Part shown: positions 1 through 64,000 of the stretch, one piece after another
Numbering within the stretch: the first letter of the stretch is position 1
How the letters are laid out: each line of letters starts with the position of its first letter
From: Bryobacterales bacterium
GTDB lineage: Bacteria; Acidobacteriota; Terriglobia; Bryobacterales; Bryobacteraceae
Length of the DNA stretch: 64,000 nt
Reading direction: 5' to 3'
Assembly: GCA_003136675.1 (NCBI GenBank)
Contig: PLFE01000151.1
Location: forward strand, 4,709 to 68,708
Translations under genes and position numbers: made by a program
The notes under the pieces: generated by a model
Databases searched by the model: none
What the model saw: the letters and a program-made list of their open reading frames with translations, nothing else
What the model was told of the DNA's origin: nothing

Positions 1-507
1 GATCCCGGCACAGGCGGCCTCGGAGGAGATATCCCGCGGCGCTTCCGTTTTGATTCCGGAAGCGGCGGACCCCGCCAATACGAACGCTGAGGCCGTCAGC
101 CCTCCAATCGTGTCCGCGTCCCTGGCTTTCAACGCATAAGGCACCGCCACCAGTGCGACCCGCGCCTCTTCCGCCTGTCCCGCCACCTGCATCCCCAGCC
201 ATCGCGCCGCGCCATCGGCAAACAGTTGCGCCGGCAGGCCCTCGTTGGTGGTTACCCCAAGCGTCACTATGTATCGGCCCCGTTCGTCCGGCGTAACGTT
301 TTGCGTTTCCATCCACAGCGGAGCGCCGCCCTCGCGATCCTTATAGAGAAGGAACGTGACACCCACGACCCCGGTCAAAGGTTCGCTTTTCGCGTCCCTC
401 AGAACTCCCCCGTAGTTCACCAGCATCGGCACCGAATTCTGCGCCAGCGCCGGCAACATGAGAGCCAGGGCTACCATCAGAGCTATTCCAACCTTCGAGC
501 TTTTCAT
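1..507 (-). CDS. Secreted protein of unknown function, C-terminus beyond the window
   Basis: Reading from the ATG at 507-505 towards base 1 gives 169 uninterrupted codons with no stop, so the gene runs off the left edge. The first 22 residues form a signal peptide (MKSSKVGIALMVALALMLPALA, cleavage after ALA-Q predicted). The mature part has a beta-rich segment (NYGGVLRDAKSEPLTG, then VTFLLYKDREGGAPLW), a block with NEGLPAQLFADGAARWLG, and the phrase VPYALKARDADTIGGL followed by ASAFV. That phrase recurs in exported acidobacterial proteins of unknown role, as I remember them. It is divergent from the winged-helix sensor at 634, and the 126 bases between carry a striking repeat ladder. I cannot assign a function. 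Confidence 0.8.
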   Translation of the reverse strand, partial: MKSSKVGIALMVALALMLPALAQNSVPMLVNYGGVLRDAKSEPLTGVVGVTFLLYKDREGGAPLWMETQNVTPDERGRYIVTLGVTTNEGLPAQLFADGAARWLGMQVAGQAEEARVALVAVPYALKARDADTIGGLTASAFVLAGSAASGIKTEAPRDISSEAACAGI

Positions 508-549
508 GTGACTCGCTCCCTGCTGGAACCGAAGCTAACATCGCGGTCG

Positions 550-608
550 ATGAAAGTGATGAAATCCCGTTCAAATTCCCTTCAAATTGCCATCAAACTA
601 AATGAAAT
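550..608. promoter_or_regulatory. Ladder of six WTSAAA direct repeats, mostly 11 bp apart
   Basis: Six boxes of the form A/T-T-G/C-AAA lie in the same orientation at 550 (ATGAAAG), 559 (ATGAAAT), 570 (TTCAAAT), 581 (TTCAAAT), 592 (ATCAAAC) and 602 (ATGAAAT). The steps are 9, 11, 11, 11 and 10 bases. OmpR/PhoB-type winged helices are known to bind tandem direct repeats with an 11-bp repeat length. The gene that starts 26 bases downstream encodes such a domain, so autoregulation or control of the divergent secreted-protein gene is inferred. Confidence 0.5.
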
Positions 609-633
609 CAATAAGATTGGGAAAAGTAGTAAG

Positions 634-2820
634 ATGCCCATCAGAGGAGGGAACCGGCTGAGCAGACGAGAGCCATTCGAGAGCGGCGCACGCCGACAGT
701 ACCGGTTTGGAGAGTACGAACTGGACCTGGAACGCGGCGGGCTCCGGCGCGCCGGTGAAGAGATCACGCTGCGGGCCAAGTCCTTCGACGTGCTGGCGGT
801 TCTGGTTGAACGGAATGGCCGGCTGGTGACTAAAGCCGATCTCATCGACGCGGTCTGGCCGGATACTTCGGTCGCGGACAACTCGCTGGCCCAGTGCATC
901 CTTGAAATCCGGCGCGCGATCGACGACGAAGCCCAGCAAATGATCCGTACGGTGGCCCGGCGCGGCTATATCTTCGAGGCCGCGGTCACATCTCCGCCGG
1001 TGGAGTTTCCGAAGACGCCGGCGCTGGCCCCCATGTTGGTAGAGCCACCCGCGCGGCGGCTGAATCGGAGGGTTCTGGGATGGGCCGCTCTGACATTGGC
1101 GGTGGCGCTTGCTGCCATCCTGGCGCTGGCGACGATCCGCCGGCCAGTTCCCAACGCAGCGCTTTCCTTTACCCAGATCACCAGCTTCACCGATTCGGCC
1201 GTGAATCCCGTGTTGTCCCCCGACGGCAAAATGCTGGCCTTCTACCGCAGTGACCGTTCCTTCTTTACTTCAGACCAGGTCTTCGTCAAGATGCTTCCTG
1301 ACGGCGAGCCGGTGCAATTGACGCACGACCCCAGACCAAAGTACGGCCTGGCATTCTCACCCGACGGCTCATTGATTGCCTACACAGCGATCAGTGACAC
1401 CGGCTTCGATACATACACGGTTTCGTCTCTAGGAGGAGAGTCGCGACTATTTCTGCCCAACGCCGCGGGTCTCACCTGGCTGGACGCCCACACGCTGCTG
1501 TTCTCCGAAACGAAGCGTCTTCCCAATATGGGCATTGTCACCAGCACCGAAAGCCGGTCCGAGTCGCGGGAAATCTATTTTCCGGCATACCAGCGCGGCA
1601 TGGCGCACTATTCCTACGCTTCGCCCGATCGTCAATCGGTGCTTGTGGTCGAAATGAATCCCGATTGGCTGCCCTGCCGCCTGGTTCCCTGGACGGGGTC
1701 GAGCGCGGGCCGGCAGGTGGGTCCTTCCGGAGCATGCACTTCAGCGGCCTGGTCTCCGGATGGAGAATGGATGTATTTCGGGGCGGCGGTAAATGGAAAG
1801 CGGCATTTATGGCGGCAGCATTTCCCCAACGGGCAGCCCGAACAAATCACCTTCGGGCCGGCTGAGGAGGACGGCATCGCGGTTGCTCCCGACGGCCGTT
1901 CACTCATTACGTCCGTCGCCATGAAACAGGGCGCGGTCTGGATTCACGACGCCAAAGGCGACCGCGCCGTTTCGACGGAAGGGTATGCGCATGGCGCGGA
2001 CGACGACTTCAGCCCGCCATTGTTCTCCGGCGATGGTAAGCGCCTTTACTACCTTTCGAGCCACTCGCCCGATTCCGCGACCGAACTACGGCGACTGGAT
2101 CTCGACTCGGGCCAAAGCGGCCCCCTGCTCCCGGGAATCTCGATCCGTACCTTTGATATCTCGCGCGACGAAAAAGAGGTGGTCTTCGCAACGCAACCTG
2201 ACGGCCAAACTTCGCAGTTGTGGTTGGCGCCGCTCGATCGTAGCGGGGCCCCCCGCCGGATTGCGGCGGGGGGCGAGGCATTTCCGCATTTTGGTCCGGA
2301 TGGGCAAGTGCTGTTCCGGATGAGCGATGGGAAAGCGCTCTATTTGGAACGGATGAGGTTGGATGGCAGCGGCAGTATAAAGGTTGTGCCGTTCCAGATT
2401 CTTAATTTCAAAATCGCCTCTCCCGACCGCCGTTACGCCGTAGTATTCGCGCCCGCGCTTCAGCCAAGTGCCGGACACGTGGTCGATACTCTGGCAATCC
2501 CCATCGCGGGAGGTCCGGTACGTCGAATTTGCGCGCTCTGCGAGGTCGCGTGGTCCGCCGACGGCAGGTACCTCTACCTGACCATGGGCGCGTCTTCGCG
2601 CGACGATCCGGCTGGTAAGACGCTGGCGATTCCGGTGCCGCCGGGAGAAAGCTTGCCAGCGTTACCAGAGGCGGGAATCCGCGATGGGGCGGAGGCGCTG
2701 GAGATTCCAGGGGCGAGGATCGTGGCACATTCCGACATCTCCCCCGGGCCGGACCCTTCGGTTTACGCTTACGTGCAAGCCGCGGTACACGCCAATTTGT
2801 TTCGCATCGCACTTCGGTGA
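634..2820 (+). CDS. OmpR-type winged-helix sensor fused to a TolB-like beta-propeller
   Basis: A 728-residue one-component regulator. Residues about 20-116 form a Trans_reg_C winged helix (RYRFGEYELDLE, VLVERNGRLVTKADLIDAVW, then RTVARRGYIFEA). A proline-rich linker leads to one membrane segment near residues 145-167 (VLGWAALTLAVALAAILALA). The rest is a WD40/PD40 propeller with repeated SPDGKMLAF-type strands. The cytoplasmic DNA-binding head and extracytoplasmic propeller suggest a CadC-like membrane transcription factor; the ligand is unknown. I chose ATG 634 because the domain starts just after it; longer reading frames upstream overlap the promoter and the divergent gene. An AGGAGG lies inside the first codons (645-650), so a slightly later non-ATG start is possible. 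Confidence 0.85.
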   Translation: MPIRGGNRLSRREPFESGARRQYRFGEYELDLERGGLRRAGEEITLRAKSFDVLAVLVERNGRLVTKADLIDAVWPDTSVADNSLAQCILEIRRAIDDEAQQMIRTVARRGYIFEAAVTSPPVEFPKTPALAPMLVEPPARRLNRRVLGWAALTLAVALAAILALATIRRPVPNAALSFTQITSFTDSAVNPVLSPDGKMLAFYRSDRSFFTSDQVFVKMLPDGEPVQLTHDPRPKYGLAFSPDGSLIAYTAISDTGFDTYTVSSLGGESRLFLPNAAGLTWLDAHTLLFSETKRLPNMGIVTSTESRSESREIYFPAYQRGMAHYSYASPDRQSVLVVEMNPDWLPCRLVPWTGSSAGRQVGPSGACTSAAWSPDGEWMYFGAAVNGKRHLWRQHFPNGQPEQITFGPAEEDGIAVAPDGRSLITSVAMKQGAVWIHDAKGDRAVSTEGYAHGADDDFSPPLFSGDGKRLYYLSSHSPDSATELRRLDLDSGQSGPLLPGISIRTFDISRDEKEVVFATQPDGQTSQLWLAPLDRSGAPRRIAAGGEAFPHFGPDGQVLFRMSDGKALYLERMRLDGSGSIKVVPFQILNFKIASPDRRYAVVFAPALQPSAGHVVDTLAIPIAGGPVRRICALCEVAWSADGRYLYLTMGASSRDDPAGKTLAIPVPPGESLPALPEAGIRDGAEALEIPGARIVAHSDISPGPDPSVYAYVQAAVHANLFRIALR

Positions 2821-2860
2821 GCTCCCCTGAATTTCAATAGGGGTCAGCATTCGAAGCGTC

Positions 2861-4762
2861 CTATCCCAAAGCCTGCAGCTTCGGCGCGCCGTCTGGAGCC
2901 AGCGTCAGTTCCTTCTCGGCGCCCACCGCATCGTGAAGAGCCTTCAACACTCGCGTATCCGTCTCGCCCGCGCCTTTGAACTCCACCGGATAGCGGGCCC
3001 GGAACTCCAGCCCCGCATTCGTCATGCGTAGACGGCACTCCGGACGCGGCGCCACCATCTCCACATCCACCGATCGCTCGAACTCGGCATGCTGCTGTTC
3101 AATCGACCCGCGGTATTGCTCGTACACCGACTCCACGGCTTTCGTGAGGGTCGCCTCAGCCACCTCGGCGTTACTATCGGCCGTCAGCACCACGGTGCAG
3201 GTGTGCCACAAATAGTTGGTGCCCGGCAATTGTTTATAGATCGCCTGCGGCTGGAACAGAACCGAATTGGAAAACACGACCACGCGGCCGGTGGCGTGCA
3301 TGTCCTCACCGGACCCGGCATGCTCCATCAGGTACATCCGCACGAGACCCATCTCGATCACTTCGCCGGTGACGCCGGAAATGCTGACGCGATCTCCCAC
3401 CCTCACTCCGTAACGGCCAATGAGGAAAAAGTACGCCACCACCGCCAGAATCACGTTCTGCAGAGCCACCGCCAGGCCGGCCGTCAGGAAGCCCGCGTAT
3501 GTCGCGACACTGCCAAACTCGGTGACGAAAGAAAACACCAGCAACAGCCCGATCATGCAGAAAACCACCACGCGCCGCAGTAGCTGGAACTGCCTCTTGC
3601 GGCGCGGCTCACGGATGTAACGCAACGTAGCGCGCTGCCAGATAGCGCTGACCAGCAGCACCACCAAGATCCCGACCAATAGCATCCCGAGGCGCAGCAG
3701 AAGATAGCGCAGCGCCGCGTGGTACTGCTGGTTCACAACATTGCCCCATTCGACTAAATTGCCGCGCGTCGATTCCACAAGGAGTTGTTCTTCCCGCAGT
3801 GGCACCATCACCGTGGAGATCGATTTGAACCGGGCCGTGAGCGCCAGCACATCCTTGCGCCCCGCCGCGAGCTGCGCCACGTCATCGCCCTGGGCGGCCG
3901 CGTTCAGGTCATCGGCCTGGCGGATGGAATCCTTCACGGCGGCCAGCGTCGGCGTGCGCAATGATTCCAGTTGCTTCAGCAGCCGGTCGGTCTCGGCGAT
4001 CAGATCGCGAAGATCGCCGCGCACTTTGCCGAGGGCGAAGACCTGCGAGGTGAGTCCAGCTATGCCGGCTGATTCCGGGTGCGGCGGGGCGTTTTGCCCA
4101 GCGTTTTGCCCACCCGCGGGCGCGGCCGGCACTGCCGTCTGTCCTGGCGTCCGGCGCGCTTCGGGAACGGTACGCTCCAGGTCGTTGATCTGTCCAGCCA
4201 GTTTGCCCGCGGCGCCGGTTCCGCTGTTATTGGTCCCCACGAAGGACTCGATGGCTTGAACGCTCTTCTGGATCTCTTTGACCAGGTCCAGTTGCGCTTT
4301 CATCTCGTCGCGCTGCGCTTCCATGGTGGGGCGCTTCGCCGCGGGAGCTTTGTCGATCGCGGTTTCGAGGTCCGCGATCTGGGTCTCGACGCCACTCACC
4401 CGGGCCGCCGCACGCGCCGCCACCTGCGCCATGTCCTCGCTACCGGGGACGTTACCGGAAGCGGCTGCATCGTCTGGATTGGCCCGCAGCGCCGCCTTGT
4501 AGGCAGCTTCGGCGCGCGAAAAATCAAACGCGGTTTCGAGCGCCTTCAGCGCATTGTGTTGGGTGTTCGCGAGCAACAGCGGGTCGACCGACGATCCGCT
4601 CGACTGGGTGAGCGCGCTCACGTCGCGGTACCAGGATGTGACTTGTTCCAGCGCGGCGATGATCTGCGCGCTCGGAATTTGGCCAGTCGCGGGCGGGTTC
4701 GGTTTACCCGGCTGGCCCCAGACGACCGCGGCCAACAGCACCAACAGCCAGGCCCGCCGCAT
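2861..4762 (-). CDS. MscS-family mechanosensitive channel with large N-terminal extracytoplasmic region
   Basis: 633 residues. A signal peptide (MRRAWLLVLLAAVVWGQ) is followed by about 330 residues rich in helix and coiled coil (for example QIADLETAIDKAP and LVKEIQKSVQAIESF). Three hydrophobic segments lie near 355-375, 398-417 and 423-450. The last has the Gly/Ala pattern of the MscS pore helix (AGFLTAGLAVALQNVILAVV), followed by the beta domain (VGDRVSISGVTGEVIEMG). The role inferred from the family is release of solutes on hypo-osmotic shock. The long N-terminus recalls MscK-like channels in layout. Its ATG overlaps by one base the stop of the upstream thiol oxidoreductase gene (TAATG), so translation is probably coupled. 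The short inverted repeat 2826-2845 (CCCCT/AGGGG) lies in the convergent gap. Confidence 0.88.
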   Translation of the reverse strand: MRRAWLLVLLAAVVWGQPGKPNPPATGQIPSAQIIAALEQVTSWYRDVSALTQSSGSSVDPLLLANTQHNALKALETAFDFSRAEAAYKAALRANPDDAAASGNVPGSEDMAQVAARAAARVSGVETQIADLETAIDKAPAAKRPTMEAQRDEMKAQLDLVKEIQKSVQAIESFVGTNNSGTGAAGKLAGQINDLERTVPEARRTPGQTAVPAAPAGGQNAGQNAPPHPESAGIAGLTSQVFALGKVRGDLRDLIAETDRLLKQLESLRTPTLAAVKDSIRQADDLNAAAQGDDVAQLAAGRKDVLALTARFKSISTVMVPLREEQLLVESTRGNLVEWGNVVNQQYHAALRYLLLRLGMLLVGILVVLLVSAIWQRATLRYIREPRRKRQFQLLRRVVVFCMIGLLLVFSFVTEFGSVATYAGFLTAGLAVALQNVILAVVAYFFLIGRYGVRVGDRVSISGVTGEVIEMGLVRMYLMEHAGSGEDMHATGRVVVFSNSVLFQPQAIYKQLPGTNYLWHTCTVVLTADSNAEVAEATLTKAVESVYEQYRGSIEQQHAEFERSVDVEMVAPRPECRLRMTNAGLEFRARYPVEFKGAGETDTRVLKALHDAVGAEKELTLAPDGAPKLQALG

Positions 4763-5691
4763 TATCGCGTCGCGGCACTGGCGGCGCTCGTGGGGCTTTT
4801 CAGCTCCGCGTCGAGCACCGGCTTCAAAGCTTCCAGCGTCACGTTTGAGTTGTAGCGCTTCCCATTCACGAACAGAGTGGGCGTTCCGTTCACTCCGGCG
4901 TTATCGCCGTCCTGAATGTCCTGCACCATCATCTTCTGCACCTCGGGCGAACTCAAGTCCGCCTGGAACTTCTTCATGTCCAACCCGATCTTCGCCGCCA
5001 CCGCGAAAATCGCCTCGCGCGAAAGCCGCCCTTTCAGAGCGAACAGCGCATCGTGCATTTCCCAGAATTTGCCCTGCCGGTGAGCCGCCAGCGCGGCGGC
5101 GGCCGCGAGGGCAGCCTGCGAATGGGTGTCCAGCGGATATTCCTTAAAGACCAGGCTCACCTGCGCCGGATACGCCTTCAAGATCCGTTGGACCTCCGGC
5201 GTTGCGAGGATGCAGTACGGGCATTGAAAATCCGAGAACTCCACGAGCTTGATGGGGGACATCGCGGAACCAAGCACTGGAGAACCTTCGGTGCGGATGT
5301 TTACCGCGTCGCTGAGCAACCGGCCATCGCTTTGCGGCGGATGCGCGAAGTTTGAGGCGTCGGCCGCGGCCAGCGCTTCTTTTTCGTCCTTGCCGCTTCG
5401 GATGGAATCGACAATCACCTTGGCCAGGCCCTTACTGAATCCGCAGCCCGGATCTTTCACCCGGCACTCGGCCACTTTCATGCCACAGCCGCAGGAGCAA
5501 TCGCGTTCCCCGAGCAGTTTCTGTACCGTGACCTTCTGTGCGGCGGTCAAACCGGTGAGATCCACGCCGGGCAAAGCCTGGTCCACGCGAGGACCTTGAG
5601 CCCTTAAAGATGGAGCGCTTAAAGATGCGCCGAGAGCCATCGTAAACAAGGGCGGGCCCAGCACGCTCATCCAATGTAGATTCCTCATCAT
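4762..5691 (-). CDS. Exported DsbA-like thioredoxin-fold protein with extra Cys-rich domain
   Basis: 309 residues. A signal sequence covers about the first 31 residues. Residues 40-115 hold a helical segment with the cluster CSCGCG (C65, C67, C69) and further cysteines near 76 and 83, reminiscent of CcmH-like or metal-binding modules. Residues 140-300 are a Thioredoxin_4/DsbA-like domain with the active site CPYC (C157, C160) in VEFSDFQCPYC and the cis-proline loop NGTPTLFVNG. It probably oxidises or isomerises disulfides in the periplasm. It is the first gene of a coupled pair with the MscS channel, whose start codon shares a base with this stop. The Cys cluster may relay electrons or bind a metal; this is inference. 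Confidence 0.87.
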   Translation of the reverse strand: MMRNLHWMSVLGPPLFTMALGASLSAPSLRAQGPRVDQALPGVDLTGLTAAQKVTVQKLLGERDCSCGCGMKVAECRVKDPGCGFSKGLAKVIVDSIRSGKDEKEALAAADASNFAHPPQSDGRLLSDAVNIRTEGSPVLGSAMSPIKLVEFSDFQCPYCILATPEVQRILKAYPAQVSLVFKEYPLDTHSQAALAAAAALAAHRQGKFWEMHDALFALKGRLSREAIFAVAAKIGLDMKKFQADLSSPEVQKMMVQDIQDGDNAGVNGTPTLFVNGKRYNSNVTLEALKPVLDAELKSPTSAASAATR

Positions 5692-5709
5692 CTCTATTCT
5701 AAGTGGTTC

Positions 5710-6495
5710 TCAATGCCGAGTTTCACTGGAAACAGCTCCGCTTGCGTTCAGGTCGCCCCAGCCCAATTTCCGATGAAAGAGCTCAAAGACCAAACCCATG
5801 CACTGGCAGGCCAGAGCCGGATCGTATCGCGGACCCTCATCGCGCAGGAACGCGTGCGCGCCGTTTACCTCATGCCAGGTGTATCGCGCGCCCACTTCCT
5901 CCAGGCGCGCCCGTAACAGGGTGCGTCCTTCGATGGGAACGTGCGGGTCTTGCCGGCCCCACACGTGCAAGAGTTCGCCCTGAATTTCGCCTGCGCGCCC
6001 CAGCGAATCGTCCTTCATCCCTTTGCCGAGCCCGCCCTTATGAATGTCGGTGGCATAGAAGCATGCCGCCGCCAGCACATCCGGATTCATCGCCGCGCGA
6101 AATGCCAGGTGGCCACCTATGCAAATGCCCATCGCGCCCAAGCGGCCCGTGCAGAAATCGAACTGCTTCAAAGCATCCAGAACCGCGCGCGCGTCGGAGT
6201 CATAGGAGGCAAGCTCTTTCGTTGTCTTATGCGCGTTGCCCTGATCCGCGCCCGCCTGGTCGTAAGCCAGCACCGTTCCCGCGGGCTCCAGCTCGTGATA
6301 GATCTCGGGCGCAGCCACGACGTACCCGTGGCCGGCGAGCATCGCCGCCGTACGGCGGATGGGCCCGGTGATCTGGAAGATCTCCGAATAGAACAAAATG
6401 CCCGGATACTTACCCTGCGCGGTGGGACGGAACAACGCGGTACGCATCGGGCCGGTGGGAGTTTTGATCTCGACGGATTCTTGCTGTATCGTCAT
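5710..6495 (-). CDS. Dienelactone hydrolase family protein
   Basis: 261 residues, the usual length for the family, and no signal peptide. The cysteine nucleophile elbow is GICIGGH (C125). The triad is completed by an aspartate in WGRQDPHVP (D183) and a histidine in NGAHAF (H214). A glutamate early in the fold (YSEIF, E38) matches the residue that orients the cysteine in dienelactone hydrolases. The reaction is hydrolysis of a lactone or ester; the natural substrate cannot be told from sequence. The gene lies 13 bases downstream of the M48-like gene and 18 bases before the thiol-oxidoreductase gene, all on the minus strand, so an operon is plausible. Confidence 0.9.
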   Translation of the reverse strand: MTIQQESVEIKTPTGPMRTALFRPTAQGKYPGILFYSEIFQITGPIRRTAAMLAGHGYVVAAPEIYHELEPAGTVLAYDQAGADQGNAHKTTKELASYDSDARAVLDALKQFDFCTGRLGAMGICIGGHLAFRAAMNPDVLAAACFYATDIHKGGLGKGMKDDSLGRAGEIQGELLHVWGRQDPHVPIEGRTLLRARLEEVGARYTWHEVNGAHAFLRDEGPRYDPALACQCMGLVFELFHRKLGWGDLNASGAVSSETRH

Positions 6496-6508
6496 GTCAG
6501 CATTTTAC

Positions 6509-7879
6509 TCACGCGAGCGGGAGGTCGGCCGTGGAGGCTTCCCGGCATGTGCGGATAAATTCCGGCGCCGGCAGTGCTCCACTGGCCAGGTCTTTGATGA
6601 GGCGGAAGGGCCGGAGCTCCCTGTCGTCCTTGCGGAGGCTGAAGTCTTCCCCGAGCGCAGACGTCAGTTTCCATCCCGCGTTCACCAGCATCATGGCAAA
6701 GACCGACGCCAGCGACTGCAGCACCACGCCCTTCTGCACATCGGGCGTAAACTTCCGGATGTTTACGCCCATGCTCCGGCGCGCCAGTGCGTGCCACCCC
6801 GTGACCAGGTCTGGAATATCGGCGGTGTGTTTTCCGCCGAGCACGGGCCGCAACAAAGCCGCGGTCTTCTTCCAACCGTCGGTGGCAAGGGCGTCCGAAA
6901 AATCGTCCCATCCCACCAGCTTGGAATCGCGGGCGCAATCCTCTCCCACAAGCCATTTGGTGAGCTGGCGCTCGTAAACCCAGAGATTTTCGACCAAAGT
7001 GAAACAGGGTGTGGCAGGAGTCAGTTCGATTTGCCTTGACGCCTCTGCCTTGCGGACCAGACGGGAAAATCCTTCCGCGAATGGCGGCATGCCGCCAGCC
7101 CGCAGCGCTGAGCGATAGATGGTCAGATAGGGCATCAAATAGCGCAGCGCGGGTATGATCTTCTTTCCGGCGCTGGAAAGGATTTTCGGCGAAGTCTGCG
7201 GGGCCACTTGCGCTGAACTCCACGCGTGCTGCTGCACAGACACGGGATTGAGCACCTTCGCCACAAAATGGAGCAGATTGTGCGTGAGCGATAGAGCGCC
7301 GGGATGCGGCGGCAAGGCGTTTTGCCAGACGCAGGCCCGGTGGTGAACGCGGCCCAGCCAGGGATGTAACGGCGTCACTGGCCGCAAATTCTCGAAGGCC
7401 TGGCGGAGCGCCATGACCTGGATCTCTTCGAGGGTCAGAAGCGCGATCGCCGGCAAGCCGAGACAGATCTGCCATTTACCGCGCCGCGCATCCCGTAGGA
7501 AGCACACGGAGGGAGCGAGCGTAAGACAGACCCGCATGTTGCCGCGCAGCCGGGGAATCGACACCTCCAGGAAGCGGGTCAATTCCGCAGCCAGCGGTTG
7601 GCGCTCCGGAGACAATTCCGCCACGCATGGGCGCGAACTACGCGTCTTGAGCCGGATCACTCGGATCGCGTGAAGACTGACCGACGTGACGACGAACCAG
7701 AAAATAACAACTTCCAGCAGCCCAAGGAACCGGACAAATTCGAGGTCGTTCCGCATCCACGTGGTGCCGAGCAGCCAAACCACGGGAGCCAGCACCACGG
7801 CCATCGCCGCGGCAAACCCCAGCGCCAGCAACGTCAGACATTTGACGGCGGTGAAAGCGGGTACAAGCCGGGCGCGCAT
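6509..7879 (-). CDS. Membrane protein resembling an M48 peptidase that lost its HExxH motif
   Basis: 456 residues. Two membrane segments (residues about 12-38 and 49-70) precede a segment ordered like an M48 peptidase: a strand ending in KWQICLGLPAIALLTLEEI, then MALRQAFENL. In active M48 enzymes this place reads like LTEEEL..VLAHEFGH. Here the zinc-binding histidines and catalytic glutamate would align with Q160, A161 and N164. A later QQHAWSSAQ may match the third-ligand region (E..AD), also without the acidic residue. The C-terminal 200 residues are alpha-helical and unrecognised. I infer a catalytically dead M48-like protein; the alignment is by eye. It could instead be an unrelated membrane protein. 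Confidence 0.55.
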   Translation of the reverse strand: MRARLVPAFTAVKCLTLLALGFAAAMAVVLAPVVWLLGTTWMRNDLEFVRFLGLLEVVIFWFVVTSVSLHAIRVIRLKTRSSRPCVAELSPERQPLAAELTRFLEVSIPRLRGNMRVCLTLAPSVCFLRDARRGKWQICLGLPAIALLTLEEIQVMALRQAFENLRPVTPLHPWLGRVHHRACVWQNALPPHPGALSLTHNLLHFVAKVLNPVSVQQHAWSSAQVAPQTSPKILSSAGKKIIPALRYLMPYLTIYRSALRAGGMPPFAEGFSRLVRKAEASRQIELTPATPCFTLVENLWVYERQLTKWLVGEDCARDSKLVGWDDFSDALATDGWKKTAALLRPVLGGKHTADIPDLVTGWHALARRSMGVNIRKFTPDVQKGVVLQSLASVFAMMLVNAGWKLTSALGEDFSLRKDDRELRPFRLIKDLASGALPAPEFIRTCREASTADLPLA

Positions 7880-8145
7880 TGTGCTTATGTACTATTGGAG
7901 CGGACTTTTGGAGGACCGATTCAAAGAAACATGACGGAACTGATCCTACTCCAGTAAGTCGCCCGCAAGACGAAATGCGCGGACCGCTTTGCTTGAATGC
8001 AAAAAGGGTGCCCGACGCATCTTTTGCGGCTCTGGGTGGTACCCGGCTCTCCGTTTCAAGACGACGACGCGGTGTACGCGGCGATCCGGACCTCTGCTAA
8101 TCTGAGCGTTCAGTAACGCATATAATCCAAATCGAGGCATCACCT
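7880..8145. other. Divergent intergenic region with a TATAAT box
   Basis: This 266-base gap separates the minus-strand M48-like gene from the plus-strand ROK kinase. A perfect TATAAT sits at 8121-8126, 19 bases before the TTG start, but no good -35 lies 16-18 bases upstream. I see no tRNA or convincing small gene here. The only open frames are short and unlike any family I know. Confidence 0.5.
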
Positions 8146-9180
8146 TTGCAAATCGTGGCAGGAGTGGATCTTGGCGGCACGGCCATCAACTACACCTTGA
8201 TGAATACCGAGGAACAGTTTCTCATTGAGGGACTGTGCGAATATCCGGCGCGCTCGCGAGAGGGTCCCGATATCTGTCTTCAGCAGATCGCCGACGGCAT
8301 GGAGATGGCCGCGCGCACCGCCGGGGTGCTGGTGTCGGATGTGATGGCCGTGGGCCTCGATACGCCAGGCCCCGCCAGTGCGGCGGGCGTACTGAGCGCC
8401 AAAGGGTCTACCAACTTTGTGCATGCCGACTGGGCCGGATTCGATATCCGCGCCCAACTGGAACAGAAGCTGGGCAAGCCTGTGACGTACTTGAACGATG
8501 GGAATGCCGCGGCGCTTTGGGGACACTTCACTATTTTTGGTTCCGGCAGCGGCGCCACATCGGTGACCGCCATCGTCGGTACTGGTCTGGGCGGCGGCGT
8601 CATTATCGATAACCGCGTGATCACGGGACGAAGAGGTTTTGGCGGAGAACTGGGACATGTGCTGCTGCCGTATCAGAGCATCGCCGGGATCGAAGGGCTG
8701 AAGCCGGTCTGTAACTGCGGCCGCGTGGGATGTTTGGAGTCGGTGTGCTCGCTGACCGCCATTGAACGATCGCTTCTGCCGTACTTCCTGGCTAAATATC
8801 CGGGACACGAACTCGGCAAACTGGGTGATCTTCACAAAGCCGCGAAGCTGGTGCGCGGTTTGGCCGAGAAGGGCGACCCCATGTGCAAGGACATCTTTCG
8901 CGTGCAGGCCAACGCGCTGGGATTGCTGTTTGACGAGATGATCAATACCTTTGACCCCGACGCGATTCTGGTGGGCGGCGGAGCTGTGGAGACCACTGAG
9001 AATTTCCAGCGCTGGTTCGTGGGCGAGATTCATAAAGGAATGCCCGCACAGCGCGAAGAGCAGGCCGACATCCCGATTCACGTGATGCCCAATGGCGATA
9101 CCGCCGGAGCGAGAGGGGCTGCGATTGAAGCGCTGAAGTTCTCGCGGGAGCACCAGATGGGTTCGGCTACCGCGGGCTGA
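8146..9180 (+). CDS. ROK-family sugar kinase, probably glucokinase
   Basis: 344 residues. The phosphate-1 loop is VAGVDLGGTAINYT near the start, and the catalytic aspartate lies in LNDGN (D118). The ROK zinc site is present: H171 in GELGH and the cysteines of CNCGRVGCLE (C189, C191, C196). The family phosphorylates glucose or related hexoses with ATP. Some ROK proteins are repressors, but there is no N-terminal helix-turn-helix here, so an enzyme is likely. The start is a TTG at 8146 with GAGG at 8133-8136. The gene stands alone, between a divergent gene and a hairpin that begins inside its own stop region. Which hexose it uses cannot be read from sequence. Confidence 0.9.
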   Translation: MQIVAGVDLGGTAINYTLMNTEEQFLIEGLCEYPARSREGPDICLQQIADGMEMAARTAGVLVSDVMAVGLDTPGPASAAGVLSAKGSTNFVHADWAGFDIRAQLEQKLGKPVTYLNDGNAAALWGHFTIFGSGSGATSVTAIVGTGLGGGVIIDNRVITGRRGFGGELGHVLLPYQSIAGIEGLKPVCNCGRVGCLESVCSLTAIERSLLPYFLAKYPGHELGKLGDLHKAAKLVRGLAEKGDPMCKDIFRVQANALGLLFDEMINTFDPDAILVGGGAVETTENFQRWFVGEIHKGMPAQREEQADIPIHVMPNGDTAGARGAAIEALKFSREHQMGSATAG

Positions 9181-9215
9181 AATCCGTACTACCCAGGGAA
9201 GAACGGATTTCAGCC
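9175..9215. terminator. 13-bp perfect hairpin at the end of the ROK gene
   Basis: GGCTGAAATCCGT (9175-9187) pairs perfectly with ACGGATTTCAGCC (9203-9215) across a 15-base loop. The left arm contains the stop codon of the ROK gene. No T-run follows directly, so it may act as a rho-independent terminator without a strong U tract, or as an mRNA-stabilising or repetitive element. A smaller hairpin with the same GGCTGAA outer bases occurs at 27578-27597. Confidence 0.6.
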
Positions 9216-9247
9216 GACTCGAGCTTCTTCTTTACAGCCGGTATCCA

Positions 9248-9604
9248 TTACCGCCGATGGCCGTTACCACGATAACCATAACCGCCGCGGCCTTCATACC
9301 CGCGACGTCCCCAGTAAGCATCCCGGTGACCGCCGTAGTAGCCGAATCCCACTACAGGTCCCGGGTAGGCATAAGCCGGATAACCATAAGCCGGGTAACC
9401 ATACGCGGGGGGCGCGTAGCCATAAGCGCCGTACGCGGGATAGGCGGGATAACGATAGGCCGGATACGCACGGTATCCATAACCTGCTCCATAACCGGGC
9501 CCAACCGCTACGCCGAAACGCACGCCTGCCTGGGCCGGAGCCGGGGCAACGAAAGCCATAAGAGCCAGTGCCGCAACTACCGAAAGTCCAATCTTTTTAA
9601 ACAT
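9248..9604 (-). CDS. Small secreted Tyr/Gly/Pro-rich repeat protein
   Basis: 118 residues from ATG 9604, which has a good ribosome site (GAGGTGG, 6 bases before). An in-frame start five codons upstream is less likely. The signal peptide is FKKIGLSVVAALALMAFVAPAPAQA. The mature chain is low-complexity: repeats of PAYGYPAY, YGYAPPAY and YRYPAYP, then a Gly/Arg/Tyr tail (GRRGYEGRGGYGYRGNGHRR). Such chains are often surface-attached or matrix proteins; there is no enzymatic motif. It is convergent with the ROK gene and divergent from the membrane protein at 9700. Function unknown. Confidence 0.75.
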   Translation of the reverse strand: MFKKIGLSVVAALALMAFVAPAPAQAGVRFGVAVGPGYGAGYGYRAYPAYRYPAYPAYGAYGYAPPAYGYPAYGYPAYAYPGPVVGFGYYGGHRDAYWGRRGYEGRGGYGYRGNGHRR

Positions 9605-9699
9605 TGTCTTCCACCTCACTGCATTCGACGCGGCCCTTCAATCGACGGATACGGCGCCGCCATTAAGTGTCGTTCACAACCACATTAAGATACTTAAGG

Positions 9700-10857
9700 A
9701 TGGCCAACACCCGCAGGCTCGCTCCGCTCGTCTTTGTCCTTGCCGCATGCTCCACGATTGTTCAGGGCTGGCTCACGCATTCCTTCCATTCGGGCCCCGG
9801 TTACGAAAGCTTCCGCATCGCCACCAGTCTGGTGGAGCGCCACGCGTTTGCCGACCCGTTCCCGCCGCTTGCCACGGGACCCACGGCACACCTTGCCCCC
9901 GTGTATCCCGCCATCATGGCCGTCTCCATCGCGCTGCTCGGGGAACAAAACGGGTGGGGAATGTTCGGTTTCACGCTGCTGCTTCACGGGCTGTATGCCA
10001 CGCTGCTTCCCGTTGCTTCGCGCGCGCTTCTGGGCCGCACGGCACCGGGGTTGGTTGCAGCTTTCCTTGTGATCGCGCTACCTCTGTTGCTGCCCAACGT
10101 CGCCTGGGAAGCCACGCTCACCGCGGTGCTGGTCCTCGTTCTCATCATCTACTCCGCGCGCCGCTGGTCGGGCCTGCTTTCGGGCTTCCTGCTGCTGGTC
10201 AACCCGGCTACGCTATTCGTCAACCTTCCGCTCGACGGCATCTTCAAGCGCAAGTCGCGGCTGCTCTTCCTGGCCCTCACCGCGCTGGTCTGTCTCCCCT
10301 GGATCGTCCGCAACTTCATCGTCTTCCATCAATTCGTATTCATCCGCGATAACTTCGGCCTGGAACTCTACGCCGCCAATAACGACTGCGCCGGACCCAG
10401 TCTCTACGACAATTTCGTCACGCGCTGCTTCGATAAAGTCCATCCCACGGCGAGCCCCGCGGTCGCCGGACTAGTCCGCGAGATGGGCGAGATCTCCTTC
10501 AACCAGGCACGCATGAAGCTAGGCCGCGAGTGGATCTCCACGCACCACGCCCGCTTCATTCAGCTCACGCTGGCGCGGATTGGCGACTTCTGGTGGCCGC
10601 CGCTGGACGATCAGCCGGTGCATGCGTGGTGCCTGCGTTTGCTCTTCCTGATTTCCCTGCCCGGTCTCTGGCTGATCGCGCGCCAGCATCCCCGCGCGTT
10701 TTTGCTCATGGTTGCGATCCTGATCCTTTATCCCCTGCCCTACTACGTGGTTCAGTACAGCTATCGCTTTGAATACCCCATCCTTTGGATTCCACTCCTG
10801 GGCGCGGGGACGGCGGTCTCGAGAGTTTTCCCGCGCCTGGAGACCGAGTATCCGTGA
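9700..10857 (+). CDS. Polytopic membrane protein, glycosyltransferase-39-like layout
   Basis: 385 residues from ATG 9700, which follows a TTAAGGA. A GTG 33 bases earlier would add only a hydrophilic stub. About nine hydrophobic segments are visible (for example LAPLVFVLAACSTIVQGWL, LVAAFLVIALPLLLPNVAW, LRLLFLISLPGLWLIA). The first extracytoplasmic loop has acidic and aromatic residues, and a long loop at about 220-320 carries ANNDCAGPSLYDN. The layout resembles membrane glycosyltransferases that use lipid-linked sugars, but I do not see a convincing catalytic DE/DD pair in the first loop. The stop overlaps the GTG of the chitinase gene (GTGA), so the two are probably co-translated. Confidence 0.7.
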   Translation: MANTRRLAPLVFVLAACSTIVQGWLTHSFHSGPGYESFRIATSLVERHAFADPFPPLATGPTAHLAPVYPAIMAVSIALLGEQNGWGMFGFTLLLHGLYATLLPVASRALLGRTAPGLVAAFLVIALPLLLPNVAWEATLTAVLVLVLIIYSARRWSGLLSGFLLLVNPATLFVNLPLDGIFKRKSRLLFLALTALVCLPWIVRNFIVFHQFVFIRDNFGLELYAANNDCAGPSLYDNFVTRCFDKVHPTASPAVAGLVREMGEISFNQARMKLGREWISTHHARFIQLTLARIGDFWWPPLDDQPVHAWCLRLLFLISLPGLWLIARQHPRAFLLMVAILILYPLPYYVVQYSYRFEYPILWIPLLGAGTAVSRVFPRLETEYP

Positions 10858-11885
10858 AGCTGCTGTGCGCGGCGTTCTTACTCGCCGCTTCCGCCTACGC
10901 TGCGCCCCGAATTCTGCTCGGCTATCTCGATAACTGGACCAGCAGCTACTCCATCTCCGACGTCGAAAAGGGCGGCGCGGCCAAGCATCTGACGCACCTC
11001 GCCTACGCTTTCGCCAACGTTCATGCCGGGGCTTGCAGGCTTTCCGATCCTCAGACGGACTCTTCCAACTTCGCCGCGCTGCTGGCGCTGAGGCAGCACT
11101 ACCCGAAGCTGAAAATCCTGATCTCCGTCGGAGGCGCAGATGCCGCCAACACCGCTGCCTTCGCCGCAGCAGCCAAAACGAGAGAAGGGCGCGCGAAACT
11201 GGCTGCCTCCTGCCTCCACCTGTTCTCCTCGTTCGATGGCATTGACCTCGATTGGGAGTATCCGGCCGCCACCGACAAATCCAACTTCACCGCGCTCGTA
11301 TCGGAGTTCCGCACCCAGTTGAACTCCACCGGACGCCGCTATCTGCTGACCATCGCCGCGCCCGCGGGCAAGCAGAATTACTCCCAACTGGAACTCGCCA
11401 AGGTGGCCGCGCAGCTCGACTTCCTGAACCTGATGACCTATAACTACGCCGGGAACTGGAGCAACCGGACCGGGCACGCCGCTCCCCTATCGAGCATCGC
11501 CGCCACCGTCAAGGATTACCGCGACGCCGGGGTATCACCCGCCAAAATCGTTCTGGGCATCCCCTTCTTCGGACCCGGATGGACCGGTGTGGCCCCGACC
11601 AATCACGGCCTGTTTCAATCGCCCTCGACGCCGGCCGGCCATGCCGCTTTCCACACCTTGCACAAGCTCCCCGGCTTCGCCAGTTTCAACGACCGCGAGA
11701 GCGGAGCCCACTGGATCTATAACCAGCGGACGCGCGCCTTCTGGAGCTTCGACGATCAGCGCACCGTGGTTCAGAAGGTTCGCTACCTGAAGTCGCAGGG
11801 TCTGGGTGGCGCCATGGTTTGGTCCCTGAAAGACGATACGCCGAACGCGTCGCTGGTGAAGGCTATCGCTTCCGCACTCAAGTGA
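10854..11885 (+). CDS. Secreted GH18 chitinase-like glycosidase
   Basis: 343 residues. The start is GTG 10854, which overlaps the upstream stop by four bases; GGAGACCGAG lies before it, and a signal peptide (KLLCAAFLLAASAYA) follows directly. Longer frames lack a signal peptide. The GH18 barrel is evident: LLGYLDNW on strand 1, KILISVGG on strand 3, and the catalytic DxxDxDxE as DGIDLDWEYP with the proton donor E135. LNLMTYNYAGNW matches the strand-6 motif and GGAMVWSLKDD strand 8. It should cleave beta-1,4-N-acetylglucosamine polymers outside the cytoplasm. No carbohydrate-binding module is present. Confidence 0.92.
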   Translation: MKLLCAAFLLAASAYAAPRILLGYLDNWTSSYSISDVEKGGAAKHLTHLAYAFANVHAGACRLSDPQTDSSNFAALLALRQHYPKLKILISVGGADAANTAAFAAAAKTREGRAKLAASCLHLFSSFDGIDLDWEYPAATDKSNFTALVSEFRTQLNSTGRRYLLTIAAPAGKQNYSQLELAKVAAQLDFLNLMTYNYAGNWSNRTGHAAPLSSIAATVKDYRDAGVSPAKIVLGIPFFGPGWTGVAPTNHGLFQSPSTPAGHAAFHTLHKLPGFASFNDRESGAHWIYNQRTRAFWSFDDQRTVVQKVRYLKSQGLGGAMVWSLKDDTPNASLVKAIASALK

Positions 11886-11896
11886 TCCAAAGGCAC

Positions 11897-11902
11897 TATA
11901 AT
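11897..11902 (+). promoter_or_regulatory. TATAAT six bases before the start codon
   Basis: A perfect TATAAT at 11897-11902 leaves only six bases before the ATG at 11909. If it is a working -10, transcription would begin at or next to the start codon, giving a leaderless mRNA. No clear -35 is visible. Confidence 0.4.
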
Positions 11903-11908
11903 TTTCCC

Positions 11909-12712
11909 ATGGCAAATATTCGCCTGATCCACTGGAATGCGTCGGAAGCGGCCAGCCAAATCGAACTCCTGCGATCCGCGGGTCACGACGTGGCTTACGA
12001 CGAGAAAATCAACCCCGGCATCAGCCGCCGCATTCGCGAGACGCAGCCCCACGCTGTGGTGATCGATCTCTCCCGCCTGCCTTCGCACGGACGGGAAGTG
12101 GCCGTCTACCTGCGCGGTCAAAAAGCCACGCGCGAACTGCCGCTGGTGTTCGTCGGCGGCGCCGAGGAAAAGGTAGCGGCCATCCGGCAGTTGCTGCCGG
12201 ACGCGACTTATACCCACGTTGGGAAGCTGAAATCCGCCATCCGGTTGGCCATCAAGAACCGGACCGCGTCTCCGGTAGTGCCGCCGCAGACGATGGATCG
12301 CTATGCCGGCCGCACGGCCGCACAGAAGATGGGCATTCGACCCGATTCCGCAGTTGCCGTCTTCGACGCCCCGCGCGCCTATGCGAGCGTGCTCGGTGAA
12401 CTCCCCACGGGCGCAAGCCTGCTGGAAGAGCCGTCCGAACCTTGCGCCGTCACCATCTGGTTTGCGCACGACCCGGAAACCTTTCAGTCCGCACTCCCAC
12501 GCATGCGGAGGATCGCCGCTCGATCCAAACTGTGGGTGGCATGGAAGAAAAAATCCGCAGCGCCCGCTTCGCGCATTTCGGAAGACTTTGTCCGGAACGC
12601 GGCCAGCGCCGCCGGGCTTGTGGATTACAAAGTCTGCGCCATCGATGCCACCTGGAGCGGCCTCGCGCTTGCCCCGAAGCGCACGCGCACTACAATAGAG
12701 AACTCACTCTAA
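11909..12712 (+). CDS. Degenerate receiver domain fused to a DUF3052-like domain
   Basis: 267 residues from ATG 11909; upstream in-frame codons would overlap the chitinase gene. Residues 1-120 follow a CheY-like order: strand VVIDLSRLPSHG with an aspartate at the phosphorylation place, PLVFVGG for strand 4, and YTHVGKL near the conserved lysine. The N-terminal acidic pair is missing (IRLIHWN instead), so phosphorylation is doubtful. Residues 130-265 contain TIWFAHDPETF, then KLWVAWKKKS and GLVDYKVCAIDATWSGL, the pattern of DUF3052. Function unknown. Its stop abuts the PNP start with no gap. Confidence 0.7.
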   Translation: MANIRLIHWNASEAASQIELLRSAGHDVAYDEKINPGISRRIRETQPHAVVIDLSRLPSHGREVAVYLRGQKATRELPLVFVGGAEEKVAAIRQLLPDATYTHVGKLKSAIRLAIKNRTASPVVPPQTMDRYAGRTAAQKMGIRPDSAVAVFDAPRAYASVLGELPTGASLLEEPSEPCAVTIWFAHDPETFQSALPRMRRIAARSKLWVAWKKKSAAPASRISEDFVRNAASAAGLVDYKVCAIDATWSGLALAPKRTRTTIENSL

Positions 12713-13495
12713 ATGGAACCTAAACTTGGTCTCAGAGCGCAGGTCGGCGTCGTCCTGGGCAGCGGTCTCGGCGCATTCGCGGAGGAACTCTCGAATCCTT
12801 TCACGGTCCCTTATAAAGACCTGGAAGGTTTCCCGATCTCGACGGCCGCCGGGCACGCGGGCAAACTGGTGGTCGGCAACTTAGGTGGTGTGGATGTGGC
12901 CGTGCTGGCCGGCCGCTCCCACCTCTATGAAGGTTACTCGGCAGCGCAAGTCACCGAGGGCATTCGCCTGCTTCACGGCATGGGCGTCGCTTCCCTGCTG
13001 GTGACCAACGCTTCGGGCGGCATTGCGGCCGAACTGGAACCCGGCGATTTGACGTTGATCACCGATCACATCAATCTGCAGGGCGCCAACCCTCTCATCG
13101 GTCCGCATGCGCCTTTTCCGGATATGACGGAAGCCTACTCCCTGCGGCTGCGCAACGTCGCTAAAGAAGCCGCGGCCGAACTCGGCATCACTCTACGCGA
13201 GGGCGTCTATGCGGCCGTGGTGGGGCCGTGTTACGAAACGCCCGCCGAGATCCGCTACCTGAAAGCGATTGGCGCGGATCTGGTGGGCATGTCCACCGTG
13301 CTGGAAGTGATCATGGCCAACGCCCTGAAAATGGAAGTTCTGGGTATCTCTTGCGTCACCAACAAAGCGGCAGGCTTAAGCGGCGCTAAGCTGCAACACG
13401 ACGAGGTGCTGGAAGTGGGACGCCAGGCGCGCGCCCGGTTTGCCGATCTGGTGAAGGCGATAGTTCCTGGTTTACCGGCAGGCCTGGCCGCATGA
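12713..13495 (+). CDS. punA: Purine nucleoside phosphorylase (trimeric type)
   Basis: 260 residues. Phosphorolysis of inosine and guanosine to base plus ribose-1-phosphate is inferred from family features: VGVVLGSGLGAF at the N-terminus (phosphate loop), AGRSHLYEGY, LLVTNASGGI, VVGPCYETPAEIR and the ligand loop GMSTVLEVIMANAL. The family signature reads GMSTV.E in most members, which fits. The glutamate of CYETP and the asparagine of CVTNKAAG are the purine contacts in the family. It starts with ATG immediately after the previous stop and overlaps the cytidine deaminase gene by four bases (ATGA), forming a nucleoside-salvage operon. A TACAAT sits at 12691-12696. Confidence 0.93.
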   Translation: MEPKLGLRAQVGVVLGSGLGAFAEELSNPFTVPYKDLEGFPISTAAGHAGKLVVGNLGGVDVAVLAGRSHLYEGYSAAQVTEGIRLLHGMGVASLLVTNASGGIAAELEPGDLTLITDHINLQGANPLIGPHAPFPDMTEAYSLRLRNVAKEAAAELGITLREGVYAAVVGPCYETPAEIRYLKAIGADLVGMSTVLEVIMANALKMEVLGISCVTNKAAGLSGAKLQHDEVLEVGRQARARFADLVKAIVPGLPAGLAA

Positions 13496-13875
13496 AGGAA
13501 CTCATCGCGGCAGCTGTGGCGGCTCGCGAGAACGCGCACGCGCCTTATTCGAAGTTCCGGGTGGGCGCAGCTCTCGCGGGCACGGATGGCCGCATTTTCA
13601 CTGGCTGCAATGTCGAGAATGCGACTTATGGGCTGAGCGTCTGCGCCGAGCGAGTTGCCGTTTTGAAAGCCATCAGCGAAGGCGCGCGAACGTTTGCGGC
13701 GGTAGCGGTTTGCGCCGATACGGAAATTCTGACACCACCTTGTGGCGCATGCCGACAGATCCTCTGGGAGTTCTGCGGGGACGTGCCTGTCACGATGACG
13801 AACCTCGCGGGCAAGCAGGAAACCATCCAGCTTTCGACTTTATTTCCAAAGGCGTTTGATGCTTCGTTCCTTTAG
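13492..13875 (+). CDS. cdd: Cytidine deaminase
   Basis: 127 residues, the length of the small tetrameric class. The zinc site is complete: C51-A-E53 in VCAERVAV and PCGACRQ (C84, C87), and all three ligands are cysteines, as in the Bacillus type. The substrate loop HAPYSKFRVGAAL and the CNVENATYG motif are present. It converts cytidine or deoxycytidine to uridine or deoxyuridine in the cytoplasm. The ATG overlaps the PNP stop, and its last 17 bases overlap the next gene, so the nucleoside genes are tightly coupled. Confidence 0.95.
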   Translation: MKELIAAAVAARENAHAPYSKFRVGAALAGTDGRIFTGCNVENATYGLSVCAERVAVLKAISEGARTFAAVAVCADTEILTPPCGACRQILWEFCGDVPVTMTNLAGKQETIQLSTLFPKAFDASFL

Positions 13876-15235
13876 CGTCTTGCTGGCTCTTGCGAGCGCG
13901 GCGTGCGCCGCACAGCCCGCCGACTTCATCGTCACGGCGCGCTACGTGGTCACTGTCGATCCGCAATATCGCATCCTCGACAACGCCGCTGTCGCTATCC
14001 GCGGCAATAGCATCCTCGCCATCGGACCCACCGCGGCGATCCAGCGCGATTACTCCGCGCCCCGCACCATCGCCCGCCCTCACTCGATCCTGATGCCGGG
14101 CCTGGTCTCGACGCACACGCACGCCGCGATGAGCCTGCTGCGCGGGATTGCCGACGATCTCACGCTGCAGGACTGGCTGACCAATCACATCTTCCCCGCC
14201 GAAGCCAAAAACGTGACGCCCGATTTCGTTCTTTGGGGCACGCGTCTGGCCTGCCTCGAAATGATGCTGGGCGGAACCACCACATTCACCGACATGTACT
14301 ACTTCGAAGACACCGCGTCGCGCGCCGTCAAGGAAGCGGGCATGCGAGGAGTGATGGGCGAAACCATCATCAAGTTCCCCGTGGCCGACGCCAAAACGCC
14401 CGCCGCCGCACTGGCCTATGCCGAACGTTTCCTCAAGGAATTCAAAGGCGATGAACTGATCACCGCCGCCGTAGCCCCGCACGCCATCTACACCAATGAC
14501 GATGCCACCCTGCAAGCCGCGCGCGCGCTGGCCAATAGGTACGACGCCCCGCTGCTGATTCACGTGGCGGAAACCGAGAAGGAACTGATCGACACCAAGG
14601 CCGAACGCCACGGCACGCCGGTGGAGGCGCTGGACCGGCTGGGTGTCTTCAACGGCCGCACCGTGGCCGCGCACTGCGTGTGGCTGGAACCGCAGGATTT
14701 CAAAATTCTTGCGCGAGACAAGGTCGGCGTGGCCCACTGCCCTTCCAGCAATATGAAACTCGCGAGCGGCGCGGCTAAAGTAGTCCAGATGCTGGCTAAT
14801 GGAATCCACGTCGGGCTCGGGCCCGATGGCCCCGCCGGCAGTAATAACGATTTCGACCTTATGGAAGAAATGGATCTCGCCGGGAAATTGCAGAAGCTGA
14901 TCACGCGCGATCCGCGCTCGCTACCCGCGCGCCAGATTGTCGAAATGGCCACCATTGGCGGCGCACGCGTGCTTGGTCTCGATTCTAAAATCGGATCACT
15001 GGAACCGGGCAAGCGCGCCGACATGATCACTATCGGGCTCGATGAGCCCAACGCCGTGCCGCTTTACGATGTTACTTCGCAGCTTGTCTATGCGCTGAAG
15101 GAGAGCGATGTGCAGGATGTTTGGGTCAATGGCAGGCAGATCGTGGAACGGGGAAGTTCGTTGACGCTGAACCCGGATGAGATTTATCGACATGCCCGCG
15201 CACTGGCCGCGCGGGTTAGGGCCACAATGAACTAG
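13859..15235 (+). CDS. Exported amidohydrolase like MTA/SAH deaminase
   Basis: 458 residues from ATG 13859 (a TTG precedes it directly). The metal and catalytic residues of the family are present: THTHAAM (first His pair), HVAETEKE, AHCVWLEPQD, AHCPSSNMKLASG and GLGPDGPAGSNNDFD with the aspartate. The order is that of 5-methylthioadenosine/S-adenosylhomocysteine deaminases and related aminohydrolases. Unusually, the N-terminus (MLRSFSVLLALASAACA, then AQPADF) looks like a signal peptide, placing the enzyme outside the cytoplasm. It sits between cytidine deaminase and mutL. Deamination of nucleosides released from environmental RNA or of external MTA is my inference. Its final base overlaps the GTG of mutL. 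Confidence 0.85.
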   Translation: MLRSFSVLLALASAACAAQPADFIVTARYVVTVDPQYRILDNAAVAIRGNSILAIGPTAAIQRDYSAPRTIARPHSILMPGLVSTHTHAAMSLLRGIADDLTLQDWLTNHIFPAEAKNVTPDFVLWGTRLACLEMMLGGTTTFTDMYYFEDTASRAVKEAGMRGVMGETIIKFPVADAKTPAAALAYAERFLKEFKGDELITAAVAPHAIYTNDDATLQAARALANRYDAPLLIHVAETEKELIDTKAERHGTPVEALDRLGVFNGRTVAAHCVWLEPQDFKILARDKVGVAHCPSSNMKLASGAAKVVQMLANGIHVGLGPDGPAGSNNDFDLMEEMDLAGKLQKLITRDPRSLPARQIVEMATIGGARVLGLDSKIGSLEPGKRADMITIGLDEPNAVPLYDVTSQLVYALKESDVQDVWVNGRQIVERGSSLTLNPDEIYRHARALAARVRATMN

Positions 15236-17142
15236 TGGGACGCATCCGCGTACTTTCCGATAACGTCGCTAACAAGATCGCCGCCGGCGAAGTGGTGGAG
15301 CGGCCCGCATCCGTAGTCAAGGAGCTTCTCGAAAATTCCATCGACGCCGGCGCAACTGAAATCCGCGTGGAAATTGAAAACGCCGGACGACGACTCATCC
15401 GGATTGCCGACAATGGCTGCGGGATGCTGCGGGACGACGCCCTGCTGGCCTTCGAACGCCACGCCACCAGCAAGTTGAGTGACGTGAAGGATCTGCTCTC
15501 CATCGCGACCCTGGGGTTTCGCGGGGAAGCGCTGCCCTCCATTGCATCCGTGTCACGCCTGGTTCTCGAAACGCGCGCCGAGGAGGAACAGACCGGCACG
15601 CGGGTCGAAATCGCGGGTGGAAAAATGCTGAACGTTGAGGAAATCGGCCAAAGCCGCGGCACCACAATTACGGTGCGCGACCTCTTCTTTAACGTTCCGG
15701 CACGCAAGAAATTCCTGCGGTCCGAGCAAACCGAACTGGCCCATGTGGCATCGCTGGTCACGCATTACAGCCTGGCGCATCCCGATAAAGCCTTCGACCT
15801 TCGCGATGGGGCCAGAGAACTGCTGAGCGTGGAGCCGGTGGCCGATCTGCGGGACCGCGTGTTCCAGGTTTTCGGCAGCGGCATTCTGGAAGACCTGATT
15901 CGCCTGGAGCCCACCCAGCGCCTGTTTGAAGTGGACCCGGACGAGCCGGCGATGCCCTTCGCGCTGCATGGATTCGTTTCGCGTCCCCAGGTGCAGAAGA
16001 ACAATCGCAACTCCATTTACTTCTTCGTCAACGGCCGCCTGATTCGGGACAAGCTGTTGTTGCACGCGCTCTCCGCGGCTTATTACAACCTGATGCCGGG
16101 CCAGAGTTTCCCGTTTGCGCTGCTGTTTCTCGATTGCGACCCGCAGGCCGTGGACGTGAATGTGCACCCTTCGAAAACCGAAGTCCGTTTTCGCCAGCAG
16201 AGCTTTGTGCATGACTTCGTGCGCGATGCCGTGCGCGAGCAGTTGATGGAATCGAGGCCCGCGCCGTCGTTTCGCGCGAGCCCGGTGGCGCAACCAGCGG
16301 CCCAGTTACCGTACTCCGAGTTTTCTCAGGCGATGGAGAACGTGCCGGTCTCGGCAATCGAGCAAGCCCCGCCGACCATCGCGCGCGCGCCGGTTTTCAC
16401 GCTGCAGCCCCAGCCTGGTCCCGCGCCGCATCTCGATTTCTACGACGCGTCAGCGGCCGCCCCAGCGCAGGAACCAACGGGCACGCTCCGTTTGCGCGTG
16501 CCCGACACGCACGGATCGTTCCCCGCCGGCGCACTCTCGGAAGGTCCGTCTTCGCTGGCAGGGCTCGGGGACTTACGCCCGCTGGGCCAACTCCACGAAA
16601 GCTTCATCCTGGCCGCGGGGCGCAGCGGACTCTGGATCATCGATCAACACGTGGCCCACGAGCGCATCTTATTTGAGAAGGTATTGGTTGCCCGGTCCGC
16701 CGGGCGTGTGGAAGTGCAGCAGCTACTCATGCCGCTGATTCTGCAGCTCAGCCCCAGCCAACAGATCGAATACGCGCGCATCGCCGACGAACTGGCCGCC
16801 AATGGTTTTGAAACCGAGCCGTTCGGGAATCGCACCATCGCCATCAAAGCCGCGCCGGCCGCCATCGGCCCCGCGGAACTCGAGCGCGTGATTTACGAGA
16901 TCCTCGAGATCGCGGAGGTGGAAGCGCGCCGCGTTTCGCTGGACGATCTGCGCCGCGCTATTGCCGCGTCGATTGCCTGTAGAGCGGCCATTAAGATCAA
17001 TACCCACTTAGATCAATCGAAGATGGAGTATCTGCTGCGCGAGCTGTCGAAGTGCGAGTTCCCGATGGCTTGCCCGCATGGAAGGCCGGTAGCGCTGGAG
17101 TATTCCATGAAGGAGATTTTGAAGGCTTTCCACCGAATTTAG
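15235..17142 (+). CDS. mutL: DNA mismatch repair protein MutL
   Basis: 635 residues. The GHKL ATPase is complete: NKIAAGEVVERPASVVKE, ELLENSIDAGAT, IADNGCGM and TLGFRGEALPSI. The middle carries the proline-rich linker (about 345-430). The C-terminal domain holds the endonuclease motif as DQHVAHERILFE (usual form DQHAxxExxxxE, with V for A), plus ACRAAIK and CPHGRP, which complete the metal site. So this MutL should nick the daughter strand itself, as in organisms lacking MutH. The start is GTG 15235, sharing a base with the upstream stop. No mutS lies in the window. Confidence 0.95.
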   Translation: MGRIRVLSDNVANKIAAGEVVERPASVVKELLENSIDAGATEIRVEIENAGRRLIRIADNGCGMLRDDALLAFERHATSKLSDVKDLLSIATLGFRGEALPSIASVSRLVLETRAEEEQTGTRVEIAGGKMLNVEEIGQSRGTTITVRDLFFNVPARKKFLRSEQTELAHVASLVTHYSLAHPDKAFDLRDGARELLSVEPVADLRDRVFQVFGSGILEDLIRLEPTQRLFEVDPDEPAMPFALHGFVSRPQVQKNNRNSIYFFVNGRLIRDKLLLHALSAAYYNLMPGQSFPFALLFLDCDPQAVDVNVHPSKTEVRFRQQSFVHDFVRDAVREQLMESRPAPSFRASPVAQPAAQLPYSEFSQAMENVPVSAIEQAPPTIARAPVFTLQPQPGPAPHLDFYDASAAAPAQEPTGTLRLRVPDTHGSFPAGALSEGPSSLAGLGDLRPLGQLHESFILAAGRSGLWIIDQHVAHERILFEKVLVARSAGRVEVQQLLMPLILQLSPSQQIEYARIADELAANGFETEPFGNRTIAIKAAPAAIGPAELERVIYEILEIAEVEARRVSLDDLRRAIAASIACRAAIKINTHLDQSKMEYLLRELSKCEFPMACPHGRPVALEYSMKEILKAFHRI

Positions 17143-17220
17143 ATGCATTCCCGGGTTCGTCGGACGTTAAAATTGAAAACGGCGCGCGGAATACCGGAAG
17201 CGGAGAAGGAAGAAACATCA

Positions 17221-17415
17221 ATGAGCCAGAACGGTTTTCCGGAAGGATGGGACGATAGTAAGGCGCGGCGGGTCCTCGCCCACTATGATGCCCAGAGAGA
17301 CGATGCGGCGGTGGCGGAGGACGAGGCGGCTGTTGCGCCTTCAGAGACGGTCATGAGCGTTCCCCGCGATCTTGTTTCCAAGGTGCGGGAACTGATCGCC
17401 AAGCACCACGAGTAG
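17221..17415 (+). CDS. Small acidic protein of unknown function
   Basis: 64 residues from ATG 17221, preceded by a purine-rich ribosome site (GAGAAGGAAGA). A frame opening 78 bases earlier overlaps non-coding-looking sequence. The chain begins MSQNGFPEGWDDSKARRVLA, has an acidic middle (RDDAAVAEDEAAV) and ends VPRDLVSKVRELIAKHHE. Its size and the terminal Val-Arg-Glu-Leu helix resemble short antitoxin-like proteins found widely in bacteria, but no toxin gene lies next to it, so this is only a suggestion. It sits 78 bases after mutL. Confidence 0.6.
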   Translation: MSQNGFPEGWDDSKARRVLAHYDAQRDDAAVAEDEAAVAPSETVMSVPRDLVSKVRELIAKHHE

Positions 17416-17617
17416 AAAGTCAGCCGGAACGATTTTCTGCCGCGTTTGGCGTGCGAACAGCGTATTGGTAGTGGCGATCTTACCGAGTCCAAACGCCGGT
17501 CTGAGCATTCCATTTCCTCTCGTGCCCAATTACTGTACACCACGTAGGCGCAAGATGCCCGCTTTTGTTTCGGCTTCCGCGCGCGACCCGCCATCTTAGA
17601 ATGAAAGTCCAAGCCAG
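17416..17617. other. Intergenic gap with a -10-like TAGAAT
   Basis: 202 bases between the small acidic protein and the POTRA gene. TAGAAT at 17597-17602 lies 15 bases before the POTRA start. I see no tRNA or hairpin with a T-run. Confidence 0.35.
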
Positions 17618-18181
17618 ATGCCTACCCTCCTTACTGTTCTGCTGTGCGCGATCCTCCTGCAGGAAACGCCTGTCCCCTCAACCGGACTCGAAACCAAGCC
17701 CGTCACCATCGAGGCCGTGCGCATCGAAGGCAAATCGCGCTTCTCGCAGCGGTCCATCCTGGCGCTTGGCGCACTCAAGATCGGCCAAGCCCTGGACGAG
17801 AAGGGTGTCCGCGCGGCTTGCGCGCGCATGAATGCGTCCGGCTTGCTGACCAACGTCGAGTATGCGTATGAGGCCTATCCCGATAGAGAGGGGGTAACCC
17901 TTGTGCTGACCCCGCACGATCAGTTGCCCTTGATCCCGGCGAAGATTCAAATCAAAGGCGTGGAGGAAGAGGACGTCTGGAATTACCTCGAAAGCGTGGA
18001 CCCGCTGTTTACACGCGAGCTGCCGCGCTCCGTCGCGGCGCTGCATCTTTACGAGCGCTTCATCAATAAGTATCTCGACAAGCAGAGCCGGACGGAACGT
18101 GCCATTGATGAGGTGCAGGGCACAGAGGATCATCCGACTTTGATTCTCTTCAAGGCCGTTCAGCCGAAGACGGCCCGTTGA
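17618..18181 (+). CDS. Exported single-POTRA-domain protein
   Basis: 187 residues with a signal peptide (PTLLTVLLCAILLQ). Residues 28-95 match the POTRA fold seen in BamA-like proteins: VTIEAVRIEGKSRFSQRSIL, then GLKIGQ-like spacing (ALKIGQALDEKGVRAACARM) and GLLTNVEYAYE. A second, looser repeat follows from about 105 (IPAKIQIKGVEEEDVWNYLE). There is no beta-barrel, so it is a periplasmic POTRA protein, perhaps a chaperone or partner for outer-membrane assembly. The gene lies between the mutL group and recO. Function is inferred from the fold only. Confidence 0.72.
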   Translation: MPTLLTVLLCAILLQETPVPSTGLETKPVTIEAVRIEGKSRFSQRSILALGALKIGQALDEKGVRAACARMNASGLLTNVEYAYEAYPDREGVTLVLTPHDQLPLIPAKIQIKGVEEEDVWNYLESVDPLFTRELPRSVAALHLYERFINKYLDKQSRTERAIDEVQGTEDHPTLILFKAVQPKTAR

Positions 18182-18220
18182 GGTCCCTATGCTAACCTTA
18201 GATTTCCGTTCGCCGCACCT

Positions 18221-18979
18221 ATGCCCGCTCGTGTGAGCGAAGCCATCGTTTTGCAGACATATCCACTGAAAGAGTCGGATCTGATCGTCAGTTTCTTCAC
18301 CAGAGACTCTGGCAAACTGCGCGGGGTGGCCAAACGGGCGCGCCGTCCGAAGAGCCTGTTCGGGTCGGGGCTGGAGCGGCTTTCGCAAGTGAAAATGGCC
18401 TATTTCGAGCGCGAGAACCGCGAGTTGGTGAACCTGGATTCCTGCGATCTGCTGCAAAGCCAGTTCGCCGTTCTTTCCGATTATGCCGCCGGGGTGGCGC
18501 TCGATTATATGGCCGAAATCTCGGAGCAGATGCTGCCGGCGCACGAACCCAACGAGAAGTATTTCCGGTTGCTGCTCACCGTGCTGGAACATATCCGTTC
18601 CGGCTCGCCCGGCGCAGTCTGGCGCGGCGTGACCTACTTCACTTTGTGGGCGGTAAAGATCTCGGGCCTGTTACCCGAAATGAACACCTGCCAGGGCTGC
18701 GGCCTGGTACTCGACCAGGATCGCGCGTTCTTCCGCTGCGGCGCCAACGCCGTGCTCTGCGTGGAATGCAAGCGGATCTACCAGCCGCGCGATGCCTGGG
18801 AACTCTCTTTCCAATCGCGTGAAATCGCCGGACAGATGCAGCGCCTGCCGGTGAGCCAGATCACCGGAGGTGAATGGACGCGCGAAACCGCAGCCGATCT
18901 GCGCCGCTTCCTGCAGCAGCAGATCGAAAGTCACATTGAGCGCAGGCTGATCACTGCCCCGGTACTCGAAGGCGCATAG
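18221..18979 (+). CDS. recO: DNA repair protein RecO
   Basis: 252 residues. The N-terminal OB fold reads SEAIVLQTYPLKESDLIVSF, KLRGVAKRARRPKSLFG and QVKMAYFERENRELVNL. The helical part contains the zinc-type cysteines as CQGCG (about 150) and CVECK. RecO anneals strands and loads RecA with RecR and RecF in gap repair. No recR lies in the window. ATG 18221 follows a TATGCTAAC that may serve as -10. glyQ follows after three bases. Confidence 0.93.
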   Translation: MPARVSEAIVLQTYPLKESDLIVSFFTRDSGKLRGVAKRARRPKSLFGSGLERLSQVKMAYFERENRELVNLDSCDLLQSQFAVLSDYAAGVALDYMAEISEQMLPAHEPNEKYFRLLLTVLEHIRSGSPGAVWRGVTYFTLWAVKISGLLPEMNTCQGCGLVLDQDRAFFRCGANAVLCVECKRIYQPRDAWELSFQSREIAGQMQRLPVSQITGGEWTRETAADLRRFLQQQIESHIERRLITAPVLEGA

Positions 18980-18982
18980 AAA

Positions 18983-19870
18983 ATGCTCTCGTTCCAGGAT
19001 GTGATCTTCCGTTTGAAGCATTATTGGGCCGAGCGCGGCTGTGTGATTCAGGAGCCTTTTGATATCGAGGTGGGCGCCGGGACGGGCGCGCCCGAAACAT
19101 TCCTGCGCGTGTTGGGGCCGAAGCCCTATAGCGTCGCATACGTGCAGCCCAGCCGCCGGCCCGCTGACGGACGCTACGGCGAAAATCCGAACCGCCTCTA
19201 TAAGCATTCCCAGCTTCAAGTCATTTTGAAGCCCGCGCCGGATGATGTCATCGATCTCTATCTCGGCAGCCTGGCGGCCATTGGAATCGACCTGGCGAAG
19301 CACGACATCAAGCTGGAAGAAGACAACTGGGAAGCGCCCACTTTAGGTGCGTGGGGCGTGGGTTGGCAGGTGATGCTCGATGGTCTGGAGATCACGCAAT
19401 TCACTTATTTTCAACAAGTGGGCGGGATTGATCTCGATGTGGTTCCGGCGGAAATTACTTATGGGCTGGAGCGTCTCACGGCGTTTCTGCAGGTTCGTGA
19501 CAGCGTGTACGATATCGAGTGGAAGCCCGGAACCACCTATGGTGATGTGCGGCTGGCGGATGAACTGCAATATTCCGTCTATAACTTCGAACTCGCCCAC
19601 GTTGAGACATTGTGGAAGCTGTTCGATCTTCACGAAGGTGAAGCGCAGCGCCTGCTTGGCATGTATGCCAAATACCCGGACAAACATCGCTTCCCGGTGC
19701 TACCGGCTTATGATCATGTCCTGAAGTGCAGCCACCTGTTTAATACGCTCGACGCCCGCGGAGCTATCAGCGTCACTGAGCGCGTGGGTATCATCGCGCG
19801 CGTGCGAAAGCTAGCTGTCGGAATCGCCGCCGCGTGGGTCGATCAGCAATGCGGAGAGGAAGCCGCATGA
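18983..19870 (+). CDS. glyQ: Glycyl-tRNA synthetase alpha subunit
   Basis: 295 residues, the usual size. Class II catalytic features are visible: [20 protein letters not shown] at the start, then [36 protein letters not shown] (motif 2 region), [19 protein letters not shown] and [12 protein letters not shown] (motif 3). It works as an alpha2beta2 tetramer to attach glycine to tRNA-Gly. The ATG of glyS overlaps its stop (ATGA), as in many bacteria. Confidence 0.97.
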
Positions 19871-21819
19871 ACTTCCTCCTCGAAATCGGCGCGGAAGAGA
19901 TTCCGGATCATATGATTGAACCGGCGCTCGAGTATCTGAAGACCGAGTGCTCGAAACTGCTTCGTGTCGAAGCGCGCGTGGATGCGACGCCGCGTCGACT
20001 GGTGGTTCGCGCCGAAAATGTGATTGAGCGCGAGGCCGATTCGGAAGAGTTGGTGACGGGTCCGTCAGTGTCCGCGCCGGCGCCCGCCGTCGCTGGATTT
20101 GCGAAGAAACTGGGCGTCAACGCCGAACAACTGGGCCGCACGACAGGCGCCAAGGGCGAGTATTATTCGTTCGTCAGGAAGGTTCCGGGACGCCTGATGC
20201 GCGACATCATTGCCGGGTCGCTGGCGGAGCTGATCTTGAAGACTCCGTTCCCCAAGACGATGTACTGGGCGGGTAAGGGAAGCGAGCGTTTCATTCGCCC
20301 CATCCGCTGGATCGTGGCGCTTCTGGGTGGCGATGTCGTGCCGTTCACGATTGCCCATGTCAGTGCCTCGAATGTTTCGAGCGGCCATCGGACGCTCGGA
20401 CAGAAATGGTTTCCGGTCACTTATGAGGATTACGAACAGAAGTTACTTGATAACTTCGTAATTCTTTCCGCGGATGACCGATATAAGCGCATTCGTGAAT
20501 GTCCGGTTCACTATGTGTGCGACCGGCCGCTGCTGCGCACGCTGACGAATATCACGGAGTATCCGACGCCCATCGTGGGCCGATTCGATGAGGAGTTTCT
20601 AGCGCTTCCCAAGGAAGTACTCTCGACCGTGATGCGCTACCACCAGAAGTATCTTTCGGTGGAATCCGAGGATGGGAAGTTGCTGCCGGAGTTCGTCGCG
20701 GTTATGAATCTTGACGCCGATCGGGACGGGCTGATTCGTCGCGGCAATGAGCGCGTTTTACGAGCCCGCTTCAACGATGCCCGTTTCTTCTGGAATGCGG
20801 ATCAGAAGAAGCCGCTGGCGCAGCGCGTAGAAGACCTGGCGCACGTGACGTTTCAGGCCAAGCTTGGCTCTTATCTGGACAAGACCCGGCGCATGCAAGC
20901 GCTGGTCAACGAATTAGGCGGAGACGCGCATTCCTTGCGCGCGGCCGAGCTATCGAAGACCGATCTCACTACCGAGTTAGTCAAGGAGTTCACTGAGTTA
21001 CAAGGCGTCGTCGGCGGCCTCTATGCCCGGGCGCAAGGGGAGCCGGAAGAAGTGGCGCGGGCCATCTACGAGCATTACAAGCCGGTGAGCATGGAGGATT
21101 CCATCCCCGCCACTCACGAGGGTCGGATCGTGGCTCTCGCCGACAAGCTGGACACACTCCGCGGATGTTTCCAGATCGGGCTGATTCCATCGGGATCGAA
21201 AGATCCATTCGCGCTCCGGCGCGCGGCGCAGGGCGTGGTCAAGATCATCGTCGAGAGCGGCATGACGATCGACCTGAAGGGTCTTCTCGGCCGGGATGCA
21301 AAGCTCGAAGAGTTCTTCCTCGACCGCATCCGTACCTACTTCCGCGACATTCGCGGCTTCAAGTACGACGAAGTCAACGCCGTGCTGTCCTCCGGGTGGA
21401 GCAACCTCGCCGATGTCGAGAAGCGGCTGCAAGCCATCCAAATTGTGCGTCCGACCCCTGACTTCGAACCTGTCGCGGCCAGCTTCAAACGCATTTCCAA
21501 TATCTTGAAGCAAGCCCAGTTCGAGAGTGACGCCAAGGTCAACCCCGCGCTCCTCGAAGAGGGCCCGGAGAACGACCTGTTCACCACCTACCTCGTAACT
21601 TCTCAGAGGGTCGCACGTGCAGATTACGTTACGGCGCTCGAAACCATCGCAGCTCTTCGGCCGTTCGTCGATCTATTTTTCGATAAGGTCCTCGTCAATG
21701 CGAAGGATGAACAGGTTCGGGCCAATCGCCTGGCGCTGCTCAGTTCCATGCGGCGCGAGTTCTCGACCATCGCAGATTTTTCAGAAATCATAACTATTTC
21801 CCAGGAGACAAAAGAATGA
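19867..21819 (+). CDS. glyS: Glycyl-tRNA synthetase beta subunit
   Basis: 650 residues from ATG 19867 ([19 protein letters not shown]). A start 33 bases upstream would only add shadow residues from glyQ. The family signatures include [40 protein letters not shown] and [16 protein letters not shown]. It is 30-40 residues shorter than the E. coli protein (689). The beta subunit recognises the tRNA. The last four bases overlap ppdK. Confidence 0.96.
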
Positions 21820-24563
21820 AGAAACATGTTTACTCGTTCGGCGGAGGCACAGCCGACGGCGACGGAAAGATGAAAGAAGTGCTTGGCGGCAAGGGCGCCG
21901 GCCTCGCCGAAATGAGCCGCGCCGGGCTGCCCGTGCCGGCCGGCTTTACCATTGCGACCGACGTCTGCAATATCTATTTCGACAACGACAAGAAGGTTCC
22001 GGACGAGATCGAGGGGGAGATCGAAAAGGCGCTCGCGAAGCTCGAAAAGCAGATGGGCAAGAAGCTGGGCGACTCCGAAGACCCACTGCTTCTGAGCGTG
22101 CGCTCGGGCGCCAAGTTCTCCATGCCCGGCATGATGAACACCATCCTGAACCTGGGCCTGAACGATGTAACGACGGCGGGCCTGGCCAAAAAGAGCGGCA
22201 ATGAGTGGTTCGCGCTCGATTGCTACCGCCGCTTCCTCCAGATGTTCGGCGAAGTGGCGCAAGACATCAATATGGAGAAGTTCGACCACATCTTCGACGC
22301 GCGCAAAGCCAAGGCGAAGGTGAAGCTTGATACAGACCTGAGCGTGGAAGACCTGAAGGTGATCATCGCGGACTACAAGAAGCTCTTCCAGAAAGAGACC
22401 GGCAAGCCGTTTCCGGAAGATCCGCGCGAACAACTCAAGCTCGCCCGCAACGCCGTGTTCGGCTCCTGGTGGAACGATAAAGCCGCTTACTACCGCAAGA
22501 TGGAAAAGATTCCGGACGACATCGGAACCGCGGCCAACGTGCAAGCCATGGTGTTCGGAAACATGGGCGACACGTCGGCAACCGGCGTGGGCTTCACGCG
22601 CGATCCATCCACAGGCGAAAAGGTTTTCTACGGCGAGTTTCTGGTGAACGCGCAGGGCGAAGACGTGGTGGCGGGCATTCGTACTCCGGAGCCTATCTCC
22701 GCACTCGAAGAGATCATGCCCGAAGCATTCGCGGAACTGAAAGAGATCACGACCAACCTTGAGAAGCACTACAAGGATATGCAGGACTTCGAGTTCACCA
22801 TTCAGGACAAGAAGCTCTACATGCTGCAAACGCGCAACGGAAAGCGCACCGGCCCGGCCGCGGTGCATATCGCGGTGGAGATGGTTCGTGAAGGCATGAT
22901 CACCAAGGCTGAAGCGGTGCAGCGCGTGGCTCCGAACCAGCTCGATCAACTGCTGCACCCCGTGTTCGACGCCAAAACGCTGAAGGAATTGACCAAGCTG
23001 ACGACGGGCATTTCGGCTTCACCGGGGGCCTCCGTGGGCCGCGTTGCTTTAACAGCCGACGACGCGGTAATCGCCTCCGCGCACGGTCCGGTGATTCTGG
23101 TCCGCAAGGAAACGACGCCGGATGACATCCACGGGATGGACGTTGCCAAGGGGATTCTGACGGCCATCGGCGGTAAGTCGAGCCACGCCGCCGTGGTGGC
23201 GCGCGGCATGGGCCGGCCTTGCGTGGTGGGCGCCGGCGATCTGCAGATCAACGACGCGAAGAAGACCATCACGGTCGCCAATAAGGGCGGCAAAACGATG
23301 GTGCTGAAGGAAGGCGATTGGATCTCTTTTGACGGCACCACCGGCGAAGTCTATCTGGGTCAGGCGAAGACCATCGATCCCGATACCGAGCATTCCACGC
23401 TGGGTGAGTTTATGAAGTGGGCGGATGAGTTCCGCGGCAGCTTCGGGGTTCGCGCGAATGCGGATATCCCCCGCGATGCCATTGTGGCGCGTAAGTTCGG
23501 CGCGGAAGGCATCGGGTTGTGCCGCACCGAGCATATGTTCTTCGCGGAAGATCGTCTGCCGCACGTGCAGGCCATGATTCTCGCTGACGACGAGAAGTCC
23601 CGGCGCAAGGCTCTTCTGAAGCTGCTTCCCATGCAGCGCTCGGATTTCGCCGGACTGTTCAAAGCCATGAACGGATTCCCGGTCGTTATCCGCACGCTCG
23701 ATCCGCCGCTGCACGAGTTCCTGCCCAAGCGCGAGAATCTGATGGTGGACGTGGTGCGCCTGCCGCACGCCGATGCCAAGGCCAAGAAGGCCATGGCGGA
23801 GCAGTACGGCGTCACCGTCGGCGAGTTGAAGAAGTACCTGCCCACGCTGCTGCACCGGGTGGAGCAGTTACACGAATTCAATCCGATGCTGGGCCATCGC
23901 GGCTGCCGGCTGGGCATCACGTATCCCGAGATCACGGAGATGCAGGCCCGGGCCATTTTCGAAGCCGCCGTGCAGGTGGCCAAGAAGGGCATCAAGGTGA
24001 TTCCGGAAGTGATGATCCCGCTGATCGGCAGCGTGGAGGAGCTGGAAAACCAGAAGAAGATTGTGGTTCGCGTAGCCGATGAAGTGCTCGGTAAAGCGGG
24101 CATGATGGATCTGAAGTATCTGGTGGGAACGATGATTGAAATCCCGCGCGCGGCTCTGCTGGCGGATCAAGTGGCCAAAGAAGCAGAGTTCTTCAGCTTC
24201 GGAACCAACGACCTTACGCAGACCACCATGGGGCTTTCGCGCGACGACTATACGAAGTTCCAGAAAGACTATGAGAAGGCCAAGATTTTCAAGGCCGATC
24301 CGTTCGCGGTGCTCGATCAGCAGGGTGTCGGCAAGCTGATCGAGATGGCCATGAAACTGGGACGCAAGACGCGGCCGGACCTAGAAGTGGGCATCTGCGG
24401 CGAGCATGGCGGCGAGCCCAGTTCGGTCCAGTTCTGCTACAAGGTGGGCATGGATTATGTTTCGTGCTCGCCCTATCGCGTGCCGATCGCACGTCTGGCG
24501 GCCGCGCAGGCGGCCATTGCGGGCGGCAGCGGCGATAAGTCGGAGGCCATGCGCACGGCCTAG
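21816..24563 (+). CDS. ppdK: Pyruvate, phosphate dikinase
   Basis: 915 residues. The ATP-grasp part starts VYSFGGGTADGDGKMKEVLG and KGAGLAEMSRAGLPVPAGFT. The swivelling phosphohistidine domain has GGKSSHAAVVARGMGRPCVVG-type residues near 455, with the catalytic histidine after Ser-Ser. The C-terminal PEP/pyruvate barrel has LCRTEHMFF, GHRGCRLGITYPEI and SFGTNDLTQTTMG. It interconverts pyruvate + ATP + Pi and PEP + AMP + PPi, serving glycolysis or gluconeogenesis. ATG 21816 overlaps the glyS stop (ATGA). Confidence 0.97.
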   Translation: MKKHVYSFGGGTADGDGKMKEVLGGKGAGLAEMSRAGLPVPAGFTIATDVCNIYFDNDKKVPDEIEGEIEKALAKLEKQMGKKLGDSEDPLLLSVRSGAKFSMPGMMNTILNLGLNDVTTAGLAKKSGNEWFALDCYRRFLQMFGEVAQDINMEKFDHIFDARKAKAKVKLDTDLSVEDLKVIIADYKKLFQKETGKPFPEDPREQLKLARNAVFGSWWNDKAAYYRKMEKIPDDIGTAANVQAMVFGNMGDTSATGVGFTRDPSTGEKVFYGEFLVNAQGEDVVAGIRTPEPISALEEIMPEAFAELKEITTNLEKHYKDMQDFEFTIQDKKLYMLQTRNGKRTGPAAVHIAVEMVREGMITKAEAVQRVAPNQLDQLLHPVFDAKTLKELTKLTTGISASPGASVGRVALTADDAVIASAHGPVILVRKETTPDDIHGMDVAKGILTAIGGKSSHAAVVARGMGRPCVVGAGDLQINDAKKTITVANKGGKTMVLKEGDWISFDGTTGEVYLGQAKTIDPDTEHSTLGEFMKWADEFRGSFGVRANADIPRDAIVARKFGAEGIGLCRTEHMFFAEDRLPHVQAMILADDEKSRRKALLKLLPMQRSDFAGLFKAMNGFPVVIRTLDPPLHEFLPKRENLMVDVVRLPHADAKAKKAMAEQYGVTVGELKKYLPTLLHRVEQLHEFNPMLGHRGCRLGITYPEITEMQARAIFEAAVQVAKKGIKVIPEVMIPLIGSVEELENQKKIVVRVADEVLGKAGMMDLKYLVGTMIEIPRAALLADQVAKEAEFFSFGTNDLTQTTMGLSRDDYTKFQKDYEKAKIFKADPFAVLDQQGVGKLIEMAMKLGRKTRPDLEVGICGEHGGEPSSVQFCYKVGMDYVSCSPYRVPIARLAAAQAAIAGGSGDKSEAMRTA

Positions 24564-24570
24564 TTGAAAC

Positions 24571-24981
24571 ATGAGACGCGTGCTTCCTTTCACGGGCGTG
24601 AGGATCGCGATCGCCGCGCTCTATTTGGGGTGGACATTCTATTCCCGATAGAATGCCGACCAGGAAACGTTGCACGCGCGCGAGGCGAAACAAGCTCAGG
24701 ATGACCGGCGAACCGCAGAAATGATGGGCAACGGCGAGTTCAAAATCCCGAGCTTTTATTCCGTTCCGGGGGCCATCCACCGGGGCGAGCACGCCAGCAT
24801 GTGCTTCGGGGTGAGTGCTACGAAATCGGTCCGGATCGAGCCGGGCGTGGAGGCGGTGAAGCCCTCTCTGGTGCGTTGTCTGCCGGTTTCGCCGAGGAAA
24901 ACCACCGAATATACGCTTACCGCCGAGGATGGCAAAGGGCATACTCTTCAGCAGAGTTTCGTAGTGCAGGTGGTCCGATAG
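24571..24981 (+). pseudogene. Membrane-anchored conserved protein interrupted by an amber codon
   Basis: From ATG 24571 one frame runs 26 codons (MRRVLPFTGVRIAIAALYLG, a membrane anchor, then WTFYSR), hits TAG at 24649-24651, and continues in the same frame to a stop at 24979-24981. The continuation begins NADQETLHAREAKQAQDD and includes FYSVPGAIHRGEHASMCFGV, VRIEPGVEAV, KTTEYTLTAEDGKGHTLQQS and VVQVVR, an Ig-like fold. One base change would restore a 136-residue anchored protein. A TTG at 24670 with AGGA at 24661-24664 could restart translation and give a 103-residue soluble form. So it is a fresh nonsense mutation, a sequencing error, or a restart gene. It lies seven bases after ppdK. Function unknown. 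Confidence 0.7.
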
Positions 24982-25034
24982 AAACGGGTCCGGTCAAATT
25001 GCCCAATCGCCATTTGCTAAGCTAGTCCGTTGCC

Positions 25035-25535
25035 ATGACAGTGGACGAAATTCGGGAACTCATTCAGTTGGTTTCCGACACAGGAATCGCCGAATTAGAA
25101 GTGAAGCGCGGGGAAAACACCGTGCGGATCAAGCGCGCGTCCGCGCCGGAAGCGCATATGCAGGCGCCCATGTTCTATGCGGCGCCGGGCCAACATCCCG
25201 GTGTTCCGGGGTATGCGGCTGGCCCCTCGCCGCAAGCTCTGGCCGCGCAGCAGCCACCCACGCCGCCCAAGAGCGAGCCCACGGCGGACCCCGCTGTGAA
25301 GCTGGTGAAATCTCCAATAGTTGGTACTTTTTACGAATGCCCCTCGCCGGGGGCTCCACCGTTTGTGCGCATTGGGGAGACGGTGCAGGCCGGCCGCGTG
25401 ATCTGCATCATTGAGTCCATGAAGCTGATGAACGAAATCGAGGCGGAATTTGCAGGGGTGATTGAGAGCAAGCTCGTGCCCAACGGACAGCCTGTTGAAT
25501 ACGGCGAGGCGCTCTACTCAATCCGGGCCATTTAA
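25035..25535 (+). CDS. accB: Biotin carboxyl carrier protein of acetyl-CoA carboxylase
   Basis: 166 residues. The N-terminal helix region (DEIRELIQLVSDTGIAELEV, KRGENTVRIKR) matches AccB. A Pro/Ala linker spans about 45-85. The biotinyl domain has SPIVGTFYECPSPGAPPFV and the biotin lysine K130 in ESMKLMNEI. It carries CO2 between biotin carboxylase and carboxyltransferase. It is followed after three bases by accC. accA and accD are not in the window. Confidence 0.96.
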   Translation: MTVDEIRELIQLVSDTGIAELEVKRGENTVRIKRASAPEAHMQAPMFYAAPGQHPGVPGYAAGPSPQALAAQQPPTPPKSEPTADPAVKLVKSPIVGTFYECPSPGAPPFVRIGETVQAGRVICIIESMKLMNEIEAEFAGVIESKLVPNGQPVEYGEALYSIRAI

Positions 25536-25538
25536 ACC

Positions 25539-26951
25539 TTGACCGACACCAAGATTCCCGAACCAAAGCTCTTCCCCTCCTCGCGTAAGATTGCGGTTGA
25601 TGGGAGCGTTCCGTTTCGCAAGATCCTGATCGCCAACCGCGGCGAGATCGCGTTGCGCGTCATCTCCGCCTGCCGCGATCTCGGCATCCCCACCGTCGCC
25701 GTCTATTCGGAAGCCGACCGCTATAGCCTGCCTGTGCGCTTCGCGGACGAAGCCGTTTGCATCGGACCGGCCAAGAGCGCGCGCAGTTATCTCGATATCC
25801 CCAGCATCATCAGCGCGGCTGAGATCACCAATGTGGACGCCATTCACCCCGGCTACGGATTCCTCAGCGAGAACGCGCGCTTCGCGGAAGTGTGCAAGGA
25901 ATCCGGCATCAAGTTCATTGGACCCACCGCGCATGTGATCCGCGAGATGGGCGTCAAGGAACGCGCACGCGCCATCATGCGCGATTACGGCGTGCCCATC
26001 CTGCCCGGTTCAGCCGGCGTTCTCTCCAGTCCGGAAGAAGCCATCGAACTGGCGAAGGAGATCGGCTACCCCGTCATCCTGAAAGCTTCGGCGGGCGGCG
26101 GCGGACGCGGCATGCGCGTGGTCAACAAACCCGAAGAGCTGCCGGGATTACTGGCTCAGGCGCAATCAGAAGCCGGCGCGGCATTCAGTTCGGCCGATGT
26201 CTACCTGGAGAAGTTCGTCACCAAACCACGCCACATCGAGTTCCAGATCCTGGCGGATGAGCATGGAGAGGTGGAGATTCTCGGTGAGCGCGAGTGCAGC
26301 ATCCAGCGGCGCCATCAGAAACTGTTGGAGGAATCGCCGTCCCCCGCCCTGCGGCCGGACGTGCGCCAGCGCGTCATGGCCAAGCTGCGCGAAGCCCTTA
26401 AAGCCATCGGCTACACCAACGCGGGTACAGTGGAGTTCCTGATGGACGATACGGGCGATCTTTACTTCATTGAAGTGAATGCGCGCATCCAGGTGGAACA
26501 CCCCGTAACGGAGATGGTGACCGGAATCGATCTGGTGAAATCGCAGATTCGCATCGCCGCGGGTGAGCGGCTCGATGACTTGATCACCCGTCCCGTACAG
26601 TCCACCGGGCATGCCATCGAGTGCCGCATCAATGCGGAAAACCCGGAAACGTTTGCCCCTTCGCCGGGCCGCATTACGGCCCTGAACCTTCCCGGCGGAA
26701 TCGGCGTTCGCGTGGATACGCACGCCTTCACGGACGGCGTGATTCCCCCTTACTACGACTCGCTGGTGGCCAAGTTGATCTGCCATGGGGCTACCAGGAC
26801 GGAAGCCATCCAGCGCATGCGCCGCGCCCTGAGTATGTTTGTCGTGGAAGGGATTTATACCTCTATTCCGCTGCACCTGAAAATACTCTCGAACCCCGAC
26901 TTTGTCGCCGGCAACTTCGATACCCACTTTATCCAGAAGCACATCCTGTAA
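25539..26951 (+). CDS. accC: Biotin carboxylase of acetyl-CoA carboxylase
   Basis: 470 residues. Domains in order: biotin carboxylase N-domain ([20 protein letters not shown]), ATP-grasp with the glycine-rich loop [59 protein letters not shown] and the C-domain with [12 protein letters not shown]. Catalytic residues of the family are visible. The first 26 residues before FRKIL are an extension rare in AccC. The only usual start codon available is TTG 25539, without a clear ribosome site; ATT codons further in are alternatives. It probably forms the AccBC half of the enzyme with the preceding gene. Confidence 0.95.
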
Positions 26952-26963
26952 TACACTCTCTAA

Positions 26964-27395
26964 ATGCTCAAAGATTTTAAAGCTTTCATTTCCCGCGGAA
27001 ACGTGGTGGATCTGGCCGTCGGCGTCATCATCGGCGCCGCTTTCGGGAAGATCGTCAGTTCCCTAGTGAACGACATCGTCATGCCGCCGATCGGGCTGCT
27101 GCTTGGCGGCGTCGATTTCTCGAACAAGTTCCTGGTGCTGAAGGGCGGAAGCTATCCGAGTATTGCGGCCGCCAAGGCCGATAAGGCCGCCGTGATCCTG
27201 AGCTACGGCACTTTCGTGAACGTCGTAATCGAGTTTCTGATTGTCGCGTTTGCGGTGTTCGTGCTGGTGAAACTGGTGACGCCGTTGATGCCCAAACCCG
27301 CACCCGCCGCCGTGACCACCAAGGATTGCCCCTTTTGCGCGATGCCGATTCCGTTGGCCGCCAAGCGTTGCCCGGACTGCACTTCACAACTGTAA
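26964..27395 (+). CDS. mscL: Large-conductance mechanosensitive channel with C-terminal zinc ribbon
   Basis: 143 residues. MscL signatures: [20 protein letters not shown], then [20 protein letters not shown] for the pore helix and [15 protein letters not shown] for the second membrane helix. The C-terminal 25 residues hold two Cys pairs, CPFC and CPDC, ten residues apart, typical of a zinc ribbon. E. coli MscL has no such cysteines. The channel relieves pressure during hypo-osmotic shock. A TGTAAT lies at 26947-26952, eleven bases before the ATG. Confidence 0.95.
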
Positions 27396-27870
27396 AATTT
27401 CCGGCTCCTCTAAATCCCCTATTGACGCCAAGGCCCGGCGGCGCGACAATCGGACCAGATCATCAAGGTAGCCAAGCTCCACTGGTTCCGGATGTCCCGG
27501 AACCGAGTTGATGCAGTCGTAAGGAGGGTCCAACATAGCACCACCTGACAACGCACCACCTGACAACCAAGAGGGGCGGCTGAATCGGAATTCAGCCCGC
27601 AAGTGAAGTTCATGAGTCGACCGGAACTGGCTTTTTCCAGCCATGCGCTTTTACAGGCGCGAACTGATGGCGCGAACTCGGAGCTGATGAACTGAATTTT
27701 CGACCTGCCGCCCCCTTTCTTATCCCGCCTTTAGCATCCCTTCCTACCAAATCACAGGCGCTCGCGAAAGTGCCCACACGTTCAGTCCTGCCCAACCCGC
27801 AAGTTAATCTTTGTTCTCTTTCAGATCTTCGGTCCTCAGCGTGCAACCGGGACGTGCGGAGTTGAACAAA
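27396..27870. other. 475-bp intergenic region with hairpins and a 15-bp tandem repeat
   Basis: No recognisable gene. It contains a hairpin at 27484-27504 (GGTTCCGG/CCGGAACC), a perfect tandem duplication of GCACCACCTGACAAC at 27538-27552 and 27553-27567, and a second hairpin at 27578-27597 (GGCTGAAT/ATTCAGCC, loop CGGA). A minus-strand open frame (27644-27384) reads through the tandem repeat as LSGGALSGGA, but I recognise no family in it and do not call it. Confidence 0.5.
27538..27567. repeat. 15-bp perfect tandem duplication
   Basis: GCACCACCTGACAAC occurs twice in direct tandem with no mismatch, downstream of mscL. It is probably a slippage product; no function is evident. Confidence 0.8.
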
Positions 27871-28161
27871 ATGGGTAAAATTTTCGGAACTTTTTTCATC
27901 GCAGCTTCCCTGCTCGCGCCCACCATCGCCCTCGCGTCCGGCCAGGTGGCAGTAGAAGTAGGCCCCCATCGCTATTATGATCGCGATCACAGAGATTGGC
28001 ATAATTGGGATGACCATGAAACGTTTGCCTATCGCGCCTGGAACACGGGCCGCAACCATCCGTACGTCGAATGGAATCGCTTAAACAACCGCGACCAGAG
28101 GGCTTACTGGCGCTGGCGGCATCAGCACCCTGATGCCGATCTACAAGTCAACGTTAGATAA
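27871..28161 (+). CDS. Small secreted protein rich in His, Trp, Tyr and charged residues
   Basis: 96 residues from ATG 27871 (GGAG about ten bases before). The in-frame start 60 bases upstream would spoil the signal peptide MGKIFGTFFIAASLLAPTIALA. The mature chain reads DRDHRDWHNWDDHETFAYRA, then NPYVEW-like and QRAYWRWRHQHPD. The W/H/D/R pattern is typical of short secreted acidobacterial proteins without known role. A truncated relative lies just downstream at 28209-28393. Confidence 0.7.
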   Translation: MGKIFGTFFIAASLLAPTIALASGQVAVEVGPHRYYDRDHRDWHNWDDHETFAYRAWNTGRNHPYVEWNRLNNRDQRAYWRWRHQHPDADLQVNVR

Positions 28162-28188
28162 TTAACGAAGGCGAGCCGTTTGCAGCTT

Positions 28189-28208
28189 GAGGCGTCAGGA
28201 GACGCCTC
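28189..28208. repeat. 8-bp hairpin between the secreted protein and its truncated copy
   Basis: GAGGCGTC (28189-28196) and GACGCCTC (28201-28208) pair across AGGA. There is no T-run, so terminator function is uncertain. The hairpin touches the ATG of the decayed copy. Confidence 0.5.
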
Positions 28209-28393
28209 ATGGGTAAATAGCTCACAAAGACTATCACAACTGGGACGCCACGGAAGATCGCGCTTACCGGCTCTGGATAGCGGATCAGCACCGGAGCTTC
28301 GTAGCCTTCGACACCCTTCCTGTCCGTGGTCAGGGGGCCTATTGGGCCTGGCACGCGCACTCAAACGCCGTCCTCAAAATCGACATCCAGTAA
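28209..28393 (+). pseudogene. Beheaded paralogue of the upstream secreted protein
   Basis: ATGGGTAAA at 28209 repeats the first nine bases of the upstream gene (27871), but TAG follows at once. In another frame, from 28223 to the TAA at 28391-28393, 56 codons encode HKDYHNWDATEDRAYRLWIA, then DQHRSFVAF and QGAYWAWHAH. These align with the upstream protein's RDWHNWDDHETFAYRAW and QRAYWRWRHQH. A TAA lies just before this frame and no start codon lies in it. So the signal-peptide part has been lost by deletion or rearrangement. The copy is recognisable only by frame-by-frame translation. Confidence 0.7.
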
Positions 28394-28442
28394 CTTTTTC
28401 AGGCCGGGCGGAATCTCCACGCGCTCGGCCTTTGCCATCGTT

Positions 28443-30539
28443 TTAGTTGATCTCTATCTGGACCGGATTCGTGGTCTGCCCATCCGCAGTGAGCGTTACA
28501 CTCGCGAGGCCGAAGCCGGCGAGACTCTGCGGGAGCAAAATGTTGATCTGGTCTTCTCCAACAAATACACCCTGAGGTCCCGCATACGCGGCCACAATCG
28601 CGTTAGCAAGCGCCACGCTCTTGTTCGAGATGCTGACCGTAACCGGGTTCTGGTGATTCCTGATTCCAGTTCCATAAAGAATGAGATACACTAAGGTGGA
28701 ACCGCTGCCTACATCAATTGGAACTGCAGTCAGTTGACCTTGTGAGTTAGTCTCCAAAGTAGAAGTAATGACGGGCGTTGAGGTGTTGTTGTAAGTGAAA
28801 ATCTGTGCCGCCGCTAAGCCCCCTGCGTTGAAGATTCCGGGCGCAACAGAAACAATCGACTGTTGCACGGACGTCGTCCCCGCCGCTGTGACGATGGAGA
28901 CAACCGCGTTTCCCGTTGCGGTTCCGTCCGGAATTTCGTAGTTAATCTGCGTGGGAGAAGCGTAGAACAGTGGCGCCGGTCGCGAGACTGCCAGCGAGGC
29001 AACCACGTTTATGGACGTACCCCCGAGAGTCGTGGGCAACGGTACGGAAGCCGCGGTAGCGGTAGACGAAGCGAGCCCCGTTCCGAATGCGCTGGCAATG
29101 GAAGCGGAAGCCAGACCACCCGCCGCAAAGCTCGCGGAGTTGGCGTTCGTGAATGTGCTGGATGGCGTGCCGTTCAACAGAACCGAAGCAGTGGCGGTAG
29201 GGAAAGTGGCGAGGGTCTGCCCGATCAGATCGATGTTATTGATGATCGCGGGGCTGTTGAACAACAGGTTAAACAGGCTCACGGTGAAATTGAAGGAGAC
29301 AATGTCGGGGCGGCCGTCGCCGTTAAAGTCAGCGACCGCGATCGAGAACGGCAGCAAAGCAGAGGGTGCATACAAATTCTGCGGTGCGCCGAACGTCCCA
29401 TCGCCGTTATTGGGACGGACCACCACGTTACCCGTTATGGCGTTGTCACCCGTCAGGGCCTGATAGTACATCACGCCAATGATATCCGGCGCCTTGCTCC
29501 CGAAGACGGGCGCGAGGGCCGCCCCGATGCTGGCCTGGTTAGTCACCGATTGAGAATCCTGAATGGAGTATCCCAGGGTGAATCCGCCCGATCCATTTCC
29601 CAGAAAGACTCCCACCCCGGAAAAGTCACTCACGTCGCCGTTCAAAACGGCGGCGATGGAAAGACCGGAGAAGACGACATCGGCCTTGCCATCCCCATTG
29701 ACATCGGCGATCATCATTCCCGTCTGTGGTATTCCCGCAAGCGGATACGATTGCGCGTAGTGAAACGCGCCCGTACCGTCACCTAAGGCGACAAAGAAGA
29801 ATGCGACAAGAGGGTTGGAAAGACCGCTGTAAGTGTAGTCAAAAGCCACGCCCACGATGTCTGCCTTGCCATCCCCATTTACATCGGCTAACTGGACGGA
29901 AAACGTCTCCGTTCCCGATGGTGCGATGTTTTGGATCACCGGGTGCCCGAACGTGCCGTCGCCATTGCCGGTCATGATCACCGTCTGCCCGATCGCCCCA
30001 GGGCTGCTGAGCGTCACCGCCCCCGATGTCTGAATGATCAGCGCCAGATCGAGAATGCCGTCGCCGTTCACATCAGCGGTGGTCAGAGGCTCAACGAAGT
30101 TTTCCAGGAAACCCGAGACGATGGCCATGGGAGCCTGGCTGAGGATTGGCGCGCCGAAAGTTCCGTCTCCCTTCCCAGGCAAAACGAATATCGTCGGAGT
30201 CAGAGTGCACGTGCCGAGCAGATCGAGGTTTCCGTCGCGGTTGAAATCGCCCGTAATCACCTGCGCCACCTGGCAGCCGGCCACGGGGTAGTCGACGCGC
30301 GGCAGGAATGTCCCGTCGCCAACGCCGAGGAAGATGGAGACGGAATCAGCCGCCGTGTTCGAGACCGCCAAATCCACGTGACCATCGCGGTTGAAGTCAC
30401 CCGTGATGGAAGCCAGAGGCCCGGCCAGCGTAGGAAACGAAATGCCCGGGTTGAAGACCGGCGCCGACGCCGCGGAAAGCATTCCACAATAGATTCCGCA
30501 ACAAAGGAAACCGCTAAGAGTTCTACCCGGGAAAGTCAT
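28443..30539 (-). CDS. Secreted FG-GAP/VCBS repeat protein with Solibacter-type C-terminal domain
   Basis: 698 residues from ATG 30539 (MTFPGRTLSGFLCCGIYCGM, signal peptide to SAA). Residues 30-460 carry repeated FG-GAP/VCBS units with calcium-binding loops: DFNRDGHVDLAVS, DFNRDGNLDLLG, DVNGDGILDLAL, DVNGDGKADIVG, DVNGDGKADVVF, DFNGDGRPDIVS. The C-terminal 230 residues (PTQINYEIPDGTATGNAVVS, APGIFNAGG, VYLILYGTGIR, VFVGEDQINILLPQSLAG) fit TIGR03437, known from Solibacter. A cell-surface propeller protein for adhesion or carbohydrate binding is inferred. It starts 19 bases after the preceding minus-strand gene. Confidence 0.85.
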   Translation of the reverse strand: MTFPGRTLSGFLCCGIYCGMLSAASAPVFNPGISFPTLAGPLASITGDFNRDGHVDLAVSNTAADSVSIFLGVGDGTFLPRVDYPVAGCQVAQVITGDFNRDGNLDLLGTCTLTPTIFVLPGKGDGTFGAPILSQAPMAIVSGFLENFVEPLTTADVNGDGILDLALIIQTSGAVTLSSPGAIGQTVIMTGNGDGTFGHPVIQNIAPSGTETFSVQLADVNGDGKADIVGVAFDYTYSGLSNPLVAFFFVALGDGTGAFHYAQSYPLAGIPQTGMMIADVNGDGKADVVFSGLSIAAVLNGDVSDFSGVGVFLGNGSGGFTLGYSIQDSQSVTNQASIGAALAPVFGSKAPDIIGVMYYQALTGDNAITGNVVVRPNNGDGTFGAPQNLYAPSALLPFSIAVADFNGDGRPDIVSFNFTVSLFNLLFNSPAIINNIDLIGQTLATFPTATASVLLNGTPSSTFTNANSASFAAGGLASASIASAFGTGLASSTATAASVPLPTTLGGTSINVVASLAVSRPAPLFYASPTQINYEIPDGTATGNAVVSIVTAAGTTSVQQSIVSVAPGIFNAGGLAAAQIFTYNNTSTPVITSTLETNSQGQLTAVPIDVGSGSTLVYLILYGTGIRNHQNPVTVSISNKSVALANAIVAAYAGPQGVFVGEDQINILLPQSLAGFGLASVTLTADGQTTNPVQIEIN

Positions 30540-30558
30540 GCCGCATTCTAACAGGGTC

Positions 30559-31215
30559 TTAGACTTTACCCACCGGCGGAAGCTCGGCTTCCTCGCGGGC
30601 GCGTACCGAGCCCACTTCATACCCATCCGCCAAAGTTGTCGTACTAATGCTGTCTACTCCACGCGTCCGCGCGAAGGGCTTGTCGGAAGCCGCGAAATCC
30701 GCCCCGGCCTCGCTGGCCGAAGAGATATCGTCCGCGCCCGCATGTTTCAGAATGTCCTTGGCCCGGCTGATCCAGTCGGAGTTATCGCAATGCACCGAGA
30801 GCAGGATTCCACCGTTCCTCACGCGGCCTTCGAAGCGCTTCGCTTCGTATTCCGGGATTCCCATTCCGACCAATGCGCCAACTATTCCGCCACCAATGCC
30901 TGCCGCGCCGGCGCCTGCCAGGGCAGCCACAATGGGTCCCGCCGCGATCAGGGGGCCAATCCCCGGAATCGCCAGCAGGCCGATTCCCGCAAGCCATCCC
31001 AACACGCCACCAATGACCGCGCCGGATGCCGCTCCGGCCGCCGTTCCTTCCGGCGCTTTGGTGTGATGCTCCACGGCAAAGTCCTTCGTTCCCACGTTGT
31101 CCGGAAACAGAACCGAAATATCCGTGTTGCGAAACGCAGCGGCGCGCAGAGCGTCCACCGCTTCCTCCACACTGGTTCGCGTCGCGAAGATGCCAAACAC
31201 CGACATGTTCTTCAT
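30559..31215 (-). CDS. Glycine-zipper protein of the ActD/DUF3341-like or 17M stress type
   Basis: 218 residues from ATG 31215, preceded by GGAAGGGAAATCAA; a start 12 codons upstream lacks such a site. Residues 1-50 form an alpha/beta unit (MSVFGIFATRTSVEEAVDAL, DISVLFPDN). Residues 60-130 are almost entirely Gly/Ala/Ile hydrophobic (GAASGAVIGGVLGWLAGIGL, AALAGAGAAGIGGGIVGALV), a membrane-inserting glycine zipper. Then follow IPEYEAKRFEGRVRNGGILL and SVHCDN. Databases often label such proteins as ActD-like or general-stress 17M-like; no alternative complex III genes are near, so a stress role seems more likely. It probably shares a transcript with the FG-GAP gene. Confidence 0.65.
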   Translation of the reverse strand: MKNMSVFGIFATRTSVEEAVDALRAAAFRNTDISVLFPDNVGTKDFAVEHHTKAPEGTAAGAASGAVIGGVLGWLAGIGLLAIPGIGPLIAAGPIVAALAGAGAAGIGGGIVGALVGMGIPEYEAKRFEGRVRNGGILLSVHCDNSDWISRAKDILKHAGADDISSASEAGADFAASDKPFARTRGVDSISTTTLADGYEVGSVRAREEAELPPVGKV

Positions 31216-31358
31216 TTGATTTCCCTTCCTTTCGAGTTTCGAGGGAAGCACGGGAATAGCCCCGCATGCATTTGTTATCGAGCTGGCCGGATTTTTTGAT
31301 ACCCTTTTAGTAACCCCGGACAGCTTGTGACTACAAAGAACTACGAGAGGCGCGAAAA

Positions 31359-33785
31359 GTGGATCACGCTTCCGGCGCGGGTGCGACTATGATGCCCGCG
31401 CGGTACTGCGGGCGCGTGGCTCAGATTCGGCGCGCTCTGCGGGTGCCCCTCAATCAGGTGCTCGGATACGCCGATATGTTGCTTGCCGATCTGGCGTCCG
31501 ATGCGCCCGAAGGCGCTCGGACAACGCTGCAAACCGTTCGTGAGAACGGCCTCAGCATTCTCGATATCACTCAGCTTGAACTGCCGCTTGACAGTTCCGA
31601 GATCACTCCCGACCATGTAGGTCGGCTCAGCAACCGCATTCTGGAACCGTTGGGGAAAATGGCCGCCGCGTTCGCGCGGCTTCAAGATACCGGACTGGCG
31701 CGCCAGGCCGGGTTCGAAGACGTCGACGTGCTCCACATCGCCGCCGCGATCACCGAACTGACGGAGTTTACCGAAGGCAGGCGCGATCTTTCTATCGCGG
31801 CTGAAACACCCGGTAGCGCCGGCCGGGTTCTCATCGCGGACGATAATGCCAGCAACCGCGATCTTCTGACGCGCATGCTGGCCCAGCACGGCTTTATCAC
31901 TTGCGTGGCGACGGACGGGCCGGCCGCCCTCGCGGAGGCCGCGGCCCATGCTGTGAACCAGCGCTTCGACCTCATTCTGTTGGATATGAAGATGCCGGGT
32001 ATGGATGGCCTTGCCGTGCTCGAGCGCCTCAAGAGCGACCCTTCGCAGAGCGCGATCCCCGTCATCATGATCTCGGCACATGATGAGACCACGCTGGTCA
32101 CCCGCAGCCTGCAGGCCGGCGCCGAAGACTACGTTCGCAAGCCGTTTGACCTGGTGATCCTGCTGGCGCGCATCCGCTCCACACTGGAACGCAGCCGTCT
32201 GCGCGCCAATGAGTCGCTGCGCGCCAGAGAAATCGAGCTCGCCTACAGCAAGCTTCGCGAGAATGAGCAGCGCCTCCAGGAAAGCGAGGAGCGGCTCCGC
32301 TTCGCCACGGAAGCCGCCGAAGTCGGTATCTGGTACTTGCATGCCGCGCAGGATCGCCTCACCATGACCCACGGCTGCAGGAAACTGTTTGGCATTCCGC
32401 AAGACGACGAGCCGCTCACAGTGGAAGAGGTCTCCGGCCGCATTCATCCGGAGGACCGCGAACGCGCCCGTAAGGAGATGTTGCACGCCGTTTCCACCGG
32501 CTCCGAATATGAGTCCGAATATCGCGTGGTTTGGGACGACGATTCGGTTCATTGGGTATCGGCGCGCGGCCTCGCGCAGTCTCTTCCGGGAGAGGGCGGA
32601 ATGCGCCTCGCGGGAGTGGCCCTCGACGTCACCGGCCGCCGGCGCGCCGAAGAGGTGGTCCGCCAGACGCAGAAGCTGGAGAGTATTGGATTGCTGGCCG
32701 GCGGTATCGCCCACGATTTCAATAATCTGCTCACGGGCATCATCGGCAGCGCCAGCTTCGTACTCGATTCACTGCCGGAAGACCACGCGTTTTCCGATAT
32801 GCTTCGCAACGTAGTCAGCGCGGGAGAACGCGCCGCGAGCCTGACTCGTCAACTTCTGGCGTATTCCGGCCAGGGGAAATTCAGCGTGAAGCGGATCAAC
32901 ATCTCGAAGCTGGTTGACGAGATTTCGGTGCTGCTGAGAGCTTCCATTCCGCGCTCGATCCGGCTGGAATGCCATCTCGACCCGGATCTCCCGCTGATCG
33001 ACGGAGACGCTTCCCAAATCCAGCAGATCGTCATGAATCTTGTCATGAACGGCGCGGAGTCCATCGAAGGCGACGGCTTGATTCGGGTTACGACCGGCTT
33101 CGCCGCGTTGGGCGCGGGAGGTCGTCAGCGATTCGTGACGGGCGAGAATATCGCTGCCGGCGGCTACGTTTATCTGGAAGTGACCGACACCGGCTGCGGC
33201 ATGGACCGCGAAACCGTAAAGCGGATTTTCGAGCCGTTCTTCACCACCAAATTCACCGGGCGCGGTCTCGGGCTTGCGGCCGTTTTTGGCATTGTCCGCA
33301 GCCATGACGGCGCGCTGGAAGTAAGAACCGCGCGCGGGTCAGGCAGCAAGTTTCAGGCTTACTTTCCCCCTGCGCCTGGCCAACTCCAGCCGCTCCAGGC
33401 GGCCGACAAAATTGATGGATCAACCATCCTGATTGTGGATGACGAGCTCATCATCCGCAACGCCGCAAAGGCCACGCTGACGCGGGCGGGATACCAGGTT
33501 TTGACGGCCCGGAGCGGCGAAGCGGGCACCGAGTTGCTGACCAGGCACCGCAGCGCGATTTGCATGGTCATTCTGGATCTCGGAATGACTGGCTGGGACG
33601 GCTTCGAAACCTACCGGCGCATGAAACAGATTAGTCCCGGCATCGAAATCGTGCTGTCCAGCGGCTACAGTGAATTCGACATCCGCCTGAAGTATCCCAA
33701 CGAACGCATTGGTTCTCTCATCCGAAAGCCTTATTCCGCAGCGACGCTGGTGGGCCGGGTCAAGGAAGTCTTTCCGGCTGCTTAG
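31359..33785 (+). CDS. Hybrid histidine kinase: pseudo-HisKA, receiver, PAS, kinase, receiver
   Basis: 808 residues from GTG 31359 with GAGAGG before it; ATG 31389 is an alternative. Residues 18-75 resemble a HisKA helix ([18 protein letters not shown]), but the phospho-accepting His-Glu is replaced by Arg-Ala. Residues 156-275 are a receiver with D209 ([10 protein letters not shown]). PAS spans about 305-425. The true HisKA has H452 ([14 protein letters not shown]), followed by a HATPase with N, G1 and G2 boxes ([17 protein letters not shown]). A second receiver, 688-805, has D740. There are no membrane segments, so it is cytoplasmic. No dedicated response regulator is adjacent. The input signal is unknown. 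Confidence 0.9.
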
Positions 33786-33844
33786 CGAACAGAAGGTGCA
33801 GCCGCCTTAACCCCACCTGATTCGAGCTCAATGAGCCCAGCCAT

Positions 33845-34618
33845 TTACGGGCGCCCCAACTGCGATTTTCGTGGTGGAACCGAATATCCGTTCTTCGTGA
33901 AGATAGAACCGGCTTCGGGACTCAATAAGAAATCCACACACCGTCCCGCGGCTTTCCTTTGCGAGGTACGCGACAGGACACAGAGCGATTGAATGATGGG
34001 CGTATATAAGTGATCCGGAACCAGCGGGGCGTCGGGATGTTTCGTAGCCACTAAGGAATAAGCCGTCAACGCGACATCGGCGTTGCCGCTATCCGCGTAA
34101 CTTAGAGTTGCGGAAATGTTTTGGCCAAAAACGATCTTCGGACGAAGCTGCTGTAAGAGCCCCGCATTGGTGAGCGCCTCAATGGCGGCATGGCCGTAAG
34201 GGGCCAGATCCGGATTCGCCACCGCGATGGTCTTGACGTCGGCATGCGTCAGATCGGCCAGCGCGCGGATATCCGGCCGCTTCGGCGCCCAGATCACCAA
34301 CTTCCCCCGGGCATACTCCTGCGGCGACTCCGCCAGGCCTTTGCTGGTCAAACTGATCGGGTGCTCGGTATCCGCCGCCAGAAAAACATCGAACGGCGCG
34401 CCGTTCTCGATCTGCGTCGTCAGCGTGGCCGTCGAGCCAAAACTGGGGACCAGATGCACTCCTGTCTTCTTGTACTCGGCCGCGGACAGCGTGTCGAAGA
34501 TGGTGGCCAGGTTGGCCGCCGCCGCGACATGTAGTTCGGGGCCCGGCGGGGGAACTTCGAAAACACTTTTCCCGCACCCGCAGCACAAAAGGAGAATTGC
34601 CAGAGCAGTGGCGCGCAT
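33845..34618 (-). CDS. modA: ModA-type molybdate-binding lipoprotein (orphan)
   Basis: 257 residues. The N-terminus has a lipobox (AILLLCCGCGKS), so it is a lipoprotein. The type II periplasmic-binding fold shows LHVAAAANLATIFDTL, SFGSTATLTTQIENGAPFDV and FLAADTEHP, the oxyanion-binding motifs of ModA, then KLVIWAPKR and VANPDLAPYGHAA. It should bind molybdate or tungstate outside the membrane. No ModB permease or ModC ATPase is in the window. Instead its start shares one base with the stop of the upstream oxidoreductase gene (TGATG), making it the last gene of a five-gene operon with no evident molybdate connection. Confidence 0.85.
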   Translation of the reverse strand: MRATALAILLLCCGCGKSVFEVPPPGPELHVAAAANLATIFDTLSAAEYKKTGVHLVPSFGSTATLTTQIENGAPFDVFLAADTEHPISLTSKGLAESPQEYARGKLVIWAPKRPDIRALADLTHADVKTIAVANPDLAPYGHAAIEALTNAGLLQQLRPKIVFGQNISATLSYADSGNADVALTAYSLVATKHPDAPLVPDHLYTPIIQSLCVLSRTSQRKAAGRCVDFLLSPEAGSIFTKNGYSVPPRKSQLGRP

Positions 34619-35631
34619 CAGGCTTCCTGCCGAATCACAATCTTGCCGAAATGCCGACCGGTTTCCATATACTCAAGCGCCTTTCCAATCTCTTGCATGG
34701 GGAATACCCTGTCGATCACAGGTTTGAGATGATGGCGCCCGATCGCGCGGTTCATTTCCTCGAACATATCCCGCGAACCTACATAGATGCCGTGTACTTG
34801 AATCGACTTCTGTAGCATCAATGCCGTTGGAATCTCGGCGCTGACTCCGCTGAGAACCCCAATCACATTGATATGGCCGCCTACTCGAACCGCGCGGAGG
34901 GACTGCGTGAATGTCCCCGCTCCACCCACTTCCACGATATGATCAATGCCCTTGCCGCCAGTCAGTTGCTTCACCCCGCGAGACCAATCGGGAGTGGTTT
35001 TATAGTTGATGGTTTCGGCTGCGCCGAGTTCGCGGACCCGCTCCAGTTTCGCGTCACTGCTCGAGGTGGCGATGACTCGGGCGCCTGCCATCTGCGCAAG
35101 TTGCAGCGCGAACAGGGAAACGCCCCCGGTGCCCTGGACGAGCACGGTATCACCCGGCTTGATCCGGCTTTCGTAAAACAGCGCATTCCAGGCCGTCACA
35201 GCGGCGCACGGGAGGGTCGCCGCTTCCTCGAAGGAAAGGTGTTCCGGAATCAGGACCAAGCCATCTTCGGGCAGCACGACATACTCACTTAGCATCCCGT
35301 CGATCGCGCCACCGAGCGCGGAGGCGGAGTAGCGCTCGGCGGGCAGGCCCGCGACCCAGGTCTGCATGAAAATTGCGGCCACCCGGTCGCCGCTACGGAA
35401 GCGCGTCACGTCCGAACCCGTCTCAGCCACCTCGCCCGATCCATCGGACAGAGGCACGCGGGGCAGCGGCATCCGAGGGTCATAGAGGCCCTGGGCGACA
35501 CGCAGATCTCGAAAATTGATCGAGTTCGCGCGCACCCGCACCAGCACTTCGCGCGGACCTGGCCGCGGGATGGGGACCTCTTCAATCGTGAACGCATCCA
35601 CGCCGAAGCGCGGCAGAACCATTCGTTTCAT
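34618..35631 (-). CDS. Zinc-free NAD(P)-dependent quinone oxidoreductase/alcohol dehydrogenase-like protein
   Basis: 337 residues of the medium-chain dehydrogenase/reductase superfamily. The N-terminal GroES-like part reads EEVPIPRPGPREVLVRVRAN and SINFRDLRVAQG; the zinc-ligand cysteine and histidine of true alcohol dehydrogenases are absent, as in quinone oxidoreductases. The Rossmann motif is VLVQGTGGVSLFALQLAQMA. A nucleotide-binding arginine or lysine region follows (SSDAKLERVRELGA). It probably reduces a quinone or enone with NADPH. Its ATG overlaps the end of the ABC-exporter gene by four bases and its stop overlaps modA by one. Confidence 0.9.
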   Translation of the reverse strand: MKRMVLPRFGVDAFTIEEVPIPRPGPREVLVRVRANSINFRDLRVAQGLYDPRMPLPRVPLSDGSGEVAETGSDVTRFRSGDRVAAIFMQTWVAGLPAERYSASALGGAIDGMLSEYVVLPEDGLVLIPEHLSFEEAATLPCAAVTAWNALFYESRIKPGDTVLVQGTGGVSLFALQLAQMAGARVIATSSSDAKLERVRELGAAETINYKTTPDWSRGVKQLTGGKGIDHIVEVGGAGTFTQSLRAVRVGGHINVIGVLSGVSAEIPTALMLQKSIQVHGIYVGSRDMFEEMNRAIGRHHLKPVIDRVFPMQEIGKALEYMETGRHFGKIVIRQEA

Positions 35632-37367
35632 ATCGCTTCCAATTCTTCTTCCAGAGTCTGTTTTTGCGCCAGGTCGGCATAGTAACCCGCGCGCGCTATC
35701 AATTCTTCATGCGTGCCACGCTCGACGATGCGGCCCTTATCCAGCACGACGATTTCATCGGCGCTGCGCACGGTGGACACGCGATGCGAGATGAGGATCA
35801 CGGTCCGCCCCGCCACCACATGCGCCAATCCCGACAAGATACGGTCCTCGGTCAACGTATCGACGCTCGACAGCGCGTCGTCCAAAATCAGAATCCGTGG
35901 ATTCAAAACCAGGGCGCGGGCGATGGCCGTCCGCTGCTTCTGGCCGCCGGAGAGGGTCAATCCCCGCTCTCCTACCATGGTCTCAAAGCCGTTGGGAAAC
36001 CCCTCGATATCCGATGCGAGTCCCGCAAGTTCAGCGGCGCTCTCCACGGCTTCGCGAGTCGCGGTCTCCATTCCGAAGGCGATGTTCTCGGCAATGGTGG
36101 CGCTAAACAGGAAGGTCTCCTGCGGCACCATGCCGATCTGTGCGCGCAGGCTCTGCAGATCCAATCGGCGCGCATCGATACCGTCCAACCGCACCACGCC
36201 CGCGTTTGGATCGAGCAGCCTGGGTATCAGGTTCACCAGCGTGCTTTTGCCGCTTCCCGTTCGCCCAACGATGGCTACCGTTGAGCCTGCGCGAATGGTT
36301 AGATCAATGGGTCCCAGTGCGCGCCCCGCCGGATACTCCACCGTCACGTTCTCGAACGAGATGTCGCCTCGCACTTCGCCGCATGGCGCTGGGTCGGGCG
36401 GGGTCGCTATGGCCGGCACTTGGTCCAGAATTTCCAGGATGCGCGTCAACGAAGCCGTTCCACGCTGCATCAGATTCACCACCCAACCGAGCGCGATCAT
36501 GGGCCACACCAGGATGCTCATGTACGTGTTGAACATCACGAAGCTGCCAAGCGAGATACGATGCTGAAGCACCTGGCGGCCGCCAGCCCACAGCACCGCG
36601 ACAAACGTAAGCCCGATCAAAGCTTCGAGCAATGGCTCGAAGGTCCCTTGCAGTCGCGCCAGACGCAGGTTTTGCGCAATGTATGCGCGGTTCAATTTCT
36701 CAAACCGCCGGATTTCAGCATCTTCCTGAGCGAACGCCCGTACCATGCGGACACCGCTCAGGTTCTCCTGAACACGGCTGCTGATATCCGAGAACATCTC
36801 TTGTATCTTCTGAAAGCGCGAGTGAATGCGCTGGCCGAAAAAGATGACATTGAAACTGACGAGTGGTGCGGGCAGAAGCGCCAGAAGCGCGAGACGCCAA
36901 TCGCTAAACACCATGATTCCGATGGCCAGGAGGAATGTGAGCGAGGTCTCGGTCCAATACATGATTCCCGGTCCGAGCATCATCCTTACTGCGTTCAGGT
37001 CGTTCGTCGAGCGGGCCATCAGGTCGCCCGTTTGACTGCGCGCGAAGAAACCTGGGGACAGGGTGACTAAGCGGCCGAACAGGTCGTTGCGGATGTCGTA
37101 CTCCACATCGCGCGAGATACCGACCAGAATCAACCGCATCCAATACTGAAAGAAGCCTTTAACTAAGCTGACGGCGATCAGTAGCAAGGCGAGTCCGGCG
37201 ATTACCTGCAGCCTTTTGCCGCTGGTAAGTGCGTCAATCGCGTAGCGTACAACTAATGGAAGCAACGCGCCGGTTACGTCTTTTAGAATCAGGGAAGAGA
37301 GTCCAACAGCCCATCCGCGGCGGTATTTCCAGAGATAAGGCCAGATGCGTTTCAGGTTGCGCAGCAT
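35628..37367 (-). CDS. MsbA-like ABC exporter half-transporter
   Basis: 579 residues. The transmembrane domain (about 1-320) has six helices, for example GWAVGLSSLILKDVTGALLP and SLTFLLAIGIMVFSDWRLAL, with the cytoplasmic coupling region DLMARSTNDLNAVRMMLG. The ATPase has Walker A GRTGSGKST, Q-loop MVPQETFLFSATI, signature LSGGQKQR, Walker B ILILDDALSSVD and H-loop ISHRVST. It works as a homodimer or with another half. Substrates in the family include lipids, drugs and glycolipids. It follows the acyltransferase gene by five bases, so export of an acylated product is possible. Confidence 0.92.
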   Translation of the reverse strand: MLRNLKRIWPYLWKYRRGWAVGLSSLILKDVTGALLPLVVRYAIDALTSGKRLQVIAGLALLLIAVSLVKGFFQYWMRLILVGISRDVEYDIRNDLFGRLVTLSPGFFARSQTGDLMARSTNDLNAVRMMLGPGIMYWTETSLTFLLAIGIMVFSDWRLALLALLPAPLVSFNVIFFGQRIHSRFQKIQEMFSDISSRVQENLSGVRMVRAFAQEDAEIRRFEKLNRAYIAQNLRLARLQGTFEPLLEALIGLTFVAVLWAGGRQVLQHRISLGSFVMFNTYMSILVWPMIALGWVVNLMQRGTASLTRILEILDQVPAIATPPDPAPCGEVRGDISFENVTVEYPAGRALGPIDLTIRAGSTVAIVGRTGSGKSTLVNLIPRLLDPNAGVVRLDGIDARRLDLQSLRAQIGMVPQETFLFSATIAENIAFGMETATREAVESAAELAGLASDIEGFPNGFETMVGERGLTLSGGQKQRTAIARALVLNPRILILDDALSSVDTLTEDRILSGLAHVVAGRTVILISHRVSTVRSADEIVVLDKGRIVERGTHEELIARAGYYADLAQKQTLEEELEAI

Positions 37368-37372
37368 TCAAG

Positions 37373-38512
37373 CTAGATCTTCCAGAACCACCCTCGCTTA
37401 TAGAGCGCCCATCCAAAAAGCCATGTGACCCCAACGAAGCAAAGGGCGAACAGCAGCGACGCATTTCGCGGCGAACCCATGGGATCGAAGATGGTGTCAA
37501 AGACCCATTCATGCGCGTCGGTTGCATCTAGTAGGATACTGAGCGCTTCCGAGAATAGATAGACCGCGATCGCATTCATGCCAACGATGGTGAACGGCCT
37601 GGTCCACTTACGGTAGTTGTTGCCGTCGACCAACCATACAAATGCCGCGAAAATTGTGAAATCCAGCCCGGCCATGAATAACACAAAGGAATCGCTCCAA
37701 AGCTTCTTATTGATGGGCATCCAATGATTGACCACCACACCCGCCGCAGTCAAAACGGCGCCCGCCAGGAAGAGCCATGTCGTGCGCTCGGCCAAGTCCC
37801 GACGCAGCCGGAGGATATGTCCAGCCATGATTCCGAAAAGCGTGGTCGCGATGGCGGGCAGTGTACTGAGCAGACCTTCGGGGTCCCAGTCGCCTTCTTT
37901 ATAGTTATGCGGTCCTAACACTGTATGGTCCACAAAATGAGCCAGGTTACGCTGCAAGTCGAGGTGTCCGGCGCCGTATCCAGGCACTGGGACGAAGAAC
38001 ATCAACGACCAGTAGGTGGCCATCAGACCAATGATCCAGATCGCCTGGCCACGCAAACGCGTTGTGAGATAGATGGCGGAGGCCACCAGGTAGCAGACTG
38101 CGATGCGTTGCAACACTCCTGGAATCCGCATCGCCGCAAAGTGAAATTGCGGGGGAAGATAGAGACACACGCCGAGTACGAACAGGATCGCCGACCTTCG
38201 CATCACCTGCCGGAACAGGGCAGGGCGGCCCGCTCCCATTGCCACCCGTTTTCCCAGGGATAGCGTGATGGCTACTCCCACAATCCAGAGAAACGAGGGA
38301 AAGACGAGGTCCGTGGCCGTCCATCCGTCCCATGACGAGTGTTCGAGCTGATGATAGTTTTCCGGGCCGCCGCCGTTATTCACCAGCACCATGAACATGA
38401 TTACGGCACCGCGAAAGGCATCGAGAGAAATGATCCGAGCGGGTTGCGGGGGCGCCGCATCCCGCAGGCTTTCCGATTCTTCGATCTTCGCGCGGCCCGT
38501 GGCGCTGCTCAT
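37373..38512 (-). CDS. HGSNAT-like multipass acyltransferase (COG4299/DUF5009)
   Basis: 379 residues. About ten hydrophobic segments. The start motif RIISLDAFRGAVIMFMVLVN, then WTATDLVFPSFLWIVGVAIT and RIPGVLQRIAVCYLVASAIY, is diagnostic of the heparan-alpha-glucosaminide acetyltransferase-like family, which moves acetyl groups across membranes onto glycan amines or hydroxyls. The conserved asparagine and histidine (NNGGGPENYHQLEHS) may act in transfer. It overlaps the secreted Ig-like protein gene by four bases (ATGA) and precedes an ABC exporter, suggesting modification and export of an envelope glycan. Confidence 0.85.
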   Translation of the reverse strand: MSSATGRAKIEESESLRDAAPPQPARIISLDAFRGAVIMFMVLVNNGGGPENYHQLEHSSWDGWTATDLVFPSFLWIVGVAITLSLGKRVAMGAGRPALFRQVMRRSAILFVLGVCLYLPPQFHFAAMRIPGVLQRIAVCYLVASAIYLTTRLRGQAIWIIGLMATYWSLMFFVPVPGYGAGHLDLQRNLAHFVDHTVLGPHNYKEGDWDPEGLLSTLPAIATTLFGIMAGHILRLRRDLAERTTWLFLAGAVLTAAGVVVNHWMPINKKLWSDSFVLFMAGLDFTIFAAFVWLVDGNNYRKWTRPFTIVGMNAIAVYLFSEALSILLDATDAHEWVFDTIFDPMGSPRNASLLFALCFVGVTWLFGWALYKRGWFWKI

Positions 38513-39714
38513 TGCACTGTTACCGTCACCTTTGAATCTGTCCTGCCATACTGATTCGTGGTTACTAAGGTATAGGTGGTCGTGGCGGATGGCGTGACAA
38601 CAACGCTAGTCCCACGAACCGGCCCTACCTGCGGCGCGATGATCGTATAGATGGTTCCGGTGGAGGCCCAACTGAGCGTTACGGGTTGACCGGCACTCAC
38701 CGTATTCGGATTCGCGGTGAATTGGGAAACCACCGGCGATGGCCCGGTGGGCACGTTCTGAGGGGTATAGATCTCACCCAACTGCACCACCTCGAAATCG
38801 GAAACCGTCAGATTTTTCAAGAGGTTCAAGTCGTTGTTGCTCCAGGCATTATCCGGCGTTCCGCTCATGTAGAGCGCGCTTCCATTATCCGCCAGAATCA
38901 TTCCATAATGCTGCATGGCGGTGAGCAGCACCTGATCGTCCGCGGGGAATCCGGAAATATCGAAGCTGGCCTTCAGCCGGATCCGCATTCCCATCGGCGG
39001 GGCATTCGCATCGGTGACGCTGGACGCCCAATGCGAAGCCGGCGGCGTGAACGCCTCCTGCGTGGTGGGGACGGTGAAGCGGAAAGCGTGATGAATAGCG
39101 CCGGCCGCCACTTCGTCATGACGCGCCAGTCCAACGAACACGGGCAGGCCCGCGGCGTCGGCCGAGGTCCATGTGTAGGGGCGCTGCTCGTTAATGGTCA
39201 TATCCCAGATTGCCACGGAAGCGGCGCTCCACTGGCTCTTGCTGTAATGAGCATCATAGAGTTCATAAAGCCAGCATCCGCCGTTTTCCAGCACGAGCAC
39301 ATGACGGTCGCCAGTTCCCGGTTTGGGGTAGCCTTCGATCAGGGCGTTGGCTGGAATCGGGATCGGGCCGGGGTCGCTCTCGCTGGCGTAAGGGGTGATC
39401 TTGACCGGCACAAACGGCTGCGTTTGCGCTTCTACCTGGTAAGGAATTCCTATTGTGGAACCATCGTAGAGGCCCGCCCCGAAATCCGGATGGAAAGCCA
39501 CACTTCCGCCGATATAGTTGATGTAGTTCGCCGAATTCGGATCTACCAGTGAGTTATAGATATCCGTGTTCCACAGATTATTCGTGGGAAACGGAACAAA
39601 GCTGTTCAAACTTGCGCCGGGCCCGAGACTGAGACCGTTACATGTGCCGGCCTGTCCATAAGCGGCTGCCGCGCATACAAGCGAAGTAAGAAGAATGCTG
39701 CCTGCGAATCCCAT
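38509..39714 (-). CDS. Secreted protein with C-terminal Ig-like domain, unknown catalytic part
   Basis: 401 residues with a signal peptide (GFAGSILLTSLVCAAAAYGQ). The main part includes FPTNNLWNTDIYNSLVD, GGSVAFHPDFGAGLYDG, VLVLENGGCWLYELYDAHY and QRPYTWTSADAAGLPVFVGL, plus HHAFRFTVPTTQEAFTPPAS and FDISGFPADDQVLLTAMQHY. I know similar exported proteins in soil bacteria but no proven function. The last 80 residues are an Ig-like domain (QFTANPNTVSAGQPVTLSW, TTTYTLVTTNQYGRTDSKV). First gene of the overlapping operon that runs down to modA. Confidence 0.8.
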   Translation of the reverse strand: MGFAGSILLTSLVCAAAAYGQAGTCNGLSLGPGASLNSFVPFPTNNLWNTDIYNSLVDPNSANYINYIGGSVAFHPDFGAGLYDGSTIGIPYQVEAQTQPFVPVKITPYASESDPGPIPIPANALIEGYPKPGTGDRHVLVLENGGCWLYELYDAHYSKSQWSAASVAIWDMTINEQRPYTWTSADAAGLPVFVGLARHDEVAAGAIHHAFRFTVPTTQEAFTPPASHWASSVTDANAPPMGMRIRLKASFDISGFPADDQVLLTAMQHYGMILADNGSALYMSGTPDNAWSNNDLNLLKNLTVSDFEVVQLGEIYTPQNVPTGPSPVVSQFTANPNTVSAGQPVTLSWASTGTIYTIIAPQVGPVRGTSVVVTPSATTTYTLVTTNQYGRTDSKVTVTVQ

Positions 39715-39744
39715 TTGTACCCTCTGACTTTATCAACCCGCACA

Positions 39745-39761
39745 TGCCAATATAGTTGGCA
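39745..39761. promoter_or_regulatory. Inverted repeat overlapping a TATAGT just before a start codon
   Basis: TGCCAA (39745-39750) and TTGGCA (39756-39761) flank TATAG. The right arm ends directly at ATG 39762. TATAGT (39751-39756) would leave five bases to the start. This looks like a compact operator over a -10, possibly leaderless. Confidence 0.4.
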
Positions 39762-40481
39762 ATGCCCCGAGACATTCTTTCGAGGACGCCCGTTCCAGCG
39801 AGTGAGCGCGTATCCTACGGCAAAGACCCGTCCCAATTCTTCGATCTATTCGGCGTTAGATCGGGAGGGCCATCAGTGGTCATGATCCATGGCGGATTCT
39901 GGCGGCCGACATACGATCTTTCTCATGCCAGCCATCTTTGCGCGGCGCTGGCGCAGACCGGGATTTCCGTGGCCAGCCTGGAATACCGGCGGGCCGGTTG
40001 GCCGACCACGTTTGACGATGTGATCGCGGGATTCCTTGCCGCGCGGAAGGAGACTTCGCCGGTTGTGATGGGCCATTCCGCGGGCGGACATCTGGCGCTC
40101 CGCCTGGCGAGCGAGAAACCTGCAATGACGGGGGTGGTGGCGCTGGCGCCGGTCGCGTGCCTGGAACTGGCTTATGAAGAGAATCTGGGCTCCGGCGCAG
40201 TGACGGATTTTCTGGGCGGTAAGCCCAGTGAGAACCCGTCGGTTTATGCGGATGCGGACCCCGTGAAGCATTCGTCATCCGTGCGGCGGGTGCTGATCCA
40301 TGGAACTGATGACGATGTGGTGCCGATTTCTAATAGCCGAGCCTACGTGGCGGCGCGGCGGACGGATTCGGGTGCGGTGCGGCTCGTGGAGATCAGTGGC
40401 GCGGACCATTTCGATTTGATTGACCCGTCTTCGCGCGCATGGGCGGTTGTGCTGGCGAATGTGAAACAGCTTCTGGTGTGA
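39762..40481 (+). CDS. Alpha/beta hydrolase (esterase or arylformamidase-like)
   Basis: 239 residues from ATG 39762. The oxyanion motif is MIHGGFWRP, the nucleophile elbow GHSAGGH, the acid in LIHGTDDDVVP and the histidine in SGADHFDLI, a complete Ser-Asp-His triad. HGGFW and EYRRAGWP recall kynurenine formamidase and related esterases. No signal peptide, so it is cytoplasmic. It stands alone between two minus-strand genes. The substrate is not evident. Confidence 0.88.
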   Translation: MPRDILSRTPVPASERVSYGKDPSQFFDLFGVRSGGPSVVMIHGGFWRPTYDLSHASHLCAALAQTGISVASLEYRRAGWPTTFDDVIAGFLAARKETSPVVMGHSAGGHLALRLASEKPAMTGVVALAPVACLELAYEENLGSGAVTDFLGGKPSENPSVYADADPVKHSSSVRRVLIHGTDDDVVPISNSRAYVAARRTDSGAVRLVEISGADHFDLIDPSSRAWAVVLANVKQLLV

Positions 40482-40487
40482 CGCCGC

Positions 40488-43400
40488 TTATTGAACCACG
40501 AGGCCGTTTGGCAGCACCGCTTCCTCGTTACCCGGTGGAATCCCGGTGATGGCGAGCGGAGAGACGGGTTCCAGCGCGGCGCTGCTCGACGCGCTTAGTT
40601 GTACGGTCAGTGTGGTGGCGCTGATCACCGACACCGTCCCGACCGTGATTTCCGGAATCGCTCCGAGCGAGGTCACCCCGTCCACAAAATTTGTATTGAG
40701 GCCGGTGAGGGTGAAGATTTCCGGATCAGCGCCATGCACGATCGTGGTGGGGCTAATCGACAGAAGGACCGGCTCGCCGGCCGGTAAGAGTTGATTGAAC
40801 GCGCCGCGCATCACAAAGGTAGCCATATCGCCGCGGCTCACCGGATTCGTGGGGCAGAAAGTTGTCGCGGTGCACCCGGACGTAATGTTGTCTTCCTTCA
40901 AGCGTTGTATCCAGGACCAGCCAAATGAAGCCGGCCCAACATCGGTGAAATAAGGTGTGGAGGGGTAATCGAAGTTATAACTCGCCCCGTATCGCATGCG
41001 GATGAGGAAGACCGCCATCTGGTCCCGAGTGACCTGATCGTTGGGGCAGAATAGATTGGTGGCGCAGCCTTGTGTGATTCCGAGTTCCGCCATCTTCTGA
41101 ATCCACTGGAACCCGAAACTTCCCGCCGGGACATCGCTGAATACAGGCATCGTTGAGTAGGGGAAGTTATCGGTATGGAAGATGGCGCGGATGATGAAAA
41201 TCGCCATCTGGGATCGGATGATATTCGCGGTGGGGCAGAAATCGGTCGGGCTGCAACCGGTGGTGATGCCTTCGGTTGAGAGAAGATTCACAGCGTCGAA
41301 ATCATAGTAACCGGGTGCGACGTCGGAGAAGACCTGGGCGGTGAACCGCTGAGTAACGGGAATGGTGAAGGGGCCGATTGTGATGAAGCCGGCCAGATCC
41401 GCGCCGGTGGTATTCGGCGGGATGGTGACGGTGGATGTTCCGCTTCCCGTTCCCGAAAGCGAAGATATCTGTATCCAGCTTGATGTCGTGGCCGCCGTCC
41501 AGGCGCAATTGGAAGCCGCGGCCGTGATGGCTATTACTTGCGGAGAGCCTCCGGTGGTGTCGACTGAAATGGAAGCTGGCGTCACCGCGAGGCAGGGGGC
41601 CACCACGGTCAAGTCATCGGCAGCGGCGGCAAAGGAGCCTCCGCCAGTCACGGTAGCCTGATTGACTAAGCTGGCAGGCGCGTTGCTCGAAACATCCACA
41701 ACCAAAGTGAGGGGCGGATAGGCGGCGCCGGGCGCCAGTACGTCGCTGCGGGCGCAGACATTGGAAGAACAATTCCAGCCATTTCCAGCCATGGAAACGA
41801 AGGTCAGGCCGTTTGGTGTCAGTTCGGTCACGGTGACCGCACCCACCGTAGGCCCGGCGAGGGAGTTATTACTCACTCCAAGTGAGTACGTGTTCCCCGT
41901 CTGACCGGTAAAGAACCCACCCGTGTGTGTAGACGAGATCGTCAAGAGCGCGGAGCTGGATACCGGGACCAGCTCGCGAATCACGTTGTTTCCGGCGTCT
42001 GCAAAATATAGTGCACCGGAAGGGCTCACAATCGCGCCTTGAGGGAAATCGAGTTTAGCGCTGGCCGCGAGGCCGCCGTCGCCCGAATAGCCGGTAACAT
42101 TGACGCCCGCTATGGTTGAAATCGTGCCGCCCGGGGAAACTTCACGAATCTGCCCATCGGCATCGGTAATAAAGAGGTCCCCGGCGTCATCCAGCGCGAC
42201 GCTGGTGGGAAGTCCGATCTCCGCGCTGGTAGCGGGCCCTCCGTCGCCGGCGTAGCCGTAAATACCATCACCCGCGTAGGTGGAAATGACGCCGGCAGCC
42301 ACCTTTCGCACTCGGGCGTTGTCTCCGTCGCCGATATAGAGGTTGCCGGCGGAATCGATCGCGACTCCTATGGGAACGCCAAGTTCGGCGTTTGTCGCCA
42401 GTCCGCCGTCGCCCGAATAGCCGAAGATACCGTTCCCCGCCACAGTTGAGATCGTCCCGTTTACCGCGACCTCTCGTATCCGGTAGTTAGCTGAATCGGC
42501 GAAATAAAGGTTACCCGAGCTATCCAGCGCCATGCCACCCGCGGCGCTGATCTGCGCGCTGGTAGCCGGTCCACCATCACCCGAGTAACCGCTGAGTCCG
42601 GTGCCCGCGATGGTTGAGATCAATCCGTTGAGCCCCACTTTTCGAATCCGAGAGTTATCCGAATCGGCGATGAAGACATTCCCCAGGTTGTCGATCACCA
42701 AGCCTTGCACGTTGAAGAGCTCGGCCGAGGATGCCGGACCTCCATCGCCCGAATAACCGCAAGCGATAGAACCCGCGAATGTTGAAATGATGCCGGACAC
42801 CGCAACCTTCCGCACCCGGCAGTTACCTGTGTCGGTTATATAGAGGTTGCCGGTTGAATCCAAAGCAACCGCATAGGGTCCGGAAATGCCCGCGGCGTTG
42901 GCTGGACCTCCGTCGCCGAAGTAGCCGTCGGTGCCGTTGCCCACGACGGTGGAAATGGTGCCACCGACAGTGAACTTTCGGATCGCGTTGTTGTACGAAT
43001 CGGCGAAGTAGAGATTGGCGAAAGAATCGATGGCAATGGCCCACGGCCCGTATAGGGTTGCGCTGACCGCCGGCCCACCATCGCCCGAGTAGCCGCCGTA
43101 GCCATTTCCAGCGACAGTGGAGATGATCCCGTTCAGCGCAACCTCGCGAATGCGGGCGTTTGCGAAATCCGCTATGTAGATGTTCCCCATCTGATCCACG
43201 GCGACGCCGGTTGGACTGCTGAATTCCGCATTCAGCGCGGGGGCGCCGTCGCCGGAATAGCCAAAGGCTCCATCACCCGCAACCGTGGAAATGATGCCAT
43301 TTGATACCTTACGAATCCGGCTGTTGTTTGTATCGGCGATGTATAGGTCGCCAGCGGAATCAACAGCCAGTCCCGTCGGGAAAAAGCTGAGCTCTGCGCC

Positions 43401-44024
43401 AGTCGCTGGTCCGCCATCACCCGAATAGCCATAGGTTCCGTTGCCGGCAACCGTCGAGATGCTTCCGTCTGCCGCGATTTTCCGGATCCGGTAATTATAG
43501 TTATCGACGATAAAGAGGTCCCCGGCGGAGTCCGCTGCGAGAGCGCCGGGTTGGTCGAATTCGGCGTCCACCGCGGGACCTCCATCGCCGGAAAATCTTG
43601 TCTGGCCGTTGCCGGCTATCGTAGAGACGATGCCGCCCACCGTGAATTTGCGAATCCGGGCATTCCCCGTATCGGCGACATAGACGTTACCATGCGGGTC
43701 CACCGCAATTCCGGTTGGTCCATTAAAGGACGCCAATATTGCCGGGCCGCCATCGCCTGAAAAACCGGGCACTGCAGAGAGACCGGCAATCCGTGTCAGA
43801 ACTCCACCGATGGAAGCCTCGAAAACCCCGTTGTCATAGAGAAAGTATTGGTTGCCAAAGGTGTCAATGGCAACCGATTTCGGGCTCGCTATTGAGCTGG
43901 CTACAGCCAGCGCGGGAACAGCCGGCAAACCTCCGCCGGCGATGGTGGAAATGATGTATTGGGCGTGGCCAGCGGAGGCCCAAATAAATAAGAATGCGGC
44001 AGCAGTTCGACCTGGTAACGACAA
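40488..44024 (-). CDS. Giant surface protein: 12 NHL repeats, BACON domain, three SLH-like repeats
   Basis: 1178 residues. The start is TTG 44024 behind AAGGTGAG, then a signal peptide (AAAFLFIWASAGHAQ). Residues about 25-690 carry twelve repeats of some 56 residues, first one degenerate, of the form YSGDGGPATSAEL..PTGLAVD, then GNLYIADS.N.RIRKV and ISTVAGNG; twelve NHL blades would make two six-bladed propellers. A DUF11-like part, then a BACON-like domain (CLAVTPASISVDTTGGSPQV, NCAWTAATTSSWIQI) follow. Three SLH-like units come next, each with a Cys pair (TGCSPTDFCPT, QGCATNLFCPN, SGCTATTFCPT). An IPT-like tail ends it. It is probably anchored on the cell surface and binds glycans or proteins. 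Confidence 0.88.
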   Translation of the reverse strand: MSLPGRTAAAFLFIWASAGHAQYIISTIAGGGLPAVPALAVASSIASPKSVAIDTFGNQYFLYDNGVFEASIGGVLTRIAGLSAVPGFSGDGGPAILASFNGPTGIAVDPHGNVYVADTGNARIRKFTVGGIVSTIAGNGQTRFSGDGGPAVDAEFDQPGALAADSAGDLFIVDNYNYRIRKIAADGSISTVAGNGTYGYSGDGGPATGAELSFFPTGLAVDSAGDLYIADTNNSRIRKVSNGIISTVAGDGAFGYSGDGAPALNAEFSSPTGVAVDQMGNIYIADFANARIREVALNGIISTVAGNGYGGYSGDGGPAVSATLYGPWAIAIDSFANLYFADSYNNAIRKFTVGGTISTVVGNGTDGYFGDGGPANAAGISGPYAVALDSTGNLYITDTGNCRVRKVAVSGIISTFAGSIACGYSGDGGPASSAELFNVQGLVIDNLGNVFIADSDNSRIRKVGLNGLISTIAGTGLSGYSGDGGPATSAQISAAGGMALDSSGNLYFADSANYRIREVAVNGTISTVAGNGIFGYSGDGGLATNAELGVPIGVAIDSAGNLYIGDGDNARVRKVAAGVISTYAGDGIYGYAGDGGPATSAEIGLPTSVALDDAGDLFITDADGQIREVSPGGTISTIAGVNVTGYSGDGGLAASAKLDFPQGAIVSPSGALYFADAGNNVIRELVPVSSSALLTISSTHTGGFFTGQTGNTYSLGVSNNSLAGPTVGAVTVTELTPNGLTFVSMAGNGWNCSSNVCARSDVLAPGAAYPPLTLVVDVSSNAPASLVNQATVTGGGSFAAAADDLTVVAPCLAVTPASISVDTTGGSPQVIAITAAASNCAWTAATTSSWIQISSLSGTGSGTSTVTIPPNTTGADLAGFITIGPFTIPVTQRFTAQVFSDVAPGYYDFDAVNLLSTEGITTGCSPTDFCPTANIIRSQMAIFIIRAIFHTDNFPYSTMPVFSDVPAGSFGFQWIQKMAELGITQGCATNLFCPNDQVTRDQMAVFLIRMRYGASYNFDYPSTPYFTDVGPASFGWSWIQRLKEDNITSGCTATTFCPTNPVSRGDMATFVMRGAFNQLLPAGEPVLLSISPTTIVHGADPEIFTLTGLNTNFVDGVTSLGAIPEITVGTVSVISATTLTVQLSASSSAALEPVSPLAITGIPPGNEEAVLPNGLVVQ

Positions 44025-44080
44025 TTCTCACCTTCTACCATCTCGATAATCAGGTAAGCATACACTAAGCGCGCCGCCAG

Positions 44081-45856
44081 CTACAAACCTTGAACGGTTT
44101 TCTCCGCGTAAAGAGAATCAATTTCTTCGCGGAAGTTTTCCAGCACCTTCTGCTTGCGAACTTTCATGGTGGCGGTCAGTTCACCGGTCTCAATCGTAAA
44201 GTCGCGCGGCAGAATGCGGAACTTACGAATCTTCTCGAAATCCGCGAGCTGTTTATTGACGTTGGTAACGATCTTCTGCACTTCGTTCGCTACCTTGTTC
44301 GGGTCTTTCCCGCTGAGTGTTTCAGCCACTGGAGCATGAATGGTAAACAGCGCCGTCAGGAACGGCAGCCTGTCGCCAACTAATACCACCTGACTAATCA
44401 GCGGCTCGAACTTGAATAAGTTCTCGACGCGCGCGGGGAACACCTTCTTGCCGGTCGAAGAGACAATCAATTCCTTCTTGCGGCTGGTGATGAATACGTA
44501 ACCTTCGGAATCGATGTGCCCGATATCTCCGGTCCTAAGCCAGCCATCCTGCATCACCTGAGTCGTGGCCTGTGGATCCTTATGATAGTGAGCGAACAGG
44601 CAGGAGCTTTTCACCAGCATTTCGCCGTCTTCGGCGAACTTTAGTTCTGTATCCGGGAGCAGCTTGCCGATGCTTCCGCTCTTGGGACGGCCAATAGGGT
44701 TGAACGCGACCACGCCGCCCTCGGTGAGCCCGTAGCCTTCAATCAGAGGCATTCCGATGGCCTCGTAGAAATCGGCCAGGTCCTTTCCAAGAGGCGCGCC
44801 GCCCGACGCGGGAATGCGAAGTCTGCCCCCAAACCTCTCGCGAATGGTCTTGAACATTGCCTTGTCAGCCAGCTTGAGTGGAATCGAAATGCGAGCGGGG
44901 ACGCGCTTCCCTTCCCGCCTGTATTTGGCCGCGGCAAGTCCCAGGCCGACCGCCGCATAGAAGATCTTGCGAACGGCAGCGGGCTTCTTGCGAATCTCCG
45001 TGCAGACGCTGGCATACACGCGCTCCCACATACGTGGAGGCGCGACAAACATGGTGGGCCGCACGGCTTTGATCTCGCCGGGCAGTTTCAGAAGGCTCTC
45101 CGAAAACACTACCGGCGTGCCGAACAGCATGGGCAGAAACTCCACTACGACGCGCTGCGTGATGTGGGCGGAAGGCAGGAAGGCGATAGTAATGTCATCG
45201 GGCGTCATCGGGAGCACTTGTACGCCCATGTCGATGTTGGAAACGATTCCCCAGTGCGTAGTCATCACCATCTTGGGCTCACCGGTCGCGCCTGAGGTGA
45301 GGTAGAGGATGGCGTGATCTTGCGGCGTTACGGCGCTGGTGAGCTCGTCGAAAAGGCCGGGGGCCGAGGCTTTCGCAGCGCGTCCGCGAGTCTGTAGGTC
45401 TTCAAGCGAGACTGCGCCTTCGGCTTCGCCCGTCAGCAGGATGAAAAGTTCCACCGGCGCGCCCCGCAGATGTTCGAAGGTCTTGGCGTTCTCGACAACC
45501 AGAGCTTTCGCTCCAGAGGCGGCGATGGTCTTCAGAAGATCCTTGGCCGGGTAGGATTGGTAAAGCGCCGCGGCGATTGCGCCGATCGCCAGGATTCCGG
45601 CGTCCATGAGATAAAACTCGGCGCGCGTCTCGGAACAGAGCGCCACGATGTCGCCCTTGCGGATGCCAAGCGCATGCAGTCCCAAGCCGATCTCTTCCGT
45701 GGCCAGGAGGTGTTGATCCCATGTCCAGGTCTTGTAGTTTTTGGCGCCTGATTTTTCGACGCCCTTTTCGGAAGCGACGGGTTGCCTGAGCGCCGGCTTG
45801 CCGCCATAAGCAGCGGCCGTGGCTTGCAGAACCTGATAGATGGTGCGCGAATGCAT
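44081..45856 (-). CDS. Long-chain acyl-CoA synthetase (AMP-forming)
   Basis: 591 residues. ANL superfamily motifs: the P-loop-like YLTSGATGEPKMVMTTHWG, then VAPPRMWERVYASV, PLIEGYGLTEGGVVAFNP and GWLRTGDIGHIDSEGYVFIT, with RKKELIVSSTGKKVFP. It activates a fatty acid via acyl-AMP to acyl-CoA. Similarity is to eukaryote-like long-chain ligases with the extra stretch around residues 265-330. It follows the DUF1080 and PlsC genes on the same strand, which suits phospholipid synthesis or fatty-acid use. Chain length preference cannot be told. Confidence 0.92.
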   Translation of the reverse strand: MHSRTIYQVLQATAAAYGGKPALRQPVASEKGVEKSGAKNYKTWTWDQHLLATEEIGLGLHALGIRKGDIVALCSETRAEFYLMDAGILAIGAIAAALYQSYPAKDLLKTIAASGAKALVVENAKTFEHLRGAPVELFILLTGEAEGAVSLEDLQTRGRAAKASAPGLFDELTSAVTPQDHAILYLTSGATGEPKMVMTTHWGIVSNIDMGVQVLPMTPDDITIAFLPSAHITQRVVVEFLPMLFGTPVVFSESLLKLPGEIKAVRPTMFVAPPRMWERVYASVCTEIRKKPAAVRKIFYAAVGLGLAAAKYRREGKRVPARISIPLKLADKAMFKTIRERFGGRLRIPASGGAPLGKDLADFYEAIGMPLIEGYGLTEGGVVAFNPIGRPKSGSIGKLLPDTELKFAEDGEMLVKSSCLFAHYHKDPQATTQVMQDGWLRTGDIGHIDSEGYVFITSRKKELIVSSTGKKVFPARVENLFKFEPLISQVVLVGDRLPFLTALFTIHAPVAETLSGKDPNKVANEVQKIVTNVNKQLADFEKIRKFRILPRDFTIETGELTATMKVRKQKVLENFREEIDSLYAEKTVQGL

Positions 45857-45894
45857 TCGTTCAAAATGCTATCACGCACGGTTTTGCAGGCACG

Positions 45895-46512
45895 TTAATC
45901 AAGGGGCTTAATGCGGATGTTCTTGTAGTAAACTTTGCTGCCCGCGTCGTGACCCTGAAGCGCAATGGTCCCGGTGCCGATCATCCGCCCCGAGAAATCC
46001 GAGGTTCCCTTCCAAGCCGCGGGCTGCGTCCACTCCACCACCACCTTTCCGTCGTGCTTCACCGTGATCGTGTCGCCCCTCGCGATAATGTCTTCGGTGA
46101 ACCATTCGTTGTCGGGAACCAGTTGTTCGTGAACGTCTTTCACTTCATAAATACTGAAGGTCTTGCGGGGATCCGTCTTATAGGTGTTATTCACCTGAAT
46201 TTCAAACCCCTTGTTTGGCCAGCCGGGTTGGAGCGCGGTCTGAATGTAGACGCCGCCGTTGGCGCCCGGACGCGTCATCACGTCCACTTTCAATTCGAAA
46301 TCCTTAAACGCATGATTATGGAATTCACCGGTATAGAAGAGGTGGCTATGCGGGCCGTGCGACACAATGGCGCCGTCTTCAATCGACCAGGTCTGCGGAT
46401 TATCGCCGGCAGTCCATCCGGTAAGGTCGTGTCCGTTGAACAGATCGGTAAAACCCTGCTCGGCGTGCAAAGCCGGGAAGGCGAGCAGAAGGAGGAATGC
46501 GGTTCGATACAT
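45895..46512 (-). CDS. Secreted DUF1080 (3-keto-disaccharide hydrolase-like) protein
   Basis: 205 residues from ATG 46512, which is followed by a signal peptide (YRTAFLLLLAFPALHA); a start 13 codons earlier disrupts it. The concanavalin-like DUF1080 fold shows GFTDLFNGHDLTGW, then DFELKVDVMTRPGANGGVYI and FEIQVNN, and ends GTIALQGHDAGSKVYYKNIR. Some family members cleave 3-ketoglycosides. TAGTAT (46523-46528, minus) sits ten bases upstream. Confidence 0.88.
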   Translation of the reverse strand: MYRTAFLLLLAFPALHAEQGFTDLFNGHDLTGWTAGDNPQTWSIEDGAIVSHGPHSHLFYTGEFHNHAFKDFELKVDVMTRPGANGGVYIQTALQPGWPNKGFEIQVNNTYKTDPRKTFSIYEVKDVHEQLVPDNEWFTEDIIARGDTITVKHDGKVVVEWTQPAAWKGTSDFSGRMIGTGTIALQGHDAGSKVYYKNIRIKPLD

Positions 46513-46537
46513 GGTGCCCAATATACTATCAGCGTGT

Positions 46538-47281
46538 TCATTCAGATCCATGCGAAACCGGCACAGGTTCGCCGGTCAATTCCGCGACGCGGTGCAGCAG
46601 GTTCTCGGTGAGCGGGCCCCTGTCGCGCGGACTCATCGCGACGGTGGGGATGGGCTCGCCGAGGCGAATCCGAATCACGCCCGGCAACACGTGCATGGAC
46701 CCGACGGGCAGAACGCCACGCGCCCCCGTGATCCCTACAGGAACAGCCGGAACGCCGGCTCGAATGGCAATCAAAGCCGCGCCTTCCTTGAACTCGCGCA
46801 GCGTTTGTTCGGAACGTCCTCCTTCGGGGAATATCAGCACGGAGAGGTGACGCTCCTGAATCTGCTTGGCGCCTTCGATCAGACTCTTGAGGGATGCCCG
46901 CGCGTCATCCCGGACAATGGGAAAATGGCCGGCTTGCTTGAGATGTGTGCCAAAGAGTGGAATTTCAAAAAGACCTTTCTTGGCAAAAAACCGGAACTGA
47001 AGAGGAATACTGGCGATTATCGCGGGCGTATCGAAATAGCTCGTATGATTGGAGACGAGGACGTAGCTTCCCAAGGGATCGAGAGTGTCGATTCCTTCCG
47101 TTTCCACGCGAACAAATGCGATCCGCAGCAGCAGCTTAGCCCAGAAGCGCGCCATGCTGTGCAACGTTTCTCCAGAAGCGTGGAAGAGCGCCGCCGCGGC
47201 GGAGAGCGAGGCCATAATCAATGTCGCCAAAGTGATCAGCGGGCCCGTCCAGAGAAAAGTGCGAAAGGTTTTCAGAAGCAT
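46538..47281 (-). CDS. plsC: 1-acyl-sn-glycerol-3-phosphate acyltransferase
   Basis: 247 residues. One or two N-terminal membrane helices (PLITLATLIMASLSAAAAL). The acyltransferase motifs are VSNHTSYFDTPAI (HX4D), FFAKKGLFEIPLFG, and LIFPEGGRSEQTL (EGxR-like), then VPAVPVGITGARGVLP. It adds the second acyl chain to lysophosphatidic acid at the inner membrane. It is 25 bases upstream of the DUF1080 gene, and the acyl-CoA synthetase follows, so a lipid operon is likely. Confidence 0.93.
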   Translation of the reverse strand: MLLKTFRTFLWTGPLITLATLIMASLSAAAALFHASGETLHSMARFWAKLLLRIAFVRVETEGIDTLDPLGSYVLVSNHTSYFDTPAIIASIPLQFRFFAKKGLFEIPLFGTHLKQAGHFPIVRDDARASLKSLIEGAKQIQERHLSVLIFPEGGRSEQTLREFKEGAALIAIRAGVPAVPVGITGARGVLPVGSMHVLPGVIRIRLGEPIPTVAMSPRDRGPLTENLLHRVAELTGEPVPVSHGSE

Positions 47282-47363
47282 TTGTCATGAATGCGTAACC
47301 AAACCAGGTGAATAGGACATCGAATCAGATATCCTCGAAGGTAAGGCGCACGCGTTCTCTCTG

Positions 47364-50027
47364 ATGATAGGCGAGACGGTCTCACACTATCGAATTCTGG
47401 ACAAACTGGGCGGCGGCGGCATGGGAGTCGTCTACCGCGCGGAAGATACACGCCTTGGACGCCAGGTGGCCGTAAAGTTTCTACGACCCAGTTCGGGGAA
47501 TGAATTGGAACGGTTTCAGCGTGAGGCCCGCACGGCGTCCGCATTGAATCATCCCCACATCTGCACCATTTACGACGTTGGCGAACATGAGGGCCGCCCG
47601 TTCCTGGTGATGGAACTGCTTGACGGGCAAACTCTGGAGCAGCGCATTCCCGAGAAACCTTTGCTCAGCAATCAACAACTGCTGGATATCGGGATCCAGA
47701 TTGCCGATGGATTGGACGCGGCGCACTCCGCCGGCATTGTTCACCGCGATATTAAGCCCGCGAACATCTTCCTCACCAACCGGGGCCAGACGAAGATTCT
47801 GGATTTTGGGCTCGCCAAACTCGAGGCGGACGAGCCGGCGCCAATTCCACAGGAGAGCGCCACCAGGGTGATGCCGCCGCTGAGCATGCTCACCACGGAT
47901 GGCATGACTGTCGGCACCGTGGCTTACATGTCTCCCGAGCAGGCCTTGGGGGAACCGGTGGATGCGCGGAGCGACCTGTTCTCTTTCGGCGCGCTGATTT
48001 ACGAGATGGCTACGGGCGAACTGCCATTCCAGGGCAACACGGCGGCCGCTCTTTTCAACGCCATCCTCAATCAGGATCCCCCAGTCGCCTCGATGCTGAA
48101 TCAAAATGTGCCGCCGGCTCTGGATCTGGCGATCCAGAAGGCGTTGGAGAAGGATCGCGAACTGCGGTTTCAGAGCGCGGCCGAGATGCGGTCGGAACTG
48201 AAGCGCATTCTGCGGGACACGGTCACGGGACGCCGGACCTCCAGCGGCGCCCAGGTCGCGGCTTCACGCGCGTCAGCAGCCTATCCGGCGGCGCGAGAGC
48301 AAGCGGGCACTCCGGACAAACTCGATCGCCGTTCGCTGATGATCGGCGCCGGTGGAGTGGCTGTTCTCGCGGGCGCCGCGGTGTTCGGTTTCAGGCGCTT
48401 CTTACTCGCGCGAAGGCACGATTCCGCCGACATGCGCATGAACAAGGTCACTTTTTCGGGGAACGTGATCGCGGCGGTGATTTCTCCCGACAAAAGATTC
48501 CTGGTGACGGTTCTGGAAGAGCGCGGCTTGCAGAGCCTGAATCTGCGCCTGCTTGAGGCCGGTACTTCGCAGGTGATCGACAAGGCCCGTGGCGTCGATT
48601 ACCGCGGCTTCTGTTTCTCGCCCGACGGTGTCTATCTTTACTTCACGCGAGCCGAGAGCAGACCACTGCCGTTCGTGCTTTATCGCATGCCGCTTCTCGG
48701 CGGCACGCCGCAGGAGCTGATCCGGCCCGCGAATATGGCGCCGGCGATTTCACCGGACGGAAGCCGGCTGGGCTTTATCCGCCGCTTCCCCGCGAAAGGC
48801 GAAGGCGACATCTTCGTTGCGTCCTCCGATGGAACCAATCCGCGCCTGATCTGTTCGAAGAAACTGCCCGACCTCTACTCGTATGTCTCCTTTTCAAACG
48901 ATGGAAAGTTGATTGCCTGTTCCACAAATTCATTTCGCGGCGGACTCCATGCGTCCCTGGTGGCCGTCCGCGTGGACAATGGCGCCGAGCGTCCTTTGAC
49001 ATCTAAACTCTGGAAGCAGACGCGCGAGGTTGTGTGGCTCCCCGATTCCAGCGGTGTTTTGCTGATCGCGACTGACGACCCAGCCGGGGCTTCGAATCAG
49101 ATTTGGTTTGTCTCGTATCCGGAGGGCAACGCGCATCCCGTTACGCACGACTCCAACGATTACTCAGGGCTGAGCGTAAGCGCCGATGGACGAAGTCTGG
49201 TTACTGTTCAATCGGATGCGGATGTCAGAATAGAGAGCGTTTCCGGAGGCTCAGCTGTTCCGGTCGGTGGAACCGGCCGCAATGATGGAGTGGAAGGCCT
49301 GGTCTACGCGGGAGACGACACGCTTCTCTACGTGACGCGGCGCTTCGGCTCCCGCGACCTTTCGACCGTCGCACTGAGATCGGGCATCGAGAAGCGTTTG
49401 GGGATCGCGATCAGTCCGGCCATCGCACCTGTCGTGGCGTCCCAGACGAGCGAGGTCCTTTTCGTCGCCGCACGCCACGACGGTACACACATCTGGAAGA
49501 CCGATATGCGCGCCCGGCCGCCGCAACAAATCACTTTCGGGGGCACCGAGAACGCCCCCGCGATTTCCCCGGACGGGCGCTCCATCTTCTACTCCTCAAT
49601 CGTCGATGGACAGGTTGGGGTTTGGCGCCTCGATAATTCGTCGAAGCCGACGAAAGTAGTTGACCGGGCTACCTACCCTACCGTTTCTCCCGACGGCAAG
49701 CACCTGGCATTTGTCTCGCTGGTGAATGAACAGAAATGGCGGTTCGGCGTTGTTCCCCTGGAGAGTGGTGTTCCGACGCTTTTCGACTACTCTGTCATTA
49801 ACCACCGCCGTGTTCGCTGGAAGGATAACCGGACCATCACTTTCTTTGACTCGGTTGACGGCGTGATGAATATCCTGGCCCAGGATATCTCCGGAGGTCC
49901 GCCGACGCCTGTCACCAACTTCACCGGACGCGAAAGAATTTTCGATTTTGATTGGGCGCCGGACGGCAGACTGTTCTGTTCACGCGGTTCCGTGAATGGG
50001 GATGTTGTGATGCTGACTAAGTTCTAA
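47364..50027 (+). CDS. PknB-type Ser/Thr kinase fused to a TolB-like beta-propeller
   Basis: 887 residues. The kinase (about 9-280) is complete: glycine loop [11 protein letters not shown]38 in [14 protein letters not shown] with D129, DFG with D147, and [10 protein letters not shown]. One membrane segment lies near 330-355 ([20 protein letters not shown]). The rest is a PD40 propeller: [50 protein letters not shown]. The kinase is cytoplasmic and the propeller outside. This parallels the winged-helix/propeller protein at 634. Substrates are unknown. Confidence 0.93.
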
Positions 50028-50035
50028 AAAGAGGC

Positions 50036-51976
50036 TCAGCCAACCGCTGTTTCAACACTCAGCAATTCCCGAATTGCGCGAGTGAGCGCGGCGGGCGGAA
50101 ACGGCTTCTGCAGAAAACCGCTACCAGCCTCAAAGGTGCGCTCCAATAACTGGTGATCGGTGTAGCCCGAGATATAGAGCACACGGCAAGAACCCTGTTC
50201 CGTGAGCCGATCCACCAGATCGGGACCACTAATGCCGGGGAGCACAACATCGGTCACCAGAACGTCGAACTCAAGCCCATTGGCGCGAATCATCTGAAGG
50301 GCTTGTTCCCCGCTTGAAGCCGAAGTCACAGAAAACCCCGCCGTCTTCAGAATCTCACGCATCATCTTCCGCAGCGGCGCTTCATCTTCCACCAGAAAGA
50401 CTCTGGCGGACTGCCCCGTTTCCGCCGGTTCCCCGGCTTCAACGAGTAGTTCCGGTACTGCGGGCGCCGCGGGCAAAACTACCCTAAAACAAGATCCGCG
50501 GCCCGGCTGGCTCTCCAACAGAACCGTGCCTCCGCTTTGCCGCGCAATGCCATAGACCGTTGAAAGTCCGAGTCCCGTTCCCTTTCCTGTTTCCTTGGTC
50601 GTAAAGAAAGGCTCGAAGATCTTCTCCTGAATGCGCTGGTCGATTCCCGGACCCGTATCGGAGATGCTGAGCACGACATAGCTGCCCGGCTGAATGTGGT
50701 TTGCCAGCGCCTCGGCGGAACCAATGATGGTCGAACGTGTCGCAATCTTCAGTTTCCCGCCCTTGGGCATGACATCGCGCGCGTTCACCGCCAGGTTGAG
50801 AAGCACCTGATCGAGCTGTCCCTTATCGCAGCGGACATGACCCGCATCGTCGCTGAGTTCCACCAGCAGCTCGATATCTTCTCCGATGATGCGCTGCAAC
50901 ATGTTATGGACATCGTGGACAGCCTGGTTAATGCCGATCACTTTTACCTGCACCACTTGCCGTTTGCTGAACGCAAGCAATTGGCCCGTCAGAGTAGCCG
51001 CACGCGTAGCGGCGTGCTGGATCTCGGAAACGAAATGGTCGAGCGTGGAATCCTGCTGCAAGTAGGCGCGCAGCATGCTGCTGTAGCCGCTCACGATGGT
51101 CATCAGATTGTTGAAGTCGTGCGCCACGCCGCCGGCTAATCTTCCGATCGCCTCCATTTTCTGGGCTTGCAGAAACTGCTCTTCCAGTCGCTTGCGTTCC
51201 GTAATCTCAATCACCACGCCCAACAAACGGGCCGGCTCTCCTGAATTTATTTTGAAAATGGAGCCTTTGGCCAGGCACCAGCGCACTGGCCCGTCTGGGG
51301 TCCGCACCCTGTATTCAGATTCCACGTGCCCGCTGTTTCCGTCGGCGGCGTCTTCAAGATCGGCGCGCACGCGCGCTTGATCGTCCTCATGCAGGTTTTC
51401 GAGCCAGGCCTCAAGGGTGGGGCGGCAGTCGCCGGGCTGGAACCCCAGCAGGCGGTAGAGTTCGTCGGACCAGGAAAGTTCGCCGGTCGCGAGGTTCCAA
51501 TCCCAACTGCCGGCGTGCGCAGCTTGCTGGGTAAGACGCAGCCGCTCCACGTTCAGGCGGGCCAGCTCTCTTTCCGTCTTTTCTACGGTGATGTTGCGGA
51601 GAATGGATAGCGCGTAATCCCGGCCACCCAGGACGAAGTTCGAGGTTCGGATTTCCATATCGAACTCGACGCCGCTGGCGAACACTCCGCGCGTCTCGTA
51701 GAGTTGGGGCTCGGGCATCCCGTGAACCCGGTTCGACCGCCGGTCGCTGACAAAATCCCGGACCGCGGGCGAGAACATGCGGTAAATCGCGTGACCTTCC
51801 AGGCTTTCCGGTCCACCGTAACCCAACATGTCCGATAGAGCGCGATTGGCGAGCAGAACTCGTTCGTCGGTGGAGATGAAAAGGGGCACGGCCGAGTTCT
51901 CGAACATCGCTCGGAATTTCTGCTCGTCCAGACGATCGCGGTCTGAAGTTTCCTTATTTGGGTTGGACAGGGCCAT
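50036..51976 (-). CDS. PAS-PAS hybrid histidine kinase with C-terminal receiver
   Basis: 646 residues, no membrane segments. PAS 1 (about 20-135: RAMFENSAVPLFISTDERVL) and PAS 2/PAC (about 145-265: GSWDWNLATGELSWSDELYR) precede HisKA with H286 (AGGVAHDFNNLMT). The HATPase shows NLAVNARDVMP, DTGPGI and KGTGLGLSTVYG. The receiver from about 525 has VFLVEDEAPL and LVTDVVLPG with the phospho-aspartate. A cytoplasmic sensor, perhaps for redox or small ligands, with autonomous phosphorelay. TACAAT at 52013-52018 (minus) may be its -10. Confidence 0.92.
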   Translation of the reverse strand: MALSNPNKETSDRDRLDEQKFRAMFENSAVPLFISTDERVLLANRALSDMLGYGGPESLEGHAIYRMFSPAVRDFVSDRRSNRVHGMPEPQLYETRGVFASGVEFDMEIRTSNFVLGGRDYALSILRNITVEKTERELARLNVERLRLTQQAAHAGSWDWNLATGELSWSDELYRLLGFQPGDCRPTLEAWLENLHEDDQARVRADLEDAADGNSGHVESEYRVRTPDGPVRWCLAKGSIFKINSGEPARLLGVVIEITERKRLEEQFLQAQKMEAIGRLAGGVAHDFNNLMTIVSGYSSMLRAYLQQDSTLDHFVSEIQHAATRAATLTGQLLAFSKRQVVQVKVIGINQAVHDVHNMLQRIIGEDIELLVELSDDAGHVRCDKGQLDQVLLNLAVNARDVMPKGGKLKIATRSTIIGSAEALANHIQPGSYVVLSISDTGPGIDQRIQEKIFEPFFTTKETGKGTGLGLSTVYGIARQSGGTVLLESQPGRGSCFRVVLPAAPAVPELLVEAGEPAETGQSARVFLVEDEAPLRKMMREILKTAGFSVTSASSGEQALQMIRANGLEFDVLVTDVVLPGISGPDLVDRLTEQGSCRVLYISGYTDHQLLERTFEAGSGFLQKPFPPAALTRAIRELLSVETAVG

Positions 51977-52047
51977 CTAGCCGACTTACTGTGCGCTTCA
52001 GCACACTAAGCTATTGTAGTACAGAGATTCGGGTTTGAGGCCAAGGA

Positions 52048-52257
52048 TTAGGGGCGGACCGGCCGGCCCGAGGAAATGCAAATCACGCGAGCTTGGCGTC
52101 TCGGAGCCGGGTGGATCTGGCGCGGAACCAGATTTGTCACGAGACGGGACAGGAGATCGACATTTTCATTCAGGCTGCGGAGCCGGTCGTGCAAGACATC
52201 GATACGCTTTTCGGAGGATGGCACCGAGGCTCGTATTTGGGTCAGTGGCGCATTCAC
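52048..52257 (-). CDS. Doubtful small coiled-coil protein
   Basis: 69 residues from a GTG start at 52257. It begins NAPLTQIRASVPSSEKRI and has a plausible short amphipathic helix (LHDRLRSLNENVDLLSRLV). The C-terminal third is basic and low-complexity (PRQIHPAPRRQARV). There is no ribosome site and no family I recognise. It may be a remnant or chance. Confidence 0.25.
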   Translation of the reverse strand: MNAPLTQIRASVPSSEKRIDVLHDRLRSLNENVDLLSRLVTNLVPRQIHPAPRRQARVICISSGRPVRP

Positions 52258-52299
52258 AACTAAGAATGTACACCACCAGCGACCGTGCTGCCAAGCTAT

Positions 52300-52319
52300 T
52301 TGTTCTGAATTCAGAACAA
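52300..52319. promoter_or_regulatory. 20-bp perfect palindrome centred on GAATTC
   Basis: TTGTTCTGAA and TTCAGAACAA meet with no spacer at 52309/52310. A relative, TGTTCCGAATTCAGAAAC, lies at 52438-52455. Such a pair suggests binding sites for a dimeric regulator or the ends of a small element. Confidence 0.45.
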
Positions 52320-52469
52320 TTTAGTACCTATCGCTGGAATCCCACAAATATGGCTATTTCTTGCTATGTGCAGGGTAGCTTGTGGTGGATTTTCGTGAGC
52401 CTCGCGTGATCCAAGACTGCTGCTAGAGCCGTAGTAATGTTCCGAATTCAGAAACGTGGTCCATTTGGG

Positions 52470-53642
52470 CTACTGCGTCTCCAGACCGGTTTCCCGAAAG
52501 CCGTTTCCGGTGATTTTCACTTCCAGATCGTCGCGGATTTTTTCGCGAAGGCGGGACGAAATCGCAAATTCGCGTTGCGCCTCGGGCATGCGGTTCAGCT
52601 TCTGTAGAATCTGCGCGCGCAGGTAGTGGAGGCTGGCGCTGTTATCGTCCGATTTCGACGCTTGGTCGGCCTCGGAGAGCGCCTCCGTATAACGTGATTC
52701 CGCCCGGTACAGTTTAGCGAGGCTGTAACGTGCTGTGGCTAAGCGGGGTTCGAGACGAAGCGCGCGGTGCAGGTATTCTTCAGCCTTCCGGTTTTCACCC
52801 GATGCGGCCGCGATGTTGCCGAGTTCCTCATAGTTGAAGGGAACGTCCGGGTCAATGGCCGCGTCGGCCAGAAATTCGGCCTGCGCGGATTCCAGGTCGC
52901 GGCTTTTGCGTTTGATCACCCCAAGGTAATAGTGGGCGAACGGCAGCTTCGGGTCGGCCTGAATCGCCGCGTTGAATTCAGCTAAAGCCGCTTCATTTTC
53001 CTGGCGGGCGAGGTGGGCTTTCCCCGCCAGCAGGTGCATTTCCGGGGACCCCGCGCCGATGTCCTTTAATCGGTCGAGCGATCGGCTTTCGAGATGGGGA
53101 TCGCCGGCGTTTCCCGCGGCGATTCCAAGCACGTACAGATACTGAAGATTCGAGGATTGAGCGTCCCAGAGCGGGGCCAGAACCGATTTAGCTTCGGCGT
53201 AGCGCTCCATCAGGAAGTAGCAGATCCCCAAAATGTAGGCCGCCTGGGTGTTCCCAGGCTGGTCGTGGCGCACCGATTCGAGCGGCGGGATGGCGGCGCC
53301 GTAGTCGCCACTTCGGAAGTGCGCCAGGCCGATATTGAGGCGGATGCCGGGCACCGAGGGCGCCAGTTTCTCAGCCGCGCGAAGCTCTATCAGGGCCTGG
53401 GACCACTCCTTTCTGCGCATATAGACCACGCCTAGATTGGCGTGAGCACCGGCGCTGGATGGATCTTTTGAAAGGACCGCGCGAAAATCACGCTCAGCGT
53501 CAGCCAGATCTCCGGTGCGGAGCTCCTGCTCGCCTCTGACATAAGGTTCCCTGGGGCGTGCGAACCCGGTTTGTGCAACGAGCGCCCCCGCGAAAGCCGA
53601 CGCAATGACCAAGAGAACGGCGAGCCGAAATCCCCGATTCAC
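52470..53642 (-). CDS. Exported TPR-repeat protein
   Basis: 390 residues from GTG 53642, directly followed by a signal peptide (FRLAVLLVIASAFAGALVAQ). Around nine TPR units fill the chain, for example AHANLGVVYMRRKEWSQALI, AAYILGICYFLMERYAEAKS, LLAGKAHLARQENEAALAEF and NYEELGNIAAASGENRKAEE. TPRs mediate protein contact, often in outer-membrane or secretion assemblies. It is divergent from the TonB receptor gene, 105 bases away, so the two may be co-regulated. No enzymatic domain. Confidence 0.85.
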   Translation of the reverse strand: MNRGFRLAVLLVIASAFAGALVAQTGFARPREPYVRGEQELRTGDLADAERDFRAVLSKDPSSAGAHANLGVVYMRRKEWSQALIELRAAEKLAPSVPGIRLNIGLAHFRSGDYGAAIPPLESVRHDQPGNTQAAYILGICYFLMERYAEAKSVLAPLWDAQSSNLQYLYVLGIAAGNAGDPHLESRSLDRLKDIGAGSPEMHLLAGKAHLARQENEAALAEFNAAIQADPKLPFAHYYLGVIKRKSRDLESAQAEFLADAAIDPDVPFNYEELGNIAAASGENRKAEEYLHRALRLEPRLATARYSLAKLYRAESRYTEALSEADQASKSDDNSASLHYLRAQILQKLNRMPEAQREFAISSRLREKIRDDLEVKITGNGFRETGLETQ

Positions 53643-53663
53643 AGATTTACTTTACAACTTGGT

Positions 53664-53693
53664 TTGCTCCCGACTGCCAGAACGGGATATGAT
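53664..53693 (+). promoter_or_regulatory. Possible sigma-70 promoter of the TonB receptor gene
   Basis: TTGCTC (53664-53669) and TATGAT (53688-53693) are 18 bases apart, 54 bases before the start at 53748. The AAGGGGGG ribosome site follows at 53734-53741. Confidence 0.35.
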
Positions 53694-53747
53694 GCTGAAA
53701 ACGCGCGAACTCAAAAACTTCGCGAACACATCAAAGGGGGGATTTAC

Positions 53748-56700
53748 ATGAGGGCAATTCGGCTTGTGCTGGGTACGCTTTTTCTGGTCGCGTGCAGCAG
53801 CATTGTTTCGGCGCAGGATTCAGGCTCCATCAGCGGCACAGTCCGCGACAACACCGGAGCTATCATTCCCAACGCCTCGGTGGCAATCTCGAACAGTGCG
53901 GAGGGCATTGATCGCAAGACCACTACGAACGGCGATGGCGATTACCTGGTGGCGGGTTTACCTCGCGGTGACTATGATGTCACCATCTCGTCGACGGGTT
54001 TCAAGAAGTTTGAGGAAAAAGGAGTGGTACTTCGCGTGGCCTCGAAGGTGCGTGTCGATGCGCTGCTGTCGGTCGGTGAAATCACCACCGCCGTGGAAGT
54101 GCTGGGCGGAAGCGTCGCTCAGGTGGAGACGGATTCGTCCGAACTCGCCGGTACGGTGACGGCCAAGCAGATCAGCCAGTTAGTGCTGAACGGGCGCAAC
54201 TTCACGCAACTTGTAACGCTGGTCCCCGGCGTGAGCAACCAAACCGGTCAGGACGAGGGCACGGTGGGAGTCTACGGCAGCGTCGCCATGAGCATCAACG
54301 GCGGGCGCACGGAGTACAACAACTGGGAGATCGACGGCGGCGACAACATGGATAACGGCAGCAATGGCACGCTGAACGTTTACCCCAACGTGGATGCCAT
54401 TGCCGAGGTGCAGGTTCTTACTTCAAGCTACGGCGCGCAATATGGCCGAAACGGATCTGGAACGGTCGAGACCGTGACCAAATCGGGAACCAGCGCGTTC
54501 CATGGAGATGTGTTTGAATTCGTTCGCAATGACGATTTCAACGCCAATAACTACTTTACGAACGCCGCGGGCCAGGGCCGGCCGGAATACCGCAAGAACG
54601 ACTATGGCTACACCATTGGCGGACCAGTCTATATTCCGAAGCTCTACAACACCCACAAGGATAAGACCTTCTTCTTCTTCAGTGAAGAGTGGCGCAAGGA
54701 ACTGGTTCCGGGTCAGCTATTCGACCAACTGGTACCGTCGGCCGCGGAACGGAGCGGCAATTTCTCGGATGTCTGTCCCGGCGTGGATTGCCCCCATATG
54801 GCAAACGGGAGCCCGTTCCCGAACAATCAAGTACCGGTCGACCCGAACGCTACAAATATCGAGAACGCCCTCATTCCATTGCCCAACACCACGATTGGAG
54901 GCCTGCCCGCTTTCAGTGCCGCTCCAGCAACCCCAACGGACTGGCGCGAAGAGCTGGTGCGCGTCGATGAAAACTTCACCGATAATCATCGCTTCTTCTT
55001 CCGCTTCATCCATGACTCCTGGAAAACGATTACACCCACGGCACTATGGGACGGCGGTAGTTTCCCCACGGTGCAAACCAACTTCGTTGGGCCTGGCACA
55101 AGCCTGGTCGCGCACATGACCGATAGTCTGTCTCCGACGCTGCTGAACGAATTCGTCTTCAGTTACACGGCGGATCACATTACTCTGAATGCCATCGGCA
55201 ATGTAGCGCGGCCCTCCGACATGACCATGACCGGCATTTTTGACAATGGCTTCGGTGGATTGCTTCCCGCGTTCAGCATTTGCTGCAATGCGGAATACGG
55301 CGGAGGGTTCGGGGAGAATCCGGGATATTTCCCCTGGACGAATTCCAATCCGACCTACACCTTCCGCGAGCAGTTGACAAAGAACACCGGCAGCCACAAT
55401 CTTTATACCGGTTTCTACTTCGCGGCGCGTCAGAAGAACGAGGAGAACAGCCCCCAGATTGAAGGGCAACTGAACTTCGATAGCACCACTGGAATCAGCA
55501 GCGGGAATGGATTCGCCGACATGCTGATGGGCAATATCGCCTCCTTCTCGCAAACCACGGCGAAGATCAAGTACTACAACCGTGCCAAAGGTTTTGAACC
55601 TTATTTTCAAGATGACTGGCGTCTCGCCAAGCGGTTCACGGTGAACCTGGGCTTGCGTGTCAGCATGTTCGGCACTTACCACGAGAAGTATCTTCAGGCT
55701 TATAACTTTAATCCCGCGGACTATACCGCCTCAAGCGCGGAGCAGATCGATCCGAACTCCGGCAATCTGATTCCCGGCACTGGGAATCCGTTCGACGGCA
55801 TCGTACAGTGCGGAGCCGGCGGCGTTCCGGCGTCCTGCATGAAAGGGCACCTGTTCAATCCGGCGCCACGCGTGGGTTTTGCGTGGGACGTGTTCGGCGA
55901 CGGCAAAACGGCGCTGCGCGGAGGATACGGGATTTTCTACGAACAGACCAACGGCAATGAAGGCAATACGGAATCGCTCGAAGGCAGCGCACCCCTTGTG
56001 TTGAATGCCACGCAGTACAACATTAACGGCTACACCAGTATTGGAAGCGGCAGCGGGGCGGCTACGTACCCGCCGCTCAGCCCTGTTTCCATCCCCAGTT
56101 CGGCGGTCTGGCCCTATATGCAGCAATGGCACCTGGATGTTCAGCGGGAACTCATGCACAGTACCGTCATTGATGTTTCCTACGTGGGGACCAAGGGCAC
56201 TCATTTGACCCTGCAACGCGATATCAATCAACTCCAGCCCACGCCGACATCGCAGAATCCTTATCTTCCGGGACAGGCGATGACCGCGAACGATTGCAAC
56301 ACCGGCCTGGTAAACGGCGCTGCGCCGACGGGCCAGGCGGCGATCAACTTCAACGTCGCCTGCGGTGGCGATCCCGATCTGTTCCGTCCCTACCAGGGCG
56401 TAAGCAGCATCACGTCGCTCGAAGAAGGCGCCAACTCAATCTACAACGCTCTCCAGGTTTCCGTGAAACGCACTGTGGGGCGTCTCAATTTCAGCCTGGC
56501 TTACACCTATAGCCACTCGCTCGACGATTCTTCTGACAGGTACGATTCTAACTTCGTCGACTCCTATAACCTGGGCTTGACTCGCGCCAGTTCGAACTTC
56601 GACCAGCGCCACCTGCTGAACATCAGCACCATCTATGACGTTCCTTTCTTCCGGACAGGGATGCTCCATAAGCTCCTCGGCGGCTGGCAGCTCTCCGGGT

Positions 56701-57143
56701 TGATGACCTATCAATCCGGGACCCCGTTCAGCATTGTGAACGGCGGCTACGGTCCGGGTGTTGGAAACGGCGCGGGTACGTCCTCGTTCATGGATATAGT
56801 CGGCAACCCGTACAACACCACCGGTCTCGTCAGCGATTCCAGTATCCCCGGTCCGCTGCTTTATAACCCCAACGCCTACGCGGCTCCCACCGGACTTACC
56901 TTCGGGGACTCCGGACGCAACAGTCTCAATAATCCAGCCCGCACGAACTTCGACATGGGCCTGTTCAAGCAATTCGCTCTCACGGAAACGCGCCGGTTTG
57001 AATTCCGAGCGGAAGGCTACAACGTTTTCAACCACACCCAGTTCAACGGCGTCAACAATGTCGCGCCTTCCCCGACCTTCCTCTACGTCAGCGGCGCGCA
57101 CAATCCGCGCATCCTGCAGCTAGGGGCGAAGTTCTTCTTCTAA
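53748..57143 (+). CDS. Oar-like TonB-dependent receptor with N-terminal carboxypeptidase-regulatory domain
   Basis: 1131 residues from ATG 53748, chosen for the strong AAGGGGGG site and the signal peptide (RAIRLVLGTLFLVACSSIVS). Residues 24-105 are a CNA-B-like domain (GSISGTVRDNTGAIIPNASV, GDYLVAGLPRGDYDVTISST). The plug follows (QLVLNGRNFTQLVTLVPGVS, EVQVLTSSYGAQYGRNGSGT). The barrel ends in phenylalanines (LGAKFFF), as outer-membrane porins do. Acidobacteria carry dozens of such receptors, probably for large substrates such as glycans or peptides. A rho-independent terminator follows. Confidence 0.93.
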   Translation: MRAIRLVLGTLFLVACSSIVSAQDSGSISGTVRDNTGAIIPNASVAISNSAEGIDRKTTTNGDGDYLVAGLPRGDYDVTISSTGFKKFEEKGVVLRVASKVRVDALLSVGEITTAVEVLGGSVAQVETDSSELAGTVTAKQISQLVLNGRNFTQLVTLVPGVSNQTGQDEGTVGVYGSVAMSINGGRTEYNNWEIDGGDNMDNGSNGTLNVYPNVDAIAEVQVLTSSYGAQYGRNGSGTVETVTKSGTSAFHGDVFEFVRNDDFNANNYFTNAAGQGRPEYRKNDYGYTIGGPVYIPKLYNTHKDKTFFFFSEEWRKELVPGQLFDQLVPSAAERSGNFSDVCPGVDCPHMANGSPFPNNQVPVDPNATNIENALIPLPNTTIGGLPAFSAAPATPTDWREELVRVDENFTDNHRFFFRFIHDSWKTITPTALWDGGSFPTVQTNFVGPGTSLVAHMTDSLSPTLLNEFVFSYTADHITLNAIGNVARPSDMTMTGIFDNGFGGLLPAFSICCNAEYGGGFGENPGYFPWTNSNPTYTFREQLTKNTGSHNLYTGFYFAARQKNEENSPQIEGQLNFDSTTGISSGNGFADMLMGNIASFSQTTAKIKYYNRAKGFEPYFQDDWRLAKRFTVNLGLRVSMFGTYHEKYLQAYNFNPADYTASSAEQIDPNSGNLIPGTGNPFDGIVQCGAGGVPASCMKGHLFNPAPRVGFAWDVFGDGKTALRGGYGIFYEQTNGNEGNTESLEGSAPLVLNATQYNINGYTSIGSGSGAATYPPLSPVSIPSSAVWPYMQQWHLDVQRELMHSTVIDVSYVGTKGTHLTLQRDINQLQPTPTSQNPYLPGQAMTANDCNTGLVNGAAPTGQAAINFNVACGGDPDLFRPYQGVSSITSLEEGANSIYNALQVSVKRTVGRLNFSLAYTYSHSLDDSSDRYDSNFVDSYNLGLTRASSNFDQRHLLNISTIYDVPFFRTGMLHKLLGGWQLSGLMTYQSGTPFSIVNGGYGPGVGNGAGTSSFMDIVGNPYNTTGLVSDSSIPGPLLYNPNAYAAPTGLTFGDSGRNSLNNPARTNFDMGLFKQFALTETRRFEFRAEGYNVFNHTQFNGVNNVAPSPTFLYVSGAHNPRILQLGAKFFF

Positions 57144-57172
57144 ACTCCTCGCTAACAGACCAATTGGCACCA

Positions 57173-57198
57173 GGGGCGGTTTCACACCGCCCCTTTTT
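57173..57198 (+). terminator. Rho-independent terminator after the TonB receptor gene
   Basis: GGGGCGGT (57173-57180), loop TTCAC, ACCGCCCC (57186-57193) and TTTTT (57194-57198): a textbook stem and U-tract. It ends only ten bases before the permease start. Confidence 0.9.
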
Positions 57199-57208
57199 CA
57201 TTCAACCC

Positions 57209-58582
57209 ATGAACAAACCACCCACTGAGCGCCTGGGCGCACAAGGCAAGATCAGTTTGCTCCAGGCCGTCGCGGCCAACGTCCTCAACATGGTCGGGAT
57301 CGGCCCGTTCCTCACCATACCGTTGATTCTCTCCGCGATGGGTGGTCCGCAGGCGATGCTCGGCTGGGGACTTGGCGCGGTCATCGCGCTGGCGGACGGC
57401 CTCGTTTGGGCCGAGTTAGGCGCTGCCATGCCGGGCTCCGGCGGATCCTATCAGTATCTGCGCGAAGCTTTCGGACCGCGCGGCGCCGGACAATTGATGA
57501 GCTTTCTGTTCCTGTTCCAAAGCGTGGTGGCAACGCCGCTGCTCACCGCCTCCGGAGCCGTCGGGTTTGCGGCGTATGCGAAATTCATCTATCCCACGCT
57601 GACGCCCTGGCAGACGATCGCCCTGGCGATACTCGTCTGCTTCCTGGCTACCTTCCTGCTCTACCGCAATATCACGTCGATTGGCCGCGCCTCGATGGTG
57701 ATGTTCCTGATCTTACTGGCGACCATGGCGTGGATCATCTTCGCCGGCGCAACCCATTTTCAGCCAAGGCTCGCCTTCTCGTTTCCCCCAGGCGCCTTCG
57801 AACTATCCAAACCTTTTTTCACCGGCCTGGGTCTAGCGGTCCTTTTGGCAATGTACGCCTACCAGGGGTACTTCACAGTTTGTCTGATCGGCGATGAAGT
57901 AACCCAGCCAAGCCGGAACATTCCGCGCAGCATCCTGATCTCCATCGTGTTGCTGGCTTTCTGTTACGTGGCCATGAGCTACTCGGTGATCGGCGTGGTG
58001 CCGTGGGAGAAAGCCATGCTTTCGAAAGCCGTTGTATCGGACTTCATTGGCCAGCTTTACGGACCGGCTGCGGCGCAGTTGAGCGCCGTGCTGGTGATGA
58101 TTGCCGCGTTTGGCTCTGTGGTCACGGTGCTGCTGGGTTATACGCGAGTTCCCTACGCGGCGGCGGTAGAAGGTCACTTCTTCTCGGTATTCGGGAGGGT
58201 GCATCCCAAGGGATTCCCGTCCTTCTCGGTTCTGTTCATGGGCGTTGCATCGGCCTTCGCTTGCCTGCTGTCGCTGGAGAGTCTGATTAGTGCGCTGCTC
58301 ATCATTCAGATCGTCACGCAGTTTGCGGCGCAGTGTGTGGCGGTGGTCCTGATCCGGATCAAGCGGCCGGATATCAAGCGTCCGTTCCAGATGTATTTGT
58401 ATCCGCTTCCGGCGGCGATTGCGCTGGCCGGGTGGGTGTTCATCTTCTACGAGAGCGAGGTCAGGTTCATTGTTGCTGGATTGTCAACTGTGTTGGTCGC
58501 AACCCTAGCCTATCTGATTCGCGCCAGGGGCCGGCGTGAGTGGCCATTTACCGGCCCCCCGCGAAAGCTGCTGCCGACCTAG
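57209..58582 (+). CDS. APC-family amino acid/polyamine permease
   Basis: 457 residues from ATG 57209; a TTG frame 45 bases earlier would cross the terminator. Twelve membrane helices are expected. The first reads AVAANVLNMVGIGPFLTIPL, the APC helix-1 glycine motif, followed by GAVIALADGLVWAELGAAMP and GSGGSYQYLREAFGP. Other helices include FFTGLGLAVLLAMYAYQGYF. It imports amino acids or related amines with protons or exchanges them. The gene lacks a ribosome site and begins right after a terminator, so a leaderless or read-through transcript is likely. Confidence 0.9.
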   Translation: MNKPPTERLGAQGKISLLQAVAANVLNMVGIGPFLTIPLILSAMGGPQAMLGWGLGAVIALADGLVWAELGAAMPGSGGSYQYLREAFGPRGAGQLMSFLFLFQSVVATPLLTASGAVGFAAYAKFIYPTLTPWQTIALAILVCFLATFLLYRNITSIGRASMVMFLILLATMAWIIFAGATHFQPRLAFSFPPGAFELSKPFFTGLGLAVLLAMYAYQGYFTVCLIGDEVTQPSRNIPRSILISIVLLAFCYVAMSYSVIGVVPWEKAMLSKAVVSDFIGQLYGPAAAQLSAVLVMIAAFGSVVTVLLGYTRVPYAAAVEGHFFSVFGRVHPKGFPSFSVLFMGVASAFACLLSLESLISALLIIQIVTQFAAQCVAVVLIRIKRPDIKRPFQMYLYPLPAAIALAGWVFIFYESEVRFIVAGLSTVLVATLAYLIRARGRREWPFTGPPRKLLPT

Positions 58583-59853
58583 TCGGGGATCGTGAACACT
58601 AAGTTGCTTGCGAGCGTTCCGTTCGGGGTCGTGACAAGCACCGTCCCCGTCGTCGCCCCAGCCCGAACTTGCGCCTCAATCAGGTTGTCCGAGTTGACTT
58701 GAAAAGACGCCGGGACCCAGTTAAACGTGGGCGCGGTCGCGCCGGACAGCCCCACGCTCAGTTTGAACAGAGTCCCGTCCCAGTTGCTCCCGCCGAGGAA
58801 GGTTGTTCCATAGAACGCGCCGTTGGTATCCTGCATGAGGGTGTCGCCGAAAGCAGGTGAACCCAGGGTTGCGAGGACTGTGACTACCCCGCCGCTGAGG
58901 CGGAAGATTTTCCCACCGCTGTTCGCCTACGTCATTCCATACACAGAACCGTCGCTCCCCACCACGAGGCCCCCAGCAGGTTGGGTTCCCGCGGAGCCAT
59001 TGGAAGAGAAGGTATGGAGGGTGGTTAGGACGCCCTCGGGCGTCACGCGGAAAATCGTACCCATCGCGTCGGCTCCGATTCCGCCGAGCTCGGTTTCTCC
59101 GTAGAAATTGCCGTCATTGCCCAGTGTCAGCGGTCCTTGTGGATCCTCGCCATCAGGACCGGTAAAGGCGTGGAGTATCTTCACCACGCGCTTGTCGTCA
59201 TCACAAAAATGACTCCATCGCTTGTGGATCCCTGTCCGAACCCATACCCATAGAGATTGCCGTCATATCGAAGGGCGAAGAAGGTGCCCGGGGAGAAGCT
59301 ATTGGCGCCGAACTGATGGAGGCTTGTGAACTGCCCGCCCGGTGTGCTGGCGAACGCGGTCCCGCTATCGGTGCTGAAGGCGAGGCCATAGAAAACTCCG
59401 TCGATCAGCACCAGGCCGCCGTACGGGTCCTGGCCGTCGAACCCATCGAAAGATCGAAACTGTGCAATGTGGTCAGCACTCCCTCCGAGGTAATCTTGAA
59501 GATTGTGCCATTTCGATTGGCGCCCCTCGATCGCGGTAGCGCCTTACAATTCGCCGTGGTCTCCCAGAGTCAACGAGCCGTTGGGTTCCGCGCCGTCAGG
59601 CCCAGAGAAGAGATACAGAACGGACAGTTCACCTCTCGGAGTGATTTTGAACACTCCGCCCGCCTGATTGATGCCTCCTTCGGCTGTTGTCCCGTAATGG
59701 TTGCCGTCCGGGCCTTGGTATGCGGCCCAGGGGAAAATCTCCGGTCGTGCTGGAGTTGAAGTTAAATAGGGTCGTGATCGTTTGGGCGGAAACAACTCCA
59801 CACGAACCGATAGTGAGCGCAACAGCCGCGCTCATCAGTTTTGTCAGTTTCAT
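58579..59853 (-). pseudogene. Decayed GloVer-type repeat protein, six lesions
   Basis: Starts at ATG 59853 with a good signal peptide (KLTKLMSAAVALTIGSCGVV). The GloVer pattern (GPDGNHYGTTAEGG, GNDGNFYGETELGG, NGAFYGTTFLGGS) is scattered over three frames. Lesions: a frameshift in the G4/A4 run 59730-59737; a TAA in place of the Tyr of GELYGAT near 59548; a one-base shift near 59509; an 8-base tandem duplication at 59444-59459; a one-base shift near 59195; and an in-frame TAG at 58928-58930. Repairing them gives a continuous chain with a TIG-like tail (FTIPD). It overlaps the permease stop. Confidence 0.8.
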
Positions 59854-59934
59854 TTTTTTGAGCTCCCGTCTTTCAGCGAGGCGCTTCTCCAGCCTCTCAA
59901 GTATGCAGGAGCAAAGCAGGGAAAATCGGCTAGT

Positions 59935-60528
59935 TCAAATTCTCAGCCAGTTCGCTAAGGTCTTGGTCCACTCAAACAGAAATGTCTTCTCCCCCTCGCG
60001 GTTCTTCCACCAACCGCCTGGGGTGAAGTTCCGATCGGGCGAAGCGACCACGCGAAATGTCAGATCTGGCGCGATCTGATGGAAAATCGAGGATGCGCGG
60101 CGCGTGTGGAAGCTGCTGGTCACCAGAAGGAATCGCTTCACGTGCAGTGCGCGGAGTTCGCGAGCCACCGCCTGCTCTTCGTCGCGCGTGGATGTTGCCG
60201 GATAGCGGAACGGGATAAAGAGATCCTCGCGATATCCATGCGCCACCGCCCATTGGATCGCCAGATCGCTCTCATGCGTGCCGTACAAGTCTCCGGCGCC
60301 CGACACCAGGACATGCGGCGCGTATCCCTGCCAGCACAACTCCGCCGCTTTCAAGATGCGGGTGCCGCGCAGGTCACCCCCCAGCACCACGATCAGATCA
60401 GATGAAACCGGGGGTTGATCCACTACCAGATAGTCGCCCAACCACGTGAACCAAACGCTGTGAAAAGCGGCCGCCAGGCCGAGGACAAGCACGACGGCCA
60501 GAACTACGGCAACCGTCCTGCGACCCAA
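59935..60528 (-). CDS. DUF218 (YdcF/SanA-like) membrane protein
   Basis: 197 residues from TTG 60528. One N-terminal membrane helix (VAVVLAVVLVLGLAAAFHSV), then the DUF218 motifs DLIVVLGGDLRGTRI, HVLVSGAGD and SSFHTRRA. The family (ElyC, SanA, YdcF) takes part in envelope polymer handling and barrier function. The start lies one base beyond the stop of the upstream PH-like gene, so they are coupled. Confidence 0.88.
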   Translation of the reverse strand: MGRRTVAVVLAVVLVLGLAAAFHSVWFTWLGDYLVVDQPPVSSDLIVVLGGDLRGTRILKAAELCWQGYAPHVLVSGAGDLYGTHESDLAIQWAVAHGYREDLFIPFRYPATSTRDEEQAVARELRALHVKRFLLVTSSFHTRRASSIFHQIAPDLTFRVVASPDRNFTPGGWWKNREGEKTFLFEWTKTLANWLRI

Positions 60529-60529
60529 A

Positions 60530-61096
60530 TTATTTCTCGTCCGAGCTATTCTTGGGGTCCAGGTGGCCGACGGTTTTCAACCGCTGATAGAGCCGCTCGA
60601 TCTCCATCTCATCTTCCGGCCGCAGCACCCGGTAGCGCGGGGAAGGAAGCTGGCGGCGCTCGGAGGGGGACGAAAGCATCTCGCCCCAATACTGCCGGTA
60701 GGGAATCCCATCGATCAGCGCGTCCCGCGACATGCGGCGGAGCGTGCGCAGCAGGCTCTTGCAGGATTCAATATCGCCCGGATAAATCACCAAAATGCGG
60801 GTGTCGTCATAAAGCGTGAGCCGCACCGCCAGCAAAGGAGAAACCCAGCCTGTGCGATCCACGCGCCGGACATCGATCCATGGAATCATCCGTTTTCCGA
60901 TGCGCAGATACGGATCCTGCACCTCCACCGACGGACGGAACGCCAGCAAAAGCAGCACCGAGGCCATGAAAACGAAGATGGCGCAGGCTGCGAATGCCGG
61001 GGCCCAGCCCATTCCCACCCACGCCGAAAAAATGGCGAGCGCCAAGGCAACGACCCCGAAGTAGGTATAGTGGCGCGCGGGTGAGTAACGAGTCAT
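60530..61096 (-). CDS. Two-helix membrane protein with PH-like domain
   Basis: 188 residues from ATG 61096; ATG 61111 is an alternative start. Two membrane helices (YFGVVALALAIFSAWVGMGW, FAACAIFVFMASVLLLLAF), then a bacterial PH-like unit (DPYLRIGKRMIPWIDVRRVD, LLAVRLTLYDDTRILVIYPG). The C-terminus is charged. Function unknown. It follows the PgsA-like gene by 37 bases. Confidence 0.7.
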   Translation of the reverse strand: MTRYSPARHYTYFGVVALALAIFSAWVGMGWAPAFAACAIFVFMASVLLLLAFRPSVEVQDPYLRIGKRMIPWIDVRRVDRTGWVSPLLAVRLTLYDDTRILVIYPGDIESCKSLLRTLRRMSRDALIDGIPYRQYWGEMLSSPSERRQLPSPRYRVLRPEDEMEIERLYQRLKTVGHLDPKNSSDEK

Positions 61097-61133
61097 GAAC
61101 GGACCTGACATTCTAAGCCTACTCCCGCTGGAA

Positions 61134-61709
61134 TCACGCGTCAACGCGTCTCATCAAACGAACTCCCCGCCAGGCATAGTTGAGGCCGCTAAATGCCGTC
61201 AAAACAGCCGCCGGCCAAAGAAAAAAAATTCCGACTTTCCCAAGACTGGACGAAATCCCACCATTCGCGTTGGCCGCCACCAGAACGCCGGCGGTCAGGA
61301 TCTGGAAGGCCGTACTGGCCTTTCCATAAATATCGGGTTTCAGATCGGGCGCGGTGGTGAACGCCATCACGAAGCCGGCTGCCAGCAGGAGGAAAATATC
61401 CCGTCCAAATACAATACCCACGAACCAGACGGGCACAGTCCCAATCCACGCCAGCGCCAGGAAAACGCCACTCAACAGGACTTTATCCGCCATTGGGTCA
61501 AGCAGTTCTCCCAGCGGACTATGGCTGTTGGTGCGGCGGGCCACATAGCCGTCCAGCAAATCGGTCAACCCCGCAACAAAGAGCAGAACCAGCGACCGCA
61601 CCGGATTTCGGGAGACAATCTGCCAGACAACGAAGGGCGCCAGAATCAGGCGACTGAGAGTGAGGAAGTTCGGCGCGGTCCACCAGGGCGCCACCCGCCA
61701 GCGGGGCAT
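61134..61709 (-). CDS. pgsA: CDP-alcohol phosphatidyltransferase, probably PgsA
   Basis: 191 residues. The family signature D..DG..AR...G...D...D reads DLLDGYVARRTNSHSPLGEL, LDPMADK. Around five or six membrane helices. It makes phosphatidylglycerophosphate from CDP-diacylglycerol and glycerol-3-phosphate, if truly PgsA. Only 18 bases separate it from the divergent DUF427 gene. Confidence 0.85.
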   Translation of the reverse strand: MPRWRVAPWWTAPNFLTLSRLILAPFVVWQIVSRNPVRSLVLLFVAGLTDLLDGYVARRTNSHSPLGELLDPMADKVLLSGVFLALAWIGTVPVWFVGIVFGRDIFLLLAAGFVMAFTTAPDLKPDIYGKASTAFQILTAGVLVAANANGGISSSLGKVGIFFLWPAAVLTAFSGLNYAWRGVRLMRRVDA

Positions 61710-61727
61710 GGTTTAATATCCGATATT
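61710..61727. promoter_or_regulatory. 18-bp divergent spacer with AATAT/ATATT inverted repeat
   Basis: The spacer between pgsA and the DUF427 gene holds AATAT-CCG-ATATT (61715-61727). TAATAT (61714-61719) lies eight bases before ATG 61728, and GATATT (minus, 61720-61715) five bases before the pgsA ATG. Both genes could use these as -10 elements with leaderless starts. Confidence 0.4.
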
Positions 61728-62012
61728 ATGCCAAAGGCCATTTGGGAAGGCGCGACGATCGCCGAAAGCGACAAGACGGTGGTCGTGGAAGGCAACCATT
61801 ATTTCCCGCCGGAGTCTCTAAACCGCCAATATTTCAAGCCCAGTTCCACCACCACTACTTGCCCGTGGAAGGGCAAAGCCAGCTACTATTCGGTTCAGGT
61901 GGGCACGAAAACCAACCCCGACGCCGCCTGGTATTATCCGAACCCGAGCAAGGCTGCCGCGCAGATCAAGGATCATGTCGCTTTCTGGCGCGGGGTGAAG
62001 GTGGAGAACTAG
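61728..62012 (+). CDS. DUF427 protein
   Basis: 94 residues. The single domain shows KAIWEGATIAESDKTVVVEG, NHYFPPESLN, TTTCPWKGKASYYSV and AAWYYPNPS, fitting DUF427 (PF04248), a small beta fold of unknown role. The conserved cysteine of CPWKG is present. ATG 61728 is chosen; longer upstream frames would run antisense through pgsA. Confidence 0.9.
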   Translation: MPKAIWEGATIAESDKTVVVEGNHYFPPESLNRQYFKPSSTTTTCPWKGKASYYSVQVGTKTNPDAAWYYPNPSKAAAQIKDHVAFWRGVKVEN

Positions 62013-62061
62013 GGAACAGGCGCTTCAATCGCTCGCCGGGGGCTGTTCGAGTCTCCAATTT

Positions 62062-62077
62062 CGGTCCTACAGGACCG
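62062..62077. repeat. Short palindrome CGGTCCT/AGGACCG
   Basis: Seven paired bases around AC, between the DUF427 and permease genes. No T-run follows. It may be a weak terminator or a dispersed repeat. Confidence 0.4.
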
Positions 62078-62123
62078 CCGTAAAGCTGCAAACCTTACCA
62101 TGGGTTGGTGCGTACTATAGAAC

Positions 62124-64000
62124 ATGTTCTCGGAACTTTTCCAGTCCATGCGCGGCCTCCGCCGGAACCCTGGATTCGCACTGCTCTCCATCATCACCCT
62201 CGCCCTCGGAATCGGAATCAGCACCGCTGTCTTCAGCGTGGTGAACGGGGTGCTCCTGCAGCCGCTGCGTTTCCCCCAGCCGGACAGGATCGTCAGTCTA
62301 AACACCAAGAACGCGGAACGCCCGGCAAGTTTCCCGCGGATGACCGGCGGCGATTTTGTTGCCGTGCGAACCTCAAACCAGGTTTTCGACGCGGTCAGCG
62401 TCTATTTTGGCGGAGAAGTAGGCGTGCAGCTTCGGGACCGTGCGGAGTTCACCGGCGTCCAGTGGGTGAATCCGGAATTCTTCAAAGTGTTCGGCCAGAA
62501 CATGCCGTCCCTAAACGAATCCGGGGCCATTGTCGGCGAGGCCTTCGCACAGCGGCACTTCGGTGACGATGTACATGCCGTCGGTCAACCCATCCACGTG
62601 GAAGGCCACGTCTATGAGATAGCGGGCGTACTCAAGGGACCGTGTTTCCCGGCAGACGCCGAGATCTGGCTCCCAGCCCCTTATGTGCCAGAGAATTTGA
62701 ACCACTCGGCGTTTAATTACCATGCCGTCGCGAGACTAAGACCGGGCGTTTCGCTGCAGCAATCCGAGGCGAATCTGGAGAACATTGCGGCCGGCCTTGC
62801 CGCTGCCTATCCGAAATCGAATCACGGGCGGACAATTTTCGCAGTGGCGCTGCGCGAGCAACTCACCAAGCCGGTGGAATCCACGCTCTATCTGCTCCTG
62901 GGCGCTGTTTTACTGGTTCTTCTGATCGCCTGTGCCAATGTTTCAAATTTACTTCTGGCGCGCGCCACGGTGCGTACGCGTGAGATCGCGGTGCGGGCCG
63001 CGCTGGGCGCATCGCGCGCGAGGATTGTGAGGATGCTGTTCCTCGAAAGCATAACGCTGGCGGCCCTCGGCGGCCTTCTCGGCATCGCGCTCGCTTCGCT
63101 GGGTATGCGCGCATTGGTGTACTTTGCCCCGTCGAATCTGCCGCGAGTGGACGACGTCCATCTGAATACCCCAGTGCTCGTTTTCGCCATGGGGATTTCG
63201 ACGTTGTCGGCGGTTCTGTTCGGCGTCCTGCCAGCCCTCCACGCATCTCGCACCGAGTTTTCCTCGCGTGGCGTCTTGCGCGGAGGCTCGCATACTCTAC
63301 GAAACTCTCTGGTGGTGGCGGAAATCGCTCTGTCGTTTGTGCTGGCCACCGGAGCGGGACTTTTCTTTCGCAGTTTCCTCACCCTCAACGCAGTCGACAT
63401 GGGCTTTCAACCGGGCAGCACCCTGGTGATGTATGCCCACGCTCCCGCGAACGGACTCGATCAATATGTCGATGTGGGCCGTTCGTTTGTCGATAAACTA
63501 CTCCCTTCGATCTCGGCGTTGCCGGGCGTAGAATCGGCCGCCGCCGTCATGGGACTGCCCACTGGCCGGTACGGCTCCAACGGGAGCTATGCCGTGGTCG
63601 GAAAGCAGGTATTCACTGAGGGACAAAAGCTGCCGGAGTCTAATTGGTCGCTGAGCAGCCCGCATTACTTCGCTACCATGCGTATCCCTCTGCTGCGGGG
63701 CCGCGACTTCACGGCGCTCGACCGGTACGACGCGCCCGGGGTCATCATCGTGAGCGAAAGCGTCGTGCGCGAGAACTTCGGAGGTGAAGATCCGCTCGGC
63801 AAACAAATCGTCTGCGGTCTCGACGAATCGACCATGAAAACCATGACCATTGTGGGCGTCGTCGGAGATGTCCGTCAGAGTTCACCCGGTTCCCCGCCGG
63901 AGCCAACTCTTTACATGCCACTCGAACAACATCCGTATTTCTCAAACGAACTACAGGTGGTCGTGCGGACCGCTTCCAGCCCGGCGGCTTTTACAGCGGC
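62124..64000 (+). CDS. ADOP-type MacB/FtsX ABC-transporter permease, C-terminus beyond the window
   Basis: 625 codons visible from ATG 62124. The N-terminus MFSELFQSMRGLRRNPGFAL, then LALGIGISTAVFSVVNGVLL is typical of acidobacterial duplicated orphan permeases. The MacB periplasmic core follows, then the first FtsX domain (LLLGAVLLVLLIACANVSNL, REIAVRAALGASRARIVRML), and a second core domain (HYFATMRIPLLRGRDFTALD, VVSESVVRENFGGEDPLGKQ). A second FtsX domain should follow outside. No ATPase or PadR regulator is nearby in the window. Function within the family is unclear. TACTAT/TATAGA (62113-62121) lies two to five bases upstream. Confidence 0.9.
   Translation, partial: MFSELFQSMRGLRRNPGFALLSIITLALGIGISTAVFSVVNGVLLQPLRFPQPDRIVSLNTKNAERPASFPRMTGGDFVAVRTSNQVFDAVSVYFGGEVGVQLRDRAEFTGVQWVNPEFFKVFGQNMPSLNESGAIVGEAFAQRHFGDDVHAVGQPIHVEGHVYEIAGVLKGPCFPADAEIWLPAPYVPENLNHSAFNYHAVARLRPGVSLQQSEANLENIAAGLAAAYPKSNHGRTIFAVALREQLTKPVESTLYLLLGAVLLVLLIACANVSNLLLARATVRTREIAVRAALGASRARIVRMLFLESITLAALGGLLGIALASLGMRALVYFAPSNLPRVDDVHLNTPVLVFAMGISTLSAVLFGVLPALHASRTEFSSRGVLRGGSHTLRNSLVVAEIALSFVLATGAGLFFRSFLTLNAVDMGFQPGSTLVMYAHAPANGLDQYVDVGRSFVDKLLPSISALPGVESAAAVMGLPTGRYGSNGSYAVVGKQVFTEGQKLPESNWSLSSPHYFATMRIPLLRGRDFTALDRYDAPGVIIVSESVVRENFGGEDPLGKQIVCGLDESTMKTMTIVGVVGDVRQSSPGSPPEPTLYMPLEQHPYFSNELQVVVRTASSPAAFTA

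Follow-up and report, generated by a model that had tools for sequence, protein, structure and literature searches.

In a Bryobacterales bacterium, a ladder of short direct repeats with an 11-bp period lies upstream of a gene for a winged-helix regulator with a predicted membrane anchor, is conserved with the winged-helix clade of that regulator whatever sensor the protein carries, and keeps a near-fixed distance to the regulator gene. We consider it highly probable, judging by sequence comparison, that this ladder is the operator to which the winged helix encoded directly to its right would bind. The window, that is, the whole stretch of DNA that was analysed, comprises 64,000 nt of contig PLFE01000151.1 (GCA_003136675.1; positions 4,709–68,708, forward strand). 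The initial annotation had read the repeats as sites for an OmpR-type protein, and the core of that reading, an OmpR/ToxR-type tandem operator, appears to stand; what changes is the main target, which would be the regulator's own gene, and the scope, as such ladders appear to be recurrent in the class. The features of the locus, in window coordinates, are as follows.

1–507, minus strand: divergent gene for a large exported protein, with its start ATG at 507 and its distal part, which has NHL repeats, outside the window
531–541, minus strand: GAAGCTAACAT, a candidate −10 of the left gene, kept next to the ladder in all five propeller-type genes
550–555, plus strand: rung 1, ATGAAA, followed by a short first step of 9 bp
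559–564, plus strand: rung 2, ATGAAA, which opens the conserved 11-bp register
570–575, plus strand: rung 3, TTCAAA
581–586, plus strand: rung 4, TTCAAA
592–597, plus strand: rung 5, ATCAAA
602–607, plus strand: rung 6, ATGAAA, at a 10-bp step from rung 5
630–635, plus strand: TAAGAT, possible −10 of the regulator gene, within GTAAGATGC or GTAAAATGC, seen in 3/5 propeller-type genes
645–650, plus strand: AGGAGG ribosome-binding site, seven bases before CTG 658
658–2820, plus strand: regulator gene, encoding a winged helix (about 754–975), a membrane helix (about 1087–1140) and a propeller (about 1168–2811)

On the plus strand, the six WTSAAA boxes start at 550, 559, 570, 581, 592 and 602, so that successive steps measure 9, 11, 11, 11 and 10 bp, just as the initial annotation had them. 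Rungs 5 and 6 together read TCAAA-N5-TGAAA (593–607), an exact match to TNAAA-N5-TNAAA. The longest same-strand chain of WTSAAA with steps of 9–12 bp has six members at the ladder and no more than two elsewhere in the 64-kb window on either strand, and such a chain never exceeded three in 20,000 first-order Markov sequences that matched the 126-bp intergenic region in composition. As WTSAAA was defined post hoc, after the sequence had been seen, the fair test is a motif-free self-match, in which the best stretch of 33 self-comparisons at each lag is set against 200 dinucleotide shuffles. At the ladder, lag 11 gave 24/33 matches (z 5.6, p 0.005, the floor for 200 shuffles). The shuffles, together with the orthologues described below, rule out a chance pattern, and a genome-wide 11-bp periodicity is ruled out by 221 control genes, which average z −0.08 at lag 11. 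The irregular first step is itself kept, at 8–9 bp, in orthologues (e.g. GAAGTAGTGAAA or GAAGTAACGAAA), so on this comparison it is not noise.

Three WTSAAA boxes at exact 11-bp steps are unique to the ladder within the 6.1-Mb genome. A further ladder target in the same genome was sought, and the one match, inside a gene, against one for the reversed-pattern control, was judged to be chance. Elsewhere in 237 genomes of the family the triple has five more matches, against three for the reversed pattern. One of these five (L052 1501–1528; G034:C95:26881–26908) falls exactly at the start of another winged-helix gene, which is divergent to an exported-protein gene and whose upstream region is significant at lag 11.

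The ladder is intergenic with either possible start of the regulator, CTG 658 or ATG 634; gene callers would put the start at ATG 634. We take CTG 658 to be probably the true start because NTG-AGY-AG is common to all five propeller-type clade genes (CTG in the window gene and G138; TTG, GTG and ATG in the others) and because of the position of the AGGAGG before it. ATG 634 would then be part of GTAAGATGC, found in the window gene and G138 and replaced by GTAAAATGC in G135, which may be a −10 element; a consensus scan of 480–700 found no sigma-70 consensus promoter. We considered and rejected the possibility that the ladder is coding sequence: although the ATGs at 550 and 559 are in frame with the regulator in an open frame, the propeller-type genes start downstream at NTG-AGY-AG, and stops within the last 60 bp before the winged helix in 3/7 of the NB-ARC-type upstreams inspected likewise count against it.

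The encoded protein agrees with the initial annotation's account of an OmpR-type winged helix joined through a membrane helix to a propeller. Pfam Trans_reg_C matches the winged helix at 61.3 bits (cut-off 26.2), and PD40 propeller repeats are also matched. A structure model places a helix at 152–169, where pLDDT is partly below 50, and the propeller after it, from about 179; the model is poor in the winged helix, with only five sequences aligned, three of them lacking this domain. Searched against solved structures, the winged-helix profile found CadC first (4.4e-16), followed by response regulators and ToxR (2.4e-11). This profile match sharpens the OmpR-type assignment: among solved structures, the ToxR-like CadC is the closest to this winged helix.

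The initial annotation had proposed looking for the ladder before orthologous genes, with its absence there counting as refutation. The winged helix was searched against 237 genomes of the family, and a ten-sequence profile was then run against 257 genomes of the order and 399 of the class, sets that overlap. Profile scores above 125 define a clade of 18 genes, including the window gene, that spans genera and orders; no clade member was found in the genus mate G001, whose genome is 71% complete. A Gibbs-type search for a tandem unit in the 250 bp upstream of the 18 genes put 17 of them in one register, GTA-NYGAAA-N5-NYGAAA and so on, with the reservation that the NB-ARC gene upstreams resemble one another partly by descent. 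The sole member without a ladder is G220:C279 (L101), and the outcome that the initial annotation would have taken as refutation did not occur. The information per unit is 4.64 bits at period 11, compared with 2.98 at 9, 3.64 at 10, 3.47 at 12 and 3.20 at 13. Thus the clade has what is expected of a tandem operator, direct repeats one helical turn apart that are conserved with the regulator (17/18, period 11 the best of 9–13). The rungs read ATGAAAAAACG TTGAAACTTCA GTGAAATATGA CTGAAC in G135, ACGAAAGATTG GTGAAACAGTT CCGAAAGATTG GTGAAAG in G326, and ACGAAATCC ATGAAATCGGG CCGAAAAAGCG ACGAAATTCCG ATGAAAC in G195, the last with steps of 9, 11, 11 and 11 as in the window. The motif-free test at lag 11 was significant (p ≤ 0.05) for 12/18 clade upstreams, or 10/18 on reshuffling, and for 0/18 both further upstream and inside the gene. 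In the NB-ARC-type genes (L096–L099, L142, L144), another GTAAC or GTAGC element lies about 22 bp, or two rungs, upstream of the first rung, a spacing that may reflect a skipped rung in their ladder.

Beyond the winged helix, clade members carry a propeller, TPRs, or an NB-ARC ATPase plus TPRs, and all three types have the ladder. The nearest relatives of the window propeller, by contrast, belong to acidobacterial Ser/Thr kinases with the same membrane helix and PD40 propeller (42–59% identical over about 131–727; kinase domain confirmed by Pfam in three), in which the protein kinase replaces the winged helix and no ladder precedes the gene. None of 11 kinase-propeller genes reached the 95% control level for the ladder, and 0/13 loci were significant in the motif-free test, the 13 including the non-kinase L055 with a wrongly anchored start and two loci that are probably one gene. 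These tests rule out the ladder as a feature of the propeller. Because it is present with propeller, NB-ARC or TPR partners and absent before kinase-propeller genes, the ladder, on these comparisons, belongs to the winged helix. A TGAAG ladder seen by eye at L055, which has the same propeller and another type of winged helix, was withdrawn when the properly anchored locus scored 5.85 against a threshold of 10.72. Comparison of window 1087–2811 with L018, L019, L056 and L057 shows a single sensor part joined to either of two output domains, a winged helix or a Ser/Thr kinase.

The ladder lies between two divergent genes, and the initial annotation had given it co-operative control of the secreted-protein gene on the left as its main role. 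That assignment is not supported, the distance of the ladder to the regulator being better kept. Measured from the first rung in register, the winged helix lies 124–143 bp away in five propeller types and 78–92 bp away in seven NB-ARC types, while the left start codon lies 51–94 bp and 129–207 bp away, respectively; G326, a second kind of propeller gene that was set apart, has 233 bp to the winged helix and 304 bp to the left start. The asymmetric half-site points towards the regulator, and ladders also occur before many other winged-helix genes (see below). As the position and orientation of the ladder are tied more tightly to the regulator promoter than to the left gene, we propose that autoregulation is primary, with control of the secreted left gene a plausible extra.

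That the ladder might chiefly serve the exported-protein gene, the regulator gene merely lying beside it, is nevertheless the most serious alternative, if an unlikely one. A left gene is present, divergent and nearly always exported in 15/15 clade members scored (G195, G309 and G220:C279 not in the count), one encoding a membrane protein, and the left-side element is conserved in 5/5 propeller types. Against this reading stand the more variable distance to the left gene and the direction of the half-sites, the other strand passing the 95% level in only 9/78 test genes. The left genes are, moreover, of different families: NHL repeats in the window, a family of about 200 residues without a Pfam match in most NB-ARC types, a cupin, and a Vgb-lyase-like propeller. 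Less probable again is that a different OmpR-type protein of the cell, for instance a two-component response regulator, uses the ladder as its operator and acts on both genes. Trans_reg_C matches number 16 in the genome, several with receiver domains, and response regulators also bind 11-bp repeats (PMC9019756); yet the ladder is unique in the genome, and across genera and orders it tracks the winged-helix clade and not the propeller. That phased A/T runs merely bend the promoter DNA, with no specific protein involved, we regard as very improbable. The mean step of 10.4 bp is near the helical repeat and the ladder has 33% G+C in a window of 59.5%, but its A/T runs extend for just 4–5 bases, whereas curved DNA would call for A-tracts of a certain length, phased near 10.5 bp with the other letters free. 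The conserved period of 11 also clearly beats 10, conserved rungs include C and G (ACGAAA, CCGAAA), and control upstreams have no such period.

Beside the left gene, L047 545–5215, which overlaps the window start, holds a 797-aa paralogue with the same repeats, on the same strand and after the left gene, and these large, propeller-like exported proteins may together make up a single unit. The left gene is cut by a run of N just outside the window.

If the ladder is the regulator's own operator, copies of the regulator would line up head to tail along a single face of the DNA, each 11-bp rung taking one winged helix and TNAAA serving as the half-site; this model parallels ToxR- and PhoB-type proteins on two or more half-sites. 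The rungs adjoining the regulator promoter would overlap its −35 region, and the regulator would therefore act first on its own gene, most likely by activating it. Since the rungs furthest to the left coincide with the expected −35 position of the divergent exported-protein gene, this gene is probably also controlled. Beyond the membrane, the propeller would sense a signal and thereby set the number of anchored copies gathered on the ladder. The bound copies would presumably co-operate, and the promoter positions used here are likewise predicted.

The closest published parallels come from Vibrio, where the ToxR box is TNAAA-N5-TNAAA and the TcpP site TGTAA-N6-TGTAA (PMC4829181). Like ToxR and TcpP, the window regulator is predicted to be a membrane-anchored winged helix, and its half-sites are in tandem. 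The ladder half-site TNAAA is identical to half of the ToxR box, and window 593–607 is an exact ToxR box with its 10-bp step, while the other regular steps have the 11-bp period of the TcpP site. At ompU the ToxR box lies at −51 to −37 (PMC7496328); for a transcription start near 642, window 593–607 would occupy about −49 to −35. Unlike the Vibrio sites as described there, the ladder, which lies at the promoter of the regulator itself, comprises as many as six half-sites, with 11 bp the usual step; the C-terminal part of the window regulator is a propeller, and the phylum is remote. An exact ToxR-box half-site in so remote a phylum bears on the age of that recognition.

The typical targets of OmpR-type proteins are direct repeats of varying sequence, number and spacing (PMC7380067). 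The PHO boxes of Streptomyces are 11-bp direct repeats (PMC9019756), head to tail and with one winged helix per repeat, as would be the case here, whereas the window regulator is predicted to be membrane-anchored and is without receiver domain or phosphorylation, and its half-site letters differ. E. coli CadC (5ju7), the nearest solved relative of the winged helix, is also one-component and membrane-anchored, but its site, TTAxxxxT, is head to head (PMC5430869), with no ladder, and its sensor is other than the window propeller. Membrane-bound transcription regulators are described as frequent in Acidobacteriae (PMC10269533). A literature search in which few subscription journals were represented found no paper on acidobacterial operators of this kind.

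The pattern extends beyond the clade. In a first set of 59 other winged-helix genes, meant as controls, 20/59 were significant at lag 11 (p ≤ 0.05; 19/59 on reshuffling), as were 3/58 further upstream and 0/59 inside the gene. A replication set of 80 further winged-helix genes, reduced to 78 because one was too short and another was not kept, was significant at lag 11 in 22/78, followed by lags 12 (12/78) and 9 (9/78); the other 56/78 gave no lag-11 signal. Unrelated control genes from twenty stretches and the window, their starts called crudely, gave 7/221 at lag 11. The counts entered into Fisher's test were 12/18 for the clade, 20/59 for the first set and 7/221 for the controls; the replication set against the same controls gave Fisher p 4e-9. 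A matrix trained on the first 77 upstreams, with the core YTGAAAR in 11 bp, was tested on the 78 unseen genes, and 24/78 scored over the 95% and 18/78 over the 99% control level, compared with 2/64 and 0/64 divergent controls. With one gene per cluster, the figures were 22/59 and 17/59. These results suggest that acidobacterial one-component winged helices frequently have a self-operator built of 11-bp half-sites, even if our tests reveal none in the majority.

We give an even chance to a broader proposal, that an acidobacterial one-component winged helix and the 11-bp tandem operator at the promoter of its gene travel and evolve together as a unit, plugged onto a propeller, an NB-ARC ATPase or TPRs, the sensors being shared with kinases. 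Were this so, genomes would spell out matched pairs of recognition helix and half-site gene by gene, a natural data set for the winged-helix recognition code. Acidobacteria are common in soil and have many membrane-bound regulators; for such a regulator, an operator legible in the DNA next to its gene would provide a first target without cultivation. Many paralogues seem to have a version of their own, so that sequence alone could yield large numbers of matched winged helices and half-sites, which would allow a data-based test of how a very common DNA-binding fold chooses its sequence. In several of the paralogues (L196, L213, L185 and L177), an element like GAAGTCCTT or GAGTCCTT stands at the left edge of the repeats, reminiscent of the GAAGTA of the clade.
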